From Marinobacter qingdaonensis (GTDB taxonomy: Bacteria; Pseudomonadota; Gammaproteobacteria; Pseudomonadales; Oleiphilaceae), in NCBI RefSeq assembly GCF_034555935.1, contig NZ_JAYDCJ010000003.1, positions 2,232,001 to 2,296,000 of the forward strand: a DNA stretch of 64,000 nucleotides. The letters run 5' to 3'. The position numbers and the translations under genes are program-made. Below are positions 1 to 64,000 of this stretch, in pieces (positions within the stretch are counted from its first letter, which is position 1; every line of letters begins with the position of its first letter). The notes beneath the pieces were generated by a model. The model was not told the DNA's origin. It saw only the letters and a program-made list of their open reading frames with translations, and ran no database searches.

Positions 1-370
1 AGCCGGGCAGCAGCTCGCGCTTGGCCAGGTGGTCGTACAGAAACAGGCCGGTGCGGATCATCCAGGCTGGCCGGAGGTGGGGCCGGTGGGGCAGGCGAAA
101 GCGCATCGGCCACATGATGTGCGGTGAATTCCGGAGCAGCGATTCACGCTCGGCCAGCGCCTCTCGCACCAGACGGAACTCGTAGTGCTCCAGGTACCGC
201 AGGCCGCCGTGAATCAGTTTGCTGCTGCTGGAGGAGGTGGCCGACGCCAGGTCATTCATCTCGCACAGGAGCACCTTCAGGCCTCGTCCCGCCGCATCCA
301 TGGCTATCCCGGTGCCGTTGACGCCGCCGCCGACGACAACAACATCAAAGGTTTCCTGTTCCCCTGTCAT
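1..370 (-). CDS. glpD: Glycerol-3-phosphate dehydrogenase, N-terminal part (cut by window edge)
   Basis: FAD-dependent aerobic glycerol-3-phosphate dehydrogenase, which oxidises glycerol 3-phosphate to dihydroxyacetone phosphate at the inner membrane and passes electrons to quinone. The minus-strand reading starts with ATG at 370 and stays open to the window edge. It begins MTGEQETFDVVVVGGGVNG, a dinucleotide-binding GxGxxG-type motif, and continues with SSSSSKLIHGGLRYLEHYEF, which is typical of GlpD (HGGLRYLE). About 123 residues are present of a usual 500 or so. It lies downstream of glpR and the activator gene on the same strand, which fits a glycerol catabolic locus. Only the C-terminal part is missing because of the window boundary; nothing suggests it is broken. 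Confidence 0.93.
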   Translation of the reverse strand, partial: MTGEQETFDVVVVGGGVNGTGIAMDAAGRGLKVLLCEMNDLASATSSSSSKLIHGGLRYLEHYEFRLVREALAERESLLRNSPHIMWPMRFRLPHRPHLRPAWMIRTGLFLYDHLAKRELLPG

Positions 371-420
371 GACTGATCTGCTCCTGACGGACGCCTGTGT
401 AAGGTGCCCTTGCGGTGAAA

Positions 421-525
421 ATTGAACAATAAGTGACCGACCTCGACATTATGCGAAAGTCTAAAACCTTCGTAAAGGAAAAAAAGAAAATAAACGAAAA
501 TCTGTGAACCCGTAAAACGAACCGC
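421..525 (-). promoter_or_regulatory. glpD upstream region with GlpR-like half-sites
   Basis: The 175 bases between glpR and glpD are A+T-rich and hold several short TTCG/CGAA half-sites: GCGAAAG near 453, TTCGTAAAG near 469, AAACGAAAA near 492 and AAAACGAAC near 515, plus TTGAACA at 422-428. The known E. coli GlpR operator is a palindrome of TGTTCG and CGAACA halves, so this looks like a tandem GlpR target in front of glpD. No single perfect palindrome is present and I cannot place a -10/-35 pair with confidence. Confidence 0.4.
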
Positions 526-545
526 AACGCGGCGCCGGTTAGCGG

Positions 546-1304
546 TCAGACAATGTGCAGTTCGACGCTGTGTTCGGTGAGCAGCTGGCGAATGCCTGCG
601 GGAGGCTGGCGGTCGGTGAAGACGTGATGGGCCTGCTGGATTTTGCCCAGCCGCACCATGGCCTTGCGGCCGAACTTGGTGTGGTCGGCGGCCAGCAGGA
701 CCTGATCGGAATTGGCGATGATGGCCTGGGCTACCCGGACCTCGCGATAGTCGAAATCCAGCAGGGACCCGTCCTCGTGGATACCGCTGATGCCGATGAT
801 GCCGAAGTCCATCTTGAACTGGTTGATGAAATCCCGGGTCGCCTCGCCGACGATGCCGCCATCCCGGTTGCGGACCTCGCCGCCGGCGATGATCACGTGG
901 AAATCCTCCTTGGCGGACAGGATCGAGGCCACGTGCAGGTTGTTGGTGACCACCTGCAGGTTTTTCCGCGCCAGCAGGGCCCGGGCGATGGTTTCGGTGG
1001 TGGTGCCGATGTTGATGAACATCGAGGCATTGTCGGGGATCATCGCCACCAGGGCCTGGGCGATGCGTTCCTTGGCCTCCAGGTCCATGATCTTGCGGTC
1101 CTGATAGGCGGTGTTGGTGGTGCTGGAATCGATCCCGGCACCGCCGTGATGGCGGCGTAGTCGGTTCTGCCCGGCCAGCTCGTTGAGGTCCCGGCGGATG
1201 GTCTGGGGCGTGACCTTGAAGTGATCGACGAGCTGCTCGGTGGTGACGAACCCGTTTTGCTGGATCAGCTCCATGATCAGATCCTGTCGGCGCCGCTGTG
1301 CCAT
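546..1304 (-). CDS. glpR: DeoR-family repressor of glycerol 3-phosphate regulon
   Basis: Transcriptional repressor that responds to glycerol 3-phosphate. The 252-residue product has an N-terminal DeoR helix-turn-helix (residues about 1-60: RRQDLIMELIQQNGFVTTEQ, then VTPQTIRRDLNEL) and a C-terminal sugar-phosphate sensor domain (NIGTTTETIARALL, VVTNNLHVA, IIAGGEVRNRDGGIVG, LLAADHTKFGR). Length and motifs match GlpR. The start is the ATG at 1304, preceded by GGAGGA at good spacing; the frame stays open further upstream into the neighbouring gene but without DeoR-like sequence. It sits between the partial glpD and the sigma-54 activator, all on the minus strand. GlpR-like operators upstream of glpD and of the ABC operon suggest it controls both. 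Confidence 0.93.
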   Translation of the reverse strand: MAQRRRQDLIMELIQQNGFVTTEQLVDHFKVTPQTIRRDLNELAGQNRLRRHHGGAGIDSSTTNTAYQDRKIMDLEAKERIAQALVAMIPDNASMFINIGTTTETIARALLARKNLQVVTNNLHVASILSAKEDFHVIIAGGEVRNRDGGIVGEATRDFINQFKMDFGIIGISGIHEDGSLLDFDYREVRVAQAIIANSDQVLLAADHTKFGRKAMVRLGKIQQAHHVFTDRQPPAGIRQLLTEHSVELHIV

Positions 1305-1387
1305 TGAGTCTTCCTCCGAGTTGTCGTGCTGACGGGAACCGGCCCCGGCAGTGTACCGTGTCGCGCCGGTTTCTGCTGCCCCGGGGC

Positions 1388-3268
1388 TCAGCGAATCCCC
1401 AGTTCCCGCAAGCGTTTGTACAGCGTGTTGCGGCTGATCGCGAGCCGGCGCGCGGTTTTCGACACGTTGCCGGTGCACTCCCGATAGACCTGCAGGGTCC
1501 GGGGCAGTGGGTCCGCCGTGGCGTCGTCGTGCTCCGGTTCGCTCAGGTCCGGCCGGGTTTGCTGGCTGGCTGACGTGGAATCGTACTCGGCCAGGAAGTC
1601 CTCCGGCAGGTGCCAGATCTCCACGTCCTTGCCATCGGCAATGGCAATGGCCACCCGCAGTACGTTGACCAGTTGGCGGATGTTGCCCGGCCAGGGGTGG
1701 TTTTTCAGGGCGGCCATGACCTCTGGCGCCAGGGTCTCGGCCTGATCCGGATCCCGGTACTGCCGGTAGATGTCGCAGATCAGTTCCTGCCGGTCGGTGC
1801 GCTGGCGCAGGGGCGGCAGGTGTACCGACAACCCGTTGATCCGGTAGAACAGGTCGGCGCGGAACTGGCCGGCATCGACACGGCACGACAGCGGCCGGTT
1901 GGTTGCGGTGGCCAGTAGGATGTCCACCGGCACACTCTCGGTCGAGCCCACCGGGGTTACCACCCGCTCCTGCAGGACCCGCAGCAATCGCGACTGGGCG
2001 GCCAGGGGCATCTCGCCGATCTCATCGAGAAACAGGATGCCTTTGTGGGCCTTGCGGATCAGCCCCAGCGAGCCCTGGGCCCGGGCCCCGGTGAAGGCGC
2101 CGGATTCGTACCCGAACAGTTCCGACTCCACCAGCTCCGGTGGAATGGCCGCGCAATTGACCGCCACCAGGGGCTGGTCCGAGCGTGCGCTGGCCCGGTG
2201 CAGGGCTTTGACCAGCACCTCCTTGCCGACGCCGGTTTCCCCGGTGATCAGGACCGGCAGCCCGCGCTGCAGCACTTTCAGCGCCTGCTCGGCGCACCGG
2301 CGCACCGAGGTGTCGCCGTACTCCAGGCTGGTCAGGTTGTGCGGGGCGGTGCCGATCTGCGGGGCGACGTCCCTGGGAATGGGGGCGGATTTGGCGGCGG
2401 CGGTCTGGTGATCCGGTGCGGGCGGGTGGCTCAGGCGGGCGCTCAACCGCACCTTGCCCTGGGTCACCAACTGCACCGGCGTCCGTTCCGGATGCTTGAG
2501 GATCTGTTCGCCGGAACTGGTGAACAGCTCGTTCAGGGTGCGACCGACGGTGCCAGTGGCCAGCAACTGGTCGGCCCGCTGGTTACTGGCAACCACCAGG
2601 CCCTGATCATCGCACACCAGGATGCCGGACCAGGGACTGTCGAAATTGTCGGCGGTGGTGTTCAGGGTGATCTGGACATGGCTGGTCTCGAACTGGCGGC
2701 TGAGCAACCGGTTTTCCACCGACTGCGCCAGCAGGCGCACCATGCCCAGGGTGTGGGCCTGGGGCAGGTAGGCGTCGCTGAACACGGCGAGCACACCGGC
2801 CACCCGTTGGTCGGCATCGACAATCGGGGCTGCCGAGCCGATCAGGCCGCGAAAGTGCTTCAGGTAATGGTCGTTGCGCTGGATCTGCACCGGCGCCTGG
2901 CCGGCAATGGCGGTGCCAATGGCATTGGTGCCAACCACCGATTCCTGCCAGTGGGCGCCGGCAGCGAACCAGGGGCGCAGCCCGGTCTCAATGACCCGCT
3001 CGTCGCCCCATCGGTCGAGTACCCGGGCGTGCTGGTCTGCCAGCACAATGAGGCAGCGGCTGCTGGCCAGAACGTTCTGGTAGTAGGGTTCCACCTCCGC
3101 CGAGGTGCTCGCGATGAGGGCATCGTGGCGGCGTCGGAGGTCGCTGAGCTGGGCCGGGTCGGCGCTGTGGGGCGCGGGGATGTCCAGGTGACCGAGCCCG
3201 CTCGCCGAGCAGCGATGCCAGGAATCGGTAACCAGACGACGGTCGTTGGCGCGTTCGTTTTTTCGCAT
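1388..3268 (-). CDS. Sigma-54-dependent transcriptional activator, AcoR/DhaR-like
   Basis: Bacterial enhancer-binding protein of 626 residues. Visible domains: an N-terminal GAF-type sensor (about 50-190, with WQESVVGTNAIGTAI and the FRGLIGSAAPI stretch seen in AcoR-type activators), a PAS-like segment (about 205-260), a central AAA+ domain with Walker A (GETGVGKE), the sigma-54 contact loop ESGAFTGA, Walker B (GILFLDEIGEM) and arginine-finger region, then a C-terminal Fis-type helix-turn-helix (NVSKTARRLAISRNTLYKRL). Start ATG at 3268 follows AAGGA. It is divergent from the glycerol ABC operon, whose promoter has a clear -24/-12 element, so activation of that operon is the natural inference. 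In enterics the related DhaR activates dihydroxyacetone kinase genes; the ligand here cannot be read from sequence. Confidence 0.9.
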   Translation of the reverse strand: MRKNERANDRRLVTDSWHRCSASGLGHLDIPAPHSADPAQLSDLRRRHDALIASTSAEVEPYYQNVLASSRCLIVLADQHARVLDRWGDERVIETGLRPWFAAGAHWQESVVGTNAIGTAIAGQAPVQIQRNDHYLKHFRGLIGSAAPIVDADQRVAGVLAVFSDAYLPQAHTLGMVRLLAQSVENRLLSRQFETSHVQITLNTTADNFDSPWSGILVCDDQGLVVASNQRADQLLATGTVGRTLNELFTSSGEQILKHPERTPVQLVTQGKVRLSARLSHPPAPDHQTAAAKSAPIPRDVAPQIGTAPHNLTSLEYGDTSVRRCAEQALKVLQRGLPVLITGETGVGKEVLVKALHRASARSDQPLVAVNCAAIPPELVESELFGYESGAFTGARAQGSLGLIRKAHKGILFLDEIGEMPLAAQSRLLRVLQERVVTPVGSTESVPVDILLATATNRPLSCRVDAGQFRADLFYRINGLSVHLPPLRQRTDRQELICDIYRQYRDPDQAETLAPEVMAALKNHPWPGNIRQLVNVLRVAIAIADGKDVEIWHLPEDFLAEYDSTSASQQTRPDLSEPEHDDATADPLPRTLQVYRECTGNVSKTARRLAISRNTLYKRLRELGIR

Positions 3269-3343
3269 ACACCGGTCCTTGGTCGTGACCTTGTTTTTGT
3301 TGTGGCCGGACGCGCCGCTCCGGACGGCGTCGGCGTCCCTGAC

Positions 3344-3398
3344 TGTTCAATAATGTGTTCAACTGAGCGCTTGGTCAATGTTCAAGCTGCACAGAACA
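3344..3398 (+). promoter_or_regulatory. Cluster of TGTTCAA repeats, candidate activator binding sites
   Basis: TGTTCAA occurs three times in the same orientation at 3344-3350, 3356-3362 and 3379-3385; the third copy is also the left arm of an inverted repeat TGTTC...GAACA (3379-3383 with 3394-3398). The cluster lies roughly 150-185 bases upstream of the transcription start expected from the -24/-12 promoter, the usual distance for enhancer sites of sigma-54 activators. Binding by the adjacent activator is inference. The motif also resembles half of a GlpR operator, so GlpR binding is the alternative. Confidence 0.45.
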
Positions 3399-3502
3399 GC
3401 CTAAAACGAACATGGTCAATTTTCGCGAACGGATGTCTCAGTTTCTAAAAAGGTGCGATAAAACATAGTCCTAGTAACTTTCTTTGGAGGTGCGCCGCAA
3501 TC

Positions 3503-3518
3503 TGGTACGCCGATTGCG
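3503..3518 (+). promoter_or_regulatory. Sigma-54 (-24/-12) promoter of glycerol ABC operon
   Basis: TGGTACGCCGATTGCG matches the sigma-54 consensus TGGCACG-N4-TTGCW with the invariant GG and GC at the right spacing; differences are T for C in the -24 part and the last base. It precedes the first ATPase start codon by about 38 bases and lies next to a divergent sigma-54 activator gene, which strongly supports it. Confidence 0.75.
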
Positions 3519-3525
3519 TTCACCG

Positions 3526-3541
3526 TGTTCGCAAAAGAACA
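3526..3541 (+). promoter_or_regulatory. GlpR-like operator over the transcription start
   Basis: TGTTCGCAAAAGAACA matches the known GlpR palindrome TGTTCG-N4-CGAACA at all defined positions but one (A for C). It begins 8 bases after the -12 element, so it covers the expected start site at about 3530. A repressor bound there would block the sigma-54 promoter, giving dual control: activator upstream, GlpR at the start. A further GlpR-like stretch, AACGAACATGG, lies at 3404-3414. Confidence 0.55.
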
Positions 3542-3555
3542 AAAAAGGAAGGTCT

Positions 3556-4649
3556 ATGTCCTTAGTACTGGAGCAGCTCTCCCATGAGGTCGACGGTATC
3601 GATTTCATCCGGGATGCCAACCTCACCTTCGAGGCGGGTTCTTTCAATGTACTGCTGGGCCGTACGCTGGCCGGGAAAACCTCGCTGATGCGGCTGATGG
3701 CGGGGCTGGACAAGCCCACCAGCGGTCGGCTGATCTACAACGGGGCCGATGTCACCGGGCAGTCGGTGCAGAGCCGCAACATCTCGATGATCTACCAGCA
3801 GTTCATCAACTACCCGAACCTGACCGTGTACGAGAACATTGCCTCGCCCCTGCGCCTGGCCAAGACTCCGGACAGCGAGCTGGATCGCCGGGTCCGGGAG
3901 ACCGCGTCCATGCTGCGAATCGAACCCCTGCTCAAGCGCCATCCGCTGGAGCTGTCCGGAGGCCAGCAGCAGCGCACCGCCATGGCCCGGGCGCTGGTCA
4001 AGGATTCCACCCTGGTGCTGTTCGACGAGCCCCTGGTCAACCTGGACTACAAACTGCGCGAGGAGCTGCGGGCCGAGCTGCGGCATCTGTTCCGCGAGCG
4101 CCAGTGCATTGCCGTGTACGCCACCACCGAGGCCAACGAAGCCCTGGCCCTGGGCGGCACCACCACCTTGCTGCACGAGGGCAGGGTGGTGCAGAGCGGG
4201 CCGGTGATGGATGTGTACCGGGCCCCGGTCAATACCCTGGCGGCGCAGCTGTTCAGTGAGCCGCCCATGAACATGATTCGCGGCCGGGTGTCCGACACCG
4301 AGGTCACCTTCGACGAGTATTCCCATCACGCCCTGACCCAGGGGCTGGCCCGGCTGAGTCCGGGCGATTACTGGTTTGGCATTCGCCCCAGTCACATCGG
4401 GCTGGTGCCGACCAGTGACGACGATCTGGAGATGTCCATGGAAGTGGAGCTGAGCGAGATCAGCGGCTCGGAAACCTTCATGCACGTGGAAAACAGCCAT
4501 TTCGAGATGGTGCTGCAGCTCATGGGCGTGCACGCCTACCACACCGGGGCACCGGTCAAGGTTTACCTGCCGATCAACCGGCTGTTCGTGTTCGACAGCA
4601 ACGAACAGCTGGTGCACACCCCGTCCCAGGTCTCCGGAGGAGCGGTCTG

Positions 4650-4650
<1 letters not shown>
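3556..4650 (+). CDS. glpS: Glycerol ABC transporter ATP-binding protein 1 (GlpS-like)
   Basis: First of two ATPases of a carbohydrate-type (CUT1) ABC importer; 364 residues. Walker A reads GRTLAGKTS, which keeps the GxxxxGKT rule but is unusual in its middle residues. The signature LSGGQQQR and Walker B (STLVLFDEPLVNLD) are intact, but the switch region reads YATTEANEAL where most family members have histidine (VTHD). A C-terminal OB-fold regulatory domain follows (FGIRPSHIGL region). Start ATG at 3556 has AAGGAAGG upstream; an earlier in-frame GTG is possible but sits in the promoter region. The stop overlaps the next start (TGATG). Gene order ATPase-ATPase-permease-permease-small membrane protein-binding protein equals glpSTPQUV of Rhizobium, described as a glycerol importer. 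Confidence 0.87.
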
Positions 4651-5749
<1,099 letters not shown>

Positions 5750-5750
<1 letters not shown>

Positions 5751-6616
5751 TGGCTAAGATCCCCAACAACCGCGCCTGGTGGCTGGTGCTGCCAGTGTTC
5801 ATCCTGGTCGCCTTCTCGGCCCTGGTGCCCCTGATGACGGTGGTGAACTATTCGGTGCAGGACATTTTCGGCCCGGGGCAGGCCTACTACGTGGGCACCG
5901 AATGGTTCAAGGAGGTGCTGACCAACGAGCGCCTGCAGGACTCGCTGCTGCGCCAGTTCCTGTTCTCCGGTGCGGTGCTGCTGATCCAGATTCCCCTGGG
6001 CATCGGCATTGCCCTGATGATGCCCAAGTCGGGAGTGAAAGCCTCCCTGGTGTTGATCCTGCTGGCCATTCCGTTGCTGATTCCCTGGAACGTGGTGGGC
6101 ACCATCTGGCAGATCTTCGGCCGCGGCGACATCGGCCTGTTTGGCTGGGCCCTCAATTCCATGGGCCTGGATTACAACTACACCGGTGACACGGTGGATG
6201 CCTGGTTCACCGTGCTGCTGATGGACGTCTGGCACTGGACCCCGCTGGTGGCGCTGCTGTGTTACTCCGGCTTGCGCGCCATCCCCGAGGCCTTTTACCA
6301 GGCCGCCGAGATCGACCGCGCCTCCAAGTGGGCGGTGTTCCGCTACATCCAGTTGCCGCGGCTGAAGAACGTGCTGGTGATTGCGGTGCTGCTGCGTTTC
6401 ATGGACAGCTTCATGATCTACACCGAACCGTTTGTCCTGACCGGTGGCGGGCCCGGCAGCTCCACCACCTTCCTGAGCCAGACCCTGACCACCATGGCGA
6501 TCGGCCAGTTCGATCTGGGCCGGGCCGCGGCCTTCTCGCTGATCTACTTCCTGATCGTGCTGCTGATTTCCTGGCTGTTCTTCACCGCCATCACCCACGC
6601 CGACAAAGAAAAATAA
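5750..6616 (+). CDS. glpP: Glycerol ABC transporter permease (GlpP-like)
   Basis: Inner-membrane permease of 288 residues with six predicted hydrophobic segments, starting with LVLPVFILVAFSALVPLMTV. The cytoplasmic coupling loop is visible as YQAAEIDRASKWAVFRYIQL, the EAA-type motif of binding-protein-dependent permeases. The ATG at 5750 overlaps the glpT stop by one base; a GTG one codon earlier would add a single residue. It should pair with the following permease and the two ATPases. Confidence 0.87.
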
Positions 6617-6626
6617 GGAGGGCGCG

Positions 6627-7433
<807 letters not shown>

Positions 7434-7445
7434 GGGGGAATCGAC

Positions 7446-7721
7446 ATGCTCGCATGGATGAACTGGACGCCGTCCGTCGCCATTTTCTTTTCGGTGATTG
7501 CCGCGATTCTGGCGGTGATGACGGTCTACGAAATCGTGTCCCCGTGCACCGAACGCAAGGGCTTTCTGCCCATCGCCACCACCCGGGGCGACCGGTTGTT
7601 CATTGGCCTGTTGTCCGCCGCCTACATTCATCTGATTTGGCTGGCGGTCAGCGACATCAGCTTGCTGGTGGCACTGGCGGTGTCGGTGGTCTGGCTGCTG
7701 GTGCTGCTGCGCTGGGGCTGA
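7446..7721 (+). CDS. glpU: Small membrane protein of glycerol ABC operon (GlpU-like)
   Basis: Product of 91 residues with three hydrophobic segments (SVAIFFSVIAAILAVMTVYE, then LFIGLLSAAYIHLIWLAV, then LLVALAVSVVWLLVLL). Position between the second permease and the binding protein, and the topology, match GlpU (DUF2160 family) of the rhizobial operon, whose biochemical role is not known to me. Ribosome site GGGGGAA precedes ATG 7446. Confidence 0.78.
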   Translation: MLAWMNWTPSVAIFFSVIAAILAVMTVYEIVSPCTERKGFLPIATTRGDRLFIGLLSAAYIHLIWLAVSDISLLVALAVSVVWLLVLLRWG

Positions 7722-7815
7722 TGGCGAGTGGGGCATTTCAGGATCATGGTCGAAACCCGGCGGTTTGCGGTTTCGGCATGAACGCATAGCGGCAAGAGGG
7801 CGCTATGACTCTGGC

Positions 7816-7838
7816 AGCGGGACCGGACCGGGCCCGCT
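7816..7838 (+). other. Intercistronic hairpin glpU-glpV
   Basis: The 146 bases between glpU and glpV hold an inverted repeat AGCGGG...CCCGCT with internal CCGG pairing and no T-tract. It is followed by the glpV ribosome site. Such a structure often protects or sets the end of an mRNA segment so that the binding protein is made in excess; that role is inferred. Confidence 0.35.
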
Positions 7839-7867
7839 CCATTCAATAAGGACGAACGAGGTTGGAT

Positions 7868-9610
7868 ATGCTCAAGAACAATAAATATCCTCGAACCATG
7901 CTGCTCAGCGCCGCCATCGGTGCGGCCGCCCTTGGTTTGAGCCTGCAGGCCGGCGCCAACGAGAATTTGGAGGCGGCCGAGAAGTGGGTAAACGACGCCT
8001 TCAAGCGCTCGACGCTGACCAAAGACCAGCAGATGCAAGAGATGAAGTGGTTCATCGAGGCCGCGAAGGAGTTCCGCGGCATGGACATCAACGTGGTGTC
8101 GGAAACCATCGCCACCCACGAGTACGAGTCCAGTGTCCTGGCCAAGGCCTTCTCCGAGATCACCGGCATCAACCTGACCCACACCCTGATCCAGGAAGGC
8201 GACGTGATCGAGAAGCTGCAGACCCAGATGCAGTCCGGCCGTAACATTTACGACGGCTGGGTCAACGACTCGGACCTGATCGGCACCCACGTCCGCTACG
8301 GCAAGGTGATGCCCGTGGAGGACATGATGAACGGCGAGGCCAGGAACCTGACCCTGCCGACCCTGGATCTCGAGGACTTCATCGGTCTTGAATTTACCAC
8401 CGGTCCCGATGGCAAGCTGTACCAGTTGCCGGACCAGCAGTTCGCCAACCTGTACTGGTTCCGGGCCGACTGGTTCGAGCGCGAGGATCTGAAGGCGCAA
8501 TTCAAGGATCGCTACGGCTATGAGCTGGGTGTGCCGGTGAACTGGTCCGCCTACGAGGACATCGCCGAATTCTTCTCGGTGCACGTGAAGGAAATTGACG
8601 GCGAGCGGGTCTATGGCCACATGGACTACGGCAAGAAAGACCCGTCCCTGGGCTGGCGTTTCACCGACGCCTGGTTCTCCATGGCCGGTGCCGGCGACAA
8701 GGGCCTGCCTAATGGCCTGCCGGTGGACGAGTGGGGCATTCGGGTCGAGGAGTGTCACCCGGTGGGTTCCAGCGTCAGCCGGGGCGGTGCCACCAACGGA
8801 CCGGCCGCGGTGTTTGCCACCAGCAAGTATGTGGACTGGCTGCGCAAGTACGCGCCGCCCGAGGCCCAGGGTATGACCTTCTCCGAGGCCGGTCCGGTCC
8901 CGGCGCAGGGCAACATCGCCCAGCAGATCTTCTGGTACACGGCGTTCACCGCGAGCATGATTGAGGACGGTTTGCCGGTGGTGAACGAGGACGGCACGCC
9001 TAAGTGGCGGATGGCGCCGTCGCCGCGCGGGCCCTACTGGGAAGAGGGCATGAAGCTGGGTTACCAGGACGTGGGGTCCTGGACCTTCATGAAGTCAACT
9101 CCGGAGAAGCGCCGCCTGGCGGCCTGGCTGTACGCCCAGTTCACGGTGTCCAAGACCGTGTCCCTGGAGAAGACCATCGCCGGCCTGACGCCGATTCGCG
9201 AGTCGGACATCGAGTCGGCGGAGATGACCGCCATGGCGCCCAAGCTCGGTGGCCTGGTGGAGTTCTACCGCAGCCCGGCCCGGGTCCAGTGGTCGCCGAC
9301 CGGCACCAACGTACCGGACTACCCGAAGCTGGCGCAGCTGTGGTGGCAGTTCATCGCCCAGGCCGCCTCCGGTGAGGCCACGCCCCAGGAGGCTCTGGAC
9401 GGTCTGGCCCAGGCCCAGGATCGGGTGATGCAGCGGCTGGAGCGCGCCAATGTGATGCCGAACTGTGGCCCGAAACTCAACGAGGAGCGGGATCCCCAGT
9501 ACTGGCTGGACCAGCCGGGTTCGCCCAAGGCCAAACTGGCCAACGAAAAACCCCAGGGTAAAACCGTGGCTTACGATGAGCTGCTGAAAACCTGGGAAGA
9601 AGCGCGCTAA
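7868..9610 (+). CDS. glpV: Periplasmic glycerol-binding protein of ABC transporter (GlpV-like)
   Basis: Extracellular solute-binding protein of 580 residues, long for the class but usual for GlpV-type proteins. A signal peptide is visible (positively charged MLKNNKYPR, hydrophobic LLSAAIGAAALGLSL, cleavage near AGANE). The mature part is rich in aromatic residues (LYWFRADWFERED, WWQFIAQA) as in sugar or polyol binders. Start ATG 7868 is chosen over an upstream in-frame TTG because it begins the charged n-region, with AAGGACGAACGAGG ahead. Last gene of the operon, closed by a strong terminator. It delivers substrate to GlpP/GlpQ. Confidence 0.88.
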   Translation: MLKNNKYPRTMLLSAAIGAAALGLSLQAGANENLEAAEKWVNDAFKRSTLTKDQQMQEMKWFIEAAKEFRGMDINVVSETIATHEYESSVLAKAFSEITGINLTHTLIQEGDVIEKLQTQMQSGRNIYDGWVNDSDLIGTHVRYGKVMPVEDMMNGEARNLTLPTLDLEDFIGLEFTTGPDGKLYQLPDQQFANLYWFRADWFEREDLKAQFKDRYGYELGVPVNWSAYEDIAEFFSVHVKEIDGERVYGHMDYGKKDPSLGWRFTDAWFSMAGAGDKGLPNGLPVDEWGIRVEECHPVGSSVSRGGATNGPAAVFATSKYVDWLRKYAPPEAQGMTFSEAGPVPAQGNIAQQIFWYTAFTASMIEDGLPVVNEDGTPKWRMAPSPRGPYWEEGMKLGYQDVGSWTFMKSTPEKRRLAAWLYAQFTVSKTVSLEKTIAGLTPIRESDIESAEMTAMAPKLGGLVEFYRSPARVQWSPTGTNVPDYPKLAQLWWQFIAQAASGEATPQEALDGLAQAQDRVMQRLERANVMPNCGPKLNEERDPQYWLDQPGSPKAKLANEKPQGKTVAYDELLKTWEEAR

Positions 9611-9636
9611 GCGAGACATCGCTTTGTCGCAACAGG

Positions 9637-9666
9637 ACCGGCCCACTTGGTGGGCCGGTTTTTTTG
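9637..9666 (+). terminator. Rho-independent terminator after glycerol ABC operon
   Basis: Ten-base-pair stem ACCGGCCCAC/GTGGGCCGGT with a 3-base loop followed by seven T residues, 26 bases after the glpV stop. It can also act against the converging aldo/keto reductase transcript. Confidence 0.9.
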
Positions 9667-9692
9667 TGCCTGCAGAAAGGCCCGGTCGGCGC

Positions 9693-10574
9693 TCACGCCA
9701 CCGGGTGTTGCCGAACGGCCTCCAGCAGCGCATACCACAGCGGCCGGGGCAGGGTGCACCGGGTACCGGCCAGGGCCGCCTGGATCCGTGATGACCGCAT
9801 CGAGCCCAGCACCGGGATGGGCGCGCCCGGCAGCTGGCGCAGCCAGGCGATGGCCAGGCCGGTTTCGCACAGCCCGGTCTCCTCCTTGGCCGCGGCCAGT
9901 AGATCCCGGGGCAGGGCGTCGGCCAACGCGCCGCCGCCCAGGGGCGACCAGGCCAGCCAGCGCAGACCGTCACTCAGATGCGCTTCCAGGGTGCCGTCAA
10001 ACACCGCACCGGTGTGGCCAAGCGACAGCTCGCTCTGGTTGCACGCCAATGGCAGTCGGGTGTGGCGCTGGAGCCAGCGCCACTGTTCCGGCAGGAAGTT
10101 GGACACGCCGATCTGGCGGATTTTGCCCGCGTCCACGGCGCGCTCGAGAGCCATCAGGGTGTCGTCGGCCCGCATCAGCGGATCCGGGCGGTGAATCAGG
10201 AAGGTGTCGATCTGCTCCAGCTGCAGCCGGGCCAGGGCCCGGTCCACCGCGGTGGTGAGGTAGTCCGCCTCGGCCCGGTAATGTTTGGTGTGCCACCGAC
10301 TCAGGTCCCGACCAGCCGGCACGATGCCCGCCTTGGTGATGACCCGCAGCTGCTGGCGCAGGCCAGGATCGCTCGCCAGCGCCGCCCCGAAGGCCTGTTC
10401 ACACTGGGTGTCGCCATAGATGTCGGCGTGGTCGTACACCGACAACCCCTCGTCCAGCCGGGCCCGGATCCAATCCGCCAGGCGTGCTGGTGCGGTCAGT
10501 TCCGGATGGTCGAGCAGTCGCATCATGCCCAGTATCAGGGGCGTGTCGGCTAGATAGTGGCTGGGTTCTGTCAT
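9693..10574 (-). CDS. Aldo/keto reductase
   Basis: NAD(P)H-dependent oxidoreductase, 293 residues, TIM-barrel family. The catalytic tetrad is readable: Asp48 and Tyr53 in VYDHADIYG, Lys near 80 (VITKAG) and His near 117 (FLIHRPD). The later motifs GKIRQIGVSNF and LAWSPLGGGAL are standard for the family, and the sequence is closest in feel to the YdhF-type subgroup. Substrate cannot be deduced. Between the glycerol and maltose operons on the opposite strand; a link to either (for example aldehyde or sugar reduction) is only positional. Confidence 0.88.
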   Translation of the reverse strand: MTEPSHYLADTPLILGMMRLLDHPELTAPARLADWIRARLDEGLSVYDHADIYGDTQCEQAFGAALASDPGLRQQLRVITKAGIVPAGRDLSRWHTKHYRAEADYLTTAVDRALARLQLEQIDTFLIHRPDPLMRADDTLMALERAVDAGKIRQIGVSNFLPEQWRWLQRHTRLPLACNQSELSLGHTGAVFDGTLEAHLSDGLRWLAWSPLGGGALADALPRDLLAAAKEETGLCETGLAIAWLRQLPGAPIPVLGSMRSSRIQAALAGTRCTLPRPLWYALLEAVRQHPVA

Positions 10575-10640
10575 CGCTGTGGTTCCCTTCCGTTACTCTG
10601 GGTTGGCGGCCATAATTCCGAACGCCATGAAAACAGACTC

Positions 10641-10745
10641 CCGGCCGGGGTGGTAGACGGAGACGACTACGCCCATCTACTCCCCCGCGCTACGCCTCGG
10701 GGAATGAAATCAGGGGGGATGCTTATTTAACGCAATTGCAACAGA
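10641..10745 (+). promoter_or_regulatory. malEFG upstream region with weak MalT-like boxes
   Basis: The 276 bases before malE contain three imperfect versions of the MalT box GGGGA(T/G)GAGG: GGGGGAGTAG (reverse strand, 10675-10684), GGGGAATGA (10699-10707) and GGGGATGCT (10714-10722). An A+T-rich stretch TTATTTAA follows and could be the -10. None equals the consensus, so MalT control here is likely from context but not proven by the sites. Confidence 0.35.
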
Positions 10746-10850
10746 GTGCCAGAACTCGCAAAAAAGCACGTTGCGTTCAGTCCGGCCCGAGCAACCTCGC
10801 GCTCGGCCGGAAAACAAGAATAAGGCAAGTACACAAAGAGGTAACACCTG

Positions 10851-12050
<1,200 letters not shown>

Positions 12051-12067
12051 TCCCTCCAGACGATAAC

Positions 12068-12092
12068 CCGCCGTCGCCCGAAGGGCGGCGGC
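12068..12092 (+). other. Hairpin between malE and malF
   Basis: CCGCCGTCGCCC-GAA-GGGCGGCGG forms a strong stem with a small bulge, without a T-tract. In E. coli the malE-malF gap also carries stem-loop (REP) sequences that protect malE mRNA, so the same function is likely here. Confidence 0.5.
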
Positions 12093-12111
12093 ACTCCTTG
12101 GGCTGACTACA

Positions 12112-13653
12112 ATGATAACGGAAACCCTGTCCACTCCCCGATTTGAAAGCCGACACTTCATGTTCCGACAGTTGCTGAAGTGGGGCGCACTTGCCGCACT
12201 GGTGGGTATGGCCCTCTACCTGATCCTCGCCCTCTACGCCCAGCGCGAGTTCGTGTTTGCCATGCTGTTCCTGGTGCTCACGGCTGCGGCGGTGGTGGTG
12301 TTCATCCATAAACGGCTGTACGCCCACCGCTACATTTTTCCCGCGATCGCCGGCATGGGCCTGTTCGTGATCTTTCCGCTGCTGTACACCATCGGCATCG
12401 GGTTCACCAATTACAGTGCCAGCAATCTGTTGAGTTTCGAGCAGGTTCAGGACAACCTGCTGGGCCGCACCTACCAATCCGAGGCGGTGCGGTACGGCTA
12501 CCAGTTGTACCGCACCGACGCCGGTTACGTGGTGTACCTGGAAGGCGAGCACCAGAATCTGACGTCGGCGCCGCTGGAATTGGAGCAGGGCGAGACCTCG
12601 GCGCCGGTCCTGCCGGTGTCCGGCCAGCCCCAGGGTGAGCCCCTGGGCATTCGCGACATCATCCAGCTACGCGACCAGCTGTCCCGGTTGACGCTGATCA
12701 CCGAGGACGGCCGCGAGCTCAGTCAGGCCAGCCTGCGCTCCTTTGCCGCCATTCATCCCCAGTTCAGTCAGCATGACAACGGCAGCCTGACCGACAACCA
12801 GACCGGCACCACCTACTTCCCCGACCACGAGACCGGCTTCTACCGCAGCGCCGATGGCGATACCCTGGCGCCGGGCTGGACCGTCAACATTGGCTGGGAC
12901 AACTACCTGAAAGTGGTCAGCGACCCGACCATCCGTGGCCCGTTCTTCCAGATCTTTGTCTGGACCCTGGCGTTTGCGGTGGCCACCGTGGTCTTCACCC
13001 TGGCGCTCGGCCTGGTCCTGGCCAACCTGCTGCAGTGGGAGCAGATCCGCGGCAAGGGCTTCTACCGCACCATGCTGATCCTGCCGTACGCGGTCCCGGC
13101 GTTCATCTCCATCCTGGTGTTCAAGGGCCTGTTCAACCAGAACTTCGGTGAGATCAACCTGGTGCTGGAGGGACTGTTTGGCCTTCGTCCCGACTGGTTC
13201 AGCGACCCGGCCCTGGCCCGCACCATGATCCTGATCGTCAACACCTGGCTGGGCTATCCGTACATGATGCTGCTGTGCATGGGCCTGCTGCAGGCCATTC
13301 CCCGGGACCTGTACGAGGCTTCGGCGATGGATGGCGCCGGGCCGATCAGCAACCTGTTCAACATCACCCTGCCGTTGATCATCAAGCCGCTGATGCCCCT
13401 GCTGATTGCCAGCTTTGCGTTCAACTTCAACAACTTTGTTCTGATTGCGCTGCTCACCGGGGGCGCCCCGGACATCATCGGCGCGAGCACACCGGCAGGC
13501 ACCACCGACCTGTTGGTCAGCTACACCTATCGGATTGCATTCCAGGATTCCGGGCAGAATTTTGGCCTGGCGGCCGCCATCGCCACTGCGATTTTCCTGG
13601 TGGTGGGTGCGCTCTCACTGGTCAACCTGAAACTGTCCAAGATCAAGGTATAA
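12112..13653 (+). CDS. malF: Maltose ABC transporter permease MalF
   Basis: Inner-membrane permease, 513 residues (E. coli 514). Three N-terminal hydrophobic segments are followed by the large periplasmic insert characteristic of MalF (roughly residues 95-270), then further helices. The coupling EAA loop reads [20 protein letters not shown]. The end ([11 protein letters not shown]) resembles MalF ends. Sits 61 bases after malE and 10 before malG. Confidence 0.95.
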
Positions 13654-13663
13654 GGAGCTTCCC

Positions 13664-14554
13664 ATGGCGATGGTTCAACCTCGTTCCACCAAGTACCGCG
13701 TGCTGGCTTCCCACCTTGGCTTGCTGGCGTTTATCGCGATCGTCCTGTTTCCGCTGCTGATGGTGATCTCCATCTCCTTCCGCAGCGGTAACTTCGCCTC
13801 GGGCAGCCTGCTACCCGAGAACCCATCCCTGGAGCACTGGTACCTGGCGCTGGGCCTGCCCTACACCGGCGAGGATGGCGTAACCACCCAGCCGCCGTTC
13901 CCGGTTCTGCTGTGGCTGTGGAACTCCATCAAGGTGGCGGTGGTGTCGTCGGTGCTGATCCTGGCGCTGTCCACCACCAGTGCCTATGCCTTCGCGCGCA
14001 TGCGCTTCGCCGGCAAGGGCGCGGTGCTGAAATCCATGCTCATCTTCCAGATGTTCCCGCCAGTGCTGTCCCTGGTGGCGCTCTACGCCCTGTTCGATCA
14101 GATCGGCAATCACGTCAGTTGGCTCGGCCTGAACACCCACGGTGCGGTGATCGTCGCCTCCCTCGGCGGCATGGCACTGCACATCTGGACCATCAAGGGC
14201 TATTTCGATTCCATCGACCGGTCCCTGGAGGAGGCGGCCATCGTTGACGGCGCCACCACCTGGCAGGCGTTCCGCTACATCCTGCTACCGCTGTCGGTGC
14301 CGATCCTGGTGGTGGTGTTCATCCTCGCGTTCATCATGACCATCATGGAGTATCCGATGGCGTCGGTGCTGCTGGTGGATACCGACAAGCTGACGCTGGC
14401 GGTGGGCGCGCAACAGTACCTGTACGAGCAGAACTATCTGTGGGGCGACTTCGCCGCGGCCGCGGTGCTGTCGGGTCTGCCCATCACCTTGATCTTCCTG
14501 TACTGCCAGAAGTGGATCGTTGGCGGCCTGACCGCCGGCGGGGTGAAGGGCTGA
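13664..14554 (+). CDS. malG: Maltose ABC transporter permease MalG
   Basis: Permease partner of MalF, 296 residues (E. coli 296). Six predicted membrane helices, periplasmic loop after helix 1 ([18 protein letters not shown]), EAA loop [20 protein letters not shown], and C-terminal LTAGGVKG as in MalG, where the tail contacts MalK. The ATG follows AAGGAG. The operon ends here; malK is 7 kb away on the other strand. Confidence 0.95.
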
Positions 14555-14667
14555 GCCGGTCTCGGCCAGCCCTTCCGTTGAATCCCAAATCGTCCCAGAC
14601 CGGGGTGGAAGATCCCACGCCCGGTCCCTCCGCGACAATGGTGTCTTCCGGTGTGATCTTTCGCGAA

Positions 14668-14706
14668 CCGGTCAGATTCATCCCCCCACTGACCGGGCTT
14701 TTTTTC
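14668..14706 (+). terminator. Terminator after malEFG
   Basis: Stem CCGGTCAG/CTGACCGG with a 13-base loop followed by GCTTTTTTT. Lies 114 bases after the malG stop. Confidence 0.75.
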
Positions 14707-14763
14707 TCTCCTAAGAGTTCTTCACACCATTTTTGGTTGAAGCAGCCGGTAGGCTTGGCCATA

Positions 14764-15135
14764 TCAGTGCCTGGTTCGCCTTATCTGCGCCAATCGCGTC
14801 AGCCAGTCCCCGTTCTGGGCCTTCCGGCAGGCTTCCTCACTATCGTATTGAAGGCAGGCTGAAATAAGTTGGGAGTCGATACCGGTTTGCTCAAGAGCGA
14901 CCCGGGTCAATGTCCGCATACGTTGGTCGTCGCCATTGGCCAGTGCCCGATCGAGGTTCGCTTGGGTGTCGAAGATCCAAGTAACCCGCAGCCCAGCCGG
15001 GAATTCGTGGTTGCCGTTGTCGTGAGTAAGCCAGCTAAAACCGGGTATCTCTGCCTTGGCGGTCTCGCAGGCGTCGGTCAAGCATGCGACAAGTTGACGC
15101 TCTAACTGTTGCTGTTTACGTTTTGGGCTAACCAT
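14764..15135 (-). CDS. Conserved hypothetical protein
   Basis: A 123-residue soluble protein starting MVSPKRKQQQLERQL at the ATG at 15135, which has GAGGAG upstream; a longer in-frame start exists but lacks a ribosome site. No signal peptide or membrane segment. Sequence has PGFSWLTHDNGNHEFPAGLR and VTWIFDTQANLDRALANGDD, which I recall from uncharacterised proteins in Pseudomonas and Marinobacter, sometimes labelled Fis-family regulators. I see no helix-turn-helix that would justify that label. Lies at the left border of the accessory segment. Confidence 0.7.
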   Translation of the reverse strand: MVSPKRKQQQLERQLVACLTDACETAKAEIPGFSWLTHDNGNHEFPAGLRVTWIFDTQANLDRALANGDDQRMRTLTRVALEQTGIDSQLISACLQYDSEEACRKAQNGDWLTRLAQIRRTRH

Positions 15136-15371
15136 GGCTGATCTCCTCTTCAGGCTTGGGCGAAAGCAAAAAGTGCCCATCGGCTATTGTGGTTTAGTAG
15201 GAGCGGCTTTCTCAATCTGGAATTCTCATGGATGGCTTTCTCACAGGATGGGGGCAATCTCTGTCTGCAAGTCGCTATGGGCCAAGCTATGTCTAGAGAG
15301 TGACAGGCTAACTTATGGCATAGTCCCCGCTCGCTGCAGCTCATCATCACACTCACGCTTTAGGAGTCTCT

Positions 15372-17087
15372 ATGCAAAAGCGAACGCCCCGGGGGATGTC
15401 CATGATGGTCGAGACTGTCGACGACCTTGCCAGGTTGGCCGACTATTCGTTCATGGACCAGCTCAACTGTGACCCTGATGGGAGAGCCGATGGGGCTGAC
15501 CACGCGCCAAGACAGGTTTTTTCGGGTCACTATGTTCCGGTCAAACCCACGCCCATCGAAAATCCTGAATACGTTGCGCATGGGAAAACTCTGTTTAACG
15601 AACTGGGCCTCGCCGACAGTCTGGCCCAGTCGGACGACTTTACCCGCATGTTCTCTGGAGACCTATCGCGTGTTCCGGAACCCATTCGAAAAGCCGGGTG
15701 GGCGTGTGGCTACGCGCTTTCAATTTACGGTAACGAGTACACACGCCAATGCCCGTTTCAAACCGGCAATGGTTATGGCGACGGTCGCGCCATTTCGGTG
15801 CTTGAAGTTGTAGCCAATAACCAGCGCTGGGAAATGCAGCTGAAGGGAGGAGGGCGCACACCTTACTGCCGCGGAGGAGACGGCCGAGCAGTTCTGCGGT
15901 CCAGTGTTCGGGAGTTCCTGGCGCAGGAGCATATGCACGCTCTGGGTGTGCCAACATCGCGGTCGCTGAGTCTGTACGTCTCGACAACCGAGAGGGTTAG
16001 GCGCCCATGGTACTCGGAAGGCTCACGATCAACGGATCCCGATGTTCTTGTATCTGAGCCGGTTGCCATATCGACCCGCGTTGCGCCGTCGTTTATTCGG
16101 GTAGGGCAGCTTGAGCTCTTTAGTCGCAGAGCCCGCAAGCAGGAACACCCGCAGGCGATGGAGGAGCTTGAGAAAATTGTCTTGCACCTGATTGATCGGG
16201 AGTACAGCGAGGTTATCGATCAGACATTGGCCACCCCAGAAAAAGTGGTGATGCTGGCACAGGCGTTTCGCCGCCGACTGACGTCGCTTGTGGCGAACTG
16301 GGTCCGTGTTGGGTATTGCCAGGGGAACTTCAACAGTGACAACTGCGCAGCCGGCGGTTATACGCTCGACTATGGCCCCTTTGGATTCTGCGATGTATTT
16401 GATCCGCGGTACCAGCCGTGGACTGGCGGCGGGCATCACTACGCATTCCTCAACCAACCGGCGGCAGCCGATCGCAACTTCTACTCGTTTTGTACCGCCT
16501 TGCGGCCGCTGTTGGCGGCGCATCCGGGCTGCCTGCGTCAACTCGACGAGATTCAAGGTGACTTCCCGCAGGTGATGCAAGACGAAATGGAGAAAATGTG
16601 GGCGGCGAAACTTGGCCTTGACGCTTTTGATGCAGAGTTGTTCAGCGAGTTAGCAACGCTGATGATGCAAACACCCGTTGATTACACCATGTTCTTCAGG
16701 GAACTCTCGTCGGTGCCCGACGACATTGAGGGACTCAAGAAAAGCTTCTACGAGGGGCGAACCTATGCTGCAGATCCAGAAGGGCTGGACAAGCGATGGT
16801 CGGCATGGCTCACACAATGGAAATCGTGCATTCGACCCGGCGCCCGTGAAGAGTTGTCTCATCAGATGAAAGGGGTCAATCCGAAGTACAGCCTGAGAGA
16901 ATGGTTCGTTGTGCCTGCCTATCAGCAAGCCGCAGAGGGGAACTACACATTGTTGAGAGAGCTGCAGGAGGTCATGACGCAGCCGTACGCTGAGCAATCG
17001 AGAGATATTGAAGACAAATACTATCGGCTCAAGCCGCCAGAGCTCTTCGATCTTGGTGGCTCTTCACATTACAGTTGCTCGTCGTGA
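15372..17087 (+). CDS. selO: Protein adenylyltransferase SelO family (YdiU)
   Basis: Pseudokinase-fold enzyme that transfers AMP from ATP to Ser/Thr/Tyr of target proteins. The 571-residue product carries [20 protein letters not shown] and [10 protein letters not shown] (nucleotide-binding region), and [20 protein letters not shown], which supplies the Asp-Asn pair and the DYG metal ligand used for catalysis. The chain ends in SCSS: Cys569 is third from the end, the place where eukaryotic SelO has selenocysteine. Start ATG 15372 follows TAGGAGT. It is the first plus-strand gene of the accessory segment, and its codon use looks less G+C-rich than the mal genes, so acquisition by transfer is possible. 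Confidence 0.88.
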
Positions 17088-17242
17088 ACTCTTTTTCAGT
17101 AAAACCTAAAAAAGGTCTAGATTTAAAACCAGTCTGCCGTTGGGGGATTCGTTGACAAAGAATGGTTATGGGCGAAGCTGAGGCCGTGAGACGCAGCGAC
17201 AATCGGGCGCCGTTTATTGTTGGCGCTAAAACCGAATCTGAA

Positions 17243-17298
17243 GATTCGCTTTGGGACCGGCCGAGGCGTCTCCAATTAAACAAAAGCGGACATTCGCC
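17243..17298 (+). repeat. Dispersed repeat, copy A (diverged, with inverted end)
   Basis: Begins GATTCGCTTTGGGACCGG, a diverged form of TGTTCGCTTTGCGACCAG found at 19673 and 20964, and ends with AAAAGCGGACATTCG, which is the inverted counterpart of the start. Overall a loose inverted repeat of about 55 bases. Origin unknown; it could be a non-autonomous mobile element or a recombination site. Confidence 0.45.
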
Positions 17299-17462
17299 TT
17301 GCGTCTTCTGAGCCTGTTTTTCCCTCCTGAGAAAGACCGAAATCCACTTTTTCTCGATCTCAATGATTCGAACCACAGACCTGGTTTCGAGTGGCCAATT
17401 AGGAGGGCAAACATGCGTGCGTATAATGAAAATCGCTCGAAATCGGGCAACGTCCTGTCAGC

Positions 17463-17750
17463 TCACGCTCTTCTGGAGAGTGCTGAGACCGATACCGCAT
17501 CATTGCGCGGAATAACCCCGACGAGTGAACAGGCTTTGCGCTCGGATATCGTCGTTTCCGACAGGCTCAAGTCTCCCTTGTCGTACTGCAGCGGGCAGTC
17601 CTTCTTGATATTTGCTTTCAGCTCCGCTTGTATGTTGCTCGCAATGGCTCCCCACTCGTCAACGGGCATAAACTCCGGGAACAGAGCCACGAGCTTCTTT
17701 TGACCACGCGCATAGCCAGAAAAAATGGAACCATCATCACTTTCCTGCCG
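17463..17750 (-). pseudogene. Fragment of an unidentified protein gene
   Basis: The minus strand is open from 17750 (stop just upstream at 17751-17753) to a TGA at 17463. It encodes a protein-like stretch, DDGSIFSGYARGQKKLVALF followed by PEFMPVDEWGAIASNIQAEL, ending SVSALSRRA. No ATG lies near its beginning; the first usable start is a GTG at 17690. It looks like the C-terminal remnant of a longer gene, or a small gene with an odd start. I do not recognise the family. Confidence 0.3.
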
Positions 17751-17789
17751 TTACAGATAGTGTAAGAACAAAAACAAGGAGATGTAACA

Positions 17790-18786
17790 ATGAGGAAGGT
17801 TATTCTACTTTCAGCTCTATGCAGTCTATCGTTCGTTTCTCAAGCCTTTGAGCTAAAAGGGGGCGGAACCTATCTCTGAGCTGGAGGCTCAGGGATTCGT
17901 GGCGTCTGTCGATACTATTGAGATGGCACCAGAGTATTTGAACTGGGTGACTTCTTACTATGCTGTTACTTTATCCGGTAAACAAGAGGACGGTTCTTGT
18001 CTTAACAACCTCAGTGTAGAACTAGGAAATGACGAGTTGGAACCAGGTCAAGCGGTTTCGATGGTAGAGTTAGCCACAGACAATTCAAGATGTATTTCAC
18101 TTCTAAAAGTTGGTATTACTGAGATTGATTCAGAGTCAGCAGAAATCCTATCAGACACGTCACCAACAGAGTCGACATTGATTGAGAGGACGGTTAATGT
18201 TGAAAATGGTGAGTCTGAGACACGATTTATACATTCCGAAAATGGCGAGGTGACCAGCACCTCTGAAAATTCAGGAAAGCACCAAGTTGGTATTTACACT
18301 TCATATACCGATGGTAATGCCGCGATTATAAGATGGCTACCACGTGAGATTGAAGTTAGTGCAGTACTAGCCGATCTAAAATATCCCCTTGATTGGTGTG
18401 ATAACGGCGGAACTGCCGAAGCATATTTGGGAGACTACCCATTTATCCCCTCTGGGTGGCTAACAACTTCATCCGTTCTTAACGGATGGTATGGATTCAG
18501 CGCGAACTGTTACTCAAGCCCCCGAGAGTTGACTGTTGGATTTTCTGAAGTGATCCATGAAAATGACGTCTTTCCTACATGCGCAGAGCCGATTGAGATA
18601 CTCAGAAAGCCTCAAATCATTACTGGCCGAAGCGATGGGACTAAGTCCTTCGACCTTCTTATGGCCAAGAGAGGGCCGTCGGAAATGTGCGGGGACTGGT
18701 TAGTAAGGTATATTACTCATGTTTACGAAGGGAACTATGATTACTCTAAAACTACATACCTGGATCACATCGTAGAATCGAATTGA
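17790..18786 (+). pseudogene. Secreted protein of unknown function, frameshifted at a G-run
   Basis: ATG at 17790, with AAGGAG upstream, encodes a clear signal peptide (MRKVILLSALCSLSFVSQA) but the frame meets TGA at 17877-17879. The body continues one frame over: EAQGFVASVDTIEMAPEYLN to the TGA at 18784-18786. Removing one G from the run GGGGG at 17859-17863 joins both into one 331-residue protein reading FELKGAEPISELEAQGF across the junction. The body has six cysteines (for example GSCLN, DWCDNG, SEMCGDW), which fits disulfides in a periplasmic or secreted protein. A+T-rich and unlike its neighbours, so probably transferred. The shift could be a real lesion, slippage variation or a sequencing error. 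Family unknown. Confidence 0.7.
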
Positions 18787-18788
18787 TT

Positions 18789-19232
18789 ATGCTCACTGGC
18801 CACCGCTCAACCAATGCCGTTTACAAAAAAGCCTATATCGCAGCGATGCTGTGTGTGCCACTTTTTGTGATGGGGTGGCCAGTACTATCAAACAACCGCA
18901 CTTATATGATTGCGTGGTTAGGGTTTTTCGGTTATCTGATCTTTTTTGTAATTTCCCTTTTAGCTCTACCTTTCTTAAAGGAGAAGGCGATAAAAATATT
19001 TATTGGACTTTCTCCATTTATATACTTAATAATACAGCCATTTGGCAGACCATTGTATCTTACGCTGACTGGCCACTTTGATCTTGCAAAAAACTCGATT
19101 TACCCATTTTACGGGTATGTATTAGTATATGGGGTTATTTATCTAGTGCTAGGTTATCTTTTTATTGCTACTGCTTGGTTGCTATGGCGTTGGATTTTTA
19201 GAAAGTTTATACCCCGTTCAAATTCCAATTAG
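18789..19232 (+). CDS. Small polytopic membrane protein, unknown function
   Basis: A 147-residue protein with four hydrophobic segments (AYIAAMLCVPLFVMGWPVL; MIAWLGFFGYLIFFVISLLA; KIFIGLSPFIYLIIQPFG; YGYVLVYGVIYLVLGYLFIA) and a basic C-terminus (WRWIFRKFIPRSNSN). ATG 18789 is two bases after the preceding stop, so it forms a transcriptional unit with the frameshifted secreted protein. It shares that gene's low G+C. No recognised family; an accessory pair of secreted and membrane proteins is the most that can be said. Confidence 0.6.
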   Translation: MLTGHRSTNAVYKKAYIAAMLCVPLFVMGWPVLSNNRTYMIAWLGFFGYLIFFVISLLALPFLKEKAIKIFIGLSPFIYLIIQPFGRPLYLTLTGHFDLAKNSIYPFYGYVLVYGVIYLVLGYLFIATAWLLWRWIFRKFIPRSNSN

Positions 19233-19294
19233 TATGCCAGCCAGGGTTTGGCGCCTAGTGTTCCGTCCGGGTAATTATTTAGCGTTAACATGCT

Positions 19295-19429
19295 ATGATC
19301 CAAGCTGTTATTCACGAGCTTGGAGACTCTGTTTTGGTCCTGAATGCTGGTGAATCTCCCAAAGACGTGGCTGAGCGACTCGAAACCATCACGCCCACGG
19401 TCTTCAAGTGGCGTAATCAGTTACACTGA
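19295..19429 (+). pseudogene. Short helix-turn-helix fragment, transposase-like
   Basis: A 44-codon frame whose second half, LNAGESPKDVAERLETITPT then VFKWRNQLH, resembles the N-terminal helix-turn-helix of transposase A-subunits or related DNA-binding proteins. It ends exactly where the IS3-like fragment begins, suggesting truncation by or with that element. Confidence 0.4.
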
Positions 19430-19431
19430 CC

Positions 19432-19605
19432 CTAGCCCCGTATTAGGTCCATCCAGAGTTGGAAAAATCCGGCTCCTGAATCAGTTATTCCAAGTCTAAG
19501 AGCGGAGGCAAACTCCAGAGGTGTCTGATACCCCAAGGATGAATGCGGACGCTGCTCATTGTAGTCCAATCGCCAATTGCTGATTTTCTCCCGGGTTCTA
19601 ACCCG
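19432..19605 (-). mobile_element. IS3-family transposase (OrfB) C-terminal remnant
   Basis: The minus strand reads [20 protein letters not shown] followed by [15 protein letters not shown], the conserved C-terminal end of the DDE integrase-type transposases of IS3 elements ([17 protein letters not shown]). A stop at 19606-19608 interrupts it upstream and the catalytic domain is absent, so the element is dead. Its end towards 19432 contains CCTAGCCCCGTATTAGGTCC, which may be part of the old IS terminus. Confidence 0.85.
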
Positions 19606-19672
19606 TTACTGCGGACATTCCTGAAAAGAGGCTGAATTTCTCCAAGGGAAAACGTTGGTCTATCCGCCTGAC

Positions 19673-19690
19673 TGTTCGCTTTGCGACCAG
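19673..19690 (+). repeat. Dispersed repeat, copy B
   Basis: TGTTCGCTTTGCGACCAG, identical over 18 bases to 20964-20981. It is followed by CCCGAGCTAAACAGAAGC then AAACATTAG, whose end mirrors the start, so the full unit here is a loose inverted repeat of about 45 bases. Confidence 0.6.
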
Positions 19691-19929
19691 CCCGAGCTAA
19701 ACAGAAGCAAACATTAGTTAGCGCGTTTTATAGATCCAAGTCGCAATTACAAAGCGGACCTTTATGCTGCTCCGAAACGACTAAGTGAGAGTAGTCTGGT
19801 AAGAACGGCCGGTGCAGTCAGTCACTGGAAACCAGAGAAGCTTTTGTATCGCAGACCTCAAAATGGGTGGCGCAGTCTTGTGCTCAAAAGGGATATAAAA
19901 AAGCTAGAAAACGATCTCTTGTGTCGTTA

Positions 19930-20802
19930 TCAGTCTTTTCCGGTTCTCGATTGTCGAGGACAGTGTCTCTCGTTCAGGTGCGGCACGAAACGGGCGGTGA
20001 GTCCATACTTTTCCAGAATCCGACAAATTTGGCCGTTTGCCTGGATTTGCTCGAAACCACGGTCGAACGCTTCGGCGATCGCTTTAGATCGGTCAGGCGT
20101 TTTTGGGGAGAGTGCCAGGTAACCACGATGGAGCTGTGGAAGACAGCCAGCGTTGATCAGGTCCTCATCATCCCTCTCAAATTCAAACAACAACCGATCA
20201 TCAAGGAGCGCATCATTGCGTTCCATTTTTACCAGTCTGCGCATTCGATCGGGAATATTCTCGCCTCGAAGAAGCGTTACGCTTTGCTCTAAATTCGCGG
20301 AAATGTAGGCGTCAAGCATTTGGCCATAGGTATACCCTGACGTGGCAACGAAGTGGATGTTGCCAAGTGACTCGAGATCCGAATAACGCCACGTCTCATC
20401 CTGCGAAACGTAAAAACAGTACTCGGTGGATGAGACAGCATGCTTAGGAAAAATAAAGTCGGAGGCCTCCCCCTTGAAGGTTGGCACTGTGGCATCGATT
20501 CGGCCTTCACGAACCTCGTAGAGCGCGCGTTCATACGGCGAATTCTGATAGGTAACTTTGTGCCCACCTGAAGCCAGGGCGGTACGAGCAATTTCCACTG
20601 CGGCTCCCCAGCGCGGCTCGTTTTTGTCACAAGCATATGGGCACCAAAACGCTGGAGCGGCGATAGAGACATTCAGTCCTACTTTGGCTTGGGGCTCTGA
20701 CCAGCTAGGTTCAGCTGAAAATGCACCGTACATCCAAATCAGACATGCCGCAGCCAGTGCTTTCAACCCGGCGTTTCCTCGAAAGGTGCTTGGATTCCAC
20801 AT
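19930..20802 (-). CDS. Periplasmic solute-binding protein, family 3
   Basis: Product of 290 residues with an N-terminal signal segment (GLKALAAACLIWMYGAFSAE). The body follows the amino-acid-binding (SBP_bac_3) fold: WGAAVEIARTALASGGHKVT, YERALYEVREGRIDATVP, FIFPKHAVSSTEYCFYVSQD, then LESLGNIHFVATSGYTYG and a C-terminal GFEQIQANGQICRILEKYGL. No permease or ATPase gene accompanies it, so it is an orphan; such proteins may work with a remote transporter or in signalling. Ligand unknown. Inside the accessory segment between two copies of the dispersed repeat. Confidence 0.8.
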   Translation of the reverse strand: MWNPSTFRGNAGLKALAAACLIWMYGAFSAEPSWSEPQAKVGLNVSIAAPAFWCPYACDKNEPRWGAAVEIARTALASGGHKVTYQNSPYERALYEVREGRIDATVPTFKGEASDFIFPKHAVSSTEYCFYVSQDETWRYSDLESLGNIHFVATSGYTYGQMLDAYISANLEQSVTLLRGENIPDRMRRLVKMERNDALLDDRLLFEFERDDEDLINAGCLPQLHRGYLALSPKTPDRSKAIAEAFDRGFEQIQANGQICRILEKYGLTARFVPHLNERHCPRQSRTGKD

Positions 20803-20963
20803 TGATCGGCGACCCCAAACGGAATGAACTGACTCCGACAGTTTTCCGCATTGCTCAAAATCGAGTCAACGCAATACTTTTCAGCGTTCGAATCCGAGGG
20901 CTCACATCAGTGTGATTGGTAAATCCGAGGTCCAGAAGAGGTGTTTCCTATAGTGATTGCGAA

Positions 20964-20981
20964 TGTTCGCTTTGCGACCAG
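20964..20981 (+). repeat. Dispersed repeat, copy C
   Basis: TGTTCGCTTTGCGACCAG, same 18 bases as copy B, in the 223-base gap between the solute-binding protein and the acetyltransferase gene. The rest of that gap shows no clear feature. Confidence 0.6.
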
Positions 20982-21025
20982 TCCGTTCTGCTGAGTTCTC
21001 GTCTACACGTGGTTTGAGCGGGCCA

Positions 21026-21595
21026 CTAAAGGGAACTCTCGTCGGCAATTGTGCGAATAATCTTGCACGGATTGCCGGCGGCGAAAACATCCTCCGGGAT
21101 GTCTTTGGTCACGACACTGCCCGCCCCAATCACCGAACGAGAACCAATTTTCACCCCCGGACAAATGATTGCCCCGCCGCCAATCCAGACGTCTGAACCA
21201 ATCTCTATGGGTTTTGCAAACTCCTGCTCTCTTCGCAGCTTCGCATCGAAAGGGTGGGTGGCTGTATAGATCTGCACCGCCGGACCAAACAGCGTATTGT
21301 TGCCGACCTGCACTCGGGCCACGTCCAGCACAACACAGTTGAAATTAAAGAACACGCTCTCACCAAGCTCAATGTTGGTGCCGTAATCGCAGAAGAAAGG
21401 CGGTTGGATCCAGACGGTATCGCTGCCCTTGCCAATCAGTTGGTTCAGGATGGTCCGGCGCGTCTCTTCGTCCGCTTCGCGGGTTACGTTGAGGTCTTGG
21501 CAGAGGTTCCTTGCACGATTGCGCGCAAGGACGAGATCCGGGTCGAGAGGGTTGTACAGCTCGCCGTTTAGCATTCTGTTCCATTCGGTAGGCAA
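21026..21595 (-). CDS. maa: Maltose O-acetyltransferase-like hexapeptide acetyltransferase
   Basis: Acetyl-CoA-dependent sugar O-acetyltransferase, 189 residues. The N-terminal Mac region (RMLNGELYNPLDPDLVLARN) and left-handed beta-helix repeats are present, ending IEIGSDVWIGGGAIICPGVK, IGSRSVIGAGSVVTKDIPED and FAAGNPCKIIR, all standard for Maa/LacA/NodL enzymes. Active-site His is likely in YTATHPFDA. The start is a TTG at 21595 preceded by GGGGGAA; it gives the same N-terminal length as E. coli Maa (MSTEKEKMIAGELY), whereas the next ATG would cut into the Mac domain. Close to malK, but separated by a malK terminator. Confidence 0.85.
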   Translation of the reverse strand: MPTEWNRMLNGELYNPLDPDLVLARNRARNLCQDLNVTREADEETRRTILNQLIGKGSDTVWIQPPFFCDYGTNIELGESVFFNFNCVVLDVARVQVGNNTLFGPAVQIYTATHPFDAKLRREQEFAKPIEIGSDVWIGGGAIICPGVKIGSRSVIGAGSVVTKDIPEDVFAAGNPCKIIRTIADESSL

Positions 21596-21680
21596 ATCGC
21601 TTCCCCCTCTGAGTTTCCAAGAAGATCAGACTTGATCATCGCCTTACCAGTTGTAGCTCAGTTTACTTTTTCTCAGGCAG

Positions 21681-21703
21681 GAAAAAGGGGGCTTGGCCCC
21701 CTT
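21681..21703 (-). terminator. Terminator of the agl-malK operon
   Basis: On the minus strand: AAGGGGG-CCAAG-CCCCCTT followed by TTTCC, a 7-bp stem with a T-rich tail, 20 bases past the malK stop. Confidence 0.8.
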
Positions 21704-21723
21704 GATCACAGCGTGAGATCGAA

Positions 21724-22839
21724 TCAGAAGTCCAGGCATGGCTCCTGGTACAAACGCGGGCAGGCGGTACCGTCAGCGCGGAACAAATGGCACTTGTTGG
21801 CGTTCAGGCCCAGGGTCATGGCCGCGCCTTCCTGAACCGGGTTGCCGCCGTCGGTGCGCATGGTCAGAACCCCGTCCACCTGGTCCACTTCCAGGTGGAC
21901 CAGGGTCTGGTAGCCCAGCCGCTCGACCACCTGCACCTCGCCCTGCAGGTACATGTCCGCCTCCTCACTGTCGCGCAGGTGTTCCGGGCGCACGCCCAGA
22001 GTCACCGTCTCGCCGTCTGACAGGTTGGCGCCGTTCACCGGCAGCTCAAGGCGGTGGTCGCCGGCGAGCCGGACGGTCACTTTCTGGCTGCTGGCGGCTT
22101 CTACCTGGCACTGGATGAAGTTCATCTTGGGCGAGCCAATGAAGCCGGCGACGAACTGGGTGGCCGGGTAATGGTAGAGCTCCATGGGCTTGCCCACCTG
22201 GGCGATGGCGCCGCCGTCCAGGGCGACGATCTTGTCGGCCATGGTCATGGCTTCCACCTGATCGTGGGTGACGTAGATCATGGTGGCGCCCAGGCGCTTG
22301 TGCAGCTTGGAAATCTCGATGCGCATCTGGACCCGCAGCGAGGCGTCCAGGTTCGACAGGGGTTCGTCGAACAGGAACACCGCCGGCTCGCGCACGATGG
22401 TGCGGCCGATGGCGACCCGCTGACGCTGGCCACCGGACAGGTCCTTGGGCTTGCGTGCCAGCAGCTTGTCCAGTTGCAGCAGGTTGGCGGCGTCTTGCAC
22501 CCGGCGGTCGATCTCGGCCTTCTGGGTCTTGGCGAGTTTCAGCCCGAACGCCATGTTCTCGGCAACGTCCATGTGCGGGTAGAGGGCATAGGACTGGAAC
22601 ACCATGCCCACTTCCCGTTCCTTGGGGGGCAGGTTGTTGACCCGGTCGTTGCCGATGTACATGTCGCCGGAAGTGATTTCCTCCAGCCCGGCGATCATCC
22701 GTAACAGGGTGGATTTGCCGCACCCGGAGGGGCCGACAAACACCACGAATTCGCCGTCCTGAATGTCCAGGTTCACATTGCGGGTCACCTGGGTCTCATC
22801 GTAGCTTTTGCAGATATTGCGTAGGGTAACGCTGGCCAT
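21724..22839 (-). CDS. malK: Maltose ABC transporter ATPase MalK
   Basis: Energy-coupling ATPase for MalEFG, 371 residues (E. coli 371). Walker [11 protein letters not shown]-loop [11 protein letters not shown], signature [13 protein letters not shown], Walker [13 protein letters not shown] and switch [10 protein letters not shown] are canonical. The C-terminal regulatory domain has FIGSPKMNF and LGVRPEHL. Start ATG at 22839 gives [14 protein letters not shown] as in MalK (MASVQLQNVTKAWG); the frame is open further upstream. It lies 32 bases after the alpha-glucosidase gene. In enterics malK is next to malEFG; here a 7-kb accessory stretch lies between them. Confidence 0.95.
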
Positions 22840-22871
22840 AACTGGACTCTTCTTGTTGGGTCTGTTGGATC

Positions 22872-24485
22872 TCAGAGCCGGGCGATGTCGACACCCCAGG
22901 GCTCCAGGTTCAGAGTGGTGCCCTGCCACTGACCGCCGACAAAGTCGGGCGCGTCAGCAACCGGGGTGCCGGCCATGGGCAAGTCGATGCGGGCGGCGTG
23001 ATCGCTCAGGTTCAGGGCCACCAACAACCGCTCCCCGTTCAGGCTGCGGGTGAAGACGAGGGTGTCGTCCGGGCTCTCGAGGAAGTCGATGTCGCCTTTG
23101 AGCAGCACTTCCTGGTGTTTGCGCCAGCCCAGGAACGCCTGGTAGGCCGCCAACACCGAGTCCTCTCGCTGCTGTTGCACCGATACGGCCGCAGTCAGGT
23201 GTTCATCATAAACCGGCAGCCAGGGGCGTGCATTCGAGAAGCCGGCGTGAGCAAGCGTCGGGTCCCAGGCCATGGGCGTGCGACAGCCGTCGCGTCCCTT
23301 GTATTCCGGCCAGAAGTTAATGCCGTAGGGGTCGACCAGGTCTTCGTACCGCAACTCGGCCTCGGTCAGGCCCAGCTCCTCGCCCTGGTAGAGGCAGACG
23401 CTGCCCCTGAGGGTCAGCAGCATGGCCATGTAGGCCTTCAACTGCTGGTCCGAACCGGCCTGCCAGCGGCTGGCGACCCGGGCCACGTCGTGATTGCCGA
23501 TGGCCCAGCAGGGCCAGCCATCGGTGAGCTTGTCCTCGATGGTGCGCACGGTGTTCTCGAAGAAGGCGGCGCCATGCTCCTCGGTCAGCAGGTCGAAGGA
23601 GTAGGCCATGTGCAGCTTGTCGCCGCCCCGGGTGTAATCGGCCATGGTCTGCAGCGAATGGTCATCGCCGATCTCGCCGACCGTGGTGGTGCCCGGGTAT
23701 TCATTCAGCAGGGCCCGCAGGCGCTGCAGGAACGCCAGGTTCTCGGGCTGGGTCTTGTCGTACTTGTGATACTGGTAGGCGTAGGGATTCTCCTTGCGCA
23801 CGCCGATCGAGCCCTCGGCCACGGCGTTGCTGGCCGGGTTATCCCGCAGCTTGGGATCGTGGAAGCAGAAGTTGACCGCGTCCAGGCGGAACCCGTCCAC
23901 GCCCCGGTCCAGCCAGAACCGGACGTCGGCCAGCATCTGGTCCTGGACCTCGGGGTTGTGGAAGTTCAGGTCGGGCTGGCTGGCTAGAAAGTTATGCAGG
24001 TAATACTGTTTGCGGCGGCTGTCCCAGGCCCAGGCCGGCCCGCCAAACACCGACAGCCAGTTGTTCGGCGGCGTGCCGTCCGGCTTCGGGTCGGCCCAGA
24101 CGTACCAGTCGGCCTTGGCGTTGCTGCGGTCGGCGCGGCTCTCCTTGAACCAGGCGTGCTGGTCCGAGGAGTGGCTCAGTACCTGGTCGATCATGATCCT
24201 CAGGCCGCGTCGGTGCGCCTGCGCCACCAGTTCGTCGAAATCCTCCAGGGTGCCGAAGATCGGATCCACGCCCCGGTAGTCGGCCACGTCGTAACCGAAG
24301 TCGTTCATGGGCGAGGTAAAAAACGGCGACAGCCAGATGGCGTCGACGTTCAGGCTGGCGATGTAGTCCAGCTTGGCGGTCACGCCGGGCAGGTCGCCGA
24401 TGCCGTCGCCGTTCGAGTCGTAAAAACTGCGTGGATAAACTTGGTAGATGACGGCGCCGCGCCACCAGTCCGGATTATTGTTCAT
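22872..24485 (-). CDS. Alpha-glucosidase, glycoside hydrolase family 13
   Basis: Cytoplasmic enzyme, 537 residues, no signal peptide, that splits alpha-glucosidic bonds of maltose or malto/isomalto-oligosaccharides. GH13 regions are visible: [20 protein letters not shown], nucleophile Asp in [12 protein letters not shown], acid/base Glu in TVGEIGDD, transition-state Asp in AIGNHDVAR. Overall layout is that of oligo-1,6-glucosidase/alpha-glucosidase enzymes ([15 protein letters not shown]). First gene of an operon with malK; its upstream region has a consensus MalT box. It likely replaces the amylomaltase/phosphorylase route; whether it prefers alpha-1,4 or alpha-1,6 bonds is not clear from sequence alone. 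Confidence 0.92.
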
Positions 24486-24554
24486 GCTGCCTCACTTGGT
24501 TTCCGGTGGTGAAAGGGTGGTTCACTCCATACTGGGATGAACCTGGCCAGGGGG

Positions 24555-24564
24555 CATCCTCCTG
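24555..24564 (-). promoter_or_regulatory. Second MalT-like box upstream of agl-malK
   Basis: Reverse-strand CAGGAGGATG holds the GGAGGA core of MalT boxes. It lies 70 bases upstream of the alpha-glucosidase start, between that gene and the consensus box at 24590. Confidence 0.45.
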
Positions 24565-24589
24565 CCCGAGTTTTTGCTGGCGTAGTCCG

Positions 24590-24599
24590 GGGGAGGAGG
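24590..24599 (+). promoter_or_regulatory. Consensus MalT box upstream of agl-malK
   Basis: GGGGAGGAGG equals the published MalT consensus GGGGA(T/G)GAGG. It lies about 105 bases upstream of the alpha-glucosidase start in a 388-base divergent region whose other side is the chemoreceptor gene. MalT itself is encoded at 30827-33595. The rest of this region is very G+C-rich with no further clear feature. Confidence 0.6.
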
Positions 24600-24873
24600 G
24601 GGCGTAGCCGGGCGGAGGGCCCGGGCCCGGTTCCACTCCGGGGCACACTCCAGGGTCCAGGAAGTGCCGGATGATCGGTCACGCACGCTTTTGGTGCGCG
24701 GTCTGGTTGTCCGGTAATCAGTGCGCCTGTTTCCGGTGCGCTGGCTGCGGCCGCCGGCCCCAGGAACACCGCCCCGGGGCGGCCTGAACCTTGCAAGCGA
24801 CCTCTTCTGATCCGATGCGACCGACGCGCCTTGAGGCGACGCGGCGCCGATGTACGGTCTGGAGGTGTAGACG

Positions 24874-27021
24874 ATGACCCTGAAAAGCGATGCCATGAAA
24901 CTGACCAGCGCGGAGCGCAGCTGGCTGCCGGTCTGGGGGGCTACGGGAAAACTGGCCATGGGCTGGTCCTGTTTCCTGAACCGCGGCATGTACCAAACCA
25001 ACGAACAGATTTTCGAGAGCATCGCGCGGACCCGGCGCGACGCCCTGATTGCCTGGGCCGAACACAAGTGGTCGTTCCTGGAGTCCCTGGCCGGCCGGCT
25101 TGACGGGCAGGATGAGGACGCCGTTCGCGAACTGGTGCAGTCCGCCGCCGGGCGGCTGCGGGAGATTTCCGAACTGTTTGTGATCGGTGACGACGGCTCG
25201 GTGCTGGAGTCCTCGGCCAGCGGCCGCCGGGGCCAGCGCGACCTGCCGGCCAAGGCGGTGGAAACCGGTCTGCAGTCCCGTTTGCTGCACGGCCCGTATC
25301 GTGACCCGGTCACCCAGGGCCTGGGCGCCACCACCTCCCGTTTCCACGACGCCGTCACCCTGATGTTCTACCAGCCCCTGCGTCTGGCCGACGACCGCCC
25401 GGCGGCGCTGTGCGCGCGGATTCCGAACGACGTCATGAGTGACCTGATCCAGCGCGAAGCCGGCCACGTGTTCGAGGAATCCGGCGACAACTACCTGTTC
25501 ATGATCGACAGCACCTTCGATCCCAGTATCCGCACCGGCACTGCGCTGTCCCGGTCCCGGTTCGAGGACGCCACCTTCAGCCACGGCGACAACCTGAAGG
25601 ACGGCATTCGCACCGGTTTTGGCACCGTGGGCGTGCGCGAGCACACCGAATTCGAGATCCGCTTTACCGATCCGGCCACCGGTCAGCTGCACCCCGGGGT
25701 GCGGGAAACCATCGCCCGGGGTGAGAACCTCTATGTGAAGTACCCGGGCTACTCCGATTACCGGCACATTCCGGTGATCGGCAAGGGCGTAACCTTCCAG
25801 ATGCCCGGGTCACCGGACCGCTGGGGCATGATGTGCGAGGGCGATCTGGAGGAGGTCTACCGGCGCCGATCCATCTCCTGGCGCCTGTCGGCCCGCCTGA
25901 CTCTGCTGGTGGGGTTGCTGTGGGCCATCAATTTTGCCCTGGCCTGGAGTGGCGTGCCGCTCTGGCTCGAGGGCACAGTCAACGGGTTGGCGGCCCTGGC
26001 CCTGGTGGCGCTGTTCCGGGTGTCCTCGACCCGCCCGCTGTCGGAAAAACTGGGGGCCATGGCGGATGTCATCCGCAATATTGCCGAGGGCGGTGGCAAT
26101 CTGCGCCAGCGCATGGATCTGGCGCGCATGCGCCGGGATGAAACCGGTGACCTGGGGCGCTGGATCAACAGTTTCATCGACAGCCTGGACGGCATGGTCG
26201 GCCAGGTGATCAGTCTGGCCAACGATTCCCGACAGGCCAGTGACCAGCTGATGACCCAGAACCGGCTGGCGGACGAGCGCATTCGCGAGGTGCTGAATCA
26301 CATCGACGACATGCTGCGCGGCGCCGCCGAGCAGGGCAATGAAATCCGCAACGCCTCCACCACGGCCCAGGAAATGCGCTCGAGCATGGAGGAAGTGGTG
26401 GAGCGGGCGCGGGCCCAGTTTGCCCGGGTCAGCCAGGAAACCCAGAGCATCCGTGACGTGGTCAACCGGTCGGCGGAAGGCATTCGGGCCGCCAACGACC
26501 GCACCGAGGAAATCAGCAAGACCGCGCTGGTGATCAACGACATTGCCGCACAAACCAACCTGCTGGCGCTCAACGCCGCCATCGAAGCCGCTCGCGCCGG
26601 CGAGTCCGGGCGTGGCTTTGCCGTGGTGGCGGACGAGGTCCGTCAACTGGCCAGCCGCACGTCCCAGGCGACCAAGGACATCGGGGAGCGGCTGGCGGGC
26701 GTGCAGGAGGAAACCCGGCGCGCGGTCATCACCATGGAAGAGGGCATGACGGAAATGGAAGAGCGGCTGGCCAAGGCCGAAGCCGCCGCCGACGACAATT
26801 CGGCGCTGCATCACATGGTGGAAAAGCTGTTCCGGGCCATCTCCGGCATTGAGGACACCAACCACCAGCAGAGTGCCCAGACCTCGGGTGTGGCAGAGAG
26901 CGCCTCGGTGATGAACGGGGTGATCGAGCAACTGACCCTGAGTTCGGAGCGGACCCAGGCCTCGGCCAACAAGCTGCAGCGCTTGACCGGTCAGTTCCAG
27001 GTGTCGGCGGAAGTGGCCTGA
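24874..27021 (+). CDS. Methyl-accepting chemotaxis protein with N-terminal sensor before membrane hairpin
   Basis: Chemoreceptor of 715 residues. The C-terminal half is a standard signalling domain with the tip [20 protein letters not shown] and [20 protein letters not shown]. Two adjacent hydrophobic segments at about 335-380 ([17 protein letters not shown] and [11 protein letters not shown]) form a hairpin, followed by a HAMP-like stretch. The first 330 residues, which hold a possible PAS/Cache-like sensor ([49 protein letters not shown]), have no N-terminal membrane segment, so the sensor probably faces the cytoplasm. Start ATG 24874 follows GGAGGTG. Divergent from agl-malK; it may share control with maltose genes but could not read MalE from the periplasm if this topology is right. 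Confidence 0.85.
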
Positions 27022-27042
27022 GCCCGGGTGGCGGGCTCAGGC
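27016..27042. terminator. Strong hairpin between converging genes
   Basis: GCCTGAGCCCG/CGGGCTCAGGC, an 11-bp perfect stem with a 5-base loop that overlaps the stop codon of the chemoreceptor gene and ends 7 bases from the end of the convergent symporter gene. No T-tract, so termination is probable but not certain. Confidence 0.55.
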
Positions 27043-27048
27043 CCGCAA

Positions 27049-28410
27049 TTACCTCGGGCGGGTCAGGGCGATCAGCACGCTGACCACACCGGAACCGACC
27101 AGGGCGCCCACGAAGGGCATCAGGGTCGGAATACTGCCCGGGAAACTGGCGGCCTCAAGACCGGCCAGGACCGAGCCGCCGGCAATCCAGCCGGGCAGGA
27201 TGGCGCCGACCAGGCCGGCCAGCCCGCCCAGGATGGCGGCGGTGGTGGTCATGCGGGACCAGAGCCCCAGCAGCACCGGCAGGACGGCGGTGGCGCACAG
27301 CAGATCCGCGATCAGGAACAGCCGCAACACCGAAATGCCCTGAAGCGCCACCAGAACCACCGGCACCATCAGCGCGACGGTGATCCAGCGCGCCGCGCTC
27401 AGACTGAGGCCGCGTTTTTCCGTCACCGCCAGAGAGGCCAGGGCATTCTGCAGGGTGTCCACCGAGGACGCCACCAGGGTAATGGCCAGCACCAGGGCCG
27501 GCAGTGCGAGCCAGGCCGGCGCCTCGTTCAGCAGGGCAAAAAACGGGATGGGCGGGTTGCCCAGGTCGGTGCCACTGAGCGCGGCCAGGATGCCAAGGCC
27601 GCCCACCAGCGCCACCACGATGACCGTAATCACGCCCCCCAGCATCGCGCCCCGGCTCAGGCTGCCGGTGTCCCGCGCCGACCAGAGCCGCTGCCAGTAG
27701 CCCTGATGGAACAGATTGGCGGCGGTGACCGCAATCACCAGGGTCAGCGCCACGCTGAGGGCACTGGCGGCAGGCACCTCCGGCAGCCGCGCCGCGGACA
27801 GTTCCGGCAGTTGGCCAAAACCAACGAAACCGACAATGGCCAACAGGCCGATCAACAGGAAGGCCTGCCACTGGTCGGTGACAATGCTGGCCCGCAGCCC
27901 ACCCCAGGCGGTGTAGATCAGCGTGGTGATGGCGACGCCCAGCACCACCAGATTACCGTTGATGCCCGAGAGCATGGCGGTGATGGCGCCAATGGCGGTC
28001 AGCTCGGCGGTGAGAAAACACAGCATGTAGAGCACGGAAATCAGCGACACATAGTGCCGTACCCGGTTGCCGTAACAGGCCTGGGCGAACTCGCCGATGC
28101 TGCGGCCCTCCGGCAGGAAACGGCGGATGGCCGGCCCGCAGAAGGCAAACACCAGGAACGGCAGGGCGGCGCCCAGGGCGTAGCCGGCCAGGGCGATGGG
28201 GCCAACCAGGGCGCCCACTTCCGGCGGCGCGAACAGAATCCAGCCGCCCATGCCCGAGGCCAGGAAGGACAGTCCGAGGGCGCGGGCGCCCTGGCTGTTG
28301 CGGGCCGTGACATAGTCGTCCAGGCCGCCATCCGCCAGTCGGGCGCGCAGCCCCAGCCAGGTGAAAACAAGCAGTGCTGCGGCCAGGGCCGCCACTGTGG
28401 TGTAGATCAT
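27049..28410 (-). CDS. Sodium/solute symporter (SSS family)
   Basis: Inner-membrane transporter of 453 residues with about 13 hydrophobic segments. SSS-family features: the early DDYVTARNSQGARALGLSFL, ASGMGGWILFAPPEVGALVG (unwound helix region), YTAWGGLRASIVTDQWQAF, and SSVDTLQNALASLAV. Proline/pantothenate/solute-type transporters share these; the substrate cannot be told. Transcribed away from the DksA-like gene and convergent with the chemoreceptor. No partner subunit nearby. Confidence 0.87.
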   Translation of the reverse strand: MIYTTVAALAAALLVFTWLGLRARLADGGLDDYVTARNSQGARALGLSFLASGMGGWILFAPPEVGALVGPIALAGYALGAALPFLVFAFCGPAIRRFLPEGRSIGEFAQACYGNRVRHYVSLISVLYMLCFLTAELTAIGAITAMLSGINGNLVVLGVAITTLIYTAWGGLRASIVTDQWQAFLLIGLLAIVGFVGFGQLPELSAARLPEVPAASALSVALTLVIAVTAANLFHQGYWQRLWSARDTGSLSRGAMLGGVITVIVVALVGGLGILAALSGTDLGNPPIPFFALLNEAPAWLALPALVLAITLVASSVDTLQNALASLAVTEKRGLSLSAARWITVALMVPVVLVALQGISVLRLFLIADLLCATAVLPVLLGLWSRMTTTAAILGGLAGLVGAILPGWIAGGSVLAGLEAASFPGSIPTLMPFVGALVGSGVVSVLIALTRPR

Positions 28411-28594
28411 GGGTTGGTCTCCGCCGGTGACAGGGCTGGCAATAGTGCCATATCGAGGGCCAGACGGCGACCGGCGGGCACCCTCGTGCCGCCCCAGATA
28501 AATTAGACGGGCATCGGCGCCGAGACCGGCTTATGCTTGAAGAATAAGCCGGAATGGCTGTGCGAACGGGCCAATCGCTCGAAGGAGGCGTCGA

Positions 28595-28915
28595 ATGACG
28601 AATCGCAAAGCAGAACTTGAGACCCTGCGGGCAGATTTGAAAGCCAGACTGACCCGCTTTGAAGCCCATCAACACCGGGAGGACGGTGCCCTGGACAAGG
28701 ATTTCGAGGAACAGGCCACCCAGACTCAGAACGACGAAGTGGTCGACTCGCTGGAGACCGAGACCCGCGAGGAGTTGGCTCAGATCGAACGGGCCCTGGA
28801 GCGCATCGAACATGGCCTGGGCGATGAGTGCGAGGCCTGCGGCGAGGCCATCGATCCCCGTCGCCTGCAGGTTCTGCCTTACACCACCCTGTGCGTGGAC
28901 TGCGCCGGCGAATGA
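28595..28915 (+). CDS. DksA/TraR-family zinc-finger protein
   Basis: Small protein of 106 residues. An N-terminal helical part (MTNRKAELETLRADLKARL) is followed by acidic DDE-like residues (QTQNDEVVDSLETETREEL) and a C4 zinc finger CEACG...CVDC at the C-terminus. This layout is that of short DksA/TraR relatives such as YbiI, which bind in or near the RNA polymerase secondary channel. It is shorter than DksA (151 residues) and lacks its long coiled coil, so ppGpp-linked function is not assured. Strong ribosome site AAGGAGG. Confidence 0.87.
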   Translation: MTNRKAELETLRADLKARLTRFEAHQHREDGALDKDFEEQATQTQNDEVVDSLETETREELAQIERALERIEHGLGDECEACGEAIDPRRLQVLPYTTLCVDCAGE

Positions 28916-29019
28916 CGGTCGCCTGGCTGAGACGTCCGTCTCAACAAAAAGGCAGCAAACATTTCGGGTGACGGATAGACTGGTTTGGCATAACAACAAC
29001 AAAACCGGAGATCGTCGCC

Positions 29020-30771
29020 ATGAACCGTTACGACACCTTGATCCTGGGTGGCCGCTATTTCGATGGCACCGGCGCCCCTTCGCGCATCGCCCACGTCGCC
29101 ATCAGCGATGGCAAGATCGCCCGCGTGTTCAATTCCGAGCCGGATCCGTCGCTTGCCGACCGGGTGATTGACGCCAGCGGCTGCTGGGTAACGCCCGGAT
29201 TTCTGGACACCCACACCCATTACGACGCCGAGCTGATCGTCTCGCCGTCACTGTCCGAATCGGTTCGTCACGGGGTCACCACGGTGCTGATCGGCAGCTG
29301 TTCCCTGAGCATGGTTTGTGCCGAGGCTGAGGATGCCTCCGACATCTTCACCCGGGTCGAAACCGTGCCCCGGGACAAGGTGCTGCCGATCCTGCGTGAG
29401 CACAAGGCCTGGCGCACTCCGGCCGGCTGGTTGAATTTTATCCGCCAGCACCCCCTGGGGCCGAACGTGATCAGTTTTCTCGGCCACAGTGACCTGCGGG
29501 TGGCGGTCATGGGATTGCACCGGTCCACCGACCGGTCGGTCAGCCCCACGGCCGAGGAAATGCACCGCATGGAGCAACTGCTGGAGGAGGCGCTGCAGGT
29601 GGGGTTTCTGGGCCTGTCGACCATGTGCCTGAAGTGGGACAAGGTCGATGGCGACCGCGAATGGTCCAAGAGCCTGCCCAGCACCTACGCCCGCTGGCGC
29701 GAGGTCAGCCGCCTGAATCGCCTGTTGCGCCGGTACGGTCGGGTGCACCAGGGCGCGCCCAACGCCGCCAACCCGCTGCAGGTGACCCAGTATCTGCGGG
29801 AGACCCTGGGCTGGTTCCGCAAGCCCCTGAAAACCACCCTGATTGCCATGATCGACCTGAAGGGCAATCCCACGGTCCGGCCCATGGCCAACCTGGTGGG
29901 CTGGATCGCCAACGCCTTGCGCGGCAACTTTCGCTGGCAGCTACTGCCGACCCCCTTCGCGATCTACGCCGACGGCATGGACATCGTGCTGTTCGAGGAG
30001 TTCGGGGCCGGTGAAATGGCCCTGGATGTGCGCGATCAGTTGGAGCGCAACGAACTGCTGCAAGACGAGGGCTACCGCCGCACCTTTCGGAAGTTCTACA
30101 AGGAGAAGCTGTCGCCCCGGGTGTGGCAGCGGGATTTCGGCGATGCCATTGTCCTCGACTGCCCGGACCGGAGCCTGGTCGGACGCAATTTCGCCGAGCT
30201 GGCGTCCGAGCGTGGCGTCCATGTGGTGGATTTCTTCCTGGACATGGTGGTGGCCCACGGTCGGGCGCTGCGCTGGTTTACGGTCATCGGCAACCACCGG
30301 GAAGACCGCCTGCGACGGATGGTAAAAAGCCCCCACGCCCTGATCACTTTTTCCGACGCCGGTGCCCACATCCGCAACATGGCCTTCTACAACCTGCCGC
30401 TGCGGTTCCTCAAACTGGTGCTGGACAGTGAGCGGGCTGGCAAACCGGTGATGTCCCTGGAGCGGGCGGTGCATCGCGTCACCGGCGAGCAGGCCGACTG
30501 GCTGGGGATTGACGCCGGCCATATCCGCGAGGGTGACCGGGCCGATGTCACGGTGCTGGATCCGGCCGGGCTGGCGCAGGACCTCGAACAGGTGCACTGG
30601 GCGGAGATGGAGAATTTTGACCTGCAACGCATGGTCAATCGGGTGCCGGGTTGTGTAAAACACGTGCTGATCAATGGCCGGGCCGCGGTCACTGACGAAC
30701 AACTGACGCCCGAACTCGGAACGGTGACGGGCTTTGGTCAATTCTTGCCAGCGACGAGAGGCGGATCGTGA
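29020..30771 (+). CDS. Amidohydrolase-family protein, D-aminoacylase-like
   Basis: Metal-dependent hydrolase of 583 residues. N-terminal DTLILGGRYFDGTGAPS and IDASGCWVTPGFLDTHTHYD (HxH metal ligands), a later histidine region TVIGNHRE, and SDAGAHIRNMAFYN near the C-terminus place it in the N-acyl-D-amino-acid deacylase/dihydroorotase-like group. The C-terminal IREGDRADVTVLDPAGLA closes the composite beta-sandwich. Substrate is unknown; these proteins are often annotated from distant homology only. It ends 55 bases from the converging malT gene. Confidence 0.8.
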   Translation: MNRYDTLILGGRYFDGTGAPSRIAHVAISDGKIARVFNSEPDPSLADRVIDASGCWVTPGFLDTHTHYDAELIVSPSLSESVRHGVTTVLIGSCSLSMVCAEAEDASDIFTRVETVPRDKVLPILREHKAWRTPAGWLNFIRQHPLGPNVISFLGHSDLRVAVMGLHRSTDRSVSPTAEEMHRMEQLLEEALQVGFLGLSTMCLKWDKVDGDREWSKSLPSTYARWREVSRLNRLLRRYGRVHQGAPNAANPLQVTQYLRETLGWFRKPLKTTLIAMIDLKGNPTVRPMANLVGWIANALRGNFRWQLLPTPFAIYADGMDIVLFEEFGAGEMALDVRDQLERNELLQDEGYRRTFRKFYKEKLSPRVWQRDFGDAIVLDCPDRSLVGRNFAELASERGVHVVDFFLDMVVAHGRALRWFTVIGNHREDRLRRMVKSPHALITFSDAGAHIRNMAFYNLPLRFLKLVLDSERAGKPVMSLERAVHRVTGEQADWLGIDAGHIREGDRADVTVLDPAGLAQDLEQVHWAEMENFDLQRMVNRVPGCVKHVLINGRAAVTDEQLTPELGTVTGFGQFLPATRGGS

Positions 30772-30826
30772 CCACCATCGCTTCTACCAAACCCATGCCG
30801 GCGCTGTCCGGCACCATCCTGGCCCA

Positions 30827-33595
30827 TCATTCACCCTGAATCTTGCTCAACAGATCCTTGGCCAGTTCGATGGCTTCGGAGCGGTGGCTGATGTTCTGCT
30901 TCTGGTACAGGCTGCGGATGTGGGTTTTCACCGTGGTTGAGGCAACCTTCAGGTGCTCGGCGATCTGGTCGTTGGAGAGGCCGGCGTGGATCAGACTGAG
31001 GATCTGCCACTCCCGACGGGTCAGGGGCGAGGTGCGGATCAGCTCGGGCACGTCCGGCCGATCGATGATGTCCTGAATGATGGCTTCGTCCAGGGAGATC
31101 CGGATGGCCCGGCTGAAATCCCGCTGTTGCTGGGCCAACTGGATCAGTCGCTCGGCCCGCTGCAGCTCCATGCCTGCCAGGGTGCCCTCGTTGATCAGCG
31201 CCTTGAGCATGACAATGAGCACCTTGCCCAGACGCAGGAAACTGCCGACCGCGCCGGTGGTGCTGGCGAGCTCGAGCGCCTGGGTCAGTTGCGCCAGGGC
31301 CGGCTCCCGCTGTTCCTGCTGCCAGTACAGGTAGGCCAGGCTGATGTGGTTGCGGTTCAGGTCGGTGTTCAGACCCAACTGCCGGGCAACCCGGACCAGG
31401 GACTCCAGCAGGGGCTGGGCGTCGGCCCAACGGCCCAGGCTCATCAGGGCCCGGGCCCGGTTCCGGCCGTTGCACTGGTAAAAGTGGTTGGTGGCGGCGT
31501 CCGGATCGCACTCGGGCGCCACGGTAAGCCAACGCTGGATGGCTTCCTGGTCGCGCACCGCATCCCAGTAGGACAGCATGGTGGCGTGGGCATTGGCGAC
31601 CCAGTCTAGGTGGTAGTCACCGGCGGCCAGCATCTTCTGGATCTTGCCGATGTAGTCGGCACACAGGGACTGCCGGCCCCGGGCCTGGGCCACCTTGGCG
31701 AGGGTCGTGTAGCTCTGCACGTACCAGCGTTCGCCCTGGGCCTCGAGAATTTCAATGCCCTGCAGGGCGCAGCGTTCGGCGCTTTCCAGGTGGTGCCACT
31801 CCCACATGATCTGGCTGCGGATACGGAACAGGAACTCAAGGATCGGCAGGTGGTTGAGCTGGTTCTCCTCGGCGTACTGGAAGGCCCGTTCCTGCACGTT
31901 GTAGGCCTTTTGCAGCAGGCCCATGGCAACACTGATTTCACTCTGCTGGCACAGCGCCCAGAGCACGTTCTGGTGTGCCTGGTGGGCGCGGGCCAGGTGC
32001 TCGGTGTCCTGCATCCGCGCCATCGCTTCCTCCAGCTCACCGCGCACAAACAGCGCCTCGCCAATGACCGACGCCGCCGCCACCCGGGAGGTGGGCAGGT
32101 AGCGCGCCTCCTGCTCGATGGCCTCGCGGGCCAGGGCCAGGGCCCGGTCGCCGTCACCGTAATTCATCGCGACCTGGGCTCGAATGGCACTGAATTCACC
32201 GTGCACCGCCTTCTGGGTGTCCTCGCTCAGGGACGCCTGCAGCCGGGTCTCGGCCGCGGATAGCCAGTTCTCGACTTCGTCAAAACGGTACTGGCCCTGG
32301 GCGACCCAGGCCCGGAGCAGGGTCAGGGTCGGGTCCTCGGCAATCTGGTCCTGGGCCAAGGCGTCCAGGCAGCGTTGCAGCAGGCTGAACTGGCCCTCGG
32401 TGAAGAACTTGCGGCCGTGCAGGCGCAGCACCTGGTTGATCCGGTCCGGATCATCCGCGGCCACGGCGTGCCGGGCCGCTTCCTCGGCGTGGTCCAGCTC
32501 GAGCCAGGCGTCGGCGGCGCGCTGGTGCAGTTCGCGCCGGTTTTCCTCGGTGGTGCAGGTCAGCAGATGGCGCAGGTACACCGAAAACAGCGGCTGGTAG
32601 CGGAACCACAAGGCCGAGGCATCGACCGGGGCGATGAACAGCCCCATGGACAGCAGGCTGCTCAAGAGCGCCTGACCGTCGGTGTCATCCATGACCCGCA
32701 TCACCAGGCCGGCATTGAAGCGGTCCAGGATGCTGGTGCGCAGCAGGAACCGGCGTTGCTGATCGGTCAGGGTCTGGCCCACCAGTTCGTCGAAGTAATC
32801 GAAGATGTGCTGATTGCCCACCTCCAGCTGGTCGACAAACTCATTGAAATCAGTGCTGGTGGCCGCCGACGCGGACAACAGCTGCAGCGCCGAGATCCAG
32901 CCTTCCACCCGACGCACGGCGCGTTCGATGCTTTCCCGCGACACCTCGAAGGGTAACCGCCGCTCCAGGTAGGCCTGGGCTTCGTCGGCCGCGAACGCGA
33001 GGTCCCGGCTGGTGATCTCGGTCATCCGGCCCTGCATCCGAAGCTGGGCGACGCCGATGGGGGGCAGGGTCCGGGTCACCAGCACCAGCCGCAGGCTGGC
33101 CGGCAGGTGCCGGAGCAGGAAGCGCAGGGCGCCGTGGATGTCCGGGTTGTCGATCAGGTGGTAGTCATCCAGCACCAGCATCAGGGGCGAGTCCCAGGAT
33201 TCGAGCTCAGCCAGCAGGCTTGTCAGCAAAGCTTCCAGGGAGTCAAAACCTGCCGTCTGCAGGGTGTTCAGGGTCGCCGCACAGCCACCGGCGGTGGCCC
33301 GGTCCAGGCTGTGGACCAGGTAGCCGCCAAACTGGCTGAGCTGGTTGTCGCTGGCCTCCAGCCGGTACCAGGCTGCCGCCAGATTGAGCGCGTCCAGGCG
33401 TTCGGCCACGGTCGTGGTCTTGCCGTAGCCGGCCGGCGCATGCACCAACAGCAACTTGACGGCGTCCAGGTCCTGGAGCCCGTCGGTGAACCGCTCCCGG
33501 GGCAGCAGGGCGGGCGGAGCCTCGGGGGCGGTGATCTTGGCGGAAATAAAGGTAAGGGGTCCTGGCTTGAGTGTTGTTGTCATCAGGATCTGCAT
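30827..33595 (-). CDS. malT: Maltose regulon activator MalT
   Basis: ATP- and maltotriose-dependent LuxR-type activator of the STAND class; 922 residues (E. coli 901). N-terminal ATPase with Walker A APAGYGKTTT and Walker B LMLVLDDYHLI, a winged-helix/TPR-type central part, and a C-terminal LuxR helix-turn-helix: LTRREWQILSLIHAGLSNDQ, then IAEHLKVASTTVKTHIRSLY and QKQNISHRSEAIELA. This end matches E. coli MalT almost word for word ([20 protein letters not shown]). Start ATG 33595; a second ATG four codons later is equally possible since neither has a clear ribosome site. Targets predicted here: agl-malK (consensus box) and malEFG. Confidence 0.93.
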   Translation of the reverse strand: MQILMTTTLKPGPLTFISAKITAPEAPPALLPRERFTDGLQDLDAVKLLLVHAPAGYGKTTTVAERLDALNLAAAWYRLEASDNQLSQFGGYLVHSLDRATAGGCAATLNTLQTAGFDSLEALLTSLLAELESWDSPLMLVLDDYHLIDNPDIHGALRFLLRHLPASLRLVLVTRTLPPIGVAQLRMQGRMTEITSRDLAFAADEAQAYLERRLPFEVSRESIERAVRRVEGWISALQLLSASAATSTDFNEFVDQLEVGNQHIFDYFDELVGQTLTDQQRRFLLRTSILDRFNAGLVMRVMDDTDGQALLSSLLSMGLFIAPVDASALWFRYQPLFSVYLRHLLTCTTEENRRELHQRAADAWLELDHAEEAARHAVAADDPDRINQVLRLHGRKFFTEGQFSLLQRCLDALAQDQIAEDPTLTLLRAWVAQGQYRFDEVENWLSAAETRLQASLSEDTQKAVHGEFSAIRAQVAMNYGDGDRALALAREAIEQEARYLPTSRVAAASVIGEALFVRGELEEAMARMQDTEHLARAHQAHQNVLWALCQQSEISVAMGLLQKAYNVQERAFQYAEENQLNHLPILEFLFRIRSQIMWEWHHLESAERCALQGIEILEAQGERWYVQSYTTLAKVAQARGRQSLCADYIGKIQKMLAAGDYHLDWVANAHATMLSYWDAVRDQEAIQRWLTVAPECDPDAATNHFYQCNGRNRARALMSLGRWADAQPLLESLVRVARQLGLNTDLNRNHISLAYLYWQQEQREPALAQLTQALELASTTGAVGSFLRLGKVLIVMLKALINEGTLAGMELQRAERLIQLAQQQRDFSRAIRISLDEAIIQDIIDRPDVPELIRTSPLTRREWQILSLIHAGLSNDQIAEHLKVASTTVKTHIRSLYQKQNISHRSEAIELAKDLLSKIQGE

Positions 33596-33827
33596 CTGGA
33601 AGTGGAGAGCTCATCCGCGTTGATACCGGCTTTGGCAATGGGCGTCAACTTTTGGCCCCGGGCCGCCAAGCCTTGAACCAGTTCTCAGAAGGGTTTTTGG
33701 CCGCGACTCCGCGCCGACAGATTTGAGGCACAGTTATCTTTTAGGGCCGGGGCTTTTCTGTATCTTACCGTAACAACGTGTAACCCGATCAGTGTCATAG
33801 CCAATAAAAACAGGAACTTCGTCTGAC

Positions 33828-34628
33828 ATGCTGCTGGTGCTCGCCGGATCCATTCTCACCTTCACGATAGCGCAGGAAGCCACGGTGGTGGAGCCTATCG
33901 ACAAGGGCACGATCGTCATCGAGCAGGATGTTGACGCCGGACCGGTGTTGTTGCGTTCCGATGTCCGGGTTGAGCCGCTGGTCGAGCAGAAGTACCGCAA
34001 CATCGTGCGTCAGGCCTACGACTACAGTTGCGGCAGCGCGGCGCTGACCACGGTGTTGAACTTCTACCTTGGCCGCAACCTGTCCGAACGTCAGGTCATG
34101 GAAGGGTTGCTCCATTACGGGGAAAGCGAGCGGATCGTCGAGCGACGCGCGTTCTCGATGCTCGACATGAAACGGCTGGTGACGGCCCTCGGTTACCCCT
34201 CCGGCGGTTTCCGCGCCACCATCGACGACCTCAGGGATCTCGACCACCCCGCCATCGTGCCCATCCAACACGCCGGTTTTAAGCACTTCGTGGTACTGCG
34301 AACCATACGGGACGGCCGGGCCTACCTGGCTGACCCCGCGGTGGGCAACATCTCGTTTCCCGTGGCCGAATTCGAGGAGAAGTGGGACGACAACGTGCTG
34401 TTCATTGTCTTCCCCGGCAGCGACACGCCACTGGACAACTTGGAACTGAAAGAGGAAGACCTGCGCTTCGTGGACGACCAGACCATGACCCTGTTTGCGC
34501 TCGACCGCATTCCGGAATTTCACGAGGCGACCGCCAGACGCATCCAGAACGTGCTGGAGCGGCAGAAGAACAATCCCGACGGCAGTGTGGAAAACACCCG
34601 AAAACAATTGCACTACCGTCGCCACTAA
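33828..34628 (+). CDS. Secreted C39-family peptidase, FapD-like
   Basis: Product of 266 residues with an N-terminal hydrophobic segment (MLLVLAGSILTFTIAQ) that should export or anchor it. The papain-like C39 fold is readable: catalytic Cys in YDYSCGSAALTTVLNFYLG, His in AGFKHFVVLRTI and Asp in AYLADPAVGN. C39 peptidases usually cut leader peptides after double glycine in ABC exporters; stand-alone periplasmic versions include FapD of the Pseudomonas functional-amyloid operon. It heads an operon with a FapF-like barrel 53 bases downstream, which supports the FapD comparison. No fapA/B/C/E-like gene is visible. The ribosome site is weak (AGGA, 12 bases upstream). Confidence 0.8.
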   Translation: MLLVLAGSILTFTIAQEATVVEPIDKGTIVIEQDVDAGPVLLRSDVRVEPLVEQKYRNIVRQAYDYSCGSAALTTVLNFYLGRNLSERQVMEGLLHYGESERIVERRAFSMLDMKRLVTALGYPSGGFRATIDDLRDLDHPAIVPIQHAGFKHFVVLRTIRDGRAYLADPAVGNISFPVAEFEEKWDDNVLFIVFPGSDTPLDNLELKEEDLRFVDDQTMTLFALDRIPEFHEATARRIQNVLERQKNNPDGSVENTRKQLHYRRH

Positions 34629-34681
34629 TTTTCCGGGTCAGTTCCGGACCAGGACACGACAAATAGAATAAGGGAGTCAGG

Positions 34682-35692
34682 ATGAATCGTTGGTTTGTGC
34701 GAGGCGTTATCCTTGTTTCCACGGCAGGACTGCTTCCGGGCATGGCCCTGGCGCAGGAGGGAAGTGTGGACCAGGCGCGGGAAGCCCTCGCCAAGCAGGA
34801 AGGCGACGAGGATTCCTCGCGCCAGCTCGAGCAGGTGTTCCAGGCGGCGGAGAAGAACTATTCGCTGCAGAAGAAAGGCACCCACGCCTTGACCTACTCC
34901 TTCGACTATTCCTACACCGCCGACCAGCGGGTGGATCTGGCGATCACCGATGGCTCGGTGCGCAACCTGGATGTGGTGCCGTCCGCCACCCACAGCTTCA
35001 CCAACGCCTTCTCCTACGACTACGGCCTGCTCAACAACCTGACCGTCGGTACCCGGGTGCCGCTGGTGGTGAAGTACGACTCCCAGGACGAACTCACCGT
35101 CTACGATTTCGGCGACATTTCCTTCACCGGCCGCTGGCAGCCGTTTGCCTATGTCCCCGGCAAGATGTCGACCACCCTGTTCAGCACCTTCACCACCAAA
35201 ACCGGGGTCAGTCCCTACGAAATCGACATCAACGAGCAGCTGTCCACCGGCAGCGGTTACTACTCACTGTCCGGTGGTGTCAGCCTGTCGAAGGTACTGG
35301 ACCCGGTGGTGGTGTTCGGCTCCGTCAGTGCCACCTACAACCTGCCGGTGGATGACCTGGACCAGGTTCGGGGTGCCCGCCGGCTGGTGGAGGTTGACCC
35401 CGGATTCGGCCTGTCCGGCTCGGCCGGCTTTGCCTACTCCCTGTCTTACGACATCTCCCTGAGCATTTCCGCCCAGCTCAGCTACAACGACGAAACCATC
35501 CTGACCTTCAGCGATGGCAGTGAAGCGGTCGCCCAGGACCAGATGACCGGGTTTCTCAGCATGTCGCTCGGTACCCGCGTCAGCGACACCACCATCGTGA
35601 ACACCAGCCTTGGTATCGGCCTGACCGAGGATGCCCCGGACTTTTCCCTGGGTGTGTCCCTGCCCATTAATTTCTCCGGCCTGAAAGAGTGA
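34682..35692 (+). CDS. FapF-like outer-membrane beta-barrel with N-terminal coiled segment
   Basis: Outer-membrane protein of 336 residues. Signal peptide up to ALAQ, then a helical region (VDQAREALAKQEGDEDSSRQ, LEQVFQAAEKNYSLQKKG) and a barrel of alternating strands (LTYSFDYSYTADQ; HSFTNAFSYDYGLLNNLTVG; FTGRWQPFAYVPGKM; ending LGVSLPINFSGLKE). A helical plug followed by a 12-strand barrel is the FapF plan; the phenol-degradation MetA-type porin family is the broader relative. Operon with the C39 peptidase. Cargo exported through it, if any, is not encoded here. Ribosome site AAGGGAG. Confidence 0.7.
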   Translation: MNRWFVRGVILVSTAGLLPGMALAQEGSVDQAREALAKQEGDEDSSRQLEQVFQAAEKNYSLQKKGTHALTYSFDYSYTADQRVDLAITDGSVRNLDVVPSATHSFTNAFSYDYGLLNNLTVGTRVPLVVKYDSQDELTVYDFGDISFTGRWQPFAYVPGKMSTTLFSTFTTKTGVSPYEIDINEQLSTGSGYYSLSGGVSLSKVLDPVVVFGSVSATYNLPVDDLDQVRGARRLVEVDPGFGLSGSAGFAYSLSYDISLSISAQLSYNDETILTFSDGSEAVAQDQMTGFLSMSLGTRVSDTTIVNTSLGIGLTEDAPDFSLGVSLPINFSGLKE

Positions 35693-35730
35693 TTGGCGCC
35701 GTCGACGATTTACGGGAAGGGAAGGACTCC

Positions 35731-37356
35731 ATGGTACACAACAGCCCCAAACGGCGGATTCTCGCGGCGCTGATCGCCTCGACCATCTCGTGTGGTGCCG
35801 AGGCCCAGCTGGCGCAGAACCTGACCATCCATCCGAAGGCGCTGGCGCTGGGCAATGCGGTGACGGCCGATCCCCCGGGGATCCTGTCCATCCATTACAA
35901 CCCGGCCGGCCTCACCAAGCTGGATGACCGCCAGCTTGAGGTAAACCTGATGAGCGTTTACCTCGATATCGACGCCGATTTCCACGCGCCCGACGGCTAC
36001 GAGATCTTCGGCATCGATGGCCTGGCCACCGATCCGGTGACCGGCAAGCAGAAGGATCCGGTCGCCAACACCCACAGTCACACCAACAACGTGGCCCTGT
36101 ACGTGCCCGGCTATGGCATCCTGCGGGCGCCTCCCGGACCGGCGGTGGCGCCCTCGGCCGGCGTCAGCATCAACCCGCCGGGGTCCAAGCTGACCTTTGC
36201 CAACGCCTTCTACCTGCCGCTGGCGGCCGGTTTCTACCGCGACAAGGACGACCCGGGCCGGTACCAGCCTCAGGCCACCGCGCTGCAGCGCACCACCTAC
36301 CTATCACCGACCATCGGCTACGAGATCAACGACGAGTGGTCGGTGGGCGCCGGCATCCATCTGTCCCACATGGGCATTGCCGCCGACCAGTACATGCGCG
36401 CCCCGAACATGCTGCTGGGGGTGGCGGAAATCCTCCAGGACGCCTTCAACTGTGAAAGCGGCGACGAGCCGCTGCAGCCCTGGATTGCCCTGTGTGGCGG
36501 CAACATCGGGCCCTGGGACGACATCGGGGCGCTCAGCATCAACGTTCAGGAGACCCTGTCGCCAACCTACGCGGTTGGCGTGATGTGGGAGCCCACGGAC
36601 TGGTTCAGCTGGGGGGCGAGTTACACCTCCGAAGCGGACATGAACCTCAAGGGGACCTTCGAGATCGAATACACCGACGACTGGTCCGGGTTCTGGCAAC
36701 GACTGAACGGCTCGGTTCTGGGCGCCATCACCTCGGCCATTCTCAGCCTGCCGTCCGGGGCGCCCCGGGAGGCCGGGAATGTCAGCATGGACCTGACCTA
36801 TCCCCAGCACTTCCAGACCGGTATCAGCGTGGATGTGCACCCGAGACTGACCCTGAACGCCGATGTCGGCTGGACCGACTACGCCCAATGGGACGCCTTC
36901 GTCTTCCGGTTCGACCGCAACCTGGAATTCCTCAACGCGGCCAAGATCCTGTCGCCGGAAAACGCCACCTCCAGCACCCTGCGCCTGCCACTGGGCTTCA
37001 AGAGTCAGTGGAACTGGGCCTTCGGCGCCGAGTTCCACGCCTCGTCGCGGCTTGATCTCAGGGCCGGGGTGGAAATCCGGGATTCGGTCATTCCCGATGA
37101 CCAGCGTTCGATCATGGCACCGTTCGGCGGCGCCAACCTGTACAGCGTGGGCATGGGCTACCGCTGGGACAAGGACACACAGATCGACATGAACCTGAGT
37201 TATTTGCAGTCAATCGAAAGCATTCCGGCGGACACCAGCTGTAACGTAAACTGTGACAACATCACCAACATCATCTACAACCCCTACGCCGGGCTGGACA
37301 TCAAGACCTCCCTGCGGGTGGTCATGGCCGGCCTGAGCTTCCGGACCAAATTCTGA
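35731..37356 (+). CDS. FadL/OmpP1-family outer-membrane transport protein
   Basis: Outer-membrane barrel of 541 residues. Signal peptide ILAALIASTISCGAEA; mature part begins LAQNLTIHPKALALGNAVTA, DPPGILSIHYNPAGLTKL, the typical FadL N-terminal hatch (AxAxGNAxxA...NPAG). Later features: YLSPTIGYEINDEWSVGAGI, YPQHFQTGISVDVHPRLTL, and a C-terminal LRVVMAGLSFRTKF ending in aromatic residue as required for barrel assembly. FadL proteins let hydrophobic molecules cross the outer membrane; ligand unknown. The start at 35731 has GGGAAGGGAAGG upstream; an earlier in-frame TTG would overlap the preceding gene. Third gene of the envelope operon. Confidence 0.85.
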   Translation: MVHNSPKRRILAALIASTISCGAEAQLAQNLTIHPKALALGNAVTADPPGILSIHYNPAGLTKLDDRQLEVNLMSVYLDIDADFHAPDGYEIFGIDGLATDPVTGKQKDPVANTHSHTNNVALYVPGYGILRAPPGPAVAPSAGVSINPPGSKLTFANAFYLPLAAGFYRDKDDPGRYQPQATALQRTTYLSPTIGYEINDEWSVGAGIHLSHMGIAADQYMRAPNMLLGVAEILQDAFNCESGDEPLQPWIALCGGNIGPWDDIGALSINVQETLSPTYAVGVMWEPTDWFSWGASYTSEADMNLKGTFEIEYTDDWSGFWQRLNGSVLGAITSAILSLPSGAPREAGNVSMDLTYPQHFQTGISVDVHPRLTLNADVGWTDYAQWDAFVFRFDRNLEFLNAAKILSPENATSSTLRLPLGFKSQWNWAFGAEFHASSRLDLRAGVEIRDSVIPDDQRSIMAPFGGANLYSVGMGYRWDKDTQIDMNLSYLQSIESIPADTSCNVNCDNITNIIYNPYAGLDIKTSLRVVMAGLSFRTKF

Positions 37357-37388
37357 ACCTGGGGGCGTTGAAGGGGCAGGTCGACCGC

Positions 37389-38450
37389 ATGACCATACGT
37401 GCACGGATGACATCGTCGGCATGGCTACTGGTTACCGCCGTCCTGGCCGGGTGCCAGGTGGGCGGATCCACGGTGTCGGATCGCGAGGGGTATTTTACCT
37501 GGGTCGACGAACAGGGCCGGGTGCGCCATTCCCCCATCGCCAAGTCGGAGCAGAAGCGGGCGTCCGAGCCGGAGCCGCCCGTGGCCGAGTCGGCCCGGGC
37601 CCGGTCGCCGGACACCGCCCGGACGCCCTCCCGGACTGGCCCGGAGGGCGACGCCGACGCCTCCGAATACACCCTCGAGAATTACCCCGACGCCAGCCAG
37701 TTGGCCAAAGACGGGTACATCCGGCCGGGGCAGCGCCAGCCGTATTTCACCTGGCGGGATTCGGAGGGCAACCTCAGGGTCAGCTACTTCCAGCCCGATA
37801 CCCGCTCGGACGCCGACAAGGGCCGGGCGCCGGCGCCCGTCGAATTGACGCCGGCCAGTGTCTATCACGCCAAGGCCGGCAGCGCCCCGGTCCGCACCGC
37901 ACCTGAAGGGGAGCCCGATGCCTTTGCGGTACTGGGCATCGATTCGGGCGGCGATTTCCTGGAGCGCTTCAGCGCCACGTGTTGCGCCGCTCTGGATACC
38001 GACGACCACGAAGACTGGCACGAGGCCAGCGAGTTCGGCATCGACCTCGACGAGGCCTCGCCCTGGCACGATTTCCTGAGCGGGCGCAGCCCCTACCACG
38101 CCATCGCCCTGTCCGGGCTGGCAGACCGTCCCGACTTCATCCTGCGTTTGCGCTCCTACGCCGACGATGGCGTGTTCGTACCCTCCCTGGTGTTCCTCGA
38201 CCGGAACCTCAAGCCGGTGCGGCTGGTGACCGACCTGGTCAGCCCGTTCACCCCGGAAACCTGGAGCCGGCGGGGCTTTCTGGAAGCCTGGGTGCCGGTG
38301 TTCCCGGGTCAGGGCGAGCGCTGGCTGGTGGTCTTCACCCGGGATGAAGACCTGGTCGGGCAAACCGTGCTGGAAACCCGCCGGGGCCCGAAGGCCATCC
38401 CCCACGTCACCCGGGGCGAGCTCGGCCTGCGCATGGCCGGGTCGGACTGA
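37389..38450 (+). CDS. Lipoprotein with DUF4124-like repeats and MalM-like C-terminal domain
   Basis: Product of 353 residues with a lipoprotein signal (SSAWLLVTAVLAGC, lipobox LAGC). Two short similar units follow, GYFTWVDEQGRVRHSPI and PYFTWRDSEGNLRVSYFQ, which look like DUF4124-type YxWxDxxG elements, joined by a Pro/Glu/Arg-rich linker. The C-terminal third, FILRLRSYADDGVFVPSLVF, LDRNLKPVRLV and ERWLVVFTRDEDLVGQT, resembles MalM (PF07148), the periplasmic protein of the enterobacterial maltose operon whose role is unclear. ATG 37389 is chosen for the best signal peptide; the ribosome site is poor. Last gene of the C39/FapF/FadL operon. Confidence 0.65.
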   Translation: MTIRARMTSSAWLLVTAVLAGCQVGGSTVSDREGYFTWVDEQGRVRHSPIAKSEQKRASEPEPPVAESARARSPDTARTPSRTGPEGDADASEYTLENYPDASQLAKDGYIRPGQRQPYFTWRDSEGNLRVSYFQPDTRSDADKGRAPAPVELTPASVYHAKAGSAPVRTAPEGEPDAFAVLGIDSGGDFLERFSATCCAALDTDDHEDWHEASEFGIDLDEASPWHDFLSGRSPYHAIALSGLADRPDFILRLRSYADDGVFVPSLVFLDRNLKPVRLVTDLVSPFTPETWSRRGFLEAWVPVFPGQGERWLVVFTRDEDLVGQTVLETRRGPKAIPHVTRGELGLRMAGSD

Positions 38451-38459
38451 AGCCTGGCG

Positions 38460-39491
38460 TCAGTCCTCAGGCTGACTCAGATCCAACCATTGCTGCGACA
38501 GCCAGTAGAAGCGCCCGTCCCCGGCCGGGTGGGTGCAGTTGTAACGGAACCGCCGGCTATTGAAGGCCTCGGGAGCCTGGACCTCGATCCGGTCACCGGC
38601 GGTCCGGAAATCGATTCGGCCCTGACCCGACGCGAAACAGGTCAGGTGGCCTTCGGACAGAGCGGCGGGCAGCTCGAACGACAGCACCGGCGGGTTGTCG
38701 GTCATCACCCCGTCGGGCAACTGGCTGGCATCCACCGGCAAGGCCTGGCTTTGCAGTTTGTCGGGCAGGCTGTTCAGTTGGCCGTAGGCGTTGGCCATGG
38801 GGAATCGCGGCAGTCGGGTGGCCGCCGAGGTGGCCCCGATCGGGCCCGATTGCTGGCCATAGCCGAACCAGCCCCGGTCCGCCAGTTCGCCTTCCAGCGC
38901 GCGATCGAATTCACCGTAGGGGTAGGCAAACAGCGGGGTGGTGGCGCCCAGTTGCTGCTCCAGCGTCGCCTGGGCCGAATCCAGGCTGTGTTCGATGCGC
39001 TGCTGCCACTGCGCCTCCCCTTCGCCCGGCTTGCGCGCCAGGTGGCCATGATCGGCACTGTGGTTGGCGATGGTCACCTTGTCGTCGGCCTGCAGTTCCC
39101 GGATTTGCTCCCAGGTCATGTAGCCGTGGCCACCGACGGCGTCGGTGTTGACGAAGATGGTGTACGGATAATCGCGAGCGGCCAGGATGGGGGCAGCGGT
39201 GTGGTAGACCGAATCGTAGGCGTCGTCGAAGGTCAAGGCCACTTGGTTGGCTGCATCATCGTCACCCTTCAGCGCGGCTTCGGTGCCGGACGCCAGGGGC
39301 ACCACCGCCAGCCCCAGGTCGGCAATCATCGCCATCTGCTCCTCGAACAGGGAAACCGAGGTGCTGGTGGCGGCCGGGGTCGAGTCGCTGATGTGGTGGT
39401 ACTGAAGCACGACCAGGTCGGCGTGGGATGGCAGCGCGGCGCACCCTAGAGCCAGACCTGTGAGCGGTTTCAGAAGTCTCTGCAGAACCAT
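38460..39491 (-). CDS. Secreted polysaccharide deacetylase (CE4 fold)
   Basis: Periplasmic or exported enzyme of 343 residues. Signal peptide LLKPLTGLALGCAALPSHA, then YHHISDSTPAATSTSVSLFE and NQVALTFDDAYDSVYHTAAP with the TFDD catalytic motif, and HSADHGHLA supplying the metal-binding His pair. FAYPYGEFDRALEG is motif 3. This is the N-terminal domain plan of PgaB-type poly-N-acetylglucosamine deacetylases, without the C-terminal hydrolase domain and without pgaA/C/D nearby. Converges with the envelope operon; the gap to it is only 9 bases. Confidence 0.85.
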   Translation of the reverse strand: MVLQRLLKPLTGLALGCAALPSHADLVVLQYHHISDSTPAATSTSVSLFEEQMAMIADLGLAVVPLASGTEAALKGDDDAANQVALTFDDAYDSVYHTAAPILAARDYPYTIFVNTDAVGGHGYMTWEQIRELQADDKVTIANHSADHGHLARKPGEGEAQWQQRIEHSLDSAQATLEQQLGATTPLFAYPYGEFDRALEGELADRGWFGYGQQSGPIGATSAATRLPRFPMANAYGQLNSLPDKLQSQALPVDASQLPDGVMTDNPPVLSFELPAALSEGHLTCFASGQGRIDFRTAGDRIEVQAPEAFNSRRFRYNCTHPAGDGRFYWLSQQWLDLSQPED

Positions 39492-39535
39492 GACGTTTCC
39501 TTTCGTTGAGTGATGATGGCCCGGTGAGGCCGGGC

Positions 39536-40201
39536 TTAATCTGAGGGCCGGAAGTGGGCCTTGAGCACGGCAAAAGCCTGGTTGAGTGTCTGGATGGTCT
39601 CGGTGTCGCCGCCCCGATCCGGATGCGCCTGCATCACCGCGCGCCGAAACCGTTTTTTCACCTCCGGGAAATCGTCCGGAACCTGGTCGAATCCCAGCTG
39701 CTGGGCCGCGTCCAGGGCTTCTTCGCGGTCGGGGTTGGCGCTGTGACGTCCGGCCCAGAAGTCATCCATCATGCGCAGGATGGCGTCGTCGGACATCCGG
39801 TATTGCGACAGGTCGAGGTAGAACTCCCGGAGCTTGTCGGTGTGATCCGGCAAACCCTCGCCCCCCACCACGGACTGGCTGTCAATGCGAATGGACAGGG
39901 GCGATATGCTCAGGGACTCGCCGTGTTCATGCAGTTGGTCGCGGAGCCGGTACACGGTGTGGAACAGCAGGAAGTGCACCGGGTAGAGTTTTTCCGGATC
40001 GTCGAAGCAGACCTTGCCAATGAGATTCCAGGGGTCCTTTTGCAGCGACTTGATCAGCGCCAGTTCGCTAAGCCCGGTCGGGGCCCGGCGCAGTTCGTGC
40101 TCCACGGCCACCAGCAGATGCTGGATCTGCTGTTCCAGTACGTGGTCGTCGTAACGGGCGTCCGCCCCGGGTGTGGGGCGGACAGTCGGCGAATCGGTCA
40201 T
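39536..40201 (-). CDS. DnaJ-related protein
   Basis: 221 residues. The N-terminal 150 residues (ELALIKSLQKDPWNLIGKVC, YPVHFLLFHTVYRLRDQLHE) match the DNAJ-related domain found in gammaproteobacteria; the C-terminal 60 form a J-domain with its HPD tripeptide in MQAHPDRGGDTETIQTLNQA. Likely a specialised Hsp70 co-chaperone. No partner nearby. Confidence 0.87.
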   Translation of the reverse strand: MTDSPTVRPTPGADARYDDHVLEQQIQHLLVAVEHELRRAPTGLSELALIKSLQKDPWNLIGKVCFDDPEKLYPVHFLLFHTVYRLRDQLHEHGESLSISPLSIRIDSQSVVGGEGLPDHTDKLREFYLDLSQYRMSDDAILRMMDDFWAGRHSANPDREEALDAAQQLGFDQVPDDFPEVKKRFRRAVMQAHPDRGGDTETIQTLNQAFAVLKAHFRPSD

Positions 40202-40228
40202 GTCTTAATGGTAGGGGAGTCGTGCGCT

Positions 40229-40873
40229 TCAGGGAAGGGCCGACACCTGCGGGATACCGCCGAGAAACAGTGCCGTTGAGAAGCGGGTTGCCTGCAGGGC
40301 TTCCTGCGCGGCCTGCCCGGGATTTTCGTGGGCCCGGCGGGCGACCACCAGGCTCATTTCGTAGGCCACGCCAAAGAAAGCCGAGCACAGGAAGCCGTGG
40401 TCGAGCTCCGGCAATAGGCCACGGCGCATGGCCTCGCGCACGTCCTCCTCCAACGATCGCATGGTCAGGCCGAGCAGGTCGGCCCCGAACTGCTCCCGCA
40501 GGGCCCGGTCGTTGTGATGGGCCAGCTCATAGACCATGGGGTCACGGGCGGTGGCGGTGAACAGCGCCAGGTAGGCGGAGTGGATGAAGTCCTCGCTGGA
40601 ACCGGCGGCCCGCCGGTTTTGCGTCAGGCTGCGGTTGAGCTGGGTCAGGAAATCGCTCAGCAGGGCCGTGAAGATGTCCTGCTTGCTCGGGAAATAGTTA
40701 TAGAACGTGCCTGCGGCCAGGTCTGTGCGTCGGACAATGTCCCGGATGGTGGTGTTGTCGTAGCCCTGGTCCCGAAAGCATGCCCGGGCGGCGTCGAGGA
40801 TGGCGGTCCGGTTGCGGATGCGGTTGCGCTCGCGTTTGCCGGAGCCTGTCGGCGGCGTTCCTGAACTATCCAT
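40229..40873 (-). CDS. TetR-family transcriptional regulator
   Basis: Repressor-type regulator of 214 residues with an N-terminal helix-turn-helix (ILDAARACFRDQGYDNTTIR, IVRRTDLAAGTFYNYFPSKQ) and a C-terminal ligand-binding part. The start at 40873 is preceded by ACAGGA at good spacing; longer in-frame starts lack a site. Divergent from ttcA with a 71-base gap; no efflux or degradation gene adjacent, so the target is unknown. Confidence 0.88.
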   Translation of the reverse strand: MDSSGTPPTGSGKRERNRIRNRTAILDAARACFRDQGYDNTTIRDIVRRTDLAAGTFYNYFPSKQDIFTALLSDFLTQLNRSLTQNRRAAGSSEDFIHSAYLALFTATARDPMVYELAHHNDRALREQFGADLLGLTMRSLEEDVREAMRRGLLPELDHGFLCSAFFGVAYEMSLVVARRAHENPGQAAQEALQATRFSTALFLGGIPQVSALP

Positions 40874-40906
40874 GTTGCTATCCTGTCCCTGAATCCTTGT
40901 CATGCG

Positions 40907-40912
40907 TATAAT
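40907..40912 (+). promoter_or_regulatory. -10 element of ttcA
   Basis: TATAAT, a perfect -10 hexamer, 33 bases upstream of the ttcA start. No good -35 at the expected distance. Confidence 0.45.
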
Positions 40913-40944
40913 CCGTCGCTCATCAATCCATTGAACGTTGTGGT

Positions 40945-41859
40945 ATGCCCGAAGCAATGAGTGCCAGTCCCGAATCGTCCCAAACCGTCGATCTTGAGCG
41001 TCGACAGAAGCTGGAGCTGAACAAACTGCAGAAGCGCCTGCGCCGTGAGGTTGGGCAGGCCATTGCCGATTTCTCGATGATTGAAGCCGGCGACAAGGTC
41101 ATGTGCTGCCTCTCCGGCGGCAAGGATTCCTACGCCATGCTGGACATTCTGCTCAACCTGCAGAAAAGCGCCCCGGTGTCCTTTGAGCTGATCGCCGTGA
41201 ACCTGGATCAGAAGCAGCCCGGTTTTCCGGAAGAGGTGTTGCCTGAGTACCTGAAAGCCCTGGGTATCGAGTACCACATCATCGAGAAGGACACCTACAG
41301 CATTGTTAAGGAAAAGGTCCCGGAAGGGAAGACCACCTGTGGCCTGTGCTCGCGCCTGCGCCGTGGGATTCTCTACAATTTCGCCGAGGAACACGGGGTA
41401 ACCAAGATCGCCCTGGGGCACCACCGCGATGACTTGCTGGAAACCCTGTTCCTGAACATGTTCTACGGCGGCAAGCTCAAATCCATGCCACCGGTGCTGC
41501 ACAGCGACGACGGCCGCAACACCGTAATCCGCCCGTTGGCCTACAGCCGGGAAAAGGACATTGCCCGCTACGCCAGCCTGAGGGAGTTTCCGATCATTCC
41601 CTGTAACCTGTGCGGGTCCCAGGAAAACTTGCAGCGCCAGGTGATCAAGGACATGTTCCAGACCTGGGACAAACAGCATCCCGGCCGGCTCGAGACCATG
41701 TTCCGGGCCATGTGCAACGTCGAGCCGTCGCACCTGGCCGATACCGATCTGTACGATTTCCGCGCGGGCGAGCGTCTGGGTGGCAAACGCCAGGCGGTGC
41801 AGACTGCCGATCCGGCACCCGAGCAGGACTACGGCCGGCTGGACGTTCTGAACCTCTAG
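40945..41859 (+). CDS. ttcA: tRNA 2-thiocytidine(32) synthetase TtcA
   Basis: ATP-dependent enzyme that thiolates cytidine 32 of certain tRNAs, using a [4Fe-4S] cluster. 304 residues. PP-loop [10 protein letters not shown], cysteine pair [12 protein letters not shown] and the third ligand region [11 protein letters not shown] are all present, as are [20 protein letters not shown]. Full length. Between the TetR gene and the cbb3 assembly genes; ttcA often neighbours fnr/cco genes in gammaproteobacteria. Confidence 0.96.
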
Positions 41860-41887
41860 CGCGGCCGCGCCGGCGCCCCTGGCCGGC

Positions 41888-42577
41888 CTAGTGCCCGATC
41901 AGGCCCAGCCAGGGCAGGGTCCACAGACCGAACAGAATCAACAGGCCGCCGGCGGCCTTGCGGAACCAGGACTGCCCACGCAGTGCCTGGATCTGGCTGG
42001 CGGCGAAGCCGGTTGCCAGCATGGACGGCAGGGTGCCCAGCCCGAAACTCACCATGGTCAGCGCCGCCGATCCGACGGTGGGCTGCAGGGCCGCCCACCC
42101 CAGGGTGCTGTAGATCAAACCACACGGCAGCCAACCCCACAGCATGCCCAGGGCCAGTGCCTGGCCCGGTCCCTGCACGGGCAGAAAGCGCCGGGTCAGG
42201 GGCGACAGTCGTTGCCAGACCGGGGCGCCGACCCGCTCAATGTAGCGAATGCCCTGCCACCATTGCCCCATCGACAGCCCCATGATGATCAGCAGCACGC
42301 CCGCCAGGGTGCGCAGGATGGGCCCGAGCTCTGCCCATTGATTGACCGCGGTCGTGCTCAACAAGGCAATCAGCGCGGCAATCAGGGCGTAGCTGGCAAT
42401 GCGACCGGCGTTGAAGGCCAGCAGCATCGTGGTCTGGCGCACGCGAAATCCACTGCCCACGGGCAGCGCCATCGACAGCGAGGCGCTGATGCCGCCGCAC
42501 ATGCCAAGGCAATGGGTGCTGCCCAACAGGCCGATCAGGAAGGCGCTGGGGTAACTCAGGTAGAGGTCCGGACTCAT
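41888..42577 (-). CDS. TauE/SafE-type (UreH-like) membrane protein of cbb3 cluster
   Basis: 229 residues with about six hydrophobic segments. Starts LYLSYPSAFLIGLLGSTHCL then GMCGGI, the His/Cys motif of the UreH-like/TauE group commonly found after ccoS. A role in metal or sulfur handling for oxidase assembly is suspected from context only. Its ATG overlaps the ccoS stop (ATGA), so it is co-translated with the cco assembly genes. Confidence 0.8.
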   Translation of the reverse strand: MSPDLYLSYPSAFLIGLLGSTHCLGMCGGISASLSMALPVGSGFRVRQTTMLLAFNAGRIASYALIAALIALLSTTAVNQWAELGPILRTLAGVLLIIMGLSMGQWWQGIRYIERVGAPVWQRLSPLTRRFLPVQGPGQALALGMLWGWLPCGLIYSTLGWAALQPTVGSAALTMVSFGLGTLPSMLATGFAASQIQALRGQSWFRKAAGGLLILFGLWTLPWLGLIGH

Positions 42578-42828
42578 TGGCGGGGCGGGTGATCCTGCTC
42601 GGACTCCGACCCGGAAGCGGAGGTGTCTGACTCGTCAGCTGCGGGGCCCGGTTGGCGATCGGTGCGGGCCTCGTCCGGAATCATGTCCTTGTCGTCGTCG
42701 TACAGGATCCGGTGGGCCGGGCCCTCCAGGTCATCGTACTGGCCATTCTTGACCGCCCAGGAAAACAGGACGATGCCCAGGGCCACGACGATCAGCACCA
42801 ACGGGACCAGAATCATCACGATTTGCAC
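42574..42828 (-). CDS. ccoS: cbb3 oxidase assembly protein CcoS
   Basis: 84 residues, one N-terminal membrane helix (VMILVPLVLIVVALGIVLFS) followed by WAVKNGQYDDLEGPAHRILYD, the conserved CcoS motif (QFDDLExPAxRIL). Required for heme/copper insertion into CcoN in known systems. GTG start at 42828 with GAGG upstream. The C-terminal 30 residues are acidic and of low complexity. Confidence 0.93.
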   Translation of the reverse strand: MQIVMILVPLVLIVVALGIVLFSWAVKNGQYDDLEGPAHRILYDDDKDMIPDEARTDRQPGPAADESDTSASGSESEQDHPPRQ

Positions 42829-42864
42829 GACAGAACCTCATGAAAAACACGTCAGTTTAAGGTA

Positions 42865-45318
42865 TCAGGACACGGCTTCTGCGCCAACCGCGGGTTTGTG
42901 CGGATGCCGCGGCTCGGTCGGGGCCCGGCCCAGCCTCAAGGCGTTCAGCACCACGATGAGCGAGCTGAGGGACATGCCGATGGCAGCAAGCCATGGTGGT
43001 ACCAGGCCGGCGGCGGCAAGGGGCAGGGCGCAGAGGTTGTAGACCAGGGCCCAGACCAGGTTCTGGCGGATGACCTTCCGGGTCTGGCGACTGGCTTTCA
43101 GCGCCTCGACCAGCTGCGCCAGCTGCCCGTTGAGCAGGACCGCATCGGCGTGCAACTGCGTCAGGTCGGCGGCGGAGCCCATGGCCACCGAGATGCCGGC
43201 GCCTGCCATGGAGGGAAGGTCGTTCAGGCCATCGCCCACCATCATCACCTGGCGGCCTTCGTCGCCGAGTCGTTGCAGCACCGCCAGTTTGTCCTCGGGC
43301 GAGGCCCGATCGATGGCCTCGTCGATGCCCAGGGTTCGGGCGATGTGGTCGACGTGCCCGGAGCGGTCGCCGCTGAGCAGCAGGGTGCGGATGCCAAGTT
43401 GCCGCAGCGCGTCGATGGCGGCGGCGGCGTCTGGACGGGGCTCGTCGTCCAGACGGAAACAGGCCAGCCATTCGGTGTCGCTGGCGAGCCAGATCTCCAT
43501 GCCGGCGTGCTTGGCGCCGGCGGCCGGGGCCGGCGTGCCCGTGTGTTGTTCAACAAAGTCTCGGTGCCCGATGTAGAGCCTGTGCCCGCCAAACTCGCCG
43601 GACAGCCCGCCTCCCAGGTGGTTTTCGACCCCCGATACCACCTCGGCGCGCCGATGATGGAAGACCCGGGCAACCGGGTGCTCGGAGTACTGCTCCAGAC
43701 CCGCGGCCAGGGCCAGGCAGGTGCTCCGGTCCTGGCTGCCCACCACCGTGCAGTCCACCAGGCTCAATTCGCCCCGGGTCAGGGTCCCGGTCTTGTCGAA
43801 AATCACCGTATCAATGGTGTTCATGGATTCCAGGGTGTGGCCGCGCGTGGGCAGGAACCCAAGACGACGCAGCCGGACCGTGGCCGCGGTGATGGCGGTC
43901 GGAGTCGCCAGCGACAGGGCGCAGGGGCAGGTAACCACCAGCACCGACAGGGTAATGTCGAAGGCGTTGTCGGCACCGGCCAGCCACCAACCGAGCCAGA
44001 CGATGGGCGCCAGGATCAGGACCCGGGCCACGAACTTGCCGGCCATCCGGTCCGCCATCAGCGCCGCCGGCGGCTTCTCGGCCTGAACCCGGTCCAAGAT
44101 GCGCATGATGCCGGAAAGCCGGGTCTGGGAACCGGCCTTCAGCACTTTTACATCCAGCGGGTTCTCGCCGTTGATGCTGCCGGCGTGGACCCGATCCCCG
44201 GGCACCCGGGTCTCCGGCAGGTATTCGCCGGTCAGGGCCGCCTCGTTCAGGGTGGACTGGCCGGAGGCGATTTCCCCGTCCACCGGCAGGGTCTCGCCGG
44301 GCCGAATGCGAATGACGTCGCCGGGTTGCACCGAATGGGTGGGCACCACTTCGACCTGCTGGTTTTGGACCCGGCTTGCCACGTTCGGCTGGTAACCGGC
44401 CAGGGCGTTGCCGGTCAGCCCGGCCCGGAACCGGGCCTGGACCTCGATGTACCGGCCCAGCAGCAGGAAAAAGGTGAACATGCACACGGATTCGAAGTAC
44501 ACCTCTTCGCCGCCAACGGCGGTGACCCAGGCCGAGGCCAGGTAGGCCAGGCCGATGGCGATGGCCACTGGCACGTCCATGGTCAGGTGCCGGGACTGCA
44601 GGTCCCTCAGGGCATTGCTGAAAAACGGCCGGGCGCTGTAGAACACCACCGGCGTGGCGATCAGCAGGCTGAACCAGCGGAAGAAGCTGACAAACTCCGG
44701 GGACAGGTCGTTGACCATCTCAAAATACAGCGGGAACGCCAGCATCATGCTCTGGAACGAGCCGATACCGGCAAGCACCAGTCGAATCAGCATCGAGCGG
44801 TGCTCGGCCCGCAAGGCCTGTTCGGCCTCGTCGGGCTGATAGGGGCGGGCGCTGTAGCCCAGTTCGTGGATGGCGATCAGCAGATCGCTCAGTTTGACCT
44901 GGTCCTGGGCCCAGACCAGGCGCGCCCGCTGGGTGGTGTGATTGACGGTAAAGCCCAGCACACCGGGGCGCAGTTTCAGGTGATTCTCCAGCAGCCAGAT
45001 ACAGGCGGCGCAGGTGATGCCGCCAATCAGCAGTTGCGCCTCCTGGCCGCCCTGGACCGGCGATACGAAGGCCTGTTGGGCCAGCGGGTGATCCAGTTCC
45101 CGGATCCGTTCCAGCTCCGAATCGGACAGCCTGCGGGGGGTTACCGCCGGTTCCGTCCGGAACTGGTAGAACCCGGTCAGGCCTTCCCGATGAATGGTCT
45201 CGCACACCGCCTTGCAGCCCTGGCAACAAAAACGACGGGGCTGCCCATCCAGCTCCAGGGTAATGGCCGGCTGGTCTGCGGCGGGTTCACCGCAGTGGAA
45301 GCACGCCAGGGTTGTCAC
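42865..45318 (-). CDS. ccoI: Copper-transporting P-type ATPase for cbb3 oxidase (CcoI/FixI)
   Basis: Copper exporter that supplies CuB to the oxidase; 817 residues. N-terminal ACFHCGEPA and CCQGCKAVCE region, heavy-metal domain with GGITCAACIWLLE, the CPC metal site in TCPCALSLATPTAIT, phosphorylation site DKTGTLTRGE, and hinge GDGLNDLPSMAGAGISVAMG. The GTG start at 45318 overlaps the ccoH stop (GTGA), which marks coupling; the longer in-frame ATG upstream would overlap ccoH by 75 bases. Confidence 0.95.
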   Translation of the reverse strand: MTTLACFHCGEPAADQPAITLELDGQPRRFCCQGCKAVCETIHREGLTGFYQFRTEPAVTPRRLSDSELERIRELDHPLAQQAFVSPVQGGQEAQLLIGGITCAACIWLLENHLKLRPGVLGFTVNHTTQRARLVWAQDQVKLSDLLIAIHELGYSARPYQPDEAEQALRAEHRSMLIRLVLAGIGSFQSMMLAFPLYFEMVNDLSPEFVSFFRWFSLLIATPVVFYSARPFFSNALRDLQSRHLTMDVPVAIAIGLAYLASAWVTAVGGEEVYFESVCMFTFFLLLGRYIEVQARFRAGLTGNALAGYQPNVASRVQNQQVEVVPTHSVQPGDVIRIRPGETLPVDGEIASGQSTLNEAALTGEYLPETRVPGDRVHAGSINGENPLDVKVLKAGSQTRLSGIMRILDRVQAEKPPAALMADRMAGKFVARVLILAPIVWLGWWLAGADNAFDITLSVLVVTCPCALSLATPTAITAATVRLRRLGFLPTRGHTLESMNTIDTVIFDKTGTLTRGELSLVDCTVVGSQDRSTCLALAAGLEQYSEHPVARVFHHRRAEVVSGVENHLGGGLSGEFGGHRLYIGHRDFVEQHTGTPAPAAGAKHAGMEIWLASDTEWLACFRLDDEPRPDAAAAIDALRQLGIRTLLLSGDRSGHVDHIARTLGIDEAIDRASPEDKLAVLQRLGDEGRQVMMVGDGLNDLPSMAGAGISVAMGSAADLTQLHADAVLLNGQLAQLVEALKASRQTRKVIRQNLVWALVYNLCALPLAAAGLVPPWLAAIGMSLSSLIVVLNALRLGRAPTEPRHPHKPAVGAEAVS

Positions 45319-45830
45319 CCTTGGGCGGCGCCTTCTGAACTGACGGTGAGGCCGTTCTCGGCCGGCAGCCAGGCCTCGCCTTTCAGCCGCCAATCGTTGT
45401 CGGGGCCGCGCAGGTCGTAGTACCAGCGGCCGTCCAGGTCCTCCAGCAGCTTGCCGCTGTAGGTGCCGTCGCCGGTGCGCTGGAACTGGATGGTACGGTC
45501 CCGGTCCGCCAGGGTCGGATGGAACAGGTTCAGTACCAGGTAGGGGTAGTTGCTCGGGCCGTCGTCGGTGCTTACCTCGAGGGCAATGGCACGGTCAACG
45601 AAGCGCATCTCGGCGACCAGGCCCAGGTCGGCGGCCTTCTGGTCGCGGGCGATGTTCATGTTGATGCCGCGCCCCTCCTTGGAATAGTCATCGGTGACCA
45701 TGGTGTCATCGAGGTTGGAGGCGACGATGATCATCACCGTGCACCAGGCGATGGCGGCAAGCGGGAAAATGGTCAGGAACCAGAACCAGGGTTGCCGGTA
45801 CCAGGGAGCGATGGGGGTTTTCTCGGTCAT
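45315..45830 (-). CDS. ccoH: cbb3 oxidase assembly protein CcoH (FixH family)
   Basis: 171 residues from the ATG at 45830 (MTEKTPIAPWYRQPWFWFLT); another ATG three codons earlier is possible. One membrane helix (FLTIFPLAAIAWCTVMIIVA) then a periplasmic domain with TDDYSKEGRGINMNIARDQK, typical of FixH. It interacts with the oxidase during assembly in studied bacteria. Located between ccoG and ccoI as usual. Confidence 0.9.
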   Translation of the reverse strand: MTEKTPIAPWYRQPWFWFLTIFPLAAIAWCTVMIIVASNLDDTMVTDDYSKEGRGINMNIARDQKAADLGLVAEMRFVDRAIALEVSTDDGPSNYPYLVLNLFHPTLADRDRTIQFQRTGDGTYSGKLLEDLDGRWYYDLRGPDNDWRLKGEAWLPAENGLTVSSEGAAQG

Positions 45831-45876
45831 ATCAGTCATTCTCGTTAACACAGGGTGGGCCGCGGCGCCGTCAGGA

Positions 45877-47304
45877 TCAGCGCGTTGGACCGACAAATCG
45901 GCTTTCAGTTTCAAGGATCAGGGTTTCGTCGGTGTCCGAGCGGGCCCGGAAGAAGATCTCGTTGTTGGACTGGGTGAGCACGTCCGGGGCGACATCGACC
46001 ACCGTGGGCAATGAGCGGTTTTCGCCACTCTGCACGGTCACCGAGGTATCGGTCAGGATACGGATCCCGTCCAGGCCTTCCACCGACAGGCTGAAGGTCT
46101 GCGGCACTTCGGTCATGTTGGCGATCTTCAGGGTGTAGGAGTTCTCCACCCGGCCTTCACCATTGAAGCTGAACAGCGCCCCCCGATCCCGCAGCGCGTC
46201 CATCTGACCCGGGACCCGGGTGGCGATGGTGAACACGATGGCCGCCAGCATCAGCCCCAGCACCGCGCCGTAGCCAAAGGTGCGGGGGCGCATCAGTTTG
46301 GAGCTTTTGCCTTCCAGCTCGTTTTCCGTGGTGTAGCGGATCAGCCCTCGCGGGTAGTCCATCTTGTCCATGATCTCGTCGCAGGCGTCGATGCACAGGG
46401 CACAGCCAATGCACTCGTACTGCAGCCCGTCGCGGATGTCGATCCCGGTCGGGCAGACCTGCACGCACTGGCCGCAGTCAATACAGTCGCCCAGCCCGGC
46501 TTCGGCCGGATCCACGCCTTTCTTGCGGCCACCCCGAGGCTCACCCCGATTGGGGTCGTAGGACACCACCCGAGTGTCCGGATCGAACATCACCGACTGG
46601 AAGCGGGCGTAGGGGCACATGTACAGGCACACCTGTTCGCGCATCCAGCCGGCGTTCAGGTAGGTGGCGGCGGTGAAGAACACCACCCAGAAGTAAGCCC
46701 AGCCGTTGGCCTGCAGGGTGAACAGATCGGTGATCAGTTCGCGAATGGGGTAAAAGTAGCCGACGAAGGTCAGGCCGGTGGCCAGGGCAATGAGCAGCCA
46801 GACCGTATGCTTGGCGGATTTTTTCAGGATCTTGGTGCCCGAGCGCGGTGCCTTGTCCAGCTTCATGCGCTGGTTGCGGCTGCCCTCGATGCGCTCCTCG
46901 ACCCACATGAAGATGAAGGTCCAGACCGTCTGGGGGCAGGTGTAACCGCACCAGACTCGGCCGAACAGGGTGGTGATGAAGAACAGTCCGAACGCGGCGA
47001 TGATCAGCATCCCCGACAGCAGAATAAAATCCTTGGGGTAGAAAGTGATGCCGTAGAGGTGAAATTCCCGGGCCGGCAGATCGAACAGGATCAGGGGCTG
47101 GCCATCCAGGGTCAGCCAGACAAACAGGAAGTACATGCCCATGAGCAGCAGCAGGCTGACGTTACGGATACGCTGGAAGAAGCCTTTCACTTCCTTGACG
47201 TAGATTTTCTTGCGGCTGGCGTAAAGCTCGACGGTTCTGGGCTGGTTATTATTGGAGGGCTCAGAGGACGGGTCGATCTGCTTGACCGGAATCTCACTGC
47301 TCAT
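45877..47304 (-). CDS. ccoG: cbb3 accessory ferredoxin-like membrane protein CcoG
   Basis: 475 residues. Several membrane segments (LLLMGMYFLFVWLTL; FFITTLFGRVWCGYTCPQTV), two 4Fe-4S motifs (CIDCGQCVQVCPTGI and CIGCALCIDACD) and a C-terminal periplasmic immunoglobulin-like part. CcoG acts as a cupric reductase that feeds CcoI. Start ATG 47304 follows GGGAGG; the frame is open ten codons further up without a site. Confidence 0.94.
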   Translation of the reverse strand: MSSEIPVKQIDPSSEPSNNNQPRTVELYASRKKIYVKEVKGFFQRIRNVSLLLLMGMYFLFVWLTLDGQPLILFDLPAREFHLYGITFYPKDFILLSGMLIIAAFGLFFITTLFGRVWCGYTCPQTVWTFIFMWVEERIEGSRNQRMKLDKAPRSGTKILKKSAKHTVWLLIALATGLTFVGYFYPIRELITDLFTLQANGWAYFWVVFFTAATYLNAGWMREQVCLYMCPYARFQSVMFDPDTRVVSYDPNRGEPRGGRKKGVDPAEAGLGDCIDCGQCVQVCPTGIDIRDGLQYECIGCALCIDACDEIMDKMDYPRGLIRYTTENELEGKSSKLMRPRTFGYGAVLGLMLAAIVFTIATRVPGQMDALRDRGALFSFNGEGRVENSYTLKIANMTEVPQTFSLSVEGLDGIRILTDTSVTVQSGENRSLPTVVDVAPDVLTQSNNEIFFRARSDTDETLILETESRFVGPTR

Positions 47305-47368
47305 CGAAACCTCCCGATGACGGATGGAGCGCAACGCGGGCCCGGAGGGTCTGCTGATCTTCTCTAGG

Positions 47369-47390
47369 CTGTACCCGGAGCCGGGTACAG
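47369..47390. other. Perfect palindrome between ccoP and ccoG
   Basis: CTGTACCCGG-AG-CCGGGTACAG, two 10-base arms with a 2-base centre. The tiny centre makes it a poor RNA hairpin and a better protein site, but no known motif matches. Confidence 0.5.
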
Positions 47391-47393
47391 GCT

Positions 47394-47429
47394 GGAAAAG
47401 ACCGGGCCGGAGCGGCTGCTCCGGCCGGT
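47394..47429 (-). terminator. Terminator after ccoNOQP
   Basis: On the minus strand: CCGGCCGGAGC, loop AGCC, GCTCCGGCCCGG, then TCTTTTCC. An 11-bp stem with a bulged base and a T-rich tail just after the ccoP stop; it separates the structural operon from ccoGHIS, probably with partial read-through. Confidence 0.65.
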
Positions 47430-47433
47430 TGTC

Positions 47434-48324
47434 TTAGTTGGACAGGCTGTACACGTAGGCAGCGAGAATCTGGATCTGGTCGTCGGTCAGACGGCCGCCC
47501 TGGGCGGGCATCTGGTTCTGGCGGCCATACAACACAGTCTCCTTGATCCACTCATAGGTGGAGCCGTAGAGCCAGATGTTGTCGGTCAGATTCGGTGCAC
47601 CCACCGCCTGATTGCCCTTGCCGTCGGCACCGTGACAGGCGGCGCAACCCTGGGCGAAGACCTCGGCGCCGGCTTCGGCGGCTTCGGCGTCCTTTTCGCG
47701 ACCGCTGTAGCTGAGCACGAAATTCACCACCTGGTCGACCTGCTCGTTGGTCATGTTGGGCATGACGCCCTTGGCCGGCATCGCGCCCTGGCGACCGTTG
47801 TGCAGGGTTTCCAGAATGTCGTCCGGGGTGCCGCCGTACAGCCAGTCGTCGTCGGTCAGGTTGGGGAAGCCGACCTGGCCGCGCGCGGCGGAACCGTGGC
47901 AGACCTGGCAGTTGTTGGCGTACAGACGCTGGCCCATCTTCAGGGCTTCGTCGTTCTCGGCCAGTTCAGCGACCGGAGTGTTGCCGAACTGGGCGTAGAT
48001 CTCGCCATAGCGCTCTTCAGCGTCCGCCATCTCGGCTTCCCACTGGTTGGTCGAGGTCCAGCCGAGGATGCCCTTGAAGTTGCCCAGGCCCGGGTAGAGC
48101 ACCAGGTAACCCAGTGCGAACACACAGGTCGCCAGGAACAGGTAGTACCACCACTTGGGCATGGGGTTGTCGTATTCTTCGATACCATCGAAGGAGTGGC
48201 CTGTGGTGCGGTCAGTCTCGGTATCGGTGGTCTGACTCTTACGGGTCGCCCACAAGAGCCACGCGCAACCGAAAATGGTACCGAGCACGATCACGCTGAT
48301 CCAGAGGCTCCAAAAGGTACTCAT
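47434..48324 (-). CDS. ccoP: cbb3 oxidase diheme subunit CcoP
   Basis: 296 residues. N-terminal membrane helices (SLWISVIVLGTIFGCAWLLW; WWYYLFLATCVFALGYLVLY) and two cytochrome c domains with heme sites CQVCH and CAACH, each followed by a later Met ligand (AMPAKGVMPNM and NQMPAQGG regions). Two N-terminal helices mark the long form of CcoP. Start overlaps ccoQ stop (ATGA). Passes electrons from soluble cytochromes to CcoO/CcoN. Confidence 0.96.
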   Translation of the reverse strand: MSTFWSLWISVIVLGTIFGCAWLLWATRKSQTTDTETDRTTGHSFDGIEEYDNPMPKWWYYLFLATCVFALGYLVLYPGLGNFKGILGWTSTNQWEAEMADAEERYGEIYAQFGNTPVAELAENDEALKMGQRLYANNCQVCHGSAARGQVGFPNLTDDDWLYGGTPDDILETLHNGRQGAMPAKGVMPNMTNEQVDQVVNFVLSYSGREKDAEAAEAGAEVFAQGCAACHGADGKGNQAVGAPNLTDNIWLYGSTYEWIKETVLYGRQNQMPAQGGRLTDDQIQILAAYVYSLSN

Positions 48325-48506
48325 TGCTTTTTCTCCGTTTTTTCCTGTTCGAGAGTACGCTTTTCGACATCGTCATCATCGAACGGCAGGTGAGCTGCCT
48401 CATCGTTGGCCTTCTTGCGGTGGGCGCTGTAGGCCCACCACACGATGCCCAAGAATGCGATCATGACCAGAAGGGTTTGGATGCCGCGTAACTCGTTCAT
48501 ATCCAT
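48321..48506 (-). CDS. ccoQ: cbb3 oxidase small subunit CcoQ
   Basis: 61 residues, one membrane helix (RGIQTLLVMIAFLGIVWWAY) then a charged tail. The ATG at 48506 is preceded by GGTGA; a GTG three codons earlier overlaps the ccoO stop. Usual position between ccoO and ccoP. Confidence 0.9.
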   Translation of the reverse strand: MDMNELRGIQTLLVMIAFLGIVWWAYSAHRKKANDEAAHLPFDDDDVEKRTLEQEKTEKKQ

Positions 48507-48511
48507 CGGGA

Positions 48512-49120
48512 TCACCGCTTGTCTGAAATCACAGTACCCAGTTGTTGCAGGTACGCGACCAGAGCCTCGATTTCGAATTTGCCTTCAACCTCAGACGCCG
48601 CGCTGGCGATCTGCTCGTCGCTGTAGGGCACACCCAGGGCCTGCAGTGTTTCCATCTTGTCGGCGGTCTTGGTGTGATCTACCCGATCTTCAAACAGCCA
48701 CGGGAATGCCGGCATGTTGGATTCCGGCACCACGCTGCGCGGGTCGTACAGGTGTTGGCGCTGCCAGGCGTCGGAATAACGGCCGCCCACGCGGGCGAGA
48801 TCCGGTCCGGTACGCTTGGAACCCCACAGGAACGGACGGTCGTACACGAACTCTCCGGCCACCGAGTAGTGGCCGTAACGCTCGGTTTCCGCCCGGAACG
48901 GACGAATCTGCTGGGTGTGACACACGTGGCAGCCTTCGCGGATGTAGATGTCCCGGCCTTCCAGTTCAAGGGCGGAGTAGGGCTCCAGGCCCTCCACCGG
49001 CTCGTTGGTCTCCTGGAGGAAGAACAGGGGAACCACTTCAACCAGGAAGCCGCCACTGATGGTAAAGATGATCAGGATGATCATCAGGCCCAGGTTCTTT
49101 TCGACAATTTCGTGTTTCAT
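48512..49120 (-). CDS. ccoO: cbb3 oxidase monoheme subunit CcoO
   Basis: 202 residues. N-terminal membrane anchor ([20 protein letters not shown]), heme site [13 protein letters not shown], and conserved [40 protein letters not shown]. Sixteen bases after ccoN. Confidence 0.96.
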
Positions 49121-49135
49121 TTGGTCTCTCTCCCC

Positions 49136-50566
<1,431 letters not shown>

Positions 50567-50637
50567 AGCCTTACCAATGGGTTTCGAGTGATAAAATTAT
50601 GCGGGCGCAAGTATGGAGAAAGCATGAGCGCTTTGCA

Positions 50638-50651
50638 ATGACTCAGGTCAA
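50638..50651 (-). promoter_or_regulatory. FNR/ANR-like box upstream of ccoN
   Basis: ATGACTCAGGTCAA fits the FNR-type palindrome TTGAC-N4-GTCAA with one end base changed. Placed at -41.5 it would start transcription near 50603, about 37 bases before ccoN. The region serves ccoN (minus) and the hydrolase gene (plus). Confidence 0.5.
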
Positions 50652-50779
50652 CTCCCGAATCCCGCCAAATGCGCCGAAATCAGCAACCTGGCAAGCTTGC
50701 TTCAGTAGCTGATGGGAAGTTTCAGAGTGGGGTAGTACCCTCTGGCTGACCTTTAATAATAGACGCGAAAATCGAGAAG

Positions 50780-51436
50780 GTGAATGCATTGGAATTGATC
50801 CATTCTGGAAGCTTTGGGCCCCGGTCCAAACGGGTAATGATTCTGGCTCACGGCGCCGGTGCCCCGGCGGACTCGCCGTTCATGGCAACCCTGGCGGAGC
50901 GGCTGGAGGCTGAGGGGATCGCCACCGTGCGGTTCGAGTTCCCGTACATGGAAAAGCGCCGCGCCGACGGTAAGAAACGCCCGCCAGACCGTCAGCCCCG
51001 GTTGCTGGAGCGGTTCTCCCAGGTTGTGGATGAGGTGCGCGAGACCCTGGCTGATGAGTGCCAGTTATTGATTGGCGGCAAATCCATGGGCGGTCGCATG
51101 GCCAGCGTGCTGGCCAGTGAGCGGACCGGCATCGACGGTGTGGTGGGTTTCGGCTATCCGTTTCACGCGCCGGGCAAGCCGGAGCGCTGGCGCACCGAGC
51201 ACTTCCCGGACCTGACCTGCCCGATGCGGATCGTCCAGGGCACCCGGGATCCGTTTGGCAAAGCCGAAGAAGTGGCGGCCCATGAACCGGAACTGGCCGC
51301 GGTTCGGATCACCTGGCTTGACGGTGGCAATCACGATTTTCAGCCCCTGGCCCGGCAGAAGTCCAGTCAGCAGGCGTTGATTGAGGAAGCAGCGCGGATT
51401 GCCCGCGCCTTCGCAGAGAGCCTCGCGCCGGGCTAG
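50780..51436 (+). CDS. Alpha/beta hydrolase, KANL3/Tex30-like family
   Basis: 218 residues, soluble. Alpha/beta-hydrolase features: VMILAHGAGAPADSPFMATL, nucleophile elbow LLIGGKSMGGRMASVL (GxSxG as GKSMG), and a late His in DGGNHDF. This pattern belongs to the family of E. coli-type uncharacterised proteins related to Tex30/KANL3. The GTG at 50780 is given as start, but GAGAAGG is spaced better for the TTG at 50789, so the protein may begin at MELIHSG. Substrate unknown. Confidence 0.82.
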   Translation: MNALELIHSGSFGPRSKRVMILAHGAGAPADSPFMATLAERLEAEGIATVRFEFPYMEKRRADGKKRPPDRQPRLLERFSQVVDEVRETLADECQLLIGGKSMGGRMASVLASERTGIDGVVGFGYPFHAPGKPERWRTEHFPDLTCPMRIVQGTRDPFGKAEEVAAHEPELAAVRITWLDGGNHDFQPLARQKSSQQALIEEAARIARAFAESLAPG

Positions 51437-53274
51437 GGGGTATTCACCGGGACCGGTCGGGCCAGTCGGAGTCGGTTCCGGCCCTCGGTTTTGGCCCGAT
51501 ACAGGGCTTCATCGGCGCGCTCGAACAGGCTGGCGCGATCCTCGCCCGGCGCCAGCGAGGCCAGGCCGGCGCTGAGCGTGATCCGGGCGGCGGTGCCGTC
51601 CGGGCTGGTCAGGGCCGTGCCGCCTACCTCCTCCAGAATGGCGGTACACACCTGGCGGGCGCCTTCGGCGTCGGTGCCCGGCAGCAGCAGGGCGAATTCC
51701 TCGCCGCCGAAGCGGATGGCAACATCCCGCGGCCGCTTCACGTGGCGGGTCAGGATCTCGGCGATCAGTTGCAGGAAGGTGTCACCAAAGCCGTGACCCC
51801 AGGTGTCGTTGACGGCCTTGAAGTGGTCGGCGTCGATCAGCGCCAGGGTCAGAGGCTGCCCGGTGCGCCGGGCTTCGGCGCACAGCTCCGGCAGGATGTT
51901 GTCCATGTGGCGGCGGTTGTACAACCCGGTCAGAGCGTCGTTGAGGCTCAGAGCTGCCAGCTGGCGGTTGGCTTTCTCCAGCTCCCGCATGGTGTTGCGC
52001 AGCTGGGCGGTGCGTTCATGGACCTTGAATTCCAGTTCGGTGCGGGCCGAATGCTCCACCGACAGCAGCTTTTCGTTCAACAGTCGCCAGCGCTGGACCA
52101 GGGCGTAGTTCAGCAGAACCACCTGGCCGCCGACCGCAATCTGCATCAAGGCCTCGCGGACCAGGAAATCGGCGAGGTAGCCGAACGCCGCCAGGGCGTA
52201 GATCAGTCCGCCCACCAGCATGACCAGCCAGGCCAGGATGTACCACATGGCTGGCTGATAGCCCTGGCGCCAGCGGGCCACCGCGATCATGAACAGCGAG
52301 GCAATCACCGCCAGGCCGAGCACGGTGTTGAGCAGGATGGTCGTGCTGTAGGGCAGGGCCAGGGTCAGGGCCAGAAAGCCGACACAGACCCAGGCCATGA
52401 CCTGGACCACCCGGGCCGAGGTGGTGCGTCGCTCGATTTCCAGGAAATCCCGGCCAAAGAGGGTCATGGACAGGGCGCACAGTACCAGGCTGAGGGGGAT
52501 GGCCGCATTGGCGACCGGGGCATTGTCGGGCCAGAAATACTGGTTGGCGAAGCCGCCCATGGCGAACATGAACATACCCATGGATGCCATATAAAAGGCG
52601 TTAAAAAAGTAAGAGGCGGTGCCGGAGCTGATAAACAGCAGCAGGTTGAAAATGGCGAAGACCAGCAGGGCCCCGTAGAACAGGCCGTGGGTCAGGCTCA
52701 GGTGGTTGCTCTGGGCGATCACCTCATCCGGGGTTTCAAGGGTCAGGGGGATGTTGAGTGCGCCGCTGCTCTGGACCCGAAGGGTGATGGTCTGGCTTTC
52801 GCCACCGTCGAGCGTGACGGGCAGGAGGAAATACCGGTAGTCTATGGCCCTCGAGGCAAAGGGGCGCTGGTCGCCGGTCACCAGGCGCCGATCGCTATCC
52901 GCGCCGGTCTGCCAGAAGGTAACGTCGTCGAGCAGCGGGTAGTTGAGTTTCAGGTACCAGAGGCCCTGGTGCTTGCCCGGGTTCTGTACGGTCAGGGAGA
53001 TCCAGTAAACCGACTTGGTATGGCTGAACACCAGATCGTGACCGGCCGCGTGTCGCCATTGCAGATCTGTCGGCAGGGCCTGGGGGCCGTCGGCTTGGTG
53101 CGCGGGGTCGCCCGGCGCGGCCCGGTAAAAACACACGTAGTGCATTAGCGACTGCCGGGCCTGGTGGTCGGTGGCGCTCAGCGTCGGGCAGCCGCTCGGG
53201 TTTGGCCCCGGCGAGGCGAGCCCGGAAACCAGGCTGAGGCTCAGGATCGTGAGCAGGCGCAGAACAGATGACAT
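51433..53274 (-). CDS. Diguanylate cyclase with 7TMR-DISM sensor
   Basis: 613 residues. Signal peptide, periplasmic DISMED2-type domain (about 40-190), seven hydrophobic segments (about 195-390), a coiled coil (TELEFKVHERTAQLRNTMRE) and a C-terminal GGDEF domain with LNDALTGLYNRRHMD, DADHFKAVNDTWGHGFGD and the active site RFGGEEFALLLPG. An RxxD inhibitory site is not evident before GGEEF. It makes cyclic di-GMP in response to an unknown periplasmic signal. Its stop overlaps the converging hydrolase gene by 4 bases. Confidence 0.92.
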   Translation of the reverse strand: MSSVLRLLTILSLSLVSGLASPGPNPSGCPTLSATDHQARQSLMHYVCFYRAAPGDPAHQADGPQALPTDLQWRHAAGHDLVFSHTKSVYWISLTVQNPGKHQGLWYLKLNYPLLDDVTFWQTGADSDRRLVTGDQRPFASRAIDYRYFLLPVTLDGGESQTITLRVQSSGALNIPLTLETPDEVIAQSNHLSLTHGLFYGALLVFAIFNLLLFISSGTASYFFNAFYMASMGMFMFAMGGFANQYFWPDNAPVANAAIPLSLVLCALSMTLFGRDFLEIERRTTSARVVQVMAWVCVGFLALTLALPYSTTILLNTVLGLAVIASLFMIAVARWRQGYQPAMWYILAWLVMLVGGLIYALAAFGYLADFLVREALMQIAVGGQVVLLNYALVQRWRLLNEKLLSVEHSARTELEFKVHERTAQLRNTMRELEKANRQLAALSLNDALTGLYNRRHMDNILPELCAEARRTGQPLTLALIDADHFKAVNDTWGHGFGDTFLQLIAEILTRHVKRPRDVAIRFGGEEFALLLPGTDAEGARQVCTAILEEVGGTALTSPDGTAARITLSAGLASLAPGEDRASLFERADEALYRAKTEGRNRLRLARPVPVNTP

Positions 53275-53388
53275 CAGGAATAATCCACCGGCAATAGATG
53301 CGAGAGTGTAGACAAAGCCGGCTGGGATTGTTGTTAAACAGTTTGAAATTTAAGGGGGCAGGGCTATCCCAGGGGTAGCCGTAAGTGC

Positions 53389-54465
53389 ATGCAACAGATT
53401 GTGGTTTTCTGTCGACCGGGCTTTGAGGCCGAGGCGGGGCTCGAGCTGACTGAGCGGGCCGCCGAACGGGGTATTTACGGTTACTTTGAGCCCAGCAAAG
53501 GCGCGGGCCTGCTCTGGTATTCCCTGGGTGGGCCGGAAACCGCCGAGGATCTGATGGCGCGCCTGCCCCTGTCCGACCTGGTGTTCGTCCGGGACTGGTT
53601 CGTGGTGCTGGCCAGGGTTCCGCTGCCCGAGAGTGATCGGGTGGGCGCGGTCATCGAGGCGCTGCGGGGCCTGGAGCGTGGCTACCCCGGCTGTGCCCGG
53701 TTGGAGGTCCGACTGCCGGAAACCAACGCCGACGCCGATCTGGGCCGCTTCGCCCGCAAATGGGTCTCGCCGCTGTCCCGGGGCCTGCGCGGCGCCGGCC
53801 TGCTGAAAGCCGATCAGGACGCCGCCGCCCCGGCCCGACTGGAGTTGCTGCTGACCGATTTCGGCCAGGCCCTGGTGGGGTACAGTCTTGAGCGCAACCG
53901 GGCAGCCTTTGTCAGCGGCATCCCGCGCCTGCGCTTACCGGCATCGGCGCCGAGCCGCTCGGCGCTGAAACTGGAAGAGGCCTGGAAGGTGTTCCTGCCA
54001 CCCGAGCAGGCATTGGACTACCTTGGTGGCGGCAAGAAGGCGGCCGACCTGGGCGCGGCCCCGGGTGGCTGGACCTGGCAACTGGTGCGCCAGGGCATGA
54101 CCGTCACGGCGGTGGATAACGGGCCCATGCAGGCGGAGCTGATGGCTTCGGGCCAGGTCGAGCACGTCGAAGCCGATGGCTACAACTGGCGCCCCAGGCG
54201 CGGCCTTGACTGGATGGTGTGCGATATCGTGGACCAGCCCCGTAAAACCGCCCAACTGGCGGTGGACTGGGTGGGTGGCGGTCTGTGCCGCTTCACGGTG
54301 TTCAACCTGAAATTGCCGATGAAGAAGCGTTATGAGGAGTGGCTGATCTGCCGTGATATCATTGCTCGAGGTCTGGCGGAGGCGGGCATCGGCTACAAGC
54401 TCATGGCCCGCCACCTTTACCACGACCGCGAGGAAATCACCTGCTTTATTGAACGGACCGGGTGA
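53389..54465 (+). CDS. rlmM: 23S rRNA C2498 2'-O-ribose methyltransferase RlmM
   Basis: 358 residues (E. coli 366). N-terminal THUMP-containing part (QQIVVFCRPGFEAEAGLELT) and a C-terminal Rossmann methyltransferase with SAM site ADLGAAPGGWTWQLV, then VTAVDNGPM, DWMVCDIVDQPRK and VFNLKLPMKKRYEE, giving the K-D-K-type catalytic residues. S-adenosylmethionine-dependent. Often next to tusA in related genomes, as here. Confidence 0.95.
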   Translation: MQQIVVFCRPGFEAEAGLELTERAAERGIYGYFEPSKGAGLLWYSLGGPETAEDLMARLPLSDLVFVRDWFVVLARVPLPESDRVGAVIEALRGLERGYPGCARLEVRLPETNADADLGRFARKWVSPLSRGLRGAGLLKADQDAAAPARLELLLTDFGQALVGYSLERNRAAFVSGIPRLRLPASAPSRSALKLEEAWKVFLPPEQALDYLGGGKKAADLGAAPGGWTWQLVRQGMTVTAVDNGPMQAELMASGQVEHVEADGYNWRPRRGLDWMVCDIVDQPRKTAQLAVDWVGGGLCRFTVFNLKLPMKKRYEEWLICRDIIARGLAEAGIGYKLMARHLYHDREEITCFIERTG

Positions 54466-54475
54466 GCCCGGTCGG

Positions 54476-54766
54476 TCAGATGGCGCTTTGCTGGAGCACG
54501 GTGATGATTTCCTCCCGGTCCATCATGGGCACCAGCTCGGACATCAGGTCCCGGCGTTCCTGGGACCGATACCAGCGGTCCCAGTCCGCTTCCGAGCGCC
54601 AGTTGGCGAGGGTGATGCGGTGGTTCGGGTCGTGGCTGTCGGACAGGGTCTCGCCGGAGATGAAGCCCGGTGCACTGATGGCCTGTTGCAGAACCTTTCG
54701 GGCCCGTTGCTCGTAAGCGTCTTCAAGGGTTTCGGCAATATGACGTTCGATCAGCACTCGAATCAT
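54476..54766 (-). CDS. Antibiotic-biosynthesis-monooxygenase-like (ABM) domain protein
   Basis: 96 residues, a single ferredoxin-like ABM fold: MIRVLIERHIAETLEDAYEQ, APGFISGETLSDSHDP, ITLANWRSEADWDRWYRSQE. Such proteins may bind heme or small aromatics; function unknown. It converges with rlmM. Confidence 0.8.
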   Translation of the reverse strand: MIRVLIERHIAETLEDAYEQRARKVLQQAISAPGFISGETLSDSHDPNHRITLANWRSEADWDRWYRSQERRDLMSELVPMMDREEIITVLQQSAI

Positions 54767-54834
54767 GATTCAGCTCCATCTTTAACAACTATAAACAATA
54801 ATTTAGCAGGTTTTTCCGAAATAACAGGTTACAG

Positions 54835-55092
54835 ATGCAGGAGAAGGTTTTGACGGCTTCAGATTACGACGCAGAGCTGGACGCACGGGGCCTTTTTTGC
54901 CCGGAGCCGGTGATGATGCTGCACAACCGCATCAATGAGGTGGAGCCCGGGTGCCTGCTGCGGGTGGTGGCGACGGATCCCTCGACCACCCGGGACATCC
55001 CCCGGTTCTGTCAGTTCCTCGGTCACGAATTGGTGCAGGAAGAAGAGCTGGGCGACGAGTTTGTGTTTGTGATCCGTCGGGGCGATGGCTGA
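54835..55092 (+). CDS. tusA: Sulfurtransferase TusA
   Basis: 85 residues. The TusA motif LDARGLFCPEPVMMLH carries the active cysteine of the CPxP loop; the second half (GCLLRVVATDPSTTRDIPRF, CQFLGHELV) is the usual fold. Carries sulfur from IscS towards tRNA 2-thiouridine modification and other acceptors. Confidence 0.95.
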   Translation: MQEKVLTASDYDAELDARGLFCPEPVMMLHNRINEVEPGCLLRVVATDPSTTRDIPRFCQFLGHELVQEEELGDEFVFVIRRGDG

Positions 55093-55101
55093 GCGACTGA
55101 C

Positions 55102-57006
55102 TTAGACGCCGGCGTTCAGCCCATCCAGGTGGCGCATGAACTCGCCACGATCCATTTCACCCAGCACCCGCTGTCCTGCCAGTTCCTCGCCGTTGGTGCG
55201 GAAAAACAGAATCGCCGGCGGCCCAAACAGTCCCAGCTCATCCAGCAGCGCCTGCTGTTCGGGGGTGTTGTCGGTCAGGTCGATCTGCAGCAGGGTGTAG
55301 GGGCTGAGCGCCTGGATCACCGTCGGATCGCTGAACACGGTGCGTTCCATGACCTTGCAGGAGATGCACCAGTCGGCGTAGAAATCGAGCATGACCGGGC
55401 GATTCTGGGTCTGGGCCTCCCGCAGCATGGCTCGGATCTGGGCCGGGGCCTCGACCCGCACGAACGGCGCGTGCGAGGGCTCGGAGCCCGCGGTCAGTGA
55501 CCCCGCGCCTGAGGTGAAGGGAGTCAGCGGCCGCAGGGGGTCGGTGGCACCGCCCACGGCGCCCGCCAACAGCGCCAGGCCGTAGGCAAACATCACCAGC
55601 CCCAGGCCCTTGCGGGTGCGCTCCCAGCCCGCCCGGGCCGCGTCGAAGGCACCCAACTGCACCCCGGTAATGGCCACCAGCAGCCCCCACAGGGTCAGCG
55701 CCAACCAGGCCGGAACCATCCGCTCCACCAGCCAGATGGCAACCGCCAGCAGCAGAATGCCGTAGAAGTGCTTGACCGTGGTCATCCAGTGCCCGGTGCT
55801 CGGCAGCAGCTTGCGGCCACCGACCGCCACCAGAATCAGCGGTACCCCCATGCCCAGGCCCAGGGCGAGCAGGGCCAGGCCCCCCATCAGGGCGTCCTGG
55901 GTGGTGGAAATGTACAGCAGGCTGCCGGCCAGGGGCGCGGACACGCAGGGTGAGACAATCAGCGCGGACAGGGCGCCAATGCCGAACACGCTGACCATGC
56001 GGCGGCCGGTCAGGCGATGACTGGCGTTGTTCAGCGGTTCACGGATGAACCGGGGCAGCTGGAGTTCAAAGACATCGAACATCGACAGGGCAAACAGCAG
56101 GAACAGGGCCGCGAAGCCGCCCAGGACCCAGGGTGACTGCAACTGGGCCTGCAGGTTGAAGCTGGCCCCAAGCAACCCCGTGATCACCCCGGCCGCGGCG
56201 TAGGTCAGGGCCATGCCCAGCACGTAGCTGAGCGACAGCGCCAGGGCGTGGCCGGAGGTGCGGGTGTTCTGGCCCGACACCAGGGTGGAGATGATGGGCA
56301 CCATGGGCAATACGCAGGGGGTGAAGGTCAGCCCCAGGCCGAGCAGGAAAAACACGCCCACGATCATCAATGTGCTCTGGCTGGAAAGAAACCCGGCCAG
56401 GCCCGTGGCCGACCCGGTGCCGGCGGTGGCCGCCCCCGGAATGGCGCTGGCAGGGGTGCCGGAGGGCTGGGCGCCAACTGTGGCCACGGCCGCGCCGTCG
56501 GCGCCACTGCCCGGGAAGTAGAGGACGTCGCGGGTCTGCGGTGGGTAACACAGGCCGGCATTGGCACAGCCCTGGTAGGTGACTTTCAGTTCGGCCTCGC
56601 GCACCCCGTCCGGCAGCGACACCGGCACCCGGACTTCCACCGGGTCATAGAACACCTCAACCTCGCCGAAATATTCGTCGTGTATGGTGGTGCTGGCCAG
56701 GGAGAACTCCGGCGCGCCGGTCTGCACGCCCTCGGTCACCGCGGTCACGCTGATCCGGCCCTGGTACAAATAATGGTCGGGGGCAACGTCCCAGTTCAGA
56801 ATCACGGCGCCGTTGTCGGTGCTGTAGCGAAATTGCAGCGCCTGGTCGACCGGCAGGAACCCGTTGGTGCTACCGCCGAACAGTGACGATCCGCTGGAGC
56901 CCAGGGCTGAGGCCGTGCCGGTGAACGCCAGGGTCAGGGCAAACAGCAGTAACTGGGGCAGGGCAAGCGCGCATCGGCTGGGGCGTGTTGCAGCGGGGGC
57001 TGTCAT
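55102..57006 (-). CDS. dsbD: Thiol:disulfide interchange protein DsbD
   Basis: 634 residues. Start ATG at 57006 opens the signal peptide ALALPQLLLFALTLAFTGTA. Alpha domain with YQGCANAGLCYPP redox cysteines, eight-helix membrane part with TPCVLPMVPIISTLVSG and VSPCVSAPLAGSLLY cysteines, and a C-terminal thioredoxin domain with DFYADWCISCKVMER. Moves reducing power from cytoplasmic thioredoxin to periplasmic proteins, including cytochrome c maturation for the cbb3 oxidase. A frame open further upstream lacks a signal and is not used. Confidence 0.95.
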   Translation of the reverse strand: MTAPAATRPSRCALALPQLLLFALTLAFTGTASALGSSGSSLFGGSTNGFLPVDQALQFRYSTDNGAVILNWDVAPDHYLYQGRISVTAVTEGVQTGAPEFSLASTTIHDEYFGEVEVFYDPVEVRVPVSLPDGVREAELKVTYQGCANAGLCYPPQTRDVLYFPGSGADGAAVATVGAQPSGTPASAIPGAATAGTGSATGLAGFLSSQSTLMIVGVFFLLGLGLTFTPCVLPMVPIISTLVSGQNTRTSGHALALSLSYVLGMALTYAAAGVITGLLGASFNLQAQLQSPWVLGGFAALFLLFALSMFDVFELQLPRFIREPLNNASHRLTGRRMVSVFGIGALSALIVSPCVSAPLAGSLLYISTTQDALMGGLALLALGLGMGVPLILVAVGGRKLLPSTGHWMTTVKHFYGILLLAVAIWLVERMVPAWLALTLWGLLVAITGVQLGAFDAARAGWERTRKGLGLVMFAYGLALLAGAVGGATDPLRPLTPFTSGAGSLTAGSEPSHAPFVRVEAPAQIRAMLREAQTQNRPVMLDFYADWCISCKVMERTVFSDPTVIQALSPYTLLQIDLTDNTPEQQALLDELGLFGPPAILFFRTNGEELAGQRVLGEMDRGEFMRHLDGLNAGV

Positions 57007-57166
57007 TGATGGGTCGAATCCTGATAGTTGGTGGTCTGGTTGTGCCGGTAAAGGCGCCGCCGGGAATACCGGCGGCGGGCGTTGGCGCTCGATGCCAGTG
57101 GACAGAGGGGCGGCCGCAAAGTTCCCGCTGGCATTGCCGGCGTTAAAGTCGCACAATAGCCAGCCA

Positions 57167-57757
57167 ATGAATCACAGTTCAAACGATCTTATCATGCTGT
57201 TCAATGACTTGTTCCGGGAAACCCACCGGACGGTTCTGGTCAAAGGCAGCGGCGAACCCGAATACATTCCAGCCGAGGGGACGCACGGGCTTGCCCAGGT
57301 GGTCTTTGCGCACGGCTATTATGCCAGCGCTCTGCACGAAATCAGTCACTGGTGTATTGCGGGTGCGCACCGTCGCACACTTCATGATTACGGTTACTGG
57401 TACTGTCCGGACGGTCGTACCGCGGAACAGCAACGGGCGTTTGAGCAGGTTGAGGTGAAGCCGCAGGCCCTGGAATGGCTGTTTGCCACGGCCGCGGGAT
57501 CGCGTTTTCACATCAGCCTGGACAACCTGTCGGGAGACGGGGGCGCCAACGAGCGAACCTTTCGGCGCAATGTCTGCCGCCAGGCCGAGCACTATCTGGC
57601 AACCGGCCTGCCGCGCCGCGCGGCGGCGTTTGCGGCTGCCCTGAAACGCTTTTACGGAACCACCGATTCGTGGCTCGCAAACTGGCGGCAAGACCTTCAG
57701 CGCATTGCTCCGCCTGGTTTCGAACCGAACCATTCGAGGGAAACTGAGACTGTATGA
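57167..57757 (+). CDS. epmC: Elongation factor P hydroxylase EpmC
   Basis: 196 residues. VVFAHGYYASALHEISHWCI, YGYWYCPDGRTAEQQRAFEQ and VEVKPQALEWLF follow E. coli YfcM/EpmC closely; HEISHW and the following Glu are likely iron ligands. Hydroxylates the beta-lysylated lysine of EF-P. The ATG at 57167 has a poor ribosome site; an in-frame ATG at 57194 is an alternative that would remove nine residues. Its stop overlaps rhlB (ATGA). Confidence 0.92.
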   Translation: MNHSSNDLIMLFNDLFRETHRTVLVKGSGEPEYIPAEGTHGLAQVVFAHGYYASALHEISHWCIAGAHRRTLHDYGYWYCPDGRTAEQQRAFEQVEVKPQALEWLFATAAGSRFHISLDNLSGDGGANERTFRRNVCRQAEHYLATGLPRRAAAFAAALKRFYGTTDSWLANWRQDLQRIAPPGFEPNHSRETETV

Positions 57758-59034
57758 CATCTGACGTAAAGCACACCGGCGATCTCCGCTTCCAGGATCT
57801 GAACCTGGACAAGCGCCTGCTGGACGCCATTACGGCGATCGGCTTCGAATACTGCACCCCCATCCAGGCGGAGACCCTGCCCTGGACCCTGGCGTGTGAG
57901 GACCTGATTGGTCAGGCCCAGACCGGCACCGGCAAGACCGCGGCGTTTCTGATCACCGCGATCCAGAGCCTGCTGGAAACCCCCGTGGCGGACAGCGAGC
58001 GGTTTGCTTCCGAGCCCCGCGTGCTGGCCCTGGCGCCGACCCGGGAGCTGGCCATGCAGATCGCCAAGGACGCTGAGCAGCTGTGCCGCCACACCGGCCA
58101 CAATGTGGTCACCGTGGTTGGTGGCATGAATTACGACAAGCAGCGGGACCAGCTTCAGAACGAGGTGGTGGACATCCTGGTTGCCACCCCGGGTCGGCTG
58201 ATCGACTTTCTCGGTTCCCAGGACGTGTTCCTGGACCAGCTCGATATCCTGATCCTTGATGAGGCGGACCGCATGCTGGACATGGGCTTCATCCCGGACG
58301 TGAAGCGGATCATCCGCAAGTGCACGGCCAAGGATGACCGCCAGACCCTGCTGTTCAGCGCCACCTTCAATCAGGACGTCCTGAACCTGGCGTCGATGTG
58401 GACCAAGAACGCCGAATTTGTCGAGATCGAGCCGGAGCAGAAAACCGCCGAACGCGTGGAACAGACGGTGTACCTGGTGGGCGAGGACGAAAAACTGCCG
58501 GTGCTGGTCAACTACCTGCAGCGTCCGGAAGTGGAAAAGGCCATTGTCTTTGCCAATCGTCGGGACCAGTGTCGCGATCTGGAGGAAGACCTGCGCAACC
58601 AGGGGGTCAAGGTGTCCCTGATGTCCGGTGAGATTGCCCAGAACAAGCGGCTGAAGACGCTGGACCAGTTCAAGAAAGGCAATATCCAGGTGCTGGTGGC
58701 GACCGACGTGGCCGGGCGCGGTATTCACGTCAACGGCGTTACCCACGTTTTCAACTACAATCTGCCTGATAATGCCGAGGATTATGTCCACCGCATTGGC
58801 CGTACCGGCCGGGCCGGCAAGCACGGGGTGTCGGTCAGCTTCGCCGGGGAGGACGATTCCTTTGCGCTGCCGGCGATTGAGACCTACATCAGCCAGAAGC
58901 TGAAGACCGCCGTACCCGACGAGGCCCTGATGACGCCGATGGCCAACCCGCCGATCACCCGCAAGCGCGGGCGTCGTCCCCAGGGCGGTCGTGGCGGCCC
59001 CGGCGGTCGCAACCAGCGTCCGCGCAGGAACTGA
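57754..59034 (+). CDS. rhlB: ATP-dependent RNA helicase RhlB
   Basis: DEAD-box helicase of 426 residues. Q-motif GFEYCTPIQ, AQTGTGKTAAF, PTRELAMQI, DEADRMLDMGF, SAT (LLFSATFNQD) and HRIGRTGRAGKHG are intact. A basic Arg/Gly-rich tail (RKRGRRPQGGRGGPGGRNQR) ends the protein. In known systems RhlB unwinds RNA for polynucleotide phosphorylase in the RNase E degradosome. RhlB rather than another DEAD protein is supported by overall length and the N-terminal LRFQDLNLDKRLLDAITAIG. Confidence 0.9.
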   Translation: MTSDVKHTGDLRFQDLNLDKRLLDAITAIGFEYCTPIQAETLPWTLACEDLIGQAQTGTGKTAAFLITAIQSLLETPVADSERFASEPRVLALAPTRELAMQIAKDAEQLCRHTGHNVVTVVGGMNYDKQRDQLQNEVVDILVATPGRLIDFLGSQDVFLDQLDILILDEADRMLDMGFIPDVKRIIRKCTAKDDRQTLLFSATFNQDVLNLASMWTKNAEFVEIEPEQKTAERVEQTVYLVGEDEKLPVLVNYLQRPEVEKAIVFANRRDQCRDLEEDLRNQGVKVSLMSGEIAQNKRLKTLDQFKKGNIQVLVATDVAGRGIHVNGVTHVFNYNLPDNAEDYVHRIGRTGRAGKHGVSVSFAGEDDSFALPAIETYISQKLKTAVPDEALMTPMANPPITRKRGRRPQGGRGGPGGRNQRPRRN

Positions 59035-59051
59035 GAGAACCGAGTGCCACT

Positions 59052-60203
59052 ATGTTGATCGTAGCTGATGAGAACATTCCCTTACTGGAATCCTTCTTTG
59101 GCGACATCGGGGACATCCGCCGGGTCTCCGGTCGGACCATGACCGCCGCCGATGTCCAGGACGCAGACGTCCTGCTGGTGCGATCGGTCACCCGGGTCGG
59201 TCCGGAGTTGCTGGAAGGCAGCCGGGTGCGCTTTGTCGGTACCGCCACCATCGGCACCGACCACGTGGATCAGGCCTGGCTGGCCGAGCGCGGCATCCGC
59301 TTTGCCGCCGCACCCGGTTGCAACGCCAACAGCGTGGCGGAGTTTGTGCTTTCGGTACTGTCGGTTCATGCCGAGGTCCGGGCCCTGTCCGACTGGACCG
59401 CCATGAGTGTCGGCATCGTCGGGGTCGGCAACGTCGGTGGCGAGCTGGCGCGCAAGCTGGAACGACTTGGTTTCGAGGTCAAGCTGTGCGATCCGCCCCG
59501 GGCCGAAGCCGAGGGCGATGAGGAGCAGTTTGTCAGCCTGGAAGAAGCCATGGAGTGCGACGTGGTGACCCTCCACACGCCGTTGACCCGGGACGGCAAG
59601 CACGCCACCTTCCGGATGCTGGATGCCGCCCGGCTCGACCGGTTGCGGGCCGATCAGTTGCTGATCAACGCCGGTCGCGGCGAGGTCATTGATGCCCGGG
59701 CCCTGCACGAGCGCCTCGGTCAGGCGAACGCCCCGCGGGTGGCGCTCGACGTCTGGGAGCGGGAGCCCCGGATCGACCCGGAGCTGGTGGAGCGGGTCTG
59801 GCTGGCGACCCCGCACATTGGTGGCTACAGCCTGGAAGGCAAGGTCCAGGGCACCGAGATGGTGTACCGGGCGCTGAGCCATTACCTCGGGCTGCCGGTA
59901 CGGAAAAAAGCCGGGCAGTTTCTGCCGGAGCCGGCCCTGAGCAAGGTGTCTTTCACCAGTGCGGCGGACGAGCAGGATGCGCTGCGCATTGCCCTGCGGG
60001 CCTGCTACGACCCCCGCGCCGACGATGCCCGGCTGCGCGCCGCCATGGGCGGCTCGGCCGATGAGCGGGCGGCGGCGTTTGACCGCCTGCGCCGGGATTA
60101 CCCGGTGCGGCGCGAGTGCTCCAGCTTGAAAGTTCAGCTCAAGGGCACCAGCAAGTCACTGCAGGACAGTTTTCGCGCCATTGGCTTCAAACTGAAAATC
60201 TGA
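59052..60203 (+). CDS. pdxB: Erythronate-4-phosphate dehydrogenase PdxB
   Basis: 383 residues (E. coli 378). D-isomer hydroxyacid dehydrogenase fold: ADENIPLLESFFGDIGDI start typical of PdxB, NAD site VGIVGVGNVGGELARKL, catalytic Arg in INAGRGEVID, Glu in WEREPRIDPEL and His in ATPHIGGYSLEGK, then the PdxB-specific C-terminal dimer domain. Second step of the DXP-dependent pyridoxal phosphate pathway. Followed by a strong terminator. Confidence 0.95.
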   Translation: MLIVADENIPLLESFFGDIGDIRRVSGRTMTAADVQDADVLLVRSVTRVGPELLEGSRVRFVGTATIGTDHVDQAWLAERGIRFAAAPGCNANSVAEFVLSVLSVHAEVRALSDWTAMSVGIVGVGNVGGELARKLERLGFEVKLCDPPRAEAEGDEEQFVSLEEAMECDVVTLHTPLTRDGKHATFRMLDAARLDRLRADQLLINAGRGEVIDARALHERLGQANAPRVALDVWEREPRIDPELVERVWLATPHIGGYSLEGKVQGTEMVYRALSHYLGLPVRKKAGQFLPEPALSKVSFTSAADEQDALRIALRACYDPRADDARLRAAMGGSADERAAAFDRLRRDYPVRRECSSLKVQLKGTSKSLQDSFRAIGFKLKI

Positions 60204-60220
60204 CCGTCAGGGCGAAACAA

Positions 60221-60247
60221 AAAACCGGGGCAAAGCCCCGGTTTTTT
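60221..60247. terminator. Bidirectional terminator pdxB/htpX
   Basis: AAAACCGGGGC-AAA-GCCCCGGTTTT with A-rich and T-rich flanks, an 11-bp stem usable from both sides. Lies between converging pdxB and htpX. Confidence 0.92.
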
Positions 60248-60250
60248 CGT

Positions 60251-61132
60251 TTACAGCCTGGCCTGTTGCAGGGCCTCGATCCGCTCCTCGAGCGGCGGAT
60301 GGGTCATGAACAGGGCGCTCAGTCCACCCCGGGCGCCACGGTTGATGCCGAAGGCCTGGAGGGTGTCGGGCATCTGGTCGGGCACCTCGCTTTCCTGCTT
60401 CAGGCGGGCCAGGGCGCTGATCATCGCCGACCGGCCGGCCAGCTGGGCGCCGGCAATGTCGGCCCGGAATTCCCGGCGGCGGGAGAACCAGAACACGATG
60501 GTGCTGGCGAGAATACCGAGGACCAGTTCGGCGGCGATGCTGACCACGAAGAAGCCGATGCCGTGGCCGTTTTCGTTCTTGAACACCACCCGGTCCACAA
60601 ACGAGCCGATCACCCGTGACGCGAAGATCACGAAGGTGTTCACCACGCCCTGGATCAGCGCCAGGGTGACCATGTCACCGTTGGCCACGTGGCCGATTTC
60701 GTGGCCCAGAACGGCGCGGATCTCGTCCTTGTTAAAGCGGTGCAGCAGGCCTTCGCTCACCGCCACCAGGGCATCGTTCTTGTTCCAGCCGGTGGCGAAG
60801 GCGTTCGACTGGGACGCCGGAAAAATGGCCACTTCCGGCATGCCAATGCCCGCCTTCTGGGCCATCTCGGCCACAGTATCCACCAGCCAGCGCTCGGCCG
60901 GGGTCCGGGGCGACTCAATGACCTGGGCCCGGGTGCTCCACTTTGCCATGGGCTTGGAGATCAGAAGCGACACGATCGCACCGGCAAACCCGAACACCGC
61001 GGCAAAGGCCAGCAGCGGACCGTACTGGATACCGTGCTGGGACAGGTAGCTGTCGACGCCCAGCAGCCTGAGGGTAAAGCTGGCTACCAGGATGACCGCC
61101 AGGTTGGTGGCTAGAAACAACAAAATTCTCAT
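60251..61132 (-). CDS. htpX: Membrane zinc metalloprotease HtpX
   Basis: 293 residues. Two N-terminal membrane segments ([40 protein letters not shown]), the M48 zinc site [12 protein letters not shown] with the third ligand in [15 protein letters not shown], and two further hydrophobic segments between. Degrades damaged membrane proteins, usually under envelope stress control. Confidence 0.95.
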
Positions 61133-61227
61133 GGTGAATCCCTGAAACCGTTGATGAAAACCGTTTGGTGGTGCTTCTGACCGTGATATGCGGCCAACCG
61201 TTCCGGCTTCAATACCCGGGTGCGGTT

Positions 61228-61695
61228 TTATTCACTGGTGTCGGCGAAGAAGGTGGCCTGGATCACCTGGCTGATCCGGCCCGAGTGTCCGCTTCTCAGG
61301 GCGGTCCGGATCAGATGGATGTAGGTGGACAGGTCCTCCTGCACCGAGGACGGCAGCGCATCGGCCTCGACGTCGCGCTGGCCGCCCAGGGCCCGGGCCA
61401 GGGCCGAGGGGGCAGGCGCGCTCAGCCGGACAAAGGCGGTCTGACTCAGTACCGCCTGGTCCAGGGCTTCCTGGCGGATGGTGTCGACGTAGCGCAACAA
61501 CCCTTCCTCCTCCAGCCAGAGCAGGGCTCCGAAACAGGCCATGTGGCGCTTGCTGTGCAAGCCGAACTCGTCGGGCTCGTCCGGGCCGGCAATGTCTTCG
61601 ACGAACAGGTTGACCCGCCGCGGAAAGGCCCCGTACAGCTGCACCAGGGCGATGGCGACGTCCTTGTAGAACTCCTCGATGTGAAGGTCGGCCAC
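61228..61695 (-). CDS. Conserved hypothetical protein
   Basis: 155 residues. Starts [20 protein letters not shown] and contains [20 protein letters not shown] then [20 protein letters not shown], a pattern I associate with uncharacterised gammaproteobacterial proteins. No signal peptide or membrane segment. The GTG at 61695 is chosen as start because AGGAG lies 5 bases before it; the GTG at 61701 overlaps that site. The gap to alaA is only 8 bases, so they are probably co-transcribed, with this gene second. Confidence 0.72.
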
Positions 61696-61703
61696 AACCA
61701 CTC

Positions 61704-62918
61704 CTACTGCTGGTAATTGCCCAGGAAACGGCCGAGGCGTCCCATGGCGTCACCGAGGGTGTCCTCGCGGGGCAGGAACACCACTCGCAGATGCTGCTTG
61801 TCGTCGATGTTGAACGCCGAACCCTGAACCAGAAGAATGCGCTCCTGCAGCAGCAGGTCCAGCACCAGCTTCTCGTCGTTCACGATCGGGAAGTGTTTCG
61901 GGTCCAGTTTCGGGAACAGATAGAGAGCGCCCTGGGGCTTCACGCAGCTGACGCCGGGGATGTCATTCAGCATACGCCAGGCGGTTTCGCGCTGCTCGTA
62001 CAGTCGCCCGCCGGGAGCCACCAGGTCGTTGATGGACTGGTAGCCCCCCAGTGCCGTCTGGATTGCCAGCTGGGCCGGCACGTTGGCGCACAGGCGCATG
62101 TTCGACAGCATCTCGATGCCTTCGATCAGGTCGGTGGCCCGGTGCTTGGCACCGCTGATGATCATCCACCCGGACCGGTAGCCGGCGGCCCGGTAGTTCT
62201 TGGACAGGCCGTTGTAGGTGAAGAACAGTACGTCGTCGGCCAGGGCGGCGGTGGAGACGTGCTCGGTGCCGTCGTACAGGATCTTGTCGTAGATTTCGTC
62301 CGACAGCACGATCAGGTTGTGCTGGCGTGCCAGCTCAATCACCTGTTCCAGCAGCTCCCGGGAGTAGACGGCGCCGGTCGGGTTGTTGGGGTTGATCAGG
62401 ACAATGGCCCGGGTCCGGCGGGTGATCTTCTTGCGGATGTCGTCAATGTCCGGGAACCAGTTCTGGGCCTCGTCGCACCGGTAGTGCACCGGCTTGCCGC
62501 TGGACAGGGTAACCGCGGCGGTCCAGAGCGGGTAGTCCGGCGCCGGGATCAGCACCTCGTCGCCGGTGTTGAGCATGGCCTGCATGGACATGACGATCAG
62601 TTCGCTGACGCCGTTGCCCAGGAAGATGTCGTCGATGTCGACCTTGTCGATGCCACGCTGCTGGCAGTAATGCATCACCGCCTTGCGGGCCGAGAACAGC
62701 CCCTTGGATTCCACGTAGCCCTGGGCCTGGTGCATGTTGTAGATGACGTCCTGCTGGATTTCTTCCGGAACGTCCAGTTCAAAGGCGGCCGGGTTGCCGA
62801 TGTTGAGCTTCAGCACCCGGTGACCTTCTTCCTCCAGTCGACGCGCCTCCCGCAGAACCACGCCACGTATTTCATAACACACGTTATCCAGCTTGGCGGA
62901 TTTGAAGTAGTTCTGCAT
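61704..62918 (-). CDS. alaA: Alanine-type aminotransferase AlaA
   Basis: PLP-dependent class I aminotransferase, 404 residues (E. coli AlaA 405). Matches AlaA throughout: LKLNIGNPAAFELDVPEEIQ, LGNGVSELIVMSMQAMLNTG, IVLINPNNPTGAVYSRELLE, and the PLP lysine in YNGLSKNYRAAGYRSGWMI. Transfers amino groups between glutamate and pyruvate. Divergent from the peroxidase gene; the 254-base gap between them has no element I can name. Confidence 0.93.
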   Translation of the reverse strand: MQNYFKSAKLDNVCYEIRGVVLREARRLEEEGHRVLKLNIGNPAAFELDVPEEIQQDVIYNMHQAQGYVESKGLFSARKAVMHYCQQRGIDKVDIDDIFLGNGVSELIVMSMQAMLNTGDEVLIPAPDYPLWTAAVTLSSGKPVHYRCDEAQNWFPDIDDIRKKITRRTRAIVLINPNNPTGAVYSRELLEQVIELARQHNLIVLSDEIYDKILYDGTEHVSTAALADDVLFFTYNGLSKNYRAAGYRSGWMIISGAKHRATDLIEGIEMLSNMRLCANVPAQLAIQTALGGYQSINDLVAPGGRLYEQRETAWRMLNDIPGVSCVKPQGALYLFPKLDPKHFPIVNDEKLVLDLLLQERILLVQGSAFNIDDKQHLRVVFLPREDTLGDAMGRLGRFLGNYQQ

Positions 62919-63172
62919 AAGGCCCGAATTTCCTTGGTCTGCTGTCGAATCGAAGGTGTCTGCTCAATGGCTTTTTATTCTAGCGGAGCAAAGGCCGGCG
63001 ACAACAGGGGAATTATGATGAATTGTGGCGTGATGAGGCAGATTTAGCGGGCAAACCTGAAGTTTATTGGAGAAAGTCCGGGTTTCTTTCCCACTGATCT
63101 TGGTTTTTGAAAAAAGGTTGTGCACAATCCAATTTCCAGCAATTCAATATCGATCAAAACAAGGAGAGTCCC

Positions 63173-63658
63173 ATGGCCGAGGCCAACGTTTACGATTTCA
63201 CCGTTCGCGACATACAGGGCAATGAGAAGAGCCTGGAGGAATACCGTGGCAAGGCACTTCTGATCGTGAACACCGCCAGCAAGTGTGGTTTCACCCCCCA
63301 GTTCGAGGGCCTGCAGACGCTGCACAAGGAGTTGGGCGGGCGCGGGTTCGAGGTCCTGGGCTTTCCCTGCAACCAGTTCCTGAATCAGGACCCGGGCAAC
63401 GACGAGGCCATCAGCCAGTTCTGCAGCCTGAACTACGGCGTCGATTTCCCGATGTTTTCCAAGGTTGAAGTGAACGGTGCCGGGGCCCACCCGCTGTTCC
63501 AGTTTCTCAAGCGCGAGGCGAAAGGGTTGATGGGCTCGGAGAAAGTGAAGTGGAACTTCACCAAGTTCCTGGTCGGCCCGGATGGGCAGGTGATCCGCCG
63601 GTATCCGCCGACCGCCAAGCCCGAGGACATCCGGGCCGACATTGAGAAACTGCTGTAA
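63173..63658 (+). CDS. Glutathione peroxidase-family thiol peroxidase
   Basis: 161 residues. Peroxidatic cysteine in NTASKCGFTPQFEG, GFPCNQFLNQDPGND (second cysteine and Gln) and WNFTKFLVGPDGQVI (Trp-Asn pair) are the family hallmarks. Cys replaces selenocysteine, as in bacterial BtuE/BsaA-type enzymes, which often use thioredoxin. ATG 63173 follows AAGGAG. Three bases upstream of an OhrR-type regulator start, which suggests peroxide-responsive control. Confidence 0.93.
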   Translation: MAEANVYDFTVRDIQGNEKSLEEYRGKALLIVNTASKCGFTPQFEGLQTLHKELGGRGFEVLGFPCNQFLNQDPGNDEAISQFCSLNYGVDFPMFSKVEVNGAGAHPLFQFLKREAKGLMGSEKVKWNFTKFLVGPDGQVIRRYPPTAKPEDIRADIEKLL

Positions 63659-63660
63659 TC

Positions 63661-64000
63661 ATGGCCGACGCCGACGACCTGCTGTCACTGGACAACCAGG
63701 TCTGTTTCGCCCTGTACGCCGCCAACCGGGCGGTCACCGCCCGTTACCGGCCGTTGCTGGCCGAACTGGAGCTGACCTACCCGCAATACCTGGTGATGCT
63801 GGTGCTCTGGGAGCAGGCCCGGGCCGGGCGCAAGACCCGGGTGTCGGACCTGGGGCGGCGTTTGCGGCTGGATTCGGGCACGCTCACGCCACTGCTCAAG
63901 CGTCTGGCCGAGCGTGGTCTGCTGCTGCGCCAGCGCAGCGCTGAGGACGAGCGGGTGGTGACCCTGACCCTGACCGCCGAGGGCGAGGCTCTGAGGGCGC
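63661..64000 (+). CDS. ohrR: MarR-family organic-peroxide regulator OhrR-like (cut by window edge)
   Basis: About 113 residues are visible up to the window edge. DNQVCFALYAANRAVTARYR near the N-terminus carries the reactive cysteine (NQVCFALY) used by OhrR to sense organic hydroperoxides. The winged helix follows: YPQYLVMLVLWE, VSDLGRRLRLDSGTLTPLLK, RQRSAEDERVV. OhrR usually controls ohr; here the adjacent gene is a glutathione-peroxidase-type enzyme. C-terminus lies beyond 64000. Confidence 0.88.
   Translation, partial: MADADDLLSLDNQVCFALYAANRAVTARYRPLLAELELTYPQYLVMLVLWEQARAGRKTRVSDLGRRLRLDSGTLTPLLKRLAERGLLLRQRSAEDERVVTLTLTAEGEALRA

Follow-up and report, generated by a model that had tools for sequence, protein, structure and literature searches.

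The operon question

Four plus-strand genes in Marinobacter qingdaonensis raise the question of what an export operon handles when it encodes no evident cargo. They lie within a window of 64,000 nucleotides, the whole stretch of DNA analysed here. A first-pass annotation had read them as a secreted C39-type peptidase, a FapF-like barrel, a FadL-family barrel and a lipoprotein with a MalM-like end. It had equated the first two with the processing and export pair of the Fap functional-amyloid system, and had proposed a reduced or variant export system whose substrate might be encoded elsewhere.

A Fil-type gene set

All four genes were recovered as ORFs (Table 1). The starts of ORFs 3 and 4 were judged by eye, favouring ATG 35731 over GTG 35689 and ATG 37389 over TTG 37368, the second choice yielding a lipobox-like LAGC.

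Table 1. Genes of the locus and its divergent neighbour (window coordinates).
Feature	Coordinates	Strand	Basis
ORF 1: FilB-like periplasmic C39 peptidase, N-terminal signal or anchor	33828-34628	+	NCBIfam, Pfam, structure-chain matches
ORF 2: FilC-like FapF-family outer-membrane barrel	34682-35692	+	NCBIfam; profile against FapF structures
ORF 3: FilD-like OmpP1/FadL-family barrel	35731-37356 (ORF open from GTG 35689)	+	NCBIfam, Pfam
ORF 4: FilE counterpart, lipoprotein, DUF4124-like start, MalM-like end	37389-38450 (ORF open from TTG 37368)	+	Pfam, profile comparison
MalT/LuxR-type regulator, divergent, optional neighbour	30827-33595	-	NCBIfam MalT above cut-off

The best NCBIfam matches of ORFs 1 to 3 were, in that order, FilB (2.5e-82, 276 bits against a cut-off of 475), FilC (9.7e-100, 335 bits against 630) and FilD (5.3e-165, 550 bits against 970). 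All three scores fall under the curated cut-offs, and the closest Marinobacter relatives are likewise under that of FilC. ORFs 1 and 2 also matched FapD (1.4e-34, 119 bits against 330) and FapF (4.1e-21, 75 bits against 700), again without reaching the curated cut-offs.

The protein families given in the first-pass annotation held up. ORF 1 matched Pfam Peptidase_C39 (1.7e-18) as well as LahT150 (3e-7) and PCAT1 (1e-4); the active-site Gln, Cys, His and Asp of LahT150 were matched in an alignment read by eye, and the Cys-His-Asp triad is intact. A profile built from 33 relatives of the ORF 2 barrel matched the FapF crystal chains 5o65, 5o67 and 5o68 with E-values of about 2e-25, the match spanning positions 110-346 of the profile. 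ORF 3 matched Pfam Toluene_X (FadL/OmpP1, 5.5e-70), and ORF 4 matched Pfam MalM at its C-terminal end (5.5e-11) and DUF4124 weakly. A profile of six genus copies of ORF 4, compared with five Moraxellaceae FilE proteins, gave a probability of 93, an E-value of 3e-7 and 14% identity.

The four genes are best read, from these matches, as a Fil-type set (FilB, FilC and FilD, with FilE assigned by profile) and not as a Fap operon lacking its cargo. The closest known system is Fil (NCBIfam NF050077-NF050081; Pfam FilE_C, PF22881), a putative pilus system of Acinetobacter. It shares with the present locus the peptidase, the FapF-like barrel, the FadL-like barrel and the MalM-like/FilE lipoprotein in the same order, and the genome also encodes FilA (DUF6160). 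The combination had been thought to match no described system, a view that does not stand given that the Acinetobacter Fil proteins are the best relatives. Unlike in Fil, filA lies outside the operon, and the Fil scores stay below the curated cut-offs. FilF had no match in the genome at E<=1; the control genomes matched none either, though the model does match in genome G007.

The Fap system of Pseudomonas (FapA-F) likewise combines a periplasmic C39 peptidase with a FapF-family barrel. Unlike Fap, the present operon has an additional FadL barrel and FilE lipoprotein, and FapB/FapC amyloid repeat genes were found neither among its four genes nor among four scanned flanking genes (the regulator and the genes at 29020, 38460 and 39536). 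No Fap-like protein was detected among these four neighbours, in agreement with the earlier remark that no Fap cargo gene is nearby.

Candidate cargo genes and a probable operon split

Three genes in the genome scored above the DUF6160 (FilA) cut-off, and there was one outlier. The nearest of them, filA1, is located at cysH-thrH-pabB, approximately 225 kb from filBCDE. In related loci a tagged filA-like gene sits beside filBCD in 74 of 80 cases, and pabB is present at 71 of the 80. Since filA and pabB accompany filBCD in relatives, yet filA1 here stays at pabB some 225 kb off, the filA/filBCDE operon was probably split.

The N-termini of DUF6160 proteins follow a common plan, a Sec signal and then a leader that is hydrophobic at -15, -12, -7 and -4 and usually has G-Q at -2/-1, although the search expression behind the set of 32 leaders partly imposes the hydrophobic positions. 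This leader resembles at -12, -7, -4 and -2 the C39 consensus, given as L(-12)xxxE(-8)L(-7)xxxxG(-2) with Gly, Ala or Ser at -1 in the accounts of PMC6363468 and PMC6959990. Glu at -8 was found in only 13 leaders of the 32. Gln occupied -1 in 30, where Gly, Ala or Ser is usual for C39, and A-Q replaced G-Q in 8 of 107 tagged ORFs. The peptidase-containing transporters PCAT1 and LahT share with this locus the C39 peptidase and a leader with hydrophobic -12, -7 and -4 and Gly at -2. Unlike them, the Fil-type set includes no ABC transporter, would use its peptidase and leader in the periplasm, downstream of the Sec step, and has Gln at -1. The client leaders differ from those of Fap too, ending mostly in G-Q as against RG-G/R/K. 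In the literature searched, DUF6160 was named by one paper, among domains listed as lacking a function.

A matrix built from 15 FapE leaders gave scores of >=6 bits to 10 of the 33 DUF6160 proteins, compared with 12% of shuffles; 38 of 185 members of a background set not free of FapE genes also reached that score. This weak recognition counts against a close likeness of FapE and FilA leaders. A DNA-pattern motif scan of the genome itself gave 214 matches, the reversed pattern 131, and the scan was not used as evidence.

Conservation across the genus and class

One hundred genus genomes were searched with genes 2 and 4. FilC was carried by 78, every one of which also had a FilE counterpart, at a distance of about 3 kb from filC in each (coordinates compared by eye). 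Because these two genes lie close together in every FilC-bearing genome, the arrangement is not a matter of chance. This linkage and the FapF match of the barrel do not refute the first-pass annotation, which would have fallen with a barrel outside the FapF family and genes unlinked elsewhere. The MalT-like regulator was found at E<=1e-200 in 25 of the 100 genomes, all 25 with FilC; in 20 of these it lay no more than 5 kb from filC, as compared by eye. With so few genomes carrying it, it was dropped as a core part and is considered optional.

The tag and the DUF6160 domain followed FilC closely in raw genome counts that ignore kinship. The tag was present in 78/78 FilC-bearing genus genomes as against 2/22 lacking FilC, each of the latter two keeping one tagged gene. 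Across 369 genomes of the class, DUF6160 was present in exactly the six with strong FilC, and the tag profile reached profile position 38 or beyond in the same six only. No DUF6160 match was found in the 28 genomes of the class whose FilC-level matches were only weak.

Proposed export route and its alternatives

We suggest, with a probability of roughly 0.7, that the locus is a Fil-type secretion machine with a split operon, in which FilB would process, and FilC, FilD and FilE would export, several tagged clients encoded at unlinked sites. The part of the earlier reading that saw a likely processing and export pair with substrates elsewhere is retained in the form of these DUF6160 genes; the reduced Fap operon gives way to Fil. 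The tagged precursors (FilA1, FilA2, the third protein with DUF6160 and perhaps also a fourth that is tethered to the membrane) would be exported by Sec, and a signal peptidase cut at AxA would expose a leader some 16 residues long. The periplasmic FilB could dock this leader through the hydrophobic residues at -12, -7 and -4 and cut at G-Q or close by. Once mature, the proteins would pass the outer membrane via FilC, perhaps assisted by FilD and FilE, to become fibres or other proteins of the cell surface.

The tag might instead be a docking or retention motif, such that FilB binds the proteins and passes them to FilC uncut, or cuts them elsewhere. The unusual Gln at -1 would fit this, as would the binding-only role that PMC5557850 and PMC6363468 ascribe to some C39-like domains of type I systems. 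However, FilB retains its catalytic residues and the related FapD requires its active-site Cys for FapC secretion, as stated in PMC5557850, and we regard a docking-only tag as unlikely.

Somewhat less likely still is an ordinary Fil pilus, with FilA1 alone (perhaps also FilA2) as cargo and the other tagged proteins keeping their N-termini by descent or for some other reason and bypassing the machine. Acinetobacter operons have, in the loci seen, one to four tagged FilA genes beside filB, and FilA is named as the Fil pilus subunit of strain Tol 5 in PMC11784438. A pilus of this kind fits poorly with two sampled genomes, G138 and G251, where the tagged ORFs, at least 17 and at least 18 respectively, differ strongly in their mature parts and are spread over many contigs, or with the loss of nearly all tagged genes from genus genomes without FilC.

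It is improbable that FilC, FilD and FilE take up hydrophobic compounds while the peptidase and the DUF6160 proteins serve substrate binding at the surface. FilD does belong to the FadL-family barrels, FapF is described as similar to COG4313 uptake channels (PMC6173800), and alkane use in Marinobacter is reported to involve the outer- and inner-membrane pair AupA-AupB (PMC5989066). The four genes, however, include no inner-membrane partner, and in the surveyed genomes the set keeps company with tagged secreted proteins. The most improbable reading, a reduced Fap system exporting the amyloid proteins of a separate Fap-type locus in the same genome, could appeal to FilB and FilC as distant relatives of FapD and FapF and to a repeat protein at that locus, but it was set aside as the main reading because DUF6160 pairs with strong FilC and not with the weak, FapF-like matches, and because the Fap-type locus itself possesses FapD- and FapF-like genes.

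Fap-type leaders and a shared pathway

A canonical post-Sec double-glycine leader was found by script in the FapE-like gene that follows the FapD-type C39 gene in 23 of 25 loci; the other two had one as well on separate examination. For FapB/C-type proteins as candidate leader carriers, some matches overlapped amyloid-repeat-like sequence or sat far from the N-terminus. Published accounts described the target of FapD as unclear (PMC5557850, in 2017) and as still undetermined (PMC6173800, in 2018).

As a tentative reading that we put at slightly less than even odds, Fil and Fap may be the two arms of a single general export pathway, defined by a Sec signal followed by a C39-type leader. FapE-type proteins would then be substrates of FapD, and the leader could be a portable tag on many unlinked proteins per genome, such as those counted in the two sampled genomes above. 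One Marinobacter client would be membrane-tethered, with a c-di-GMP-binding MshE-type domain ahead of the leader; c-di-GMP could then control the release or export of this client.

On the Fil reading, a seemingly empty operon would become a machine with several clients, whose cargo is missed when only the gene neighbourhood is read. The common post-Sec leader makes both the target of FapD and the function of DUF6160 cheaply testable.

Identity of the operon and its relatives

Against NCBIfam, the operon's first three genes scored best with FilB (2.5e-82), FilC (9.7e-100) and FilD (5.3e-165), families from a putative pilus system of Acinetobacter, with all three matches falling under the curated cut-offs. 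FapD (1.4e-34) and FapF (4.1e-21) were weaker matches of the peptidase and the FapF-family barrel. The named relatives of this FilC-like barrel (87-88% identity) were from Marinobacter, and some sources already call Marinobacter homologues “flagellar protein FilC”. A direct search of the fourth gene with FilE models gave no match. A profile of six copies from the genus did match one built from five FilE proteins of Moraxellaceae, which themselves match Pfam FilE_C (probability 93, E 3e-7, 14% identity). Given this match and the best families of the first three genes, the operon reads filB-filC-filD-filE, and we regard it as a Fil-type machine with a probability of about 0.95. Elevated levels of Fil proteins have been reported in the pellicle and biofilm of Acinetobacter (PMC3203104, PMC8792954), and in strain Tol 5 FilA is termed the Fil pilus subunit (PMC11784438).

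A polysaccharide deacetylase gene with weak PgaB similarity (38460-39491, minus strand) lies convergent to filE, directly after it. Variant loci were also seen, by eye, in two other genomes. In G010 (L014:6865-8860) FilC carries a long N-terminal extension, OmpA-like in looks, and filB and filC are separated by a small OmpA-like gene. In G138 (L012:3-7645) filB-filC has no adjoining filD and stands beside genes resembling PilT-type ATPases and pilus/MSHA biogenesis genes.

Positions of the operon (in the window, G000:C3:2232001-2296000, of the 3.99 Mb assembly) and of related features elsewhere in the same genome
Feature	Position	Strand	Remarks
C39 peptidase, FapF-family barrel, FadL-type barrel, lipoprotein with MalM-like end	33828-38450	+	four genes
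FilA1	C3:2494973		DUF6160 over cut-off; about 225 kb from operon
FilA2	C3:2926361		DUF6160 over cut-off; about 656 kb from operon
Third DUF6160 gene	C3:1991425		over cut-off; about 274 kb from operon
MshE-domain protein	L008:1138-1875 = G000:C3:2821961-2822698	-	tag-profile match at C3:2822321
Fap-type locus	L015:5646-9068 = G000:C3:1127645-1131067		separate from filBCDE

Candidate clients and their leader

The FilA model detected two genes in the genome, both under its cut-off, and the DUF6160 model three, all over. Forty DUF6160 places were found in the class survey, of which 34 were fetched and read and 32 used for leader counts, after one mis-extracted sequence and one cut too late had been dropped. 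Counting back from G-Q, the leader had L/M at -15 (31/32), M/L/I/V at -12 (32/32), D at -10 (24/32), E at -8 (13/32), L/M at -7 (32/32), V/I at -4 (27/32), G at -2 (31/32), Q at -1 (30/32, with E in the other 2) and A/G at +1 (26/32); the search expression admitted only hydrophobic residues at -12 and -7 and also limited the choice at -4, -2 and -1, so counts there are partly built in. An alignment made without the expression gave the same leader columns, gapped only at -16. Alanine occupied -17 in 25 and -19 in 22 of the 32 N-termini, which places the end of an AxA site about 16 residues before the expected cut.

The published C39 leader consensus is L(-12)xxxE(-8)L(-7)xxxxG(-2)G(-1), and position -4 is commonly V, L or I (PMC6363468, PMC6959990). 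The DUF6160 leader resembles it well at -12, -7, -4 and -2, whereas Gln at -1 is unusual. In an alignment read by eye, groove residues A55 and I59 of PCAT1 corresponded to Ala and Leu in FilB. Cleavage of the FilB-type leader at or close to G-Q is plausible. Many FilA proteins end in a short motif of the type T-x-[hydrophobic]-x-[hydrophobic]-x-G-H, which may be a second signal. In a literature search on Fil, DUF6160, FapD/FapE-C39 and periplasmic C39 leaders, with most subscription journals outside its reach, no title or abstract opening described this leader for clients of the Fil or Fap systems.

Co-occurrence of FilC and the tag

FilC was matched at 1e-10 or better in 34 of the 369 class genomes, strongly in six (198 bits or more) and at no more than 88 bits in the other 28. 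DUF6160 (E<=0.001) was present in exactly the six strong-FilC genomes (Fisher 3e-13, uncorrected for kinship; two of the six are of the same family). A profile of the tag, that is, signal plus leader, was built from 29 of the 32 DUF6160 N-termini, and its matches reached position 38 or later only in these six: at least 4 in G000, 7 in G007, 5 in G010, 17 in G138, 4 in G210 and 18 in G251, counts that are possibly low, 19 candidates having been scored in five of the six. In twenty other genomes weaker matches (E<=0.01) stopped at position 26 or earlier, within the signal part, with two exceptions: one in G229 (ending at 37) and one in G241 (ending at 34).

Within the genus, 78 of 100 genomes had FilC at 1e-40 or better and 80 had the tag at E<=0.001, the tag being present in 78/78 genomes with FilC versus 2/22 without (Fisher 4e-19, uncorrected for kinship). 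Genomes with FilC had 2 to 10 tag matches, and G409 and G441, which lack it, one each. Among the matches listed, the best of each of the 78 FilC-bearing genomes spanned the leader; those of G409 and G441 were not among them. The fourth gene was likewise matched in 78/78, about 3 kb from filC (coordinates compared by eye), although broken up and interrupted by a stop in G423 and G460 and at a contig edge in G427; among genomes without FilC only fragments occurred, in G395, G409 and G441. The pattern looks like joint decay, in one or more independent losses. The tagged DUF6160 proteins are likely clients of the Fil-type machine, and their export through FilC is plausible.

Gene neighbourhoods

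A FilD scan of the genome collection gave 408 relatives, and the best 80 were examined, including L065, the contig of G007. FilC was found in 80/80 of these loci and FilB in 78. In 74 there was a tagged ORF, upstream of filB and in the same orientation; two loci had another on the other strand. There were 107 tagged ORFs, of which 94 fitted the leader expression (58 distinct leaders, all G-Q) and 13 did not, 8 of the latter having A-Q. pabB was present in 71/80 loci, accompanied by thrH in 9 and by cysH in 7. Among the 40 of the 71 pabB loci listed, pabB stood upstream of filA and in the reverse orientation. The order at FilA1 is cysH-thrH-pabB-(194-residue ORF)-filA1, as named by blastp to related loci and by reading of the sequences. 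We read pabB-filA-filBCDE as the ancestral arrangement, from which filBCDE has parted in this genome. In G439, a single contig, the nearest tagged gene among the matches listed was 222 kb from filC.

A membrane-tethered candidate client

The tag-profile match in the MshE-domain protein (E 2.4e-4) covered the leader part only. The protein has a c-di-GMP-binding MshE-type domain (3.6e-19, over cut-off), followed, as read by eye, by a hydrophobic stretch, a FilB-type leader, MDEDEMASVAGQ, and a FilA-like end. It was matched near full length in 72/78 genus genomes with FilC versus 0/22 without (Fisher 5e-17), two of the latter having short matches only. The leader was kept in 6/6 aligned homologues (12 loci fetched, one strand examined).

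Leaders of FapE-type proteins

The Fap-type locus encodes a peptidase resembling FapD (1e-46), a barrel resembling FapF (9e-44; opposite strand), a protein that matches FapE weakly (0.006) and has the leader LSDEELASLRGG after its signal, a small secreted protein of 116 residues with the leader LSADQLDSASGR, and a repeat protein, all under curated cut-offs or without a family. Among the 31 loci around weak FilC matches plus this one, 25 had a C39 gene by motif. The gene directly after it carried a double-glycine-type leader in 23/25 by script, and the other two (L026 and L039) were seen in a separate scan. A looser expression, defined after the first leader results had been seen, matched 24/70 signal-bearing genes near C39 versus 0/43 lying more than 5 kb away in those loci. 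Among five records fetched, such a leader was in the gene after C39 in Photobacterium sp. DA100, Aeromonas caviae and Croceicoccus marinus, and in the gene before it in Cupriavidus metallidurans. The fifth, the mobilizable 6.3 kb plasmid pTR11_4 of Acinetobacter sp. TR11 (L198:404-2033), has a C39 peptidase adjoining a protein of 188 residues that starts like a signal and carries the leader LSNQEMKDTQGA; its annotation includes no barrel gene. A matrix from 15 FapE-type leaders recognised the DUF6160 leaders weakly, and thus the two are alike in plan and not close in sequence.

A 2017 Fap paper describes the FapD target as still unclear and canonical C39 sequences as absent from Fap proteins, and notes that FapE could be processed, no peptides being found in its first ~70 residues (PMC5557850). 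Our survey of leaders suggests that other genera do have FapE-type proteins with canonical leaders, and it agrees with FapE as the target of FapD.
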